The notes under the pieces are model-generated. The model did not search any database. It was not told the origin of the DNA and saw only the letters and a program-made list of their open reading frames with translations. Shown here piece after piece: positions 1 to 30,733 of a DNA stretch of 30,733 bases. The stretch is from a virus, in the IMG/VR virus record IMGVR_UViG_3300027141_000011, positions 1 to 30,733 of that record. The stretch is one strand, 5' to 3'. A program made the position numbers and the translations under genes. Within the stretch, counting starts at the first letter, position 1; each line of letters opens with the position of its first letter.

Positions 1-87
1 GATATCCGCAGAAGTAGTAATACTGATGTTGATGTTGCAGCACTTAAGAATGACGCATCTAAATCATGGGAGGGCTTTAATGTATAA
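1..87 (+). CDS. C-terminal end of an upstream phage gene (5' partial)
   Basis: The first reading frame is open from base 1 to a TAA at 85-87 and encodes 28 residues ending in WEGFNV. The gene enters from outside the window. Its stop overlaps the proposed start of the helicase loader (ATG at 80), the coupled arrangement seen throughout this strand, which supports it being a real tail of a gene. Too little remains to identify a family. Confidence 0.5.
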   Translation, partial: DIRRSSNTDVDVAALKNDASKSWEGFNV

Positions 88-769
88 GTTAGGGGAACAA
101 AAAGTTAGACGTCGCTCCTGGATACAGTCTGCTGGTATTCCATACTTGCTTCAAGGTTGGACTTTGGATGATTGCCAACAGTCAGACCCAGAAGACATTA
201 AAAAGATACGTGCTTGGGTTCAAGCTGTTGCTGATGGCAAAGTAGTACGGGCTGCTGGTAACCCATCATGTGGAAAAGGTCTTCTATTATACGGCAACCC
301 AGGGCGTGGAAAAACTACTTTAGCTTTGTCGATTATTCAAGAGATGATGTTAACCCTGCCAATTGAGGCCTTCGACGTAAAGGCTAGCGAGTCATTAATT
401 AGACCTTGTTACTTTATGACCTTTAATGATTTCTTAAACCTCAAAGGTTCTATGATGAATGAGCCGACAGATGACCAAGACACCCTCTATCATGGTGTTC
501 TAGGTGAGTCTTTAGCGGATGCCTACAATATACGTGTATTAGTTTTAGACGATATTGGTAAGGAACATGCGGGTCTCTCTGGGTGGCAAAAGAACATGCT
601 CCATCATCTTTTGCGCACTAGATACAACAACGGATTACCAACTATTATTACCACAAACGTAGAACTAAATGATTGGGCAGGCCTCTATGGGGACGCAACA
701 GAGAGTTTCGCAAGGGGTGCGTTTGCCTATTTACCAGTCGTGTCACAAAGAGGAGACCTACGTAAATGA
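80..769 (+). CDS. DnaC/IstB-like helicase-loader ATPase
   Basis: Probable AAA+ helicase loader that delivers the DnaB-like helicase encoded at 1489 to the phage origin. With the start at 80 it has 229 residues. Walker A GNPGRGKT lies at about residues 72-79, Walker B VLVLDD at about 153-158, and a sensor-like TIITTN follows near the C-terminus, the order expected of DnaC/IstB proteins. The frame is also open upstream with an ATG at 26, but ATG 80 has a GGGAGGG ribosome site just before it, begins where the conserved family N-terminus begins and overlaps the stop of the previous gene. Neighbouring helicase and primase genes support the role. An IstB transposition protein is unlikely because no transposase is present. 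Confidence 0.85.
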   Translation: MYKLGEQKVRRRSWIQSAGIPYLLQGWTLDDCQQSDPEDIKKIRAWVQAVADGKVVRAAGNPSCGKGLLLYGNPGRGKTTLALSIIQEMMLTLPIEAFDVKASESLIRPCYFMTFNDFLNLKGSMMNEPTDDQDTLYHGVLGESLADAYNIRVLVLDDIGKEHAGLSGWQKNMLHHLLRTRYNNGLPTIITTNVELNDWAGLYGDATESFARGAFAYLPVVSQRGDLRK

Positions 770-1080
770 GGAATACTGTGAATGAAGAGTTCAGACTGGT
801 ACAGGTTTTCCTAAGCCAGACTCAGACCCCAGGTCCAGGAATCTACGAAGTATCAGTTCAAGAAGGAACTGAGAAATTATCTTGTACATGTCCTGGCTTT
901 AAAGGTCGTGCCACTTGCAAGCATGTTAAGTTTGTAAAGACGCGCATTGAAAATAATAACGGAAACTATCCTCTAGAAATCTCTAGTCGTGCTTCTAAAG
1001 ACGACGCGGATAAAGCTCGCCAATCTAATACAGACTTTCGAGAATTTGTCATCAAGTTTGGAAAGATAGAGGTATTCTAA
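766..1080 (+). CDS. small SWIM zinc-finger protein
   Basis: 104-residue protein with a SWIM-type metal site: C40-x-C42, then C51-x-H53, within SCTCPGF and TCKHV. SWIM domains bind DNA or protein and often accompany SNF2 helicases, recombination regulators or transposases; this one is little more than the finger plus a charged tail. Its start overlaps the helicase-loader stop by four bases, so translation is probably coupled. The loader before it and the helicase after it suggest an accessory replication or recombination role, but no enzymatic domain is visible. The metal-binding motif is seen directly; the function is inferred. Confidence 0.7.
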   Translation: MRNTVNEEFRLVQVFLSQTQTPGPGIYEVSVQEGTEKLSCTCPGFKGRATCKHVKFVKTRIENNNGNYPLEISSRASKDDADKARQSNTDFREFVIKFGKIEVF

Positions 1081-1097
1081 CCCCATGAAGCATGGGG
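1081..1097 (+). repeat. perfect 7-bp inverted repeat enclosing a start codon
   Basis: CCCCATG at 1081-1087 and CATGGGG at 1091-1097 are perfect inverted complements separated by AAG. The ATG of the next gene (1085) lies in the left arm, so the mRNA could fold with the start codon paired. A GAGG sits about 13 nt upstream. Hairpin control of initiation is an inference. Confidence 0.5.
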
Positions 1098-1492
1098 ATA
1101 TAAGTAACGAGTTACCAAAAAGGCTACTGGTTACCACCGACATTTTTTTAACACTTGAAATTAAAAAAGGCAAAAAGTTTAAAATAATTCCAACTGTTAA
1201 GATAGATAAAAAAATTGACAGGGCCATCCTTAGTTGGTTGTACCTGTATACAAATAGAACAGGCTTTACATTAGAGCTTGTTTCATATGATTTAACGGAA
1301 CAAGATTTATCTACATTGGTTGACCAGCTTGACAAGGCAGGTACTAACCCGTTTAGATACTTTACGGCATACGATACGGTCAACCATTTAGTATCTGAGT
1401 TACCCCTCAGACCTGAAGTTGTAGGTGTCGTTGATATACAATCAAGGCTCCTACGATACGGGCACTGGGGACGGGACTTTAAAGGCTTATGA
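1085..1492 (+). CDS. conserved-type phage protein of unknown function
   Basis: 135 residues between the SWIM protein and the replicative helicase, with its stop overlapping the helicase ATG (ATGA). The N-terminal half is lysine-rich beta-prone sequence; the C-terminal half has alternating hydrophobics and ends with RYGHWGRDF after an LPLRPEV segment. That C-terminal style is familiar from actinophage hypothetical proteins, but I cannot name a family. No Walker, nuclease or metal motif is apparent. The start codon lies inside a small hairpin and lacks a close ribosome-binding site, so the exact start is uncertain. Confidence 0.6.
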   Translation: MKHGDISNELPKRLLVTTDIFLTLEIKKGKKFKIIPTVKIDKKIDRAILSWLYLYTNRTGFTLELVSYDLTEQDLSTLVDQLDKAGTNPFRYFTAYDTVNHLVSELPLRPEVVGVVDIQSRLLRYGHWGRDFKGL

Positions 1493-2712
1493 ACAATGAA
1501 ACTAAATTACTAAGTAAAGTTCTTGCTGACCGCGACCTAGCCCTTTTATTTGAACGTGGTGTACATGACTCCTGGTTTATTGACCCAGATAATAAACAAG
1601 TCTGGAAGCTAACCCGAGAACACTTCACAACTTACGCTGAAGTCCCAAGCCTTGACGTAATTAAACAAAACTTTCCTAACTATAAATTAGTAGATGTACA
1701 AGACTCTCTTGAGTATTTAATAGATGTTGTAGTTAAAGAGCGCCGTGTTGCAGCCACCATCAAGATGATTGATGGTGCTATTAAATTTATTGATGCTCAA
1801 GACCACGAGACAGCGCTTCTTACATTACAGAGCGGGATGTCCAGTCTTGAAGAAGATGGCTTAAGTAAAAGCAGCGACCTAGATGTAACTAACGAGCCAC
1901 TATCTCGTTGGGATGAGTATGAGTATCGCAAGAACAACCCAGGACTTCTTGGAGTTCCAACAGGGTTCCCAACTATGGACCTAGCAACTGGTGGTCTACA
2001 AGACGGGCAGTTAATTGTTATTGTGGCCCCACCTAAGACTGGTAAGTCAACTCTTGCATTACAGATTGCACAGAACGTGCACATGCAAGACAAGAAAGTT
2101 ATGTTCCAGTCTTTTGAGATGAGCAACAGCGAACAGATTACCCGTTATGACTCTATGCGAGCTCGCATTTCCCACAGTCGACTAATCAATGGTTTGTTAA
2201 CACCAGAAGAAGAAGCACGGTATAAGCAAAAGCTTGAGAACATTACAAAGATGCGTGAGAAGTTCTGGTTAGTTGATGCCGCATCAGGTATGACCGTAAC
2301 TGGTATTGCTAGCAAAATTCAGGTCTTGCATCCAGACATTGTATTTATTGACGGTACCTATTTGATGATTGATGAGCAGACTGGTAAGTCCAACGAGCCA
2401 CTTGCTATTACTAACATTACTCGTTCTTTAAAGCGCATGGCTCAAAAGTTTAAGGTGCCTATTGTTGTATCAACCCAAGCATTGAAATGGAAGATGAGCA
2501 AGGGTCAGGTAACAGCCGACTCTATTGGTTACTCATCTTCTTTCCACCAAGACGCAGACGTGTTGTTTGGTTTACAGCGTGAAGATGAAGCGGTAGATGA
2601 CACACGTTTATTAAAGATTCTTGATAGCCGTAACTCTGGACGCGCAGAGGTATCACTTATGTGGGATTGGAATAATGGCCAGTTCCGTGAGATTGATGGA
2701 AGTGACCTATGA
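1489..2712 (+). CDS. DnaB-like replicative DNA helicase
   Basis: 407-residue RecA-fold helicase that would unwind the fork 5' to 3' as a hexamer. The N-terminal about 110 residues resemble the DnaB primase-interacting domain, and the motor domain starts near residue 150. Walker A APPKTGKS is at 180-187 (Lys186), Walker B ends in VFIDG, and a DnaB-type QALKW segment and an arginine-finger region near SRNSGRA follow. It is slightly shorter than bacterial DnaB (about 450-470 residues), as is common in phages. An AAAGG precedes the ATG. Its stop overlaps the primase start, so helicase and primase are translationally linked. Confidence 0.9.
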   Translation: MNNETKLLSKVLADRDLALLFERGVHDSWFIDPDNKQVWKLTREHFTTYAEVPSLDVIKQNFPNYKLVDVQDSLEYLIDVVVKERRVAATIKMIDGAIKFIDAQDHETALLTLQSGMSSLEEDGLSKSSDLDVTNEPLSRWDEYEYRKNNPGLLGVPTGFPTMDLATGGLQDGQLIVIVAPPKTGKSTLALQIAQNVHMQDKKVMFQSFEMSNSEQITRYDSMRARISHSRLINGLLTPEEEARYKQKLENITKMREKFWLVDAASGMTVTGIASKIQVLHPDIVFIDGTYLMIDEQTGKSNEPLAITNITRSLKRMAQKFKVPIVVSTQALKWKMSKGQVTADSIGYSSSFHQDADVLFGLQREDEAVDDTRLLKILDSRNSGRAEVSLMWDWNNGQFREIDGSDL

Positions 2713-3638
2713 CCATAGAGGAAATGGAAGACACACTTGAAAGGCTAGGTATTGAAGTTGTTTCTACTAGAGGTTCCGAAATCCAAGGCTATTGCCCAGC
2801 ACACGTTGAGCGTACGGGCCACGAAGACCGTAACCCGTCGTGGTGGATTAACTCAGACACAGGTGCCCATATCTGTTTTTCATGCCACTTCAAAGGCGGA
2901 CTGCTGTCCTTGGTTTCCTATATTCAAAAGTGGGACTTTGATAAATCTAAAGAGTGGCTTGAAGATGGAACAACAAATCTTAGTGCTGCACTACAAAAAG
3001 CAGTAAAGCCTAAAAAAATATTTGAAGAGTTAACTTATATAACGGAGTCTATGCTTGCTGCGTTTGGTACTCCACCAGATGACGCTTTAAAAGCTAGAGG
3101 GTTAACAGCATCAACCGCAGCAGAGTATGAAGTGTTGTGGGATAACAGACACAGTAATTGGATTACCGTTATCCGCGACCCATACACACATAAGTTATTG
3201 GGGTGGCAGGAGAAGGGTCACAAGTCTAGGTTTTTTAGAAATCAACCTACAGGTGTGCAGAAAAGTAACTCCCTATTTGGTTTTAAACAATACACAGGCG
3301 GAGACATGATTGTTGTTGAGTCGCCGTTAGACGTTGTTCGCTTAGCGTCTGTAGGGATTAAAGGTGGGGTTAGTACCTACGGTTCAATAGTATCCATGCA
3401 ACAGTTTAATGTTATTAGAGGAGCCGATAGGGTTATCTTTGCTATGGACAATGATACGTCTGGGCGTGAGTCGTCCGTAAACCTTTTAATTCTTTGTCAA
3501 GAGTATGGCAAGGAAGCTTGGTTTTTTAATTATGAGCAGACCGAAATGAAAGATGTTGGCGGAATGAGCAAAGCCGAGATACAGTACGGCTTAGAGAAGG
3601 CTCGTCACATGGTTCATGGAAAGAAGGCGCTTCGATGA
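2709..3638 (+). CDS. DNA primase (CHC2 zinc finger plus TOPRIM)
   Basis: 309-residue primase that would make RNA primers for lagging-strand synthesis. The N-terminal zinc-binding domain shows C29, H32, C56 and C59 in the CHC2 pattern. The TOPRIM domain follows at roughly 195-260 with the acidic VVESPLD motif and the FAMDNDTSG motif that bind catalytic magnesium. The polymerase domain is compact compared with bacterial DnaG (about 600 residues) and no DnaB-binding tail is obvious, which is typical of phage primases. It overlaps the helicase gene upstream and the dNMP kinase gene downstream by four bases each. Confidence 0.88.
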   Translation: MTIEEMEDTLERLGIEVVSTRGSEIQGYCPAHVERTGHEDRNPSWWINSDTGAHICFSCHFKGGLLSLVSYIQKWDFDKSKEWLEDGTTNLSAALQKAVKPKKIFEELTYITESMLAAFGTPPDDALKARGLTASTAAEYEVLWDNRHSNWITVIRDPYTHKLLGWQEKGHKSRFFRNQPTGVQKSNSLFGFKQYTGGDMIVVESPLDVVRLASVGIKGGVSTYGSIVSMQQFNVIRGADRVIFAMDNDTSGRESSVNLLILCQEYGKEAWFFNYEQTEMKDVGGMSKAEIQYGLEKARHMVHGKKALR

Positions 3639-4177
3639 TTATTGGACTTACAGGTTATGCACAGTCTGGCAAAGACTCTGTTGCTGATATCCTTGTTAAA
3701 AACTATGGCTATACACGCATAGCTTTTGCAGACCCTATTCGCAAACTTCTTTATGAGATGAACCCTATAGTTAAAGATGGTGGGTATAGGGTCCAACCAG
3801 TTGTTGATAGTTACGGTTGGGATGTTGCCAAGACTGCTTTCCCAGAAATTCGCACTATGTTACAGAGTCTAGGTGTCGGCGCTCGTAAAACTTTTGGTGA
3901 TATGTTTTGGGTAAAGCAAGCATTAAATGAACTTCAGTTGTTTGGAGAAGTTAACTATGTTATTACAGATGTTAGGTATCCAAATGAAGCTAAGGCTATT
4001 AGAGACTACGACAACTCACAGATTTGGCGCATAAGGCGCAGTGGGGTTATCCCAGTAAATGCTCACTCGTCAGAGACCGCCATGGATGGTGAAAAGGTTG
4101 ACCAAATATTTCTTAACAACGGTACCCTTGATGACCTTAAGATTCTTATACAAACTAGAATGAGAGGGTACTCATGA
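3635..4177 (+). CDS. deoxynucleoside monophosphate kinase
   Basis: 180-residue P-loop kinase similar to phage dNMP kinases (T4 gp1 type), which phosphorylate dNMPs to dNDPs in the cytoplasm and so feed DNA synthesis. The P-loop GYAQSGKD occupies residues 7-14, followed by an FADPIRK substrate-loop-like segment and a VRYPNEA segment typical of the family. It starts four bases before the primase stop. With the ribonucleotide reductase at 25669 it gives the phage its own dNTP supply steps. A general adenylate-kinase-like enzyme is less likely because of the FADP and RYPNEA segments. Confidence 0.85.
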   Translation: MIIGLTGYAQSGKDSVADILVKNYGYTRIAFADPIRKLLYEMNPIVKDGGYRVQPVVDSYGWDVAKTAFPEIRTMLQSLGVGARKTFGDMFWVKQALNELQLFGEVNYVITDVRYPNEAKAIRDYDNSQIWRIRRSGVIPVNAHSSETAMDGEKVDQIFLNNGTLDDLKILIQTRMRGYS

Positions 4178-4413
4178 TTATGGAGTATGGGTCCTGGGTC
4201 CTTGCTGTTATAGGTGTAGGCGGGATTTACTTTGTTGGACGTAAAACTATTTGGGGCTGGCTAGTGCTTCTTTTTAACGAAGTCTTGTGGATTGGTTACG
4301 CGCTAACTACTGACCAGTACGGTTTTATCTTTTCTGCTCTTGCCTACGCTCTTGTCTATATTAGGTCTTATATCCATTGGTCTAAAGATAGAGTTAACGA
4401 GATACCTCTGTGA
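4174..4413 (+). CDS. small membrane protein with about three transmembrane helices
   Basis: 79 residues, mostly hydrophobic, with three predicted membrane-spanning stretches: around residues 6-22, 26-44 and 48-66, separated by short polar turns and ending in a charged WSKDR tail. No enzymatic or holin-specific signature is seen. It overlaps the dNMP kinase stop and the SNF2 helicase start, so it is co-translated with replication genes. It might anchor replication at the membrane or modify the host envelope; both are guesses. A second in-frame ATG lies at 4180. Confidence 0.65.
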   Translation: MIMEYGSWVLAVIGVGGIYFVGRKTIWGWLVLLFNEVLWIGYALTTDQYGFIFSALAYALVYIRSYIHWSKDRVNEIPL

Positions 4414-5999
4414 CATTTACAGGAACCCTTTTGCCTTATCAACCTGAGGCTGTTGACCGCATGTGCGAGCGCCAGAAGATGCTAGTTGCTTACGACCTTG
4501 GTTTGGGTAAGACTGTCCTGACTATTGCAGCTATAGAACGTTTGATGGATGAGAACAAAATTACAGAGCCAGGTCTTATAATATGTCTATCCTCATTGAA
4601 GTATCAGTGGGCTAACCAGATTGAGAAATTTACTAATGGAACTTCAAAGGCTTTGGTTATTGATGGAACGCCGAAGAAACGTGCAGAGCAGTACGCTGAA
4701 GCCATGGACTGGCGGACTACAGGGATTGATTACATCGTTCTTAACTACGAGCAGGTTGTTAACGACTGGGATTCCATCAAAGAACTACCACGAGGATTCG
4801 TTGTACTTGACGAAGCCACAGCCATCAAGTCCTTCAAATCCAAGCGCTCCAGAGCAGTAAAGAAGTTAATCAATGCTAAATATAGATTTGCACTCACTGG
4901 TACTCCGATTGAAAATGGCAAGCCTGAAGAGCTGTATAGCATTATGCAGTTCGTTGACGCCAGCGTACTTGGTAGGTTTGACATCTTTGATGCTGCTTTT
5001 ATTGTAAGAAATTCTTGGGGAGCTCCCCAGTACTACCGTAACTTAAAGACCCTGCATGAGAAGATGAAAGAAGCTTCTGTACGTAAAGCTCAGAAAGACC
5101 CAGATGTCGCCCCTTACTTGCCAGACACTATCCACAAAGACCCTATAAAGATTTTCTTTGACCGCAGGGCATCTAAGTTATACGGTCAGGTAACTTCAGA
5201 TTTGATTAATGACCTGGATGAAGCTCAGGATTTATTTGGCCATAACTTTAATCTTCTAGCTCACTACGGCGTTGAGTCTCGTCGAGGCGGTCCAGAGGAT
5301 GAAATGCGTGGCAAGATTATGTCTAAGATTGGCGCATTAAAGATGCTGTGTTCTCACCCAGAGTTGTTAACAACTAGCGCTAAAAAGTTTAAACAGATGG
5401 GTGGAGAAGGCTCAGCTTATATTGCCGAGCTTGTAGACACTGGTAAGTTAGACGGATTAACTAACTCTCCTAAATTAGATTACCTAGTTCAATATGTAAA
5501 AGACCACCTAGAACAGAGCGAAGACAACAAGGTAGTTATATTTGCTACCTATGTAGATATGTTAGATAAAGTCGTTGACGCACTGGGCGTTGACATGTGT
5601 AGAAAGTACTCGGGAAAACTAGATGCTAAAACCAAAGAAGAAAATAAAATTGCCTTCAACACTGACCCCACTATTCGTGTTCTTGTTAGCTCTGATGCTG
5701 GGGGCTACGGTGTGGACCTCCCTGCTGCTAACCTTCTTATCAACTATGATTTACCTTGGAGTTCAGGAAACGCTACGCAAAGGAATGGTCGTATTCAAAG
5801 AGCGTCCTCCACGTGGCCCACAATCGTAATCCAAGATATTCTTATCGCTGGCTCAATTGAAGAGCGTCAACACGAGGCGCTGCAACAGAAAAACTCTGTT
5901 GCTAACGCTATCATTGACGGCACTGGCATGACAGAAGATGGTGGAGTACCATTGAGTGTTGGTAGCTTGAGACAGTTTTTACTTGCAGCAAATGTTTAA
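4410..5999 (+). CDS. SNF2-family DNA helicase/translocase
   Basis: 529-residue superfamily 2 ATPase with the SNF2 layout. Motif I DLGLGKT lies at residues 29-35, the DEAT (DEAH-type) box at 134-137, and motif III LTGTPIENG follows. The second RecA-like lobe has SSDAGGYGVDLP and ends with the NQR-like motif QRNGRIQR. Such proteins move along duplex DNA and in phages are linked to recombination, replication restart or stripping of bound proteins. The GTG at 4410 is chosen because it overlaps the stop of the membrane gene (GTGA) and starts the family LLPYQPEAV region. The stop lies directly against the tRNA-Asn gene. Confidence 0.9.
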   Translation: MTFTGTLLPYQPEAVDRMCERQKMLVAYDLGLGKTVLTIAAIERLMDENKITEPGLIICLSSLKYQWANQIEKFTNGTSKALVIDGTPKKRAEQYAEAMDWRTTGIDYIVLNYEQVVNDWDSIKELPRGFVVLDEATAIKSFKSKRSRAVKKLINAKYRFALTGTPIENGKPEELYSIMQFVDASVLGRFDIFDAAFIVRNSWGAPQYYRNLKTLHEKMKEASVRKAQKDPDVAPYLPDTIHKDPIKIFFDRRASKLYGQVTSDLINDLDEAQDLFGHNFNLLAHYGVESRRGGPEDEMRGKIMSKIGALKMLCSHPELLTTSAKKFKQMGGEGSAYIAELVDTGKLDGLTNSPKLDYLVQYVKDHLEQSEDNKVVIFATYVDMLDKVVDALGVDMCRKYSGKLDAKTKEENKIAFNTDPTIRVLVSSDAGGYGVDLPAANLLINYDLPWSSGNATQRNGRIQRASSTWPTIVIQDILIAGSIEERQHEALQQKNSVANAIIDGTGMTEDGGVPLSVGSLRQFLLAANV

Positions 6000-6072
6000 T
6001 GCCCTATAGCTCAGCTGGCAGAGCGAGCGACTGTTAATCGCTAGGTCCCTGGTTCGAGCCCAGGTGGGGCAG
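6000..6072 (+). tRNA. tRNA-Asn (anticodon GTT)
   Basis: A full cloverleaf is readable. The acceptor arm is TGCCCTA paired with TGGGGCA (one G-U). The D stem is GCTC/GAGC, the anticodon stem AGCGA/TCGCT with loop CTGTTAA, and the T stem CCTGG/CCAGG with TTCGAGC. Discriminator G fits asparagine. No CCA is encoded. The gene begins at the base after the helicase stop codon. Confidence 0.93.
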
Positions 6073-6076
6073 CGAT

Positions 6077-6152
6077 GCGGTTGTAGCTCAGTTGGTAGAG
6101 CGGCACCTTGCCAAGGTGCAGGTCGCGAGTTCGAGCCTCGTCAACCGCTCCA
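6077..6152 (+). tRNA. tRNA-Gly (anticodon GCC)
   Basis: Acceptor GCGGTTG pairs perfectly with CAACCGC. The anticodon stem GCACC/GGTGC encloses TTGCCAA, giving anticodon GCC. T loop TTCGAGC is present. The discriminator is T at 6149 and CCA is encoded at 6150-6152, unlike the neighbouring tRNAs. Confidence 0.93.
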
Positions 6153-6153
6153 G

Positions 6154-6224
6154 TCCCACCTCGTCTAACGGCAGGACGGCGCCCTCTGGAGGCGTCTATC
6201 GTGGTTCGAATCCATGGGTGGGAG
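6154..6224 (+). tRNA. tRNA-Gln (anticodon CTG)
   Basis: Acceptor TCCCACC pairs with GGTGGGA; the U1-A72 pair and discriminator G are characteristic of glutamine tRNAs. Anticodon stem GCGCC/GGCGT (one G-U) encloses CTCTGGA, giving CTG, which reads CAG. T loop TTCGAAT. It starts two bases after the tRNA-Gly CCA. Confidence 0.93.
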
Positions 6225-6231
6225 CTTTACA

Positions 6232-6250
6232 CCCAACGATAATCGTTGGG
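6232..6250 (+). repeat. perfect palindrome upstream of the RHH gene, probable operator
   Basis: CCCAACGA (6232-6239) and TCGTTGGG (6243-6250) are perfect inverted repeats with a TAA spacer. It ends four bases before a TATACT -10 box, covering the region where a -35 element would lie. No T-run follows, so it is a poor terminator. A binding site for the ribbon-helix-helix protein encoded next is the simplest reading, by inference. Confidence 0.55.
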
Positions 6251-6254
6251 CAGG

Positions 6255-6260
6255 TATACT
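6255..6260 (+). promoter_or_regulatory. -10 box TATACT of a probable leaderless promoter
   Basis: TATACT is followed by exactly 6 nt and then the ATG of the RHH gene at 6267, so transcription would start at or next to the start codon. No Shine-Dalgarno sequence exists between box and ATG. The same TANNNT-N6-start spacing recurs at five other genes in this window. Confidence 0.6.
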
Positions 6261-6266
6261 TATAGG

Positions 6267-6410
6267 ATGCCTAACGCACCTAAGACCCCAACGCGTACTA
6301 TCCGCGTATCTGATAGCCTATGGACCGCTGTCCAAAAGAAGGCTAAGGCAGAGAAGATTACCGTTACAAGCGTCATTATCAAAGCGCTAGAGGATTATCT
6401 TAACAAGTAA
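6267..6410 (+). CDS. ribbon-helix-helix DNA-binding protein
   Basis: 47 residues. A short basic N-terminus leads to the strand TRTIRVSDSLW and then two helices (AVQKKAKAEK and SVIIKALEDYL), the CopG/Arc ribbon-helix-helix pattern. These proteins dimerise and insert a beta ribbon into the major groove, usually as repressors. A perfect palindrome just upstream is a plausible autoregulatory site. The start at 6267 is 6 nt after a TATACT box, suggesting a leaderless mRNA. The gene stands alone after the tRNA cluster with no obvious antitoxin partner, so a regulator is more likely than a toxin-antitoxin component. Confidence 0.72.
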   Translation: MPNAPKTPTRTIRVSDSLWTAVQKKAKAEKITVTSVIIKALEDYLNK

Positions 6411-6411
6411 C

Positions 6412-6555
6412 ATGGGCAAGCACCACGATAAGATTGCCAAGGCCTTGGCTCAACGCCAAGCGTCAACCCCCAATGGCTCTGGTTATAAGAAGCCTGGCAG
6501 CATGAACAAGAAGAAGACTGGCTACAGAGGAATCAAGGCTAACAACGCCAAATAG
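6412..6555 (+). CDS. small basic protein, unknown
   Basis: 47 residues, strongly basic (many Lys/Arg and His), beginning MGKHHDKIAK with low-complexity Gly/Lys/Asn sequence to the end. It begins one base after the RHH stop codon, so translation is probably coupled. Composition suggests a nucleic-acid-binding or unstructured peptide, but no family is recognised. It is followed by a new promoter region. Confidence 0.55.
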   Translation: MGKHHDKIAKALAQRQASTPNGSGYKKPGSMNKKKTGYRGIKANNAK

Positions 6556-6559
6556 TAAG

Positions 6560-6600
6560 TTGACAGACCCTAGGACTTGGTATTAGGTTATAACCAAGTT
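6560..6600 (+). promoter_or_regulatory. candidate promoter overlapped by an inverted repeat
   Basis: A consensus -35 TTGACA lies at 6560-6565, with TAGGTT at 6584-6589 as the best -10 (18-bp spacer). An inverted repeat ACTTGGT (6575-6581) / ACCAAGT (6593-6599) surrounds the -10, a position suited to repressor binding. An AGGGG ribosome site at 6609-6613 then leads to the ATG at 6620. Promoter activity is inferred from sequence only. Confidence 0.45.
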
Positions 6601-6619
6601 CAACAGATAGGGGATTTTC

Positions 6620-7030
6620 ATGGATACAACAGCTATCCGCTCGTTTATTAATCAATATCAAAAACTTAAAGATGAAGTAGATTTTTTAAGTAAAAGACAA
6701 ACAGAAATTAAAGGTCGACTAACTCAGTCTATTGATGAGTTTGGCGCCGCCGATGAACGCGGTCACATTGTTCTTACAGTCCCTGCAGAGATGTCAGAGG
6801 AACAAGATGTAACTATTATGAAGCAACGTCGTGTTGCAAAAAACCTAGACATGGATGTAGCAGAAGATATCCTTACTAAAAAAGGTATCCGCGATAAGTG
6901 TATTAAGATGGTTCCACAAATTGATGAAGCAGCAATCATGGCTGCTTTCTATGAGGGGTATTTAACAGAGGATGACATTGACACGATGTTCCCATCTAAA
7001 GTTACTTATGCATTTATTGTAGGAAAGTAA
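6620..7030 (+). CDS. unknown phage protein with N-terminal coiled coil
   Basis: 136 residues. The first about 50 residues are a charged amphipathic helix (YQKLKDEVDFLSKRQTEIKG), probably a coiled coil. A beta-rich middle (GHIVLTVPAEM) and a helical acidic part with EGYLTEDDIDTMF follow. The layout recalls small phage proteins that bind nucleases or DNA (Gam-like), but no diagnostic motif is present and I do not assign that function. AGGGG precedes the start. It leads the next operon, which runs through the MerR-like gene toward DNA polymerase. Confidence 0.6.
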   Translation: MDTTAIRSFINQYQKLKDEVDFLSKRQTEIKGRLTQSIDEFGAADERGHIVLTVPAEMSEEQDVTIMKQRRVAKNLDMDVAEDILTKKGIRDKCIKMVPQIDEAAIMAAFYEGYLTEDDIDTMFPSKVTYAFIVGK

Positions 7031-7039
7031 TAGGCTTAA

Positions 7040-7513
7040 ATGTCAGACGAGATAGATAAGATGTTTTCTGATTTGGATACTTATTATCCAAACAGTAAAC
7101 GAAAGCGTCGGGAATTAAAAAAGCCCGAGGTAGATGTTCCAGATACATGGGATACAACATCCTATAAAAAGACTCTACCTAATGGTAAGGACATAGAGTT
7201 CTATACCATTGGCGCTCTCGCACAAGCGTTAGGAAGACCTGTAATAACAGTCCGTACATGGATTAAAGAGGGATACCTACCGCCATCACCTTACCGACTT
7301 CCCACAAAGAAGAACCGTAACGGGGATGACCATAAAGGTCGGAGACTGTACTCTCGGGCCCAGATAGAAGCAGTTGTTGAACTGTTTGGTAAGTCTGGAG
7401 TTTTGCACGTGAAACGTATAGACTGGCCAAATCAGCAATTAACAAATGCTATTGCTGATACTTGGAAACGTATCCAAGTCGAAGATGCTAAAACAAACGA
7501 AACAAAGGAATGA
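7040..7513 (+). CDS. MerR/excisionase-like helix-turn-helix protein
   Basis: 157 residues with a winged-helix MerR/Xis-like DNA-binding region at about residues 54-83: YTIGALAQALG, then VITVRTWIKEGYLP. A charged N-terminal arm of about 50 residues precedes it, and a YSRAQIEAVVELFG helix follows the wing. No metal- or drug-binding C-terminal domain exists. In phages such proteins act as transcription regulators or recombination directionality factors; no integrase is in this window, so a regulatory or replication-linked role is more likely. The gene ends two bases before the next ATG. Confidence 0.68.
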   Translation: MSDEIDKMFSDLDTYYPNSKRKRRELKKPEVDVPDTWDTTSYKKTLPNGKDIEFYTIGALAQALGRPVITVRTWIKEGYLPPSPYRLPTKKNRNGDDHKGRRLYSRAQIEAVVELFGKSGVLHVKRIDWPNQQLTNAIADTWKRIQVEDAKTNETKE

Positions 7514-7514
7514 T

Positions 7515-8180
7515 ATGTCAATCAATCGCACGGAAGATTTTCTTCCAAAAGTAGACGAGTTCTCAGTGGACTCACAAATTGATGAGCGTCCGACTCAATC
7601 AAGCAGTAACGCAGTACAATCAGGATGGGATGCAGCCGAAAAGCTCACCGTATCCGCAGGTGACTACCCAACAGAATTTAAGTTTGTTGATGGTGAGTTC
7701 ACAATTGTTAAGTTCATTGACCAGAATGGTCCCTTTGCTATCTACAAGCAACACTTCCTACAGCAGAAAACTGTGGGCAAGCGCTCGTATGTATCACTAG
7801 GGGCTAACGACCCACTATGCGTAAAGCTAGGCAGCAAGCCTGAAGACAAGAGAGCATTCACGATGGCAGTGGTTACTCCAGCAGGTGTTGTACGTCAGAT
7901 GCTTATCGCAAGCCCTCGCTTGTACAAAACATTGTACGCAGCAGAGTTCTCACCACAAGGTCCTTTGACCAAGAACTACTGGGCTATTAGCCGCACTGGA
8001 AAGATGCAGCAAACTGTGTATCACCTCAACGCAGTTAAGCCACGCGACCTCATGGAAGACTGGGGAATCGATTCAGACATGGCAGAAAAGGGTGTTGCCG
8101 AAATCAAGCCGTTCGAACGTTCCGTTATTAAGGAACACACATGGGCGGAACTTGAAGAAATCGCCAACTCACTTCTCTAA
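7515..8180 (+). CDS. unknown protein preceding DNA polymerase, possibly DNA-binding
   Basis: 221 residues with the start at ATG 7515, chosen because an AAAGGA lies just upstream (7504-7509); the frame is open further 5' but overlaps the previous gene. An acidic, Ser-rich N-terminal tail of about 45 residues precedes a beta-rich core (GEFTIVKFID, GKRSYVSLGAND), ending in an amphipathic helix. The position immediately before DNA polymerase and the beta-rich core would fit a single-stranded DNA-binding protein, but no OB-fold signature is clear and the C-terminus is not the usual acidic tail. Function is a weak inference. Confidence 0.6.
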   Translation: MSINRTEDFLPKVDEFSVDSQIDERPTQSSSNAVQSGWDAAEKLTVSAGDYPTEFKFVDGEFTIVKFIDQNGPFAIYKQHFLQQKTVGKRSYVSLGANDPLCVKLGSKPEDKRAFTMAVVTPAGVVRQMLIASPRLYKTLYAAEFSPQGPLTKNYWAISRTGKMQQTVYHLNAVKPRDLMEDWGIDSDMAEKGVAEIKPFERSVIKEHTWAELEEIANSLL

Positions 8181-8190
8181 CAACTAGCGT

Positions 8191-8237
8191 TCTGGGGAGC
8201 CATGTTCTTAATCCCCTTTCTAATATGGCTCCCCAGA
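8191..8237 (+). repeat. 13-bp perfect hairpin in the DNA polymerase leader
   Basis: TCTGGGGAGCCAT (8191-8203) and ATGGCTCCCCAGA (8225-8237) are perfect inverted repeats with a 21-nt loop; a G-U and two A-U pairs extend the stem inward. No T-run follows. The loop contains CCCCTT (8213-8218), complementary to the AAGGGG ribosome site at 8243-8248. A translational or transcriptional control element for DNA polymerase is inferred. Confidence 0.6.
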
Positions 8238-8254
8238 CTCTTAAGGGGTATCAA

Positions 8255-10225
8255 TTGAACATTATTACAACAAGAGAACAGTTAGATGAGATGGTTGTCT
8301 ACTATCTTAAGCAAGATGCTTTTGCTTTTGACGTAGAAACTGTTGGAGCAAGACGAGGAGTTCCAGTTGTCAACCAAGTATTATGGATTAGCCTTGCGAC
8401 ACATGGTCGCGGGGATGTTATTCCGTTGGGCCACCCAAATGGTGAGTTTATATCAGAGAGCTTCCCACTCACGGGGCAAGGAGAGAAGCGCGTTCTCGCG
8501 GGCTTACAGGCTAGAGAGAGTGATTACTCTCGTGACCGCAAAAAAGCTACTAAAACTTTCGGCCCTGCTCCTGAACAACTCTTCCCAGCCGAAGTCTTTG
8601 AAGCATTAAAACCTTTATTTTTTAGTGACAAGTTAAAAGTAGGTCACAACTTAGTCTTTGATTTATGCTCTGTCTCTAAGTATCTAGATAAAAAAATACC
8701 TACAGGCCCTTACTTTGACACTATGGTTGGCTCATTTGTATATGACAACCGTAATAAAAACAAGTGTGGCCTTGACGACTGTTTAAAGCGCGAGTTGGGT
8801 TATGAGATGGAGAAGGGTGTTGGCGCTCAGGTAGAGGTTCACCCGTTTAGCACTGTGGCTAAATACGCATACCTAGATGCAAAGTACACTTTCTTACTGT
8901 GGAAAGAGGTAGCTAAAAAGATTACAGAAGCTGACCTAGATAATATTATGAACCTAGAGATGGGCGTATTAGAAGTCTTATGTCATATGAAGTTGCATGG
9001 CGCACCTATTGACACCGAGCAGCTAGCTATACTTAATACCCAGTTAGAGATAGATATAGAAAAAGCTAGGGCTGAGATTTATAAGATTGCTGGTCGAGTA
9101 TTTAACATTAACTCTAACCAAGAAAAGCAGTACCTCCTATACAGCAAGAAGTCCGATGGTGGTCAAGGATTAAGCCCAAAGATTCTTACAGCAAAGGGTC
9201 AAGACAAAGAGATGAAGGGTATAGACCTAGACTACGTAGATTATTCTGTGTCAGCTGAGGCATTAGAGCCTTATCGTGAGAAGAACCTGTTAGTTCACGC
9301 TCTGCTCACCTACGCAGATTTAAATAAGTTACAGAGCACGTACGTAATCCCATACCTGGGAGGTGACGTTGTCCGTACTGTTGGTGGTAAATCTAAAGTA
9401 GAGTACAAGGAAAGCCTATTAGTTGACGGGCGTATCCACGCTGACTTTATTCAACATGGAGCTGAGACTGGTCGGTTCTCTAGTCGTAACCCAAACTTGC
9501 AGAATGTTCCTAACCCAGCAACTGCGCATGGTAAGGCTATCCGTAACCTGTTCTATGCACCGCCAGGATACAAACTAGTGGTCGCTGACTACTCACAGAT
9601 TGAACCTCGCATCATTGCTTCTATGTCTAAGGACCCAACCATGGTTAAAAACTATGTAGAAGGTGGAGACATCTATACAACTGTTGGAGATGTCATGAAG
9701 GTAAACCGTCAGGCTGGAAAGGTTCTTGTTTTATCTATGGCATACGGCGTAGGTCCAGATAAGATTGCTCGTTCTATTGGATGTACCGTTACCGAAGCAC
9801 GTACTTTATTAGGAAACTTTGCGGATAAGTTTAAGTCCGTAAATATCTATCGCATTAAGGTTATTGGGGCTACTAGAAGTAAACAGTATGTATCCACCCT
9901 GATGGGGCGCAAGCGTTACTTACCTGAAATTAACTCTAGAGATTTCCTAAAGCGTGGCGGGGCTGAGCGTCAGGCGTTCAACACACGTATCCAAGGGTCT
10001 GCTGCTGACATCATGAAGCTTGCTATGATTAGGGCTCATCAGATGATTCCTGAGGGGGCTAGTATCTTGTTAACCGTACACGATGAACTTGTTACTTTAA
10101 CCCCAGACAATCTTGTTGAAGAAACAAAAGAGGCTATTAGAGAAGCAATGGAAGGCATCAACTTACTAGAGGTACCGCTTATTGCAGATGTAAAGGTTGT
10201 TCAGCGATGGGGAGAGGCAAAGTGA
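8255..10225 (+). CDS. polA: family A DNA polymerase with 3'-5' exonuclease
   Basis: Replicative DNA polymerase, 656 residues from a TTG start preceded at 6 nt by AAGGGG. An in-frame ATG at 8225 lies inside a hairpin with no ribosome site and is less likely. The proofreading domain keeps DVET (26-29), the GHNLVFD segment and the YAYLD segment with their acidic residues. The polymerase domain has motif A ADYSQIE (Asp445), motif B R485, K489, Y497 and motif C VHDE (Asp610). The residue equivalent to E. coli Phe762 is leucine (Leu493). No 5'-nuclease domain is present. The stop overlaps the next gene start (GTGA). Confidence 0.93.
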   Translation: MNIITTREQLDEMVVYYLKQDAFAFDVETVGARRGVPVVNQVLWISLATHGRGDVIPLGHPNGEFISESFPLTGQGEKRVLAGLQARESDYSRDRKKATKTFGPAPEQLFPAEVFEALKPLFFSDKLKVGHNLVFDLCSVSKYLDKKIPTGPYFDTMVGSFVYDNRNKNKCGLDDCLKRELGYEMEKGVGAQVEVHPFSTVAKYAYLDAKYTFLLWKEVAKKITEADLDNIMNLEMGVLEVLCHMKLHGAPIDTEQLAILNTQLEIDIEKARAEIYKIAGRVFNINSNQEKQYLLYSKKSDGGQGLSPKILTAKGQDKEMKGIDLDYVDYSVSAEALEPYREKNLLVHALLTYADLNKLQSTYVIPYLGGDVVRTVGGKSKVEYKESLLVDGRIHADFIQHGAETGRFSSRNPNLQNVPNPATAHGKAIRNLFYAPPGYKLVVADYSQIEPRIIASMSKDPTMVKNYVEGGDIYTTVGDVMKVNRQAGKVLVLSMAYGVGPDKIARSIGCTVTEARTLLGNFADKFKSVNIYRIKVIGATRSKQYVSTLMGRKRYLPEINSRDFLKRGGAERQAFNTRIQGSAADIMKLAMIRAHQMIPEGASILLTVHDELVTLTPDNLVEETKEAIREAMEGINLLEVPLIADVKVVQRWGEAK

Positions 10226-10725
10226 GTTGGTTTAATCGTTTCTTTAAAAAAGGTGGAGAGTCCTTTAACGTATCTTTTGAGAACTTTAAGGAAGAGATAC
10301 CGTTAGGAACGTTGATGCGTTGGTATCTATACGACACGGACCTATCTGAGCACCCAAACGAGTTAGCTTTACTGTTAGGCATGAACCCTGTAAGTGATGA
10401 GGGACATGAGCATGAGACTGGCGAAAGCGAAGCACGTCTAGATAACGTTGAGTATTTAATACCTTTTATATCCACGATTGCAGAGCTAGGTGCTGATGTC
10501 ATTGTTGCTATGCAAATAGATGAAATTAAAAAACGAGAACCAGATGGGTTTTTAGAAAAAGAAATTGAAAGAGAGACTGAAATGATGCATATGATGTATA
10601 GAATGATTGGTTTCTCAGCTTTATTAGGCGGCTTGTCAACCGCCATGAAACTTGGTTTAATAGTACCTGGGGAAGTTTACTCAACTGACCTAGCTTATAG
10701 AAAGGATGAGGACGATGAGCAGTAA
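10222..10725 (+). CDS. unknown helical acidic phage protein
   Basis: 167 residues. The GTG at 10222 is preferred because it overlaps the polymerase stop and is preceded by GGGGAGAGG; an ATG at 10207 in frame would lie within that ribosome site. The N-terminus MSWFNRFFKKG is basic and aromatic; the rest is acidic, with a His/Glu-rich stretch (EGHEHETGESE) and Met-rich helix (EMMHMMYRMIGF), then a hydrophobic segment LLGGLSTAMKLGL that may be a short membrane or buried helix. Placement between PolA and RecA suggests a replication context. No family is recognised. Confidence 0.6.
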   Translation: MSWFNRFFKKGGESFNVSFENFKEEIPLGTLMRWYLYDTDLSEHPNELALLLGMNPVSDEGHEHETGESEARLDNVEYLIPFISTIAELGADVIVAMQIDEIKKREPDGFLEKEIERETEMMHMMYRMIGFSALLGGLSTAMKLGLIVPGEVYSTDLAYRKDEDDEQ

Positions 10726-11068
10726 TTGGTGGGCTAACAAATTAGGGAGCACACCCGCTCCAAGACCTCAGCCAGTAGCACCACAGGTTCAACCACAACA
10801 ACAACCTGTTTATCAACAACCTCCTTCATACCCAACAGTTCAACAAACAGTGCCTTTATCAGAACGTTGTCCTGGATGTGGAAGTAACAACTACGGTGGG
10901 GCAACTCCTGAGTCTCGCAAACGCTGCTATGATTGCGGTTATCCAATTGTTCAATCTGGAACTGGTGTTTCTGGAGTAAATAGCCCAAGAGCAGACGGCC
11001 CTACTCAAGCAGCAAAACAAGTACAAGCAGGCGGTTTTAATCCAAACACAATCATAGGACACATTTAA
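10715..11068 (+). CDS. Pro/Gln-rich protein with a zinc ribbon
   Basis: 117 residues. The N-terminal 45 are low-complexity Pro/Gln (repeats of QQPVYQQPP type). A four-cysteine ribbon CPGCG...CYDCG follows, then a Gly/Gln/Ala-rich tail. The start at 10715 leaves AAAGG at a reasonable distance; an ATG at 10706 is also in frame. The zinc site is visible; the disordered flanks suggest a scaffold or adaptor rather than an enzyme. It overlaps the previous gene stop and abuts RecA (TAATG). Function is unknown. Confidence 0.65.
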   Translation: MSSNWWANKLGSTPAPRPQPVAPQVQPQQQPVYQQPPSYPTVQQTVPLSERCPGCGSNNYGGATPESRKRCYDCGYPIVQSGTGVSGVNSPRADGPTQAAKQVQAGGFNPNTIIGHI

Positions 11069-12120
11069 TGAATGCAGAGTTAATAAAAGTCTTAAAGAAT
11101 ATTAACAAGAAGTACGGGGATGACACCATCATTCTCGGGTCTGACATTAAGACTGATGTTGCTAAGCGTTACACAACTGGCTCAGTATCACTGGACGTTG
11201 CATTAGGCGGTGGGTGGCCAGTAAACCAGTGGCATGAAATCATTGGTGAAGCTAGTAATGGTAAAACCGCTATTGCATTAAAAACTATTGCTGCTAACCA
11301 AAAGCGCGACCCAGAGTTTACAACTGTGTGGGTAGCAGCAGAGCAGTGGGTTCCTACATACGCAGAGATGTGTGGCGTAGACTCCACTCGTGTATACGTA
11401 GTTTCAACTAACGTTATGGAGCAAGCATATGAATCTGTCATCCAGCTTACAGAAAGTAAAGCGGTCGATTGTATTGTTATTGATTCTTTACCTGCCTTGG
11501 TCCCTACAACAGAAAACGATAAGGAGATGGAGGAATCTACTGTAGGTCGTAGCGCCCTTCTAACTAATAAGTTTTTCCGTAAGGTAGGAAAAGCGTCTAA
11601 GAGAAGTCTTACAGAAGAAGAACGTCCATTTATTGGTATTGTTATTAACCAGTGGCGCTCCAAGATTGGCGTTATGTATGGCGACCCCCGCACTACTCCA
11701 GGTGGTTTGGGTAAAGACTATGCGTTCTTTACCCGTATTGAGGTTCGTCGTGACGACTGGATTGAGGTAGGAACTGGACAAGATAAGCGTCGTGTAGGGC
11801 AGAGTATTAAGGCCAGAGTTATTAAGAACAAGTCAGCCCCACCATCACAGGTGGCTACCTTTGACTTCTACTTCTCAAAGGGCAACGGTTTGCATGCTGG
11901 CGACATTGATTTTGCTAAAGAAATCCTTGCTATTGGCATACTAAACAAGGTAATCAGTAGGGCTGGTGCCTACTACCGTTACGCGGATAGACAGTGGCAG
12001 GGTTCTGATGCTATGCTTGACGCTATACGGGAAGAAATTGATTTAAAAGAGACTTTAGAACGCGATGTACTTGACTCCATCAAGGCAGGCTCCAAGTTGG
12101 TAGCCGAGAATGAGGAGTAA
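11068..12120 (+). CDS. recA: RecA-like recombinase
   Basis: 350-residue RecA-family ATPase catalysing homologous pairing and strand exchange. Walker A is GEASNGKT (60-67), differing from the usual GPESSGKT but keeping Gly-Lys-Thr. The catalytic glutamate is in VAAEQW, Walker B is CIVIDSLPALVP, and the L2-adjacent region keeps INQWRSKIGVMYG and TPGG, very close to bacterial RecA. Length matches RecA. The acidic C-terminal tail (ENEE) is short. It lies between polymerase and two nuclease genes and overlaps the resolvase-like gene. The altered P-loop points to a divergent phage RecA rather than recent capture from the host. Confidence 0.9.
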   Translation: MNAELIKVLKNINKKYGDDTIILGSDIKTDVAKRYTTGSVSLDVALGGGWPVNQWHEIIGEASNGKTAIALKTIAANQKRDPEFTTVWVAAEQWVPTYAEMCGVDSTRVYVVSTNVMEQAYESVIQLTESKAVDCIVIDSLPALVPTTENDKEMEESTVGRSALLTNKFFRKVGKASKRSLTEEERPFIGIVINQWRSKIGVMYGDPRTTPGGLGKDYAFFTRIEVRRDDWIEVGTGQDKRRVGQSIKARVIKNKSAPPSQVATFDFYFSKGNGLHAGDIDFAKEILAIGILNKVISRAGAYYRYADRQWQGSDAMLDAIREEIDLKETLERDVLDSIKAGSKLVAENEE

Positions 12121-12454
12121 AGGACAAAAGGAGTCGAAGAAGCACGAGGACCGACTAGCAAAAGCAGTAGGTGGACAGCGTACAGCTGCCAGCGGTGCAT
12201 TTTGGAGTCGTAAAGGTGATGTTCGGTCTAAAGACTTGTTAATAGAACACAAGTGGACTGGCAAAGCCACCGTAACCATTAAAGCTACGGTTCTAGAAAA
12301 GATTGTTACAGAAGCAATTCTTGACAGTCGTATGCCTGTCCTCGGTTTTAGTCTCAACAATGAAAATTATGTGATGCTAACTGAAGATGACTTTTTGGAA
12401 CTACGCCAGAGACTTCAGGAGTTAATTGAGTGCACGAAGACGTCGGACACGTAG
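12110..12454 (+). CDS. PD-(D/E)XK Holliday-junction resolvase-like nuclease
   Basis: 114 residues. An early basic segment KKHEDRLAKAVGG, then TAASGAFW and GDVRSKDLLIEHK give the E...D...ExK pattern of archaeal-type and phage Holliday-junction resolvases in the PD-(D/E)XK fold; the following TIKATVLEKI helix fits too. It would cut branched intermediates made by RecA. The start overlaps the end of RecA by 11 bases and its 3' end overlaps the WhiB-like gene by 25. A different PD-(D/E)XK DNA endonuclease is possible. A second, RuvC-type resolvase is encoded at 14098. Confidence 0.72.
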   Translation: MRSKGQKESKKHEDRLAKAVGGQRTAASGAFWSRKGDVRSKDLLIEHKWTGKATVTIKATVLEKIVTEAILDSRMPVLGFSLNNENYVMLTEDDFLELRQRLQELIECTKTSDT

Positions 12455-12747
12455 AGGGCTGGAGACATAAAGCCAAGTGTCGCGGTATGGATACAGAGTT
12501 GTGGTACCCACCAAGAGATAAAGCAAAGTATAAAAAGATAGCAACCGTATCTAAAGCAGTGTGTTTTGGTAAGGATGGTTTGCCAGAGTGCCCTGTGCGT
12601 AAAGAGTGTTTACTATATTCAGAGTCAATGGATGAGCAGCACGGTATCTGGGGTGGCATGTCACATCGCGAACGCAACGCGTTAAAACGTAAAGCTAAAA
12701 AAGAAGGAAAGACCCTCGAGGAGTGGGTGCTTGACTTTGATATGTGA
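12430..12747 (+). CDS. WhiB-family iron-sulfur transcription factor
   Basis: 105 residues. Four candidate cluster ligands are seen: C17, C45, C54 and C60, with ECPVRKEC, then the family GIWGG turn (72-76) and a basic C-terminal helix (RERNALKRKAKK). WhiB proteins bind a [4Fe-4S] cluster and sigma factor to steer transcription and occur only in Actinobacteria and their phages, so this gene points to the host. C45 to C54 is C-x8-C rather than the usual C-x2-C. GTG 12430, with AGGAG 8 nt upstream, is needed to include C17. It may redirect host sigma-dependent transcription. Confidence 0.87.
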   Translation: MHEDVGHVEGWRHKAKCRGMDTELWYPPRDKAKYKKIATVSKAVCFGKDGLPECPVRKECLLYSESMDEQHGIWGGMSHRERNALKRKAKKEGKTLEEWVLDFDM

Positions 12748-12753
12748 TAGGGT
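12745..12753 (+). promoter_or_regulatory. extended -10 TGATAGGGT, probable leaderless promoter
   Basis: The TGA stop codon of the WhiB-like gene forms the TGn of an extended -10, followed by TAGGGT (12748-12753), exactly 6 nt and the ATG at 12760. The same nine bases recur at 23509 and a one-base variant at 21430, each at the same distance from a start codon. Confidence 0.6.
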
Positions 12754-12759
12754 CTGAAT

Positions 12760-13617
12760 ATGACACAGCCTAAGTACAAGCCTTCAGGAGCATTAAAGAG
12801 TTTTGTAAACGCTGGTAAAAAACCAACCAGAGTATTAACTTCAGTAGAGAGACATGTTCTTTCTAAACCAAAAGACATGAGCCGCCGCACCGATGTGTTG
12901 CATCCATCAGAGATGGCAAGCGGTGAGTGGTGTTATCGCGCTTCTTACTTTCAGTTAAAGGGTCACTACCCTCTAGAAAGTAATAGAACCAACAGTCTTA
13001 GATTACAATCCGTTTTTGCTGAAGGCCATGGTATCCACGCTAAGTGGCAAAAGTGGTTCCAAGAAATGAACTGTCTATACGGTAAGTGGTATTGCAAAGA
13101 CTGTGACGAGTACTTCTTTGGCGGCTCTGACTGTCACGAAGGGCCACTTGAGTATTGTGAAGTTCCGTTGTTCTATGAGCCTTTGCGCATTTCAGGTCAT
13201 GCTGATGGGTGGTTAGTAAACCTAGGTGACCCACTAATGTTAGAGGTTAAATCTATCGGTATTGGAACTATCCGTTGGGAAAACCCAGAGCTAGTAGCAC
13301 AGCACAGCGGTAATATGGAAAAGATTTGGGCAGATATTAAAGAGCCTTTTGCTAAGCACATTACTCAAGTACAAATTTATATGAAGCTTGCCGAGTTGTT
13401 AGAACTACCAGATTACCCAAGAGAAGCAGTGCTTATCTACGAAAACAAAGCAACACAGGATGTAAAAGAGTTTGTAGTACCTAAATCTGACTTTGCTATT
13501 GCACCAATGTTTGAGGCAGCAGCAATGATTATGGAAGCCATTAATAACAACACTCCTCCCGCTTGTAATTTAGACAAGTGGGGCGGATGTTCTAAGTGCG
13601 GAGGTTATAATGAGTGA
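12760..13617 (+). CDS. Cas4/RecB-like PD-(D/E)XK exonuclease
   Basis: 285 residues of the Cas4/RecB nuclease type. An N-terminal LHPSEM with GEWCYR gives the first cysteine. The nuclease core has GHADGW, LMLEVKSIG (the D...ExK motif) and the QVQIYM helix (QxxxY). C-terminal cysteines (CNLDKWGGCSKCGGY) could complete an iron-sulfur cluster with the first cysteine. A central CKDCDEYF insertion adds two more cysteines. Such enzymes resect DNA ends to feed RecA pairing. It lacks a ribosome site but sits 6 nt after a TAGGGT box, and it overlaps the next gene. No Cas1 or CRISPR array is present. Confidence 0.82.
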   Translation: MTQPKYKPSGALKSFVNAGKKPTRVLTSVERHVLSKPKDMSRRTDVLHPSEMASGEWCYRASYFQLKGHYPLESNRTNSLRLQSVFAEGHGIHAKWQKWFQEMNCLYGKWYCKDCDEYFFGGSDCHEGPLEYCEVPLFYEPLRISGHADGWLVNLGDPLMLEVKSIGIGTIRWENPELVAQHSGNMEKIWADIKEPFAKHITQVQIYMKLAELLELPDYPREAVLIYENKATQDVKEFVVPKSDFAIAPMFEAAAMIMEAINNNTPPACNLDKWGGCSKCGGYNE

Positions 13618-14101
13618 GATAGTGGCAACAGGCATCAGCGAGATTGTCCTACAACAGTTAGAGTCCCAAGGGCTGCCATTAAAACGCTCAATGAACATCC
13701 AACCACCAGAGTTTCCAGCGGATATTACCTTGGTTGATGACCAAGAACTAATGGTTATGGCTGGTAAATATATGGAGAACTTAAACTTCCTACGTACTCA
13801 GGTAGCCTGCGCTAACCTTGCGGAGTTAGAAGCCACTAACTCCTATGACCTTGAGGTTGCTAAAGGGTTGCTAATGAAGACCACTGGTAAGAGCACAGAA
13901 AAAGCCGTCATGTTAAAGGCAGCAGTCGCTACTGATGAGTACATTATGGTCTTGGATAAAGCAAAGAACTATGCCCACGCATATAGAAAACTATTAGAGA
14001 CTGCGTTAGAAAACTTAGAGCGTTACTACTCATTAACTAGTCGTGAGCTCACCCGACGCACGTCTAGCAGTAGGATGATGGGAAATAGATTTGTACCATG
14101 A
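13610..14101 (+). CDS. unknown helical protein in the recombination operon
   Basis: 163 residues, largely helical. An acidic DDQELMVMAGKYMENL segment leads to a long helical region and a C-terminal block rich in Arg/Thr/Ser (SRELTRRTSSSRM). It overlaps the Cas4-like gene by eight bases and the RuvC-like gene by four, so it is translated with both. Size, helical character and basic tail would suit a recombination mediator or nuclease partner, but this is inferred from context only; no family motif is recognised. Confidence 0.6.
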   Translation: MSEIVATGISEIVLQQLESQGLPLKRSMNIQPPEFPADITLVDDQELMVMAGKYMENLNFLRTQVACANLAELEATNSYDLEVAKGLLMKTTGKSTEKAVMLKAAVATDEYIMVLDKAKNYAHAYRKLLETALENLERYYSLTSRELTRRTSSSRMMGNRFVP

Positions 14102-14661
14102 CCATTAAAAATTTTGATGGAGGTCTTGACCTCGCAGGCAGTAGCCCTGTTTCAGTGTATGTAGGCATAGACCAGTCATATAGTGGATTTGCTATAACCT
14201 TGCTAGGAAAGGACAACGCTTTTTTTACTCAGGTGTTTAAATCTGATTTACGAGGCATAGACCGTTTGGTAGAGATTAGAGCATTTCTTAGTAATGTCCT
14301 ATTTGATACGCCTATTAAAATTTTAGATGTAGCCATGGAAGACTACGCTTACGCAGGCTCAGGCAGGGTGTTCCACTTAGGTGAACTAGGTGGGATGGTT
14401 AAGCTTGAGTGTCATGCTTCTGGTCACTACCCCTTACTGGTACCACCTACCAGCTTAAAAAAGTATGTAACAGGTAAGGGGACTGGTATACAAAAGAACC
14501 AGATGCTACTTCACATTTATAAGAAGTGGGGTGTAGAATTCACGGACGACAACGCCGCAGATTCCTACTCCCTAGCTAGGGTGGTTTCTGGCAAGCATGA
14601 GTTAGCGTATGAAAAAGATGTGTACGATAAACTACAAGACGTCAAACATAGGGAACGATAA
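14098..14661 (+). CDS. RuvC-like Holliday-junction resolvase
   Basis: 187-residue RNase H-fold nuclease that would cut four-way junctions symmetrically. Acidic catalytic residues match RuvC: D25 in VGIDQS, E81 in AMEDYA, and D151/D155 in DDNAADSYSLA. A VPPTSLKKYVTGKG segment corresponds to the conserved RuvC region P..vK....G.G.a.K.qv. The first about 17 residues extend beyond the usual family start. It overlaps the previous gene by four bases and shares one base with the HslV-like gene that follows. With RecA and the Cas4-like nuclease it completes a recombination pathway. Confidence 0.88.
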   Translation: MTIKNFDGGLDLAGSSPVSVYVGIDQSYSGFAITLLGKDNAFFTQVFKSDLRGIDRLVEIRAFLSNVLFDTPIKILDVAMEDYAYAGSGRVFHLGELGGMVKLECHASGHYPLLVPPTSLKKYVTGKGTGIQKNQMLLHIYKKWGVEFTDDNAADSYSLARVVSGKHELAYEKDVYDKLQDVKHRER

Positions 14662-15212
14662 TGACAACACTAGTTGGTGTTCAATACGAAGATAAATGCG
14701 TATTAGCTGCAGACAGTCAGGTGACCGACCCTGATGGGCGTATTCAAAAGCATTACCAGATGGTAAAAATTTCCCAACGTGGAGACCTTTTAATTGCTGG
14801 TTCTGGTGAGGTTAACCCTTGCGATATTGCCCAGCACATTTGGAATCCTCCAAAGTTAACAGCAGCGCACAAAAAAGACGTATATCATTTTGCTATTACT
14901 AAAGTAGTACCTTCTTTACGTAAATGTTTAAAAGATAACGGCTATAACTTTGAAGAAGAGCGCGATAAAAACACAACCGAGCAGCGTTTCCATTTTCTCA
15001 TTGCCGTTGGCGGTGAGATTTTTGATATTAGTGATGACCTTTCGGTAACTCGTTCTCAAGACGGGTTATACGCCGTAGGAAATGGCTCAGCATATGCTTT
15101 GGGGGCGCTTCATGCTGGTGCTAACGCCGTAGAGGCATTAGAAATTGCAGAAAAACTAGACGCTTATACCTCAGGACCATTTCAAGTAGTAAAACAAGAA
15201 AAGGTAGGCTGA
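14661..15212 (+). CDS. HslV/20S proteasome beta-like peptidase
   Basis: 183-residue Ntn-hydrolase of the HslV/proteasome-beta type, a self-compartmentalising threonine peptidase. After Met removal the N-terminus is Thr-Thr, as in HslV; LAADSQ supplies the Asp17 equivalent and MVKIS the Lys33 equivalent. LLIAGSGE and the late GNGSAYALGA match the family core, with Asn in GNG where HslV has Ser in GSG. Length matches HslV (about 175). No HslU or other unfoldase is in the window, so it would need a host ATPase or act on small peptides. It begins at the last base of the RuvC-like gene (TAATG). Capsid maturation protease is an alternative role. Confidence 0.82.
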   Translation: MTTLVGVQYEDKCVLAADSQVTDPDGRIQKHYQMVKISQRGDLLIAGSGEVNPCDIAQHIWNPPKLTAAHKKDVYHFAITKVVPSLRKCLKDNGYNFEEERDKNTTEQRFHFLIAVGGEIFDISDDLSVTRSQDGLYAVGNGSAYALGALHAGANAVEALEIAEKLDAYTSGPFQVVKQEKVG

Positions 15213-15379
15213 TGCCAAAATATGATTTTACCTGTATTAACTGTGACCGTACAGTTGAGATGCACTTTGCTTTTGATGCTACACAACGTCCTTCTTGCGA
15301 AGGTTGCGGAGAGTTTATGATTAAATCTTACACACCACCATCAGTGCAGTTTAAAGGCGGAGGGTGGGGCGGACAATGA
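15212..15379 (+). CDS. FmdB-type zinc-ribbon protein
   Basis: 55 residues beginning MPKYDFTCINC with a second pair CEGCG, the FmdB-family zinc-ribbon pattern (Mpxy-f-C--C...CP-CG), then a Gly-rich tail KGGGWGGQ. These tiny proteins are common in actinobacteria and actinophages and are often called putative regulators without proof. It begins in the base after the peptidase stop region (TGATG) and its stop overlaps the next start (ATGA). Confidence 0.75.
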   Translation: MPKYDFTCINCDRTVEMHFAFDATQRPSCEGCGEFMIKSYTPPSVQFKGGGWGGQ

Positions 15380-15543
15380 AAAAATATCCAACTATGTACG
15401 ATTTAGGGCTTAAGTTACCAGTTTTAGTTGCTGATGATGATTTTATTGAGCATTTACATGAGATGGGTTTTAGCAAAACTATTGATATTGGGGACTTAGC
15501 CCTTGAGTGGGTTGATTGGGTTAAGGAGAACGTAAATGAGTAA
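15376..15543 (+). CDS. small acidic protein, unknown
   Basis: 55 residues, acidic, beginning MKKYPTMYDLGLK and containing a DDDFIEHLHEMGF stretch and a final helix (LALEWVDWVKEN). Both ends overlap neighbours (ATGA at the start, ATGAGTAA at the end), which supports translation. No family is recognised. Its position three genes after the peptidase makes it a possible adaptor, without direct evidence. Confidence 0.6.
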   Translation: MKKYPTMYDLGLKLPVLVADDDFIEHLHEMGFSKTIDIGDLALEWVDWVKENVNE

Positions 15544-15781
15544 GACGCAAGACAAGCGAGCAGCACGTGTTGCCGAACAACAAGAGTTTATTAAGAAACG
15601 CCGCATAGCTCAGTTAGCCGTGTTTGAATCTAACTTTAACGCGGGTTTACAGTTTTATAATGACAACAAAGACAAGATGTCAGAAGAAGAAATTGCCCTT
15701 ATTGATAAAGAGATTGAAGACAACCTCGCCCTAATCCATAATATAAAAAAGGAGTGGAGTTTAGATGGCCAAGAGTCATAA
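15536..15781 (+). CDS. small charged helical protein, unknown
   Basis: 81 residues, highly charged and almost entirely helical, with Lys/Arg/Gln-rich sequence (QDKRAARVAEQQEFIKKRR) then an acidic half (EEEIALIDKEIED). Probably a coiled coil. It overlaps both neighbours. No family assignment. Confidence 0.6.
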   Translation: MSKTQDKRAARVAEQQEFIKKRRIAQLAVFESNFNAGLQFYNDNKDKMSEEEIALIDKEIEDNLALIHNIKKEWSLDGQES

Positions 15782-15998
15782 GAAAAAAGACTTGCTAGAA
15801 GACGGTTGGATGACCTCTGATGAGTTTGTAGACCGCCTTGCCCTTGGACTTAGGGAGTATCTAAGCTCTAATTGGGGCCATACTCACGGTCAGCTACACC
15901 ATCCAGAAGACTTAGCAACTACTGCTTCAGTTTATATGGAAGTTGCTTATAGAGTTATTGCAGACTTTAGCGGTTGTCGCCATGGCAAAGGGAATTAG
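15765..15998 (+). CDS. small protein, unknown
   Basis: 77 residues. A basic start (MAKSHKKKD) is followed by an acidic helix and a His-rich centre (WGHTHGQLHHPED) that could bind metal, then a hydrophobic helix VYMEVAYRVIADF and CRHGKGN. It starts inside the end of the preceding gene, with an AAGGAG about 10 nt upstream. Function unknown. Confidence 0.58.
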   Translation: MAKSHKKKDLLEDGWMTSDEFVDRLALGLREYLSSNWGHTHGQLHHPEDLATTASVYMEVAYRVIADFSGCRHGKGN

Positions 15999-16203
15999 AG
16001 AACTAAAGCCTGATTACACAGGCACTATGGAGTATGCGGACCAGATTTGCCATGAATGCCCTACCTGTGAGTCTAGTCTGTGGAATATAAAGGCTAGTTT
16101 TCAGGATTACGAGTTAGCCCAGTATTTGTTGGATATGGAGTGTTCTGTTTGCGGCAGCTATGCCAAGGCTCCCACGCCTTTAGACAGACCAACTTTAATT
16201 TAG
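15982..16203 (+). CDS. small zinc-finger protein with two CxxC-type pairs
   Basis: 73 residues from the ATG at 15982, which overlaps the previous gene. Cysteines in CHECPTC and later CSVCG form a probable four-cysteine zinc site around a helical segment (SFQDYELAQYLLD). An in-frame upstream ATG at 15943 would overlap more deeply and is less likely. Last gene of this cluster before a 52-base gap. Function unknown. Confidence 0.62.
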   Translation: MAKGIRELKPDYTGTMEYADQICHECPTCESSLWNIKASFQDYELAQYLLDMECSVCGSYAKAPTPLDRPTLI

Positions 16204-16255
16204 ACTGCATAATTGTATCTACGGGGTTCCACACTATTCGTAAACCGAGGTACAC

Positions 16256-16534
16256 ATGTCCGAACCAAAAGATGAACAAATCCTACGCGTTGGCGCAGGA
16301 AGCAACCCACAAGCTGTAGCATCAGCTATTGCCCACAGCATTTATGAAACTCGCACTTGTAAAATTCGTGCAGTTGGCGCTGGCGCAGTAAACCAAGCCG
16401 TTAAGGCAATCGCTATTGCCCGTGGATACACAGCTCCACGAGGTCTAGACCTTCTTTGCATCCCTGGCTTCTCAAGCATTGACAGCCATGACGGTCAGAT
16501 TTCTGCAATTGTTTTTGATGTAAAGGCAAGTTAA
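16256..16534 (+). CDS. spoVS: SpoVS-family (Alba-like) protein
   Basis: 92 residues matching stage V sporulation protein S across nearly its whole length: ILRVGAGSNPQAVASAIAHS, RAVGAGAVNQAVKAIAIARG and LDLLCIPGF are close to the bacterial consensus. SpoVS has an Alba-like fold and is a putative nucleic-acid binder affecting sporulation and septation in Bacillus; its biochemical role is unsettled. No other sporulation gene is near. The 52 bases upstream hold no clear promoter. Carriage by a phage suggests nucleoid or RNA binding, by inference. Confidence 0.88.
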   Translation: MSEPKDEQILRVGAGSNPQAVASAIAHSIYETRTCKIRAVGAGAVNQAVKAIAIARGYTAPRGLDLLCIPGFSSIDSHDGQISAIVFDVKAS

Positions 16535-16595
16535 CCCTGTATTTCTACCCCAATAGATATACCCTGTTATTACTCCTAAGGCCAAAGGAAACCAT

Positions 16596-16937
16596 ATGAA
16601 AAAAGACTCAACAAAGAACTCAGCACCGATTGCTCCGACATCTGCGGAACCATCAAACGCTGCAGGTTCAAAGCCACAAGTTGCTAGACCTGTAAAGGGA
16701 ACACTTGTGAAGAAGACTGGCAACGCTAAGGGTGCAACAGACCCTTACACACAGGCAAAGCCAGCACGTAAGAACATTCTTGGACAACTCGCTCGCGGTG
16801 GCGCTCGCTACGGCATTCGTGTTAAGTTCCAGAAGAGCACTGCTCCAGAAGCAGGCGCTACTCAGAGCAATGGTCGTATGTTTAGTTCAGCCATTAATCG
16901 TCAGCGCCCAAATTTCAAAGACGGCAGCAGCAACTAA
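16596..16937 (+). CDS. basic low-complexity protein, unknown
   Basis: 113 residues rich in Lys, Ala, Ser, Pro and Gly, with an alternating basic pattern and one conserved-looking segment LARGGARYGIRVKFQ. Composition suggests disorder and nucleic-acid binding, as for histone-like or virion-packaged proteins. An AAAGGA 6 nt before the ATG supports the start. It is the last gene before a strong terminator at 16954. The 61-base gap before it has no clear promoter. Confidence 0.6.
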   Translation: MKKDSTKNSAPIAPTSAEPSNAAGSKPQVARPVKGTLVKKTGNAKGATDPYTQAKPARKNILGQLARGGARYGIRVKFQKSTAPEAGATQSNGRMFSSAINRQRPNFKDGSSN

Positions 16938-16953
16938 AACTTAATAGCTAGAG

Positions 16954-16977
16954 GCCCCGCTATATGCGGGGCTTTTT
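16954..16977 (+). terminator. rho-independent terminator
   Basis: GCCCCGC (16954-16960), loop TATAT, GCGGGGC (16966-16972), then TTTTT. A classical stem plus T-run that ends the transcript running through SpoVS and the basic protein and separates it from the Hsp20 gene. Confidence 0.9.
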
Positions 16978-17011
16978 GCATTTTGGGAATATATTTTATA
17001 TTAGATTGTTG

Positions 17012-17017
17012 TATACT
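17012..17017 (+). promoter_or_regulatory. -10 box TATACT of the hsp20 promoter
   Basis: TATACT lies in the AT-rich 96-base gap between the terminator at 16977 and the hsp20 start. No good -35 is seen at the usual distance, so an activator or alternative sigma factor may be needed. The leader ends with AAGGAG (17061-17066) 7 nt before the ATG, the strongest ribosome site in the window. Confidence 0.5.
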
Positions 17018-17073
17018 ATAGATGACTGCTCAACCGAGGGTCACTTAACTTATATCGTCTAAGGAGATATATT

Positions 17074-17622
17074 ATGGCTTCAGGCTACCCAATGGGCTCA
17101 CCACATGAAAGAAATCAAGAATGGTCGATTCCCCATCAACCAAAGCAAATACCAGCAGGAACTCAACAGCTTATTAAGGGTTATCAACTAGCTGCAGAAC
17201 GTTCCGTAGACCCATTTAAACTGCTACACAACATGCTAGACCCGTGGACATTTGGGTTTGAGCGCCACCTAGAGTTCTTCGAGAACCTAGAAGACGTTCG
17301 TATTAAGTCCAACTACCCCCCATACAACATCAAGACCCTACCCGATAATAAGGCGCAAATTGAGCTTGCTATTGCAGGGTTTAAGAAGGATGATGTTAAG
17401 ATTACCTATAAAGAAAACATCATCACAGTCGAAGGCAACCAAGGCGAAGACGATGCGGAGTACTCATATAAGGGTATTGCAGCACGTAACTTTGTACAGA
17501 AGTTTGCAGTTGCAGACGACGTAATTGTAGGAGACGCAAAACTATCTGATGGTTTCTTAATCATTGAGCTAGAGCGCCTCATTCCCGAAGGCAAAAAAGA
17601 AAAAACAATCAAGATTAAATAA
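17074..17622 (+). CDS. hsp20: IbpA-like small heat-shock protein (Hsp20)
   Basis: 182-residue alpha-crystallin-domain chaperone that would hold unfolding proteins in a refoldable state. The core spans about residues 80-175. YPPYNIKTL, ELAIAGFKKDDV, YKGIAARNF and LERLIPEGKK match IbpA/IbpB closely, and FGFERHLEFFE matches the IbpA N-terminal motif. The first about 55 residues are an extra Pro/Gln-rich extension. It is a single-gene unit between two terminators with its own strong ribosome site, implying separate and probably high expression. Hsp20 genes are known in cyanophages, where a role in particle assembly or stress is supposed. Confidence 0.92.
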   Translation: MASGYPMGSPHERNQEWSIPHQPKQIPAGTQQLIKGYQLAAERSVDPFKLLHNMLDPWTFGFERHLEFFENLEDVRIKSNYPPYNIKTLPDNKAQIELAIAGFKKDDVKITYKENIITVEGNQGEDDAEYSYKGIAARNFVQKFAVADDVIVGDAKLSDGFLIIELERLIPEGKKEKTIKIK

Positions 17623-17668
17623 GACTGTCCATGGACGTCCACTGACGTTCACCAGTGTTATTATATGA

Positions 17669-17698
17669 TTGCAAGACGTACTGTAACCCTGTTATAGT
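17669..17698 (+). promoter_or_regulatory. candidate promoter just upstream of a terminator
   Basis: TTGCAA (17669-17674), an 18-bp spacer and TATAGT (17693-17698) make a fair promoter. Transcription would start near 17705 and meet the hairpin at 17723, so either a very short RNA or an attenuated leader for the gene at 17830 results. Upstream at 17627-17636 lies the palindrome GTCCATGGAC, a possible protein site. Inferred only. Confidence 0.4.
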
Positions 17699-17722
17699 AC
17701 GACTCCCCCTTCTTGTACCGTG

Positions 17723-17755
17723 ACCCCCTGCTAAATATTTTATTTAGCAGGGGGT
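17723..17755 (+). terminator. 15-bp hairpin terminator after hsp20
   Basis: The arms 17723-17737 and 17741-17755 pair perfectly over 15 bp (core CCCCCTGCTAAAT) with a TTT loop; a T-rich but interrupted tract (TTACTTTACTT) follows. It could end the hsp20 transcript and also attenuate a transcript starting near 17705. Confidence 0.8.
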
Positions 17756-17829
17756 TTACTTTACTTACCGCCACTGATTCTTTATGATACGCTTACTATC
17801 ACACACGAGACGGGGCGAAAGGACAACCT

Positions 17830-18129
17830 ATGCCTAAGGAGCCAGATAAAAAGAGTCTGGGCGATTTGCTTACAGAATTAGAGGCAAATCCAAAGAGAAG
17901 CAAAAGCGCAGGTGCATGTATCTGTGGTAGATGGTTAACAACTATTGATAAAGATACAGTAGAGCGTATGTATAAAGCTTTTGGTGGAACAAAAATTCTT
18001 GTAGATATTTCTAATTACTTTTATGCAATTAAAGAAGTGTATCCAGAGATTCCATTAGAAAAGACAACGTTCTATATGCACTTTAGAAGAAAATGCTCAT
18101 GCTATAGAAACAACGGAGATAATGCCTAA
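17830..18129 (+). CDS. small Cys-containing protein, unknown
   Basis: 99 residues. Two C-x-C pairs, CICGRW and RKCSCYR, flank a helical centre, so a bound metal is possible. The N-terminus is acidic and basic mixed with no signal peptide. AAAGGA precedes the ATG. The stop shares a base with the phosphoesterase start (TAATG), so the two are coupled and may act together. A small DNA-binding protein is possible, but no known fold is recognised. Confidence 0.6.
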   Translation: MPKEPDKKSLGDLLTELEANPKRSKSAGACICGRWLTTIDKDTVERMYKAFGGTKILVDISNYFYAIKEVYPEIPLEKTTFYMHFRRKCSCYRNNGDNA

Positions 18130-19160
18130 TGACAACAAAATTAAGTTTAAACGATATTTTAGATATGGCTATAGTAGACGCGGAAGTCGCTCCTACTAAC
18201 TGGGCTTGGCCACCAATACAACAAGCAAAGCCAACAGTTATTAAGCCAGCAGAATATAAAGAAAAACAAGCAACAAAAAATGGATTTAAATTATTCGTAT
18301 TTGTACCCGACCCACAGATTGGTTACCGCAAATACGAAGATGGAGCACTAGACCCATTCCACGATGAAGCAGCAATTGATGTACATTTCCAACTACTTGC
18401 ATACATGGAAAAACGCTACGGCGTAGATGAGATTGTGCACCTAGGCGATTACTTAGACCTACCAACAATGGGTAAGTACGCCCAAGAGGAAATGTTTGCA
18501 CACACTGTGCAACCAGCACTTGATTACGGCCACGCTTTGCTAGCTAAACAACGTGCCACTTGCCCAACTGCAAAGATTACTTTAATTGAAGGTAACCACG
18601 ACTGCCGTATGCAGAAGTACGTAACAATGAACGCCATGGCTTCTAAGGGTATTAAACGCGCAGGCGCTACTCCAGAAGATTGGCCTGTTATGTCTATTCC
18701 TTTCCTACTTCGCTTAGATGAAATTAATGTTGATTACGTAGGTGGTTACCCAGCAGGTGAGTATTGGATTACTCCACACTTACGTGCTGTACACGGAACT
18801 ACTGTCCGCTCTGGTGGGTCAACCGCTTCAGCGTATGTAAACAAGAACCCACACGTATCAACAGTGTTTGGTCACGCTCACCGTCAAGAGATGCAGTACA
18901 AAACTGTGGCTAATGGCGATGGCCCTATCCGTTCAGTGTCAGCGTCACCAGGATGCTTATGCCGTGTAGATGGTGCCGTTCCTTCATATGGTTCTGGTTT
19001 AAATGACCAAGGACGTCCACTTAAGCACTGGGAAGACTGGCAGCAGGGAATTATGATTGGCTGGGTCCATGAAGATGACGGCCATTTCACCTTGCAACCT
19101 ATTCATATTATGGATGGCGAAGCTATTTACGAGGGTAAAGAGTTTAAGGCGACCGTCTAA
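18129..19160 (+). CDS. calcineurin-like metallophosphoesterase
   Basis: 343 residues with all five metallophosphoesterase motifs: DPQ (61-63, with Gln in place of the usual His), GDYLD (106-110), GNHD (155-158), VHG (221-223) and GHAH (248-251). These bind two metal ions that hydrolyse phosphodiesters or phosphomonoesters. Size and motif spacing resemble phage-borne proteins annotated as DNA-repair exonuclease-like; no SbcC/Rad50 partner is encoded here. The His-to-Gln change in motif I is worth noting because it alters a metal ligand. It is coupled to the small Cys protein upstream. Substrate is unknown. Confidence 0.85.
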   Translation: MTTKLSLNDILDMAIVDAEVAPTNWAWPPIQQAKPTVIKPAEYKEKQATKNGFKLFVFVPDPQIGYRKYEDGALDPFHDEAAIDVHFQLLAYMEKRYGVDEIVHLGDYLDLPTMGKYAQEEMFAHTVQPALDYGHALLAKQRATCPTAKITLIEGNHDCRMQKYVTMNAMASKGIKRAGATPEDWPVMSIPFLLRLDEINVDYVGGYPAGEYWITPHLRAVHGTTVRSGGSTASAYVNKNPHVSTVFGHAHRQEMQYKTVANGDGPIRSVSASPGCLCRVDGAVPSYGSGLNDQGRPLKHWEDWQQGIMIGWVHEDDGHFTLQPIHIMDGEAIYEGKEFKATV

Positions 19161-19171
19161 ACATACAGGCG

Positions 19172-19177
19172 TATGAT
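19172..19177 (+). promoter_or_regulatory. -10 box TATGAT, probable leaderless promoter
   Basis: TATGAT is followed by exactly 6 nt (TGAGGC) and the ATG at 19184. The 23-base gap between genes contains no good ribosome site. Fits the TANNNT-N6-start pattern of the window. Confidence 0.5.
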
Positions 19178-19183
19178 TGAGGC

Positions 19184-19729
19184 ATGACTGCCCCACACCA
19201 AAATACACAAAGTCTAGGCGCTGCAGGTATGCAGGGCACCTACACCAATTACGGTGGCGGTGGAACCCCTGTTGCTCGTTCAGAGCTTGACTTCTTGCGT
19301 ATTGGTCAAGGACGTATACCTCAAGCTGAGTATCCAGACGGATACCTTGGAACTATTCGTACACGTCGTGACGACCGTGGCCGTGGCAAACCAAACGGAA
19401 CATCAGAAAATGTACTTGACAGCTTAAAGACTCGCGTCACTCAACGCTCATACCAACGCGGTGTTCACCGCGGTGAGCGTATTGACCAGTCTGATTATTA
19501 CTATCCCGCAGGTTTAGAAAACACAAGAGGCATCGCTCGACAGATGCAAGCATCTAAAGAGGGAAACGTATATAAAGTTAAGCGTCACGTTGAAGCCTAT
19601 AACTTGGTGCCTGCTCCTCACCTTCCTAACGACGGTAAAGCAGGCCCTACTGTTAAGAGTGATTCACCTGTTAACATTAATAAGGTACGCCAAGAGCAGA
19701 TGTCGCGCATGCGACCACAGTGGAAGTAA
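19184..19729 (+). CDS. unknown Gly/Tyr/Arg-rich protein
   Basis: 181 residues, low in hydrophobic core residues, with Gly- and Tyr-rich start (TYTNYGGGGTP), Arg-rich centre (TRRDDRGRGKP) and a basic tail. Likely disordered. It heads a run of seven small genes with similar composition (19184-21427), all translated close together. Composition would fit minor virion or nucleic-acid-associated proteins, but no structural motif is recognised. Confidence 0.6.
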   Translation: MTAPHQNTQSLGAAGMQGTYTNYGGGGTPVARSELDFLRIGQGRIPQAEYPDGYLGTIRTRRDDRGRGKPNGTSENVLDSLKTRVTQRSYQRGVHRGERIDQSDYYYPAGLENTRGIARQMQASKEGNVYKVKRHVEAYNLVPAPHLPNDGKAGPTVKSDSPVNINKVRQEQMSRMRPQWK

Positions 19730-19732
19730 AAT

Positions 19733-20122
19733 ATGCCAGGTAAATACGCAGATGGTGTCTACGGTCATAAGCCGTGGGACAAAGACCGTCCTGGACTTTA
19801 CGCTCCAGAAGAAGCAGCATTTCCCCCACAGGAATACCTAGGGCCATTTCAGTCTAATCAAGACCGTTTACTTAACCAGTCTTTGGCAACATGGACTATG
19901 AGTAGCGAAGAGATTCAGGCTTATGTGCGTCCAAACCTGCCTCAAATAAACTTATTTCCGTCACGATACGGTTATGTAACAGAGGAAATTGGTATTCAAG
20001 ATATAATTGAACTACCTGGTAGAAACCAGAATCAGGTTGGTCAGCGTGTAGAGTCTGATTACTCCAATACTCCAAACACTACACAATCAACAAGCCGAAA
20101 CACACTAGGAGGGTCAGTCTAA
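19733..20122 (+). CDS. unknown polar protein
   Basis: 129 residues beginning MPGKYADGVYGHKPWDKDR. It is aromatic and proline-rich in the first half, with an Asn/Gln/Thr/Ser-rich tail (NTPNTTQSTSRNT) likely to be disordered. It begins three bases after the previous stop and its stop overlaps the next start (TAATG). Similar in style to the preceding gene; no family recognised. Confidence 0.58.
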   Translation: MPGKYADGVYGHKPWDKDRPGLYAPEEAAFPPQEYLGPFQSNQDRLLNQSLATWTMSSEEIQAYVRPNLPQINLFPSRYGYVTEEIGIQDIIELPGRNQNQVGQRVESDYSNTPNTTQSTSRNTLGGSV

Positions 20123-20301
20123 TGCCACGTAATAACGCAGATTTTAAAGCAGGACAGGTTCCTGTAACTTTCCAGATGTCTGCAAAAGATGGAAGCTGGT
20201 CAGGCTCACATACTTTTATGTCTAAAAGCCCAGAGCATGCAAAATCGCAAGCTGCTGCAACAGGTTATAAAGTTGAAGGCGAAGGAAAAGTCGGCGCATG
20301 A
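20122..20301 (+). CDS. small polar protein, unknown
   Basis: 59 residues, Ser/Ala/Lys/Gly-rich, containing QVPVTFQMSAKDGSW and a final basic-acidic tail. Both ends overlap neighbours by one to four bases, the main support for it being a gene. No family assignment. Confidence 0.58.
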   Translation: MPRNNADFKAGQVPVTFQMSAKDGSWSGSHTFMSKSPEHAKSQAAATGYKVEGEGKVGA

Positions 20302-20510
20302 GTAAAGACCCAGGATTATTCACCGATAGCACAGGTGAAGGCATGGCTGGGGCTACAGATGTCAGCCTTGGGACCGTTTATAATGGCACTAAAAGCTGTA
20401 AAGCCTGTGGTTCAAGCATGAACCCAGTACAATCATTGAGGGACCAAGACGTTTGCCCAAACTGCAACCGTCGTAAGGCCCATCGATTAGTGAAAGGACG
20501 CATGTCATAA
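20298..20510 (+). CDS. small zinc-ribbon protein
   Basis: 70 residues. An unstructured Gly/Thr-rich first half is followed by CKACG and CPNCN, a four-cysteine zinc ribbon, then a basic end (RRKAHRLVKGR). It overlaps both neighbours (ATGA at the start, TAATG at the end). The basic tail next to a ribbon suggests nucleic-acid binding. Confidence 0.65.
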   Translation: MSKDPGLFTDSTGEGMAGATDVSLGTVYNGTKSCKACGSSMNPVQSLRDQDVCPNCNRRKAHRLVKGRMS

Positions 20511-20719
20511 TGGCAGTCAATCAATCACGTTCACTTAACGGAGATATGTCCGAAGGTGCAACAGACGGCAAGTATCGTAAGCGCCGTCCTAATACAACTG
20601 TAGCTGCTGGCATGGGCGACCAAGATGTGGTTAAGAACCGCGCAGGTCTACACCCATACATGAACTACGGTTTTATTAATTCAGAAGAACAATCTAAGGT
20701 TAACCCAGCGGGTAACTAA
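20510..20719 (+). CDS. small basic polar protein, unknown
   Basis: 69 residues, rich in Asn, Gly, Lys and Arg (KYRKRRPNTT), with a Tyr-containing end (HPYMNYGF). Shares its first base with the previous stop codon. Probably disordered; no family recognised. Confidence 0.55.
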   Translation: MAVNQSRSLNGDMSEGATDGKYRKRRPNTTVAAGMGDQDVVKNRAGLHPYMNYGFINSEEQSKVNPAGN

Positions 20720-20720
20720 C

Positions 20721-20903
20721 ATGGCAAAGACACCACGTCGCCGTGAGTTTGACAGCGTACGCCAATTTCAAAAGTTTGGTAGTGCGTTAGACAAGCTTGG
20801 CAATAAGTCATCAGGTCCAACTAGTAATGTAACTAAGTTGGAAGATTCTGAGTATTACGAGCGCAAAATGGGCGCCGACATTATTGAGGCGCGTAACAAG
20901 TGA
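20721..20903 (+). CDS. small basic protein, unknown
   Basis: 60 residues, beginning MAKTPRRREFDSV and helical at both ends. It starts one base after the preceding stop and its stop overlaps the next start (GTGA). No recognisable family. Confidence 0.55.
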   Translation: MAKTPRRREFDSVRQFQKFGSALDKLGNKSSGPTSNVTKLEDSEYYERKMGADIIEARNK

Positions 20904-21427
20904 ACCCTAGTGAGTTTCAGTTTAGCGGAACAAGGGACGCAAACGGCGAAATTAAAATAAGCGCTCAAGAGGCAATGAACCCTAAAGAGCACAAGATGAT
21001 TAAGTTTGATAAAGAAAACGCTGCTCAACGCGCAATCCTTTCCGCATCAGCAGATAAAGAACACCCAAACTATATTGCTGGAACCGCAATCCACGCTGGC
21101 GGTCACTTTTCTATCCCTAACACAGCAATTCGTAAACCAAATAACTATTCCCCTGCAGCAGACCACAGACGTCATAAGCTTATTACAGACGCCATGGCTG
21201 GTGGCCAAAACAAGGCTAAAGTTACCCCAACACCAAGGGGTGGAAAAAAATCAACGGGACCATCCCCGCTTGAAGCAGTAGCCGCAAAGCTTGGACCAAG
21301 CACCCAGCGTAAGACCACAATTGACACCGTAACTGGTAAGAAAACCGAAAAGATTTCAGATGCTGAGTTTGCTGCCAAAGAAGCTAAGATGTCAAAAGCA
21401 AGGGCAGCTTTAAAAAAGTCTAAGTAG
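20900..21427 (+). CDS. basic Ala/Lys-rich protein, unknown
   Basis: 175 residues from a GTG that overlaps the previous stop. The first two thirds contain His-bearing motifs (AGGHFSIPN, AADHRRHKL); the last third is a Lys/Ala/Thr-rich tail ending KARAALKKSK, like histone H1-type or virion DNA-packaging tails. Probably nucleic-acid-binding by composition. Last of the run of small polar genes before a new promoter at 21430. Confidence 0.58.
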   Translation: MNPSEFQFSGTRDANGEIKISAQEAMNPKEHKMIKFDKENAAQRAILSASADKEHPNYIAGTAIHAGGHFSIPNTAIRKPNNYSPAADHRRHKLITDAMAGGQNKAKVTPTPRGGKKSTGPSPLEAVAAKLGPSTQRKTTIDTVTGKKTEKISDAEFAAKEAKMSKARAALKKSK

Positions 21428-21429
21428 TG

Positions 21430-21438
21430 TGATAGGCT
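21430..21438 (+). promoter_or_regulatory. extended -10 TGATAGGCT, probable leaderless promoter
   Basis: TGA plus TAGGCT (21433-21438), then 6 nt and ATG at 21445. Differs by one base from the boxes at 12745 and 23509. No ribosome site lies between. Confidence 0.6.
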
Positions 21439-21444
21439 ACCGTC

Positions 21445-22002
21445 ATGGGTAACATCATTGACGAGCTAGAGCCAGATAGAATGAACCTGCTTGTATGTAA
21501 GCAGTGTAAAACTATCCAAGAAATTCCGTACACCAAGACTGGTAAGTCATTAGGTGAGGGTCGTTATGACCAATCTGATAATCCATTTATTCAAATGTAT
21601 ATCGGCGACTGCGAGCGTCAAGGGCACTTTGGTGTCCTTAGTGACTGTTTAACAGTTGCATGGATGGGTAACCCAAGTCTTAAAGAAAGTATCCTTAATC
21701 AGATTAAGGAACAGATACTAGATGGTGGCTCTAAGGGGCTAGACATCCTTGGCACTAACTTCTATAACGTAAAAGACACCTATTCCTCAGATGCGATGAA
21801 GTGTTACGCTATCCATAACCGTCCCAAGGGACAGTGCCCTGACTATAAGTCAGACCGCAAAGAACTAAAACCAGATACAGCCAAAGACCGTCTAGAAGCA
21901 GGGCTAAAAGCAACAAACGCAAAGATTCACTTATGTGATTTTTGTCCTGTTAAGATGTACAACCAAAAACGTGCTTACCAAGCGAGAGGACTATACAATT
22001 GA
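21445..22002 (+). CDS. unknown protein with several cysteine pairs
   Basis: 185 residues. An N-terminal CKQC pair, further cysteines in the centre (GDCERQG, SDCLTV, KCYAIHNRPKGQC) and a C-terminal CDFCPVK give eight cysteines in a protein this size, consistent with two zinc sites or an iron-sulfur cluster. The last third is Lys-rich and helical (KDRLEAGLKATNAK). The start is set by the -10 box 6 nt upstream. No known family recognised. Confidence 0.62.
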   Translation: MGNIIDELEPDRMNLLVCKQCKTIQEIPYTKTGKSLGEGRYDQSDNPFIQMYIGDCERQGHFGVLSDCLTVAWMGNPSLKESILNQIKEQILDGGSKGLDILGTNFYNVKDTYSSDAMKCYAIHNRPKGQCPDYKSDRKELKPDTAKDRLEAGLKATNAKIHLCDFCPVKMYNQKRAYQARGLYN

Positions 22003-22325
22003 CCGAAAATATTGAAGACGCACAGGTTATTGAAACTATTGCAGAGAATACCCCTGCAGCACCTGATGCAACAACAGCATTTATTATTATTAAGCAAAAC
22101 AACAACGACTGGTACGCTACAGCTGACCTATCAACCGCTATTACTGTTGACCGTGAGGCCACAGTTGACGACATCAAGCATGGGTGTCAGGACATTGTTG
22201 ATAGCATGAACCAAAGTGCTATTGCTTATCAAGTTATGGCACTTTTGAAGCCTATTGTGGAAGATAGTGATGATTCCGTTGCTAGTTCAATCAAACAAGC
22301 ACTGCAGGAGCGCGATATACTGTAA
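21999..22325 (+). CDS. acidic protein, unknown
   Basis: 108 residues from a TTG that overlaps the previous stop (TTGA) and is preceded by GAGAGGA at 8 nt. Acidic N-terminal tail, then a beta-rich core (FIIIKQNNNDWYATADL) and helical acidic end. Its beginning (MTENIEDAQVIE) faintly resembles that of the minus-strand protein at 29516-29944 (DAEVIEHDDDA), and both contain a WYA segment, but I cannot claim homology. Confidence 0.58.
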   Translation: MTENIEDAQVIETIAENTPAAPDATTAFIIIKQNNNDWYATADLSTAITVDREATVDDIKHGCQDIVDSMNQSAIAYQVMALLKPIVEDSDDSVASSIKQALQERDIL

Positions 22326-22346
22326 ATACAGTTAAGGGGTGTTCCT

Positions 22347-22571
22347 ATGGCGTTCATAGAAATGTCATGCAATTGCATGGCGTCGTTCCAAGCAGATGTG
22401 CAAGAAGTTGCAAATGAGGCCCTAGTGATTATGTGGGCGCAGCAGTTTGTTTCCGCGCATCAACAATGTGGCTATATGAACCCAATAAAGACCGATACCC
22501 CAGAGAAGCACCGTAAATTTGAGTTCGAAACCGATGTTATGCACAAAGAGAAAAAAGAAAAAGAACTATAA
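22347..22571 (+). CDS. small protein, unknown
   Basis: 74 residues with cysteines in SCNCMASF and a later QCGYMN, an aromatic helix and a Lys/Glu-rich end (MHKEKKEKEL). AAGGGG upstream supports the ATG. Its TAA stop lies inside the TATAAT box that precedes the next gene. No family recognised. Confidence 0.55.
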   Translation: MAFIEMSCNCMASFQADVQEVANEALVIMWAQQFVSAHQQCGYMNPIKTDTPEKHRKFEFETDVMHKEKKEKEL

Positions 22572-22572
22572 T
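22567..22572 (+). promoter_or_regulatory. consensus -10 TATAAT, probable leaderless promoter
   Basis: A perfect TATAAT, partly formed by the TAA stop of the previous gene, then exactly 6 nt (ACCTAG) and the ATG at 22579. No ribosome site. Best -10 match of the six in this pattern. Confidence 0.65.
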
Positions 22573-22578
22573 ACCTAG

Positions 22579-23511
22579 ATGAACTTCTATGACGCGCTGG
22601 TGAAGCAGGCTAAGCCAGTCACTATAGAGCCCTCCGAGACTTCCTACTTCAGCACCCCAGGTGCTGGGTTGGACCCCCGTCTGTTTAGAGACGGAAAGAT
22701 TATTCCCCATATCCGTTCTTTAATTTATAGAATCCTTCTTGAGCATTTAAGAGCCCGCTACAGCAACCCAGAATCATACGTACATGTGTGGTTAGCTGGT
22801 TCTGCAGTTTCTTATCAATGGACAGCAGCAAGAAAACCAGCAGACCTTGATTGCCTAATTGGAGTTAACTACCTAGCGTTTCGTCAGGCTAATCCAAAGT
22901 ATAAAGGTCTAAGTGACCGTGAGATTTCCCAGATGTTCAACGAGGGTTTTAATACGGAATTGCACCCAGTTACAGGAAACTTCCTGGATATATTTGAATT
23001 GACGTTCTATGTTAATGTGCAGTCTGACATACGTAAAATAAAGCCATACGCAGCATACTCACTGACAAATGATGATTGGACTGTGCAACCTGAAGTTAGG
23101 GCTGTTCCTAATAATAAACAATGGAACCGTCGTGTAGCTCAGGATAAATCCTTAGCTGTAGATATTTTATCTAGATACTCAGATGCTTTATCTAATATAG
23201 GTTCTGCTTCTACTGATGTGGCTAGACGCAATGCTGAAGCTGCATTAAAGCTAGCTGTAGAGCAGGGAGCTGCTTTATTTGAAGACATCCATCAAGGAAG
23301 AAAACACGCGTTTAGCCCTAGTGGACAGGGTTATGGAGATGTATATAATTATCGCTGGCAGTCAGGAAAAGCAAGCGGAGTCGTACAAGCACTAAAAGAA
23401 CTAAAAGAAATTTCTAAAAAAACAAAACAAGATTTTGAAGCACAGACTTATGGTATGGAACTACCAACAACTAGCACTCTAATAAGGAGAGCAGCTACAC
23501 ACTACAACTGA
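22579..23511 (+). CDS. nucleotidyltransferase-fold protein (Pol beta superfamily)
   Basis: 310 residues. WLAGSAVSYQW (Gly74-Ser75) followed by ADLDCLIGV (Asp89, Asp91) is the GS...D-x-D signature of Pol-beta-type nucleotidyltransferases, and a later FLDIFELTFYV could carry the third carboxylate. A helical C-terminal half contains DVLS-like and Ala-rich segments. These enzymes transfer NMP groups to RNA, proteins, antibiotics or nucleotides; minimal versions also act as toxins. Which substrate is used is not evident. It opens the cluster that ends in ribonucleotide reductase and has a leaderless-type start. Confidence 0.68.
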   Translation: MNFYDALVKQAKPVTIEPSETSYFSTPGAGLDPRLFRDGKIIPHIRSLIYRILLEHLRARYSNPESYVHVWLAGSAVSYQWTAARKPADLDCLIGVNYLAFRQANPKYKGLSDREISQMFNEGFNTELHPVTGNFLDIFELTFYVNVQSDIRKIKPYAAYSLTNDDWTVQPEVRAVPNNKQWNRRVAQDKSLAVDILSRYSDALSNIGSASTDVARRNAEAALKLAVEQGAALFEDIHQGRKHAFSPSGQGYGDVYNYRWQSGKASGVVQALKELKEISKKTKQDFEAQTYGMELPTTSTLIRRAATHYN

Positions 23512-23517
23512 TAGGGT
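23509..23517 (+). promoter_or_regulatory. extended -10 TGATAGGGT, probable leaderless promoter
   Basis: The TGA stop of the nucleotidyltransferase gene supplies the TGn, then TAGGGT (23512-23517), 6 nt and the GTG at 23524. Identical over nine bases to the site at 12745-12753. Confidence 0.6.
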
Positions 23518-23523
23518 ATATAC

Positions 23524-23985
23524 GTGGCAATATTAGTTTTTCTAGATGGGGTATTAAAAGATACTAGGCTTGGTGGCCCCATTCAAGACGGCATGTCTTT
23601 ATATAGAACACTTAAAGAAAAACACCGTGTTTTAATCCTTTGTGATGATGTTACAAAGGGCGACCATTGGCTTCGCCAACAACGAATTAACAATATTGAC
23701 GACGTTGTAGATAAAACCAACGTCCCCGCACTTGGTGACAACGCAGACTTTAGACTGGTGGAGTGGATTAAAAGCCAAGGCCCAGTAGAGTTAGTTATTA
23801 CTTCTGACCCCGATTTGACTGTTAAGTTATTGTCTGTTGGTATTACTACCTTAGTATTTATGTCCCCTGTCTACATTAGGGAAGAGTTCAGACCCGATAG
23901 CCGAAAGGGTGTCAAGTCTTGGCAAAAGATTGTAGAAGAGATAGACTCACAGAACGCCGCATATAAGGAGGACCCACGGATATGA
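23524..23985 (+). CDS. HAD-like phosphatase-fold protein
   Basis: 153 residues. ILVFLDGVLKD at the N-terminus resembles HAD motif I, with Asp8 as nucleophile but Val10 where the second Asp of DxD usually stands. A CDDVTKGDHWLR segment and VITSDPDLT fit later HAD motifs. The gene begins with GTG directly after a TAGGGT box. In this position, beside RNR-related genes, a nucleotide-handling role is likely, but loss of the second Asp leaves activity in doubt. Medium confidence in the fold. Confidence 0.55.
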   Translation: MAILVFLDGVLKDTRLGGPIQDGMSLYRTLKEKHRVLILCDDVTKGDHWLRQQRINNIDDVVDKTNVPALGDNADFRLVEWIKSQGPVELVITSDPDLTVKLLSVGITTLVFMSPVYIREEFRPDSRKGVKSWQKIVEEIDSQNAAYKEDPRI

Positions 23986-24092
23986 CCGATACACCAAAAT
24001 GTCCACAAGGATGTGACTCCAAAACTTTGGAGTATGTTGGAGACAAAGCCTGGTTATGTTCCAAGTGTGGGCATACCTGGGGCCGTGAATGA
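23982..24092 (+). CDS. 36-residue zinc-ribbon protein
   Basis: Four cysteines in CPQGC and CSKCG with GHTWG at the end give a minimal zinc ribbon (C-x3-C...C-x2-C). Overlaps the preceding and following genes by four bases each (ATGA), so it is very probably translated. Function unknown. Confidence 0.65.
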   Translation: MTDTPKCPQGCDSKTLEYVGDKAWLCSKCGHTWGRE

Positions 24093-25555
24093 AGATTATT
24101 TATCTAGGTGCTGAGGTTCCTTCAAATAGAGTAATCCTTGAGGAGACTACCGCCAATCATGTGGGAGTAAGCTACTACCGCCTGGTGCAACGCGGCCTAC
24201 CAAAAACCAAAGAGTATCTATTAGAAAACTACTTTAATAAGGATTTCTATATTTATGTATCCCCTGGTTTACCCAAGACTCTGAAGCTGGGCCCAGCTGA
24301 GCTGGAAGAGTTTGCAGCTGGTTACGAGCACTTTGTGGCTGTAAATATGGACAGGCTTTCCACCTTTTATGAGATTAACGGCTATGGGATTGACCCAGAG
24401 TTCATAGACCAACAACGTAAAGACGTGTGGTCAGAGGTCCCACCCGCTAAGTTCGTGCCTGTATGGCAGCCACAGACAGGCTACGACGGCCTAAAAAACC
24501 TAGTTGAGTATTACCTAGATGTTGCTATCCCAGGCGACGCAATTGAGTCAGAGACCCAGTTGGCAAGCGCTACACGTATACATAGCAAGCGTCAGGGAAC
24601 CCGCTGGCATGCGCTAGGATGCGCCAAGCCAGATAACCTGCGTCAAGTTCCGTTTGATTCCGCAAGCACCTTGTCGTGGTTATCACCCATGATGCATGGT
24701 GAGACTATTATTTGGGATGGCACTAGGCTTGTCCGCTACCCCAAGAAGATGAAAGACCAAGCACGTTCTAGATACAAGGCTACCTATGAAAAGGCTGGCT
24801 TAGATATAGATAAGATTCTTGAGGATGACCCGCAAGAAGTTGCTAAGTTAGCCGTGTGGTCTTACGAACAGTTTGAAGTAAGGATGAATATGATGAGCGG
24901 TAATCCAGAAGACCCAATGTTATATGATAACAGTGATGGGAGTGAAGTGGAGCAAAGTGGGGAAAGTGCTCCTGCCGTATATGATAATAGGGGGGTAGAT
25001 ATGCGGAAACTTGAGCCGCGAAATCCCGCCGAAATGGGCAATCTTCCAGTCTTTGGATTCAATACAAAGACCGAAATTGACGAGGATGGCACCATCAAAG
25101 ATGTCACCGCAGTTAGTTCTCAACAGACCTCACTTCGTGCATGCGACACATGTTTTGTAGCCGCTAACTGCCCTGCTTTCAAGCCTCAATCTGCCTGTGC
25201 TTTTAAGTTACCAATCGAAGTAAAGACTAAAGACCAACTCAAGAGTTTAATTAATGCAATCATCGAAATGCAGGGACAACGTGTTGCTTTCATGCGTTTT
25301 GCTGAAGAAATGAACGGTGGATACGCTGACCCTAACGTTTCTCAGGAGATAGACCGCCTATTTAAACTGATTAAAACTACTAAAGAATTGGACGACTCAC
25401 GTGAGTTTATTCGCATGACTGTAGAGCGACAAGGCTCTGCTGGTGTGCTAAGTTCTATCTTTGGAGACAAGGCTCAAGCCCTAAAAGAGTTACCAAATGG
25501 TGGGTTTACCGAAGCCCAAACTACGGAAATAATCAAGGGCGCAATAGAAGAATAG
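24089..25555 (+). CDS. 488-residue protein of unknown function with a C-terminal cysteine cluster
   Basis: Largest unassigned protein in the window. The N-terminal part starts MKIIYLGAEVPSNR like a Rossmann-type or TIM-like strand, with a soluble mixed alpha/beta region to about residue 280. A disordered acidic linker follows (about 270-330). Then comes a cluster CDTCFVAANCPAF...SACAF (C-x2-C-x5-C-x7-C), apt for a zinc or iron-sulfur site, and a helical end. It overlaps the zinc-ribbon gene and lies 113 bases before the ribonucleotide reductase. Possible RNR partner or DNA-binding factor; no family is recognised. Confidence 0.6.
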   Translation: MKIIYLGAEVPSNRVILEETTANHVGVSYYRLVQRGLPKTKEYLLENYFNKDFYIYVSPGLPKTLKLGPAELEEFAAGYEHFVAVNMDRLSTFYEINGYGIDPEFIDQQRKDVWSEVPPAKFVPVWQPQTGYDGLKNLVEYYLDVAIPGDAIESETQLASATRIHSKRQGTRWHALGCAKPDNLRQVPFDSASTLSWLSPMMHGETIIWDGTRLVRYPKKMKDQARSRYKATYEKAGLDIDKILEDDPQEVAKLAVWSYEQFEVRMNMMSGNPEDPMLYDNSDGSEVEQSGESAPAVYDNRGVDMRKLEPRNPAEMGNLPVFGFNTKTEIDEDGTIKDVTAVSSQQTSLRACDTCFVAANCPAFKPQSACAFKLPIEVKTKDQLKSLINAIIEMQGQRVAFMRFAEEMNGGYADPNVSQEIDRLFKLIKTTKELDDSREFIRMTVERQGSAGVLSSIFGDKAQALKELPNGGFTEAQTTEIIKGAIEE

Positions 25556-25627
25556 GATTTCCTATTATCATATAAGAAACCTTAGCAACACCCTGGAACA
25601 TGATTAGTTCTAAAACAGATGTAACGC

Positions 25628-25644
25628 ACGTATAAACTATACGT
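25628..25644 (+). repeat. perfect 7-3-7 palindrome upstream of ribonucleotide reductase
   Basis: ACGTATA (25628-25634), AAC, TATACGT (25638-25644). Includes TATAAA/TATACG boxes, so it may be an operator over the promoter of the RNR gene. An AGAGGAG ribosome site (25656-25662) follows. The 113-base gap is too short for a standard cobalamin riboswitch and shows no B12 box. Confidence 0.55.
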
Positions 25645-25668
25645 TCAATTAAACAAGAGGAGATTACG

Positions 25669-27702
25669 ATGGCATTTACTTTTCGCCTAGCAGAAGAATT
25701 TTTAAAGGACTACCGCGAGAAGAAAGTGCCTTGGGGATACCAAGATGCCGCTGGTAACTCAGTTGGCGAAATTACCTTTTTAAGAACCTACTCCCGCTTA
25801 AAAGAAAATGGGGAAAAGGAAACTTGGACCGACGTTTGCCAACGCGTAATCGAGGGCATGTATTCAATCCAGAAAGACCACTGTAAGTCTCAGCGTTTAC
25901 CTTGGAATGACTCCAGGGCTCAGGCTTCGGCTAAGGAAGCGTTTGACCGTTTGTTTAATTTAAAGTGGACTCCACCAGGCCGAGGTCTGTGGGTTATGGG
26001 CACCCCGATTGTCAATGAGCTCAAGAACTCTGCAGCACTGCAGAACTGTGCTTTTGTCTCTACTTCTAGCATGTCTAAATTAGACCCTGCCAAGCCGTTT
26101 GCTTTTCTAATGGAAGCATCAATGCTGGGCGTAGGTGTAGGCTTTGACGACAAGGGCGCGGACAAAGATTTCACAATCTACGAGCCTAAGTTGCCAGAAG
26201 TAACTATCCAGATTCCAGATACCCGTGAGGGCTGGGTTGAGTCATTAAGCATGCTTATTAACTCCTATTTAAAACCAGAACAGCCTGTCTATGTATTTGA
26301 TTACTCCCTAATCCGTCCTGCTGGCGTTCCCATCAAAACCTTTGGAGGCACGGCCGCGGGCCACGAGCCGCTGGAGAAGCTGCACAATCACGTCCGCTCT
26401 ATCTTTAATAAGAAAAGGGCCAATTCTAAATTAACAAGGGTAGATATTGCCGATTTAGGTAATTTAATCGGTGTGTGCGTTGTCTCTGGCAACGTCCGCC
26501 GCTCAGCCGAGCTACTCATGGGTAGATTAGATGACCAAACCTTTTTAAATTTAAAGAACCCTGCCAAGTTCCCAGAGCGCAACTCATACGACAGCTCAGC
26601 TCCTGGTTGGGCCTGGATGTCTAACAACTCTGTTGAGGTCTCAGTCGGTTCTAATTTAGAACACATTGTTGAGGGTATTGCCCTGAACGGTGAGCCTGGT
26701 GTTATCTGGATGGATGTTACTCGTCAGTATGGTCGCCTTATTGACCCAATCAATAATAAAGACCATCGAGCCGCTGGTTACAACCCATGCGCGGAACAGT
26801 CTTTGGAATCATTTGAGTGTTGCACTCTGGTTGAAACCTACCTCAACCGCCATGACTCTATAGAAGATTACAAGCGCACATTAAAGTTTGCTTACCTTTA
26901 CGCGAAGACCGTCACATTGCTACCTACCCACTGGGAAGAAACTAACGCAATCATGCAACGCAATCGTCGCATTGGAACTTCTATGTCTGGTGTAGCCAAC
27001 TTTGCAGACCGCGTAGGGCTACCAACTCTTCGTGTGTGGATGGACGAGGGATATGCAGTTATCCAAAACTACGACCGCACATACTCCGAGTGGTTAGGTA
27101 TCCGCGAATCTATTAAGACTACGACAGTCAAGCCATCAGGAACAGTATCTATCCTTGCTGGTGAATCTCCTGGGGTGCATTGGACTCCTGGTGGTGAGTA
27201 TTTCCTTCGTGCAATCCGCTTTGGAAACGATGACCCTATGCTTCCTCTCTTTAAGGCGTCAGGTTATAAAGTAGAAAAAGCTTCGGAATCTCCTAAGACT
27301 ACTAGCGTGGTGTTCTTCCCTATTAAGTCCTCTGCAAAAAGGTCGGAAAAGGATGTCTCTATTTACGAAAAGATGTCTCTCGCAGCGATGGCACAGCGTT
27401 ATTGGTCAGACAACAGCGTTAGCGTTACAGTATCATTTAATGCAAATACTGAAAAAGACGCCGTAGGAACAGTGCTACATATGTTTGATGGGCAACTCAA
27501 AACCGTTTCTTTCTTACCTATGGGGAACGAGACTTACCCACAGATGCCATACACACAGATAACTAAAGAAGAATACGAAAAATCTACTATGAAGTTACTG
27601 CCTATCGACTTTACTGATGTCTATGCAGGAATGGCAGCCGATGCAATCGGTGAGAAATACTGCTCAACGGACTTCTGCGAAGTGCCTATAAAAGATAATT
27701 AA
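25669..27702 (+). CDS. nrdJ: class II (adenosylcobalamin-dependent) ribonucleotide reductase
   Basis: 677 residues, related to the monomeric ribonucleoside-triphosphate reductase of Lactobacillus leichmannii (739 residues). It would convert ribonucleotides to deoxyribonucleotides using a B12-derived thiyl radical, without oxygen or a second subunit. Key residues are present: Cys127 in QNCAFVS, NPCAEQ with Asn372, Cys374 (radical) and Glu376, then Cys384/385 as redox partner, KPSGTVS at the substrate site, and a C-terminal C665-x4-C670 redox pair. SDS-type ribosome site AGAGGAG is 6 nt upstream. It follows an unknown 488-residue gene and ends at a strong terminator. The phage depends on host cobalamin. 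Confidence 0.93.
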   Translation: MAFTFRLAEEFLKDYREKKVPWGYQDAAGNSVGEITFLRTYSRLKENGEKETWTDVCQRVIEGMYSIQKDHCKSQRLPWNDSRAQASAKEAFDRLFNLKWTPPGRGLWVMGTPIVNELKNSAALQNCAFVSTSSMSKLDPAKPFAFLMEASMLGVGVGFDDKGADKDFTIYEPKLPEVTIQIPDTREGWVESLSMLINSYLKPEQPVYVFDYSLIRPAGVPIKTFGGTAAGHEPLEKLHNHVRSIFNKKRANSKLTRVDIADLGNLIGVCVVSGNVRRSAELLMGRLDDQTFLNLKNPAKFPERNSYDSSAPGWAWMSNNSVEVSVGSNLEHIVEGIALNGEPGVIWMDVTRQYGRLIDPINNKDHRAAGYNPCAEQSLESFECCTLVETYLNRHDSIEDYKRTLKFAYLYAKTVTLLPTHWEETNAIMQRNRRIGTSMSGVANFADRVGLPTLRVWMDEGYAVIQNYDRTYSEWLGIRESIKTTTVKPSGTVSILAGESPGVHWTPGGEYFLRAIRFGNDDPMLPLFKASGYKVEKASESPKTTSVVFFPIKSSAKRSEKDVSIYEKMSLAAMAQRYWSDNSVSVTVSFNANTEKDAVGTVLHMFDGQLKTVSFLPMGNETYPQMPYTQITKEEYEKSTMKLLPIDFTDVYAGMAADAIGEKYCSTDFCEVPIKDN

Positions 27703-27717
27703 ATATATAAAGTAGAG

Positions 27718-27746
27718 AGCCCCCCTAGACCCGAACTAGGGGGGCT
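27718..27746 (+). terminator. strong, probably bidirectional terminator
   Basis: AGCCCCCCTAG (27718-27728) pairs with CTAGGGGGGCT (27736-27746) over 11 bp with a 7-nt loop, followed by TTTCTTTAT. The opposite strand is also T-rich after the stem. It lies between the converging plus-strand RNR gene and the minus-strand gene array. Confidence 0.88.
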
Positions 27747-27831
27747 TTCTTTATGCTATAGCGTTGATTACGGCGAAGGGACGGAAACCATAATCAAGGG
27801 CGGAGATGAGGACACCCTGCGCTATTAAATC

Positions 27832-27984
27832 CTAACCACAACTATTACAGAAATTATATACTCTCATTTGTTGTTTAGCAATTAGGAAAGACCTACCGCA
27901 GTGATAGCAAGCCACCATTTCTGTAGTCCTGCGTCTCTTATGTAACTCTATTAGAACTTCGTAGTTACTTATATTAATCTTCAT
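27832..27984 (-). CDS. 50-residue zinc-ribbon protein
   Basis: Four cysteines in CYHCG and FCNSCG at the end form a minimal ribbon after a basic helix (ELHKRRRTTEM). Its start overlaps the end of the next upstream gene (ATGAAGATTAA), supporting translation. Last gene of the minus-strand array before the shared terminator; the 85 bases between 27747 and 27831 hold no further gene. Confidence 0.6.
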   Translation of the reverse strand: MKINISNYEVLIELHKRRRTTEMVACYHCGRSFLIAKQQMRVYNFCNSCG

Positions 27985-28099
27985 CGTCGTCGCCTAACTC
28001 AAACTCTTCAAACTCTTCTTCACTCTCTTTAACTGGTGAAGATATGGTCCAATCGCCGTTAGGGACAATAGGGTCAAAAGAATAGTTAAAAGTAGACAT
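27974..28099 (-). CDS. 41-residue acidic protein
   Basis: Begins MSTFNYSFDP, and the second half is almost all Glu/Asp (ESEEEFEEFELGDDDED). A DNA-mimic-like acidic tail is conceivable but unproven. Start at 28099 is nine bases after the previous gene end; stop overlaps the next gene. No clear ribosome site. Confidence 0.5.
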   Translation of the reverse strand: MSTFNYSFDPIVPNGDWTISSPVKESEEEFEEFELGDDDED

Positions 28100-28107
28100 T
28101 TAAGTAA

Positions 28108-28395
28108 TTAAATCTCTCTCTTAAATATAACTTGTCCTGCAAACTCTGTCGGTTTTCCCTTCGCGTCAAGCGTAGCTCCTGGGCCCATTTTTACAGACTT
28201 GCGTGTGGTCATCTTGATAACCATCTCTTTAATCCAACGCTTACCTGCGCTCGCGTTAGACCATGCGGTTGATACGATTACATTACCTTCGTCAATGCCC
28301 TCATCATAGGTAGTAACACGGGCTAACCATGCGCCACCTTTTTCAGGGTTCTTCTTTAGTGTTGCGTCAAATACTACATTTACTTTTTTACCCAC
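28108..28395 (-). CDS. small basic beta-rich protein, unknown
   Basis: 95 residues from a GTG with AAGGAG seven bases upstream. Lys-rich, beta-prone N-terminus (KKVNVVFDATLKK), then a helix-turn with WIKEMVIKMTTRKSV and a Gly-rich turn before a final strand (AGQVIFKREI). Likely a small compact protein, possibly DNA- or RNA-binding from its charge. It lies directly downstream of the glycosylase-like gene. No family recognised. Confidence 0.6.
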   Translation of the reverse strand: MGKKVNVVFDATLKKNPEKGGAWLARVTTYDEGIDEGNVIVSTAWSNASAGKRWIKEMVIKMTTRKSVKMGPGATLDAKGKPTEFAGQVIFKREI

Positions 28396-28398
28396 TTG

Positions 28399-28812
28399 TT
28401 ACTCCTTAGTAATAGGCCAATGGTATGGCAAGGTTTCATCTACATCAGGGAAGTATTGCCGATAATGTTCTGCAAACTTCCTAACTAGGTTCGCTTGGTG
28501 CGACCTATGAAAGTCGGGGTCGCCTAGCCATGAAGGATAGACTACAGGCTCAACAGGGAACTTGTCTAGTAGGGTGTCCTTGTAACCTCTCTCGCGCCAC
28601 TCAACACAAACTATGCGCCCATACTCGTAAAGGGCAGGCTCGTAATCTCTCCACATGAGAACGGCAGGGTGGTTACGCCAACCGCCACCTTTACTCTCTC
28701 CGTTAAGAACTCTCATAATTTGGTAAGCCTCAACTCTCTGCTTACCTAATCGGCGCATGTCCAGCACCCTAGCACTCTCTCTAAAATTAGATAGCGGTAG
28801 GAAAGTCTGCAT
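28399..28812 (-). CDS. MSMEG_6728-like / pyrimidine-dimer glycosylase-family protein
   Basis: 137 residues starting MQTFLPLSNF, with VLDMRRLGKQRVEAYQI, GWRNHPAVLMW and a YEYGRIVCVEW helix, close to the actinobacterial MSMEG_6728 family, related to T4 endonuclease V-like pyrimidine-dimer glycosylases (Pyr_excise). The RLGKQRVE and NHPA blocks hold the residues typical of that fold. It would excise UV photoproducts, or act on a related base lesion. GAGGGAGAG precedes the ATG. It is the only clearly assignable gene of the minus-strand array. Confidence 0.78.
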   Translation of the reverse strand: MQTFLPLSNFRESARVLDMRRLGKQRVEAYQIMRVLNGESKGGGWRNHPAVLMWRDYEPALYEYGRIVCVEWRERGYKDTLLDKFPVEPVVYPSWLGDPDFHRSHQANLVRKFAEHYRQYFPDVDETLPYHWPITKE

Positions 28813-28894
28813 GCTCTCCCTCTTTCTGCTCTAGGCACTTATGGACTTCCCATAAGCCCTCTTTCATTAAGTCACCGCACCAATTACACATCAT
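28787..28894 (-). CDS. 35-residue CxxC mini-protein
   Basis: MMCNWCGDLMKEG followed by EVHKC: a C-x2-C plus a later C/H, sufficient for a zinc knuckle. GGAGAGAGAG lies directly upstream of two adjacent ATGs; either could start. Its 3' end overlaps the start of the glycosylase-like gene. Function unknown. Confidence 0.55.
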   Translation of the reverse strand: MMCNWCGDLMKEGLWEVHKCLEQKEGEHADFPTAI

Positions 28895-28903
28895 CTCTCT
28901 CTC

Positions 28904-29047
28904 CTATACTTTATCGGGGCTACCTTGCGGTATAGCGCATAATACACAGAACGCTAGACCAATTTCTCCTGCTTCTTCATTATATACATCATCAGGGAAT
29001 AACATCTCTCCCTTATCAAACTCTAAAAAACATCTAGCGCACCTCAC
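28904..29047 (-). CDS. 47-residue zinc-ribbon mini-protein
   Basis: CARC near the start and CVLC near the end (MRCARCF...AFCVLCAIP) form a four-cysteine site around an acidic centre. The GTG overlaps the stop of the upstream gene (GTGA). No family recognised. Confidence 0.58.
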   Translation of the reverse strand: MRCARCFLEFDKGEMLFPDDVYNEEAGEIGLAFCVLCAIPQGSPDKV

Positions 29048-29211
29048 GATACGCCGTCCATTTCAATAACGGACTTCTTTTCTATATTTAATCCTTTATC
29101 TTTCTCTCCACACGCACAGTTTCCGCAACCACAACCGCCACCACCGCCGCCACTCAGCGTAGGTGCATTTTCTTGGGTGTATAGGATTTCTTGTCCAGCG
29201 TTATCTCTCAT
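29044..29211 (-). CDS. small Gly/Cys-rich peptide
   Basis: 55 residues: a polar N-terminal part, six consecutive glycines, then CGCGNCACG (four cysteines in nine residues), and a charged tail. AAGAGA lies upstream of the ATG. The compact cysteine cluster could bind a metal, or be a modified peptide core, but the tail after it is long for a modified-peptide precursor. Overlaps the next gene start. Confidence 0.55.
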   Translation of the reverse strand: MRDNAGQEILYTQENAPTLSGGGGGGCGCGNCACGEKDKGLNIEKKSVIEMDGVS

Positions 29212-29231
29212 TTGATTATCTCTTTTCTATA

Positions 29232-29354
29232 TTAAAGGACTACATAGGGAATAGGTTTAGAGCAGGTATCGCACTCTCCGCTACAGCAGGTGCAGTAACT
29301 ATCATAGACATGGGAGTTACTTTCGGGTAACTCCCAACAACACACTCTCTCCAT
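29232..29354 (-). CDS. 40-residue cysteine-rich peptide
   Basis: Seven cysteines: CCW near the start and a CTCCSGECDTC cluster in the middle, then a short hydrophobic end (PIPYVVL). The density suggests metal binding (metallothionein-like) or disulfides. It lies next to the Gly/Cys-rich peptide gene. No close ribosome site is seen, so translation may be coupled to the upstream gene, whose stop lies one base before its ATG. Confidence 0.52.
   Translation of the reverse strand: MERVCCWELPESNSHVYDSYCTCCSGECDTCSKPIPYVVL
29311..29336. repeat. 10-bp perfect hairpin inside the Cys-rich peptide gene
   Basis: TGGGAGTTAC (29311-29320) and GTAACTCCCA (29327-29336) are perfect inverted repeats with a 6-nt loop, in the 5' part of the minus-strand peptide gene. 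No T-run follows on either strand. Could affect translation or be a protein site. Confidence 0.5.
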
Positions 29355-29355
29355 A

Positions 29356-29532
29356 TTATTTTTTACCTTCCGCGTCGGTGTTAGCGTCGTCGTATCCTGC
29401 CATATAAATAGCGGATAACCTCTCCACCAGCATATTAGTTGCGTTATCTATATTAGGCATTGAAGCCTCAAAATACATAATTTGGTCGGCTTGTTCTTTA
29501 ATATCCTCTAGTGCATCAGCGCTTATCATCAT
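29356..29532 (-). CDS. small helical protein, unknown
   Basis: 58 residues, acidic and helical (ALEDIKEQADQIMYFE, ATNMLVERLSAIYMAG), probably a short coiled coil. The ATG at 29532 has GGAGAGG nine bases upstream; a second ATG follows directly. Overlaps the end of the upstream gene. No family recognised. Confidence 0.55.
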   Translation of the reverse strand: MMISADALEDIKEQADQIMYFEASMPNIDNATNMLVERLSAIYMAGYDDANTDAEGKK

Positions 29533-29944
29533 CTATCACCGCCTCTCCTTCCTGTATCTTTCCGTCGGCTAGGGTTAGTGTATCTCCGTAACCTTTCCAC
29601 ACGATATTGCCTTCGGGGTCGCTAATAGTAATAAGGTTATCGGGGTCTTTAACCCATTGTTGTAGGGCATGGGCGTTGATAATAGTTTCAACGCTAGCAA
29701 CACTCTCTCCCTTATATTTATTTCCATTAAGGTCTATCTCTGCATACCACTCGCCCTCGTTAGCCTTGTTAATAGCATTAACGCATGGGTCAAGCATACT
29801 TAGTGGGATAGTCTTATCGAACTTGTTTTGCAGGTGATACGCGACTTCGGCGTGTAGCGGTGATAACTCCTCTACCGCGTCGTCGTCATGCTCGATGACT
29901 TCTGCGTCGATAATCTCGTTCCCGTTAGCGTCGTAATCCGTCAT
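29516..29944 (-). CDS. acidic unknown protein
   Basis: 142 residues with very acidic ends (EVIEHDDDAVEE and AVIDDDKR) and a central domain containing EGEWYAEIDLNGNKYKG and a VETIINAHALQQW helix. AGAGAGA lies about seven bases before the ATG. The centre faintly recalls the plus-strand protein at 21999 (NDWYATADL). Largest unassigned gene of the minus-strand array. No family recognised. Confidence 0.6.
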   Translation of the reverse strand: MTDYDANGNEIIDAEVIEHDDDAVEELSPLHAEVAYHLQNKFDKTIPLSMLDPCVNAINKANEGEWYAEIDLNGNKYKGESVASVETIINAHALQQWVKDPDNLITISDPEGNIVWKGYGDTLTLADGKIQEGEAVIDDDKR

Positions 29945-29974
29945 TAGTTTTCTCTCTAATAGTTGTTGTATATA

Positions 29975-30130
29975 TTAAACTAACGCTTTGACGCGATAGT
30001 CTGCCTTGTGCTTCAGATTTCCGTATTCTTCTCCGACCCACTCGTCGGCTAGGGCTATCGCTTGGTCTGCGTTTTCCGCTTCCCATGTTGTCGCCATATT
30101 AACTATCACTTGCACTTCGTATCTAGGCAT
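29975..30130 (-). CDS. 51-residue protein, unknown
   Basis: MPRYEVQVIVNM begins a strand followed by a helix (ENADQAIALADEWVGEEYG) and a basic end. This beta-alpha-beta-like layout occurs in many short phage proteins that bind themselves or DNA. AGAGGA precedes the ATG. Overlaps the end of the upstream gene. Confidence 0.55.
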   Translation of the reverse strand: MPRYEVQVIVNMATTWEAENADQAIALADEWVGEEYGNLKHKADYRVKALV

Positions 30131-30290
30131 ATTCCTCTACCTCTCGCTCTATGTAGCCTTCTACAATTAAACTATCTAGTAAGTCTGATATATCGCCTAA
30201 CCGACCTCTTAACTTCGGTTCGGTTACTGCGTATCGTGCTTCCTCTATAGCATTTACCATAGAGTATAGGTTTTCCTTTGTATAGTCCAT
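30123..30290 (-). CDS. 55-residue helical acidic protein, unknown
   Basis: Helical throughout (NLYSMVNAIEEARYAV, LGDISDLLDSLIV) with an acidic end. GAGGAG lies ten bases before the ATG at 30290. Its stop overlaps the next gene start. No family recognised. Confidence 0.55.
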   Translation of the reverse strand: MDYTKENLYSMVNAIEEARYAVTEPKLRGRLGDISDLLDSLIVEGYIEREVEEYA

Positions 30291-30296
30291 TTATTT

Positions 30297-30548
30297 TTAC
30301 TCCTCTATCTCATCTAATCGGGTAATCATAGGCGCTTGCAGATTTAAGTCTGCGATAACCTTAGTAAGACTATCAACCCACTCGTCAATATCTTGTCGTT
30401 CATCATGGTAATCAAGGTTATCTAGTCGGGTATCTTTGCTACCGCGTAGGTAGTTTAGGTCAAGGCTTGCACCTAACGCCGTATCTATAAGGATAATAGC
30501 CGAACTATCGCCCTCTAGGTATTTCTTGCATACTTCGTCGTATATCAT
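30297..30548 (-). CDS. 83-residue acidic protein, unknown
   Basis: Begins MIYDEVCKKYLEGD, with an Asp-rich central region (TRLDNLDYHDERQDIDEW) and a short helix at the end. AGGGG precedes the ATG. Lies six bases upstream of the next gene. No family recognised. Confidence 0.58.
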   Translation of the reverse strand: MIYDEVCKKYLEGDSSAIILIDTALGASLDLNYLRGSKDTRLDNLDYHDERQDIDEWVDSLTKVIADLNLQAPMITRLDEIEE

Positions 30549-30556
30549 TTTATCCC

Positions 30557-30733
30557 CTATCTGATTTTAGTATTGTCCTCTAGGTAGAACGCATAGTCAA
30601 TAGCACTAAGCGCTAGGTTATTTAGATTTTCCGCTTGCGGGTGGTTGGTATCTTGCACTATGTCTAGTATCTTGTTAAGCGTTACTTTAAGCATTTCCTT
30701 GTAATCTATATTTATATTGTCTGTGTCTTGTGC
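30557..30733 (-). CDS. small acidic protein, 5' end outside the window
   Basis: The frame is open from the window edge to TAG at 30557-30559 and gives 58 residues, helical, ending AFYLEDNTKIR. An internal ATG exists but the frame continues beyond the edge, so the true start may lie outside. It continues the pattern of tiny closely spaced minus-strand genes. Confidence 0.5.
   Translation of the reverse strand, partial: AQDTDNINIDYKEMLKVTLNKILDIVQDTNHPQAENLNNLALSAIDYAFYLEDNTKIR

Follow-up and report, generated by a model that had tools for sequence, protein, structure and literature searches.

A proteasome-like peptidase gene in a viral genome fragment

We analysed a 30,733-nucleotide stretch of viral DNA (hereafter the window), which is a 30.7-kb fragment rather than a full genome and which gave no match in a nucleotide search of GenBank phages. 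Its forward strand carries an intact open reading frame of 183 amino acids, found exactly where a preliminary description of this DNA had placed a peptidase gene; the protein starts with MTTLVGVQYEDKCVLAADSQ. The gene and its neighbours are as follows.

12430 to 12747, + strand: WhiB-like gene, which points to an actinobacterial host
14098 to 14661, + strand: RuvC-like resolvase (phrog_159, E = 5e-26), with a 1-bp overlap with the peptidase gene (TAATG)
14661 to 15212, + strand: proteasome-like Ntn-hydrolase (PHROG 1040), 183 aa, recognised from the open reading frame, PHROG, PDB sequence, AlphaFold2, Foldseek and alignment
15212 to 15379, + strand: FmdB-like zinc ribbon (phrog_1076; Zn_ribbon_8 below cut-off), with a 1-bp overlap at the 3' end of the peptidase gene (TGATG)
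15364 to 16203, + strand: four tiny open reading frames with no assigned function (open reading frame list, PHROG, neighbourhoods)
16256 to 16534, + strand: SpoVS-like gene (Pfam E = 1.4e-28)

The peptidase matched PHROG 1040, "peptidase HslV family", over residues 1-180 (E = 1e-31). On the Pfam Proteasome model it scored 22.0 bits, just below the 22.4-bit cut-off; it did not reach the HslV equivalog scores (25.7 versus 137 bits and 24.4 versus 157.75 bits) and remained far below the cut-off of the archaeal-beta model. Of the preliminary label, an HslV/proteasome-like enzyme, the assignment to the threonine peptidases of this superfamily stands, whereas a strict HslV identity does not, given these scores (24-26 versus 137-158 bits) and a fold and loop nearer to BPH, the betaproteobacterial proteasome homologue. 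Between the window peptidase and its three nearest relatives dN/dS was about 0.05-0.13, and among close relatives it was mostly 0.02-0.13, with one near-identical pair as the exception; these low values show purifying selection on the gene. Together with the PHROG 1040 match and the pLDDT of 92.9 reported below, they show that the reading frame is not a chance one.

WhiB is restricted to actinobacteria and serves as an actinophage marker (PMC10202952, PMC6802176). Because a WhiB gene is present and the head genes are nearest to those of Streptomyces phage BRock, the host is probably actinobacterial. Elsewhere in the window we found an HSP20-family small heat-shock protein (PHROG 432) at 17074-17622, about 2 kb 3' of the peptidase, and a queuine/archaeosine tRNA-ribosyltransferase-like gene at 24089-25555 followed by a ribonucleotide reductase at 25669-27702, an order that is kept in several relatives (L036, L056, L084).

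Active site and predicted fold

Active-site conservation was counted over 80 distinct viral relatives of the peptidase, and the residues and loop concerned are listed here.

14664 to 14669, + strand: Thr1-Thr2 codons in the sequence, the mature N-terminus after Met removal; invariant, 80/80
14712 to 14714, + strand: Asp17 equivalent (residue 18); invariant, 80/80
14766 to 14768, + strand: Lys33 equivalent (residue 36), aligned with proteasome Lys33 and Td-BPH Lys37; invariant, 80/80
14805 to 14807, + strand: Gly47 equivalent (residue 49), oxyanion-hole position; invariant, 80/80
14937 to 14987, + strand: extended acidic loop after helix 2 (residues 93-109), equivalent to the BPH pore loop (alignment, AlphaFold2, comparison with PMC5777263)
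15081 to 15083, + strand: Asn141 in G-N-G, at the BPH Ser-139 position; a lineage marker (alignment, PMC5777263)

The Thr-Thr N-terminus and the Asp17 and Lys33 equivalents, described beforehand as retained, thus proved invariant across all 80 relatives. Methionine aminopeptidase removes Met before Thr, and by this specificity Thr1 of the window peptidase would be exposed after Met1 removal. The Ser-to-Asn change in the GSG motif, also pointed out beforehand, is real: Asn141 aligns with Ser-139 of BPH, which hydrogen-bonds Thr1 (PMC5777263). Ser occupies this position in 63 of the 80 relatives, Asn in 16 and Ala in one, and the 16 Asn bearers are the window's own lineage, that is, the RuvC-context members plus L084. 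The position tolerates change, since it is Cys in the aligned AAH sequences and Thr in ct2KA10. Because the alignment has Asn throughout the window's lineage, the swap reads as old and lineage-wide and not as a sign of decay; placed beside Thr1, Asn for Ser might lower activity in that lineage.

We modelled the peptidase with AlphaFold2, using 18 window and IMG/VR sequences as input. The model reached a pLDDT of 92.9 and a pTM of 0.89, and all four flanking helices (1-4) were predicted. Foldseek ranked BPH first (TM 0.68-0.74), then HslV and then 20S beta subunits, all with a probability of 1.00, so that the structural comparison with HslV and proteasome beta proposed in the preliminary description recovered the Ntn-hydrolase sandwich. 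The best PDB sequence match was also BPH (E = 8e-6). We conclude from alignment and model that the gene encodes a genuine, probably active proteasome-family protease.

Like the window peptidase, BPH (5OVS/5OVT/5OVU) has a long acidic pore loop and no known unfoldase, although the two share about 24% identity and the likeness is one of fold and loop only. In BPH the loop stands in for a regulator, and genome searches found no unfoldase; the enzyme reacted with epoxomicin at its active site, yet seemed to need an unknown cofactor or a special substrate (PMC5777263). HslV (ClpQ) shares the fold and catalytic triad with the window peptidase, but the latter differs in its long acid-rich loop after H2 and in having no HslU in the phage or the likely host phylum.

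Relatives and phylogenetic placement

Relatives of the peptidase are encoded by 119 or more GenBank phages and by at least 586 IMG/VR stretches, and the carriers include many lake and sediment viruses. Phage-borne proteasome homologues without an AAA+ partner, PPH and AAH, were described by Fuchs, Alva & Lupas in 2021 (PMC8665760), and HslV without HslU was noted in a 2020 jumbo-phage paper (PMC7823757). The central claim of the preliminary description, a phage peptidase without an unfoldase, is therefore not new: such homologues are already known from PHROG 1040, from the GenBank phages counted above and from the PMC8665760 survey. Like the window peptidase, PPH and AAH are phage-encoded, carry an N-terminal Thr without a propeptide, lack an AAA+ partner and have an accessory distribution (PMC8665760). 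PPH is described as about 140 residues long with helix 2 missing, whereas the window peptidase has 183 residues and predicted helices at both 51-60 and 74-92. AAH-type proteins share about 31% identity with it, with profile E values down to 7e-26 and an hhalign value of 99.6%, but the window peptidase is without their GFTSSFRMGQLL/GCG motifs and falls in a separate clade.

We placed the peptidase in a tree of 82 sequences, in which some branches are long and the deep order is unsure. The peptidase fell in a clade of 46 rows, all of them viral (support 100/98). Bacterial AAH, a label that here rests on host range, formed one clade that excluded it (100/99), and BPH grouped on long branches with HslV (97/83) and not with the window's clade. 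That clade also stood apart from PrcB, from HslV/BPH and from the short PPH-like phage group (SPN3US/BUCT/RpAliso). The nearest bacterial proteins found were AAH-type, from Streptomyces, Actinoplanes, rhizobia and some Bacillota. A profile search of 296 Actinomycetota and 398 Pseudomonadota genomes returned AAH-type or weak matches, none of which belonged to the viral clade, and a first genome-contig scan with the viral alignment gave one pattern match and no relative. The clade is well supported and, so far, virus-only, and may be a new subfamily, or CPH, the cyanobacterial proteasome homologue.

Two relatives deserve separate mention. An AAH-type homologue on a Sinorhizobium fredii plasmid (L109 4001-4546) lies in a nitrogen-fixation cluster, between nifQ and iron-sulphur/nifS genes. 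The annotated product of Moorella phage MTATph1 (L025 4941-5456) begins at the Asp17 region, without Thr1; its annotated start therefore seems to be an internal ATG, and the true start is probably upstream.

Candidate unfoldase partners

As the preliminary description had stated, the window holds no Clp/HslU-type ATPase: AAA_2 exceeded its cut-off in none of 30 phage records (the window and 29 others) and in all 14 control genomes. The search of fuller genomes for an AAA+ partner, suggested at the same time, was negative for the Clp/HslU type and positive for CobS/MoxR-type AAA+ ATPases (AAA_5), which exceeded the cut-off in 13 of the 30 records. Two relatives with 94%-identical peptidases encode such an ATPase about 18 kb from the peptidase; AAA_5 was below cut-off in the portal-context records G007, G020 and ct2KA10 and in WaterT. 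In one relative (G002; L210 2911-6284), a 488-aa CobS/MoxR-type ATPase precedes a 634-aa open reading frame that is a possible CobT/VWA-like partner of it, and this pair is widespread in these phages.

The HslU cut-off was reached by none of 119 Actinomycetota genomes, in which sub-threshold partial matches look like ClpX. With a likely actinobacterial host, this speaks against HslU as the host unfoldase that, on the earlier idea, the peptidase might hijack. HSP20 was considered as a partner chaperone and rejected: it was present in 12 of the 30 peptidase-bearing records, all of them in the window's lineage, and absent outside it.

Genomic contexts of the peptidase

We surveyed 100 viral loci, among which a few contigs were counted twice under two locus numbers. 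RuvC lay directly 5' of the peptidase in 22 loci, 48 peptidases were beside an endolysin, 24 were in a portal context and 6 were unclassified. In the 24 portal loci, none from the window's lineage, the peptidase immediately follows the portal gene and is itself directly followed by a conserved phrog_8200 gene; both branches of the clade's deepest split show this order (L019, L020 and ct2KA10, and the crown), down to 38-39% identity. The position directly after RuvC, highlighted beforehand, accordingly holds in the window's lineage and fails in the endolysin and portal contexts. In two portal-context loci, open reading frames of 1,600-1,900 aa directly follow the portal/peptidase block (L089 10988-16318, L013 5359-10656); the one in L089 is without a PHROG match, and Manuel gp10 occupies the same place.

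The order RuvC-peptidase-FmdB is confined to one lineage. In L084, which is syntenic with the window, 6.6 kb separate RuvC from the peptidase, which lies close to the TGT gene; the FmdB region there follows RuvC with no peptidase between. The four tiny genes are kept mainly inside the window's lineage and not alongside the peptidase elsewhere. Coupling to RuvC and the proposed role of the tiny genes as adaptors were therefore rejected: co-occurrence with 15212-16203, the survey recommended beforehand, was not conserved across the 100 loci, L084 has the gene in another place, and elsewhere its context is endolysin or portal. FmdB was likewise rejected as a partner: in other contexts it is encoded on the opposite strand or at a distance, and in L084 it stays with RuvC. 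Because the contexts vary, the peptidase has moved in L084 and HSP20 is limited to one lineage, no local gene is a conserved partner, and the RuvC/tiny-gene setting is best read as one lineage's insertion site.

Cultured relatives without the gene

Streptomyces phage BRock is 54% identical to the 95-kb relative G011 in terminase, 57% in portal and 70% in capsid, and it shares polymerase, RecA, RuvC, SpoVS and TGT with the window. Its SpoVS-like gene, also annotated "sporulation protein", lies 120 bp after RuvC, and the window's block of peptidase, FmdB and tiny genes fills exactly that place, with the SpoVS-like gene at 16256-16534 as its right edge. Streptomyces phage Manuel has the portal-giant open reading frame-capsid layout of the portal-context viruses, with portal about 43% and capsid 55-58% identical to theirs. 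A six-frame hmmsearch with four profiles, in which all controls were detected, found no proteasome-family open reading frame in BRock or Manuel. Since both lack it, the peptidase is accessory, and these relatives do not need it to assemble their heads.

RuvC-context and portal-context viruses alike have major capsid proteins of the family phrog_1357. This was rejected as a sign of head function, as BRock and Manuel have phrog_1357 without the peptidase. The family occurs in a contractile-tailed lineage with portal phrog_64 (G011 26556-27572) and in a Manuel-like lineage with portal phrog_104, in which no sheath gene was seen (G007 23442-24599). A capsid-protease context in relatives, which the preliminary description had named as evidence against its view, was thus found in position, after the portal in 24 loci; the presence expected of a prohead protease was not, the gene being absent from phages with the same head module. 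Because cultured relatives whose portals and capsids come from the same families do without it, a required role in capsid maturation is unlikely.

Alternative explanations

The place next to the portal gene suggested a head protease; lambda gpC, for instance, removes the scaffold and is encoded behind the portal gene. A morphogenesis or late protease with scaffold, lysis or portal-adjacent proteins as its targets would suit the 24 loci between portal and phrog_8200 on both sides of the deepest split and the 48 beside an endolysin. It would also suit the negative searches for Peptidase_S78 (26 IMG/VR records) and for a ClpP-type protease (13 of those). We consider it unlikely: Manuel and BRock have related portals and capsids without the gene, G011 keeps the order portal-scaffold-capsid with the peptidase far away, the capsid proteins begin near their fold with no long propeptide, and a capsid maturation protease distinct from the peptidase is present in Microbacterium phage WaterT. 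A broader version, in which a virus-specific proteasome branch works on the phage's own late proteins, associated with scaffold and portal in some viruses and with lysis in others, the RuvC-linked copy acting from a distance, strikes us as quite improbable; if true, this would make it the first phage assembly or late protease of the proteasome type. Rather unlikely, in our judgement, is a host-takeover protease that relies on host ClpX/ClpC, on Mpa/ARC or on a chaperone for the breakdown of defined host regulators or defence proteins. Such a role would suit a gene that is accessory in its distribution and lies beside WhiB/SpoVS-type regulators, and actinobacteria have ClpX-like ATPases, as the partial HslU-search matches indicate; however, no AAA+ docking feature was identifiable, HslU was not found in the 119 actinobacterial genomes, and neither the neighbouring tiny genes nor HSP20 accompany the gene elsewhere. 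HslU is, to our knowledge, the only partner of this peptidase group.

The phage's own CobS/MoxR-type ATPase as partner unfoldase would agree with its detection in 13 of 30 records, including the two with 94%-identical peptidases. It falls below cut-off in G007, G020, ct2KA10 and WaterT, however, its family phrog_249 is annotated "porphyrin biosynthesis", and at a distance of about 18 kb it shares no operon with the peptidase, which makes the pairing highly improbable. We also judge it very unlikely that the protein is a catalytically weakened or non-proteolytic descendant, such as a specific peptidase or a connectase-like ligase. The replacement by Asn of the Ser that hydrogen-bonds Thr1 would fit such a change, and connectase is a precedent for proteasome homologues turning into ligases (PMC8665760). 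Against this, all catalytic residues are invariant under strong purifying selection, the AlphaFold2 model has no two-helix connectase insertion, and the Asn141 position varies in AAH and ct2KA10.

Proposed role and implications

The explanation that we favour, and to which we give about an even chance, is that of an accessory, catalytically competent group I BPH-like threonine peptidase of actinobacteriophages, independent of an unfoldase and carried as optional cargo that aids infection. The fold, the intact catalytic residues, purifying selection, movement between genome modules and dispensability are all evident at the sequence level; the phage records searched contain no Clp/HslU-type partner, and close cultured relatives lack the gene. 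In this proposed scheme, host methionine aminopeptidase would remove Met1, the subunits would assemble into a self-compartmentalised double ring, and the long acidic loop would control entry. Like BPH, the ring would then cut unfolded, small or loosely folded proteins without an ATP-driven unfoldase of its own, and the net effect may be better infection, through removal of host or phage polypeptides or the reuse of amino acids. On this reading the peptidase is cargo added at several unrelated positions and not a core morphogenesis enzyme, and, because close cultured relatives do without it, it resembles an optional extra more than a novel kind of machine.

Judged by its sequence, the window peptidase is a known kind of phage gene with its own virus-only subfamily. 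If the favoured explanation is true, a stand-alone barrel protease would be carried by hundreds of freshwater phages. We know of no function so far for the cellular members of the family (BPH, AAH). The Streptomyces phages BRock and Manuel, without the gene, are natural controls, and the cultured microbacterial and arthrobacterial phages WaterT and Hum25, which carry a cousin gene, are systems for testing a role in infection; because closely related phages differ in whether they carry the gene, its function is testable.
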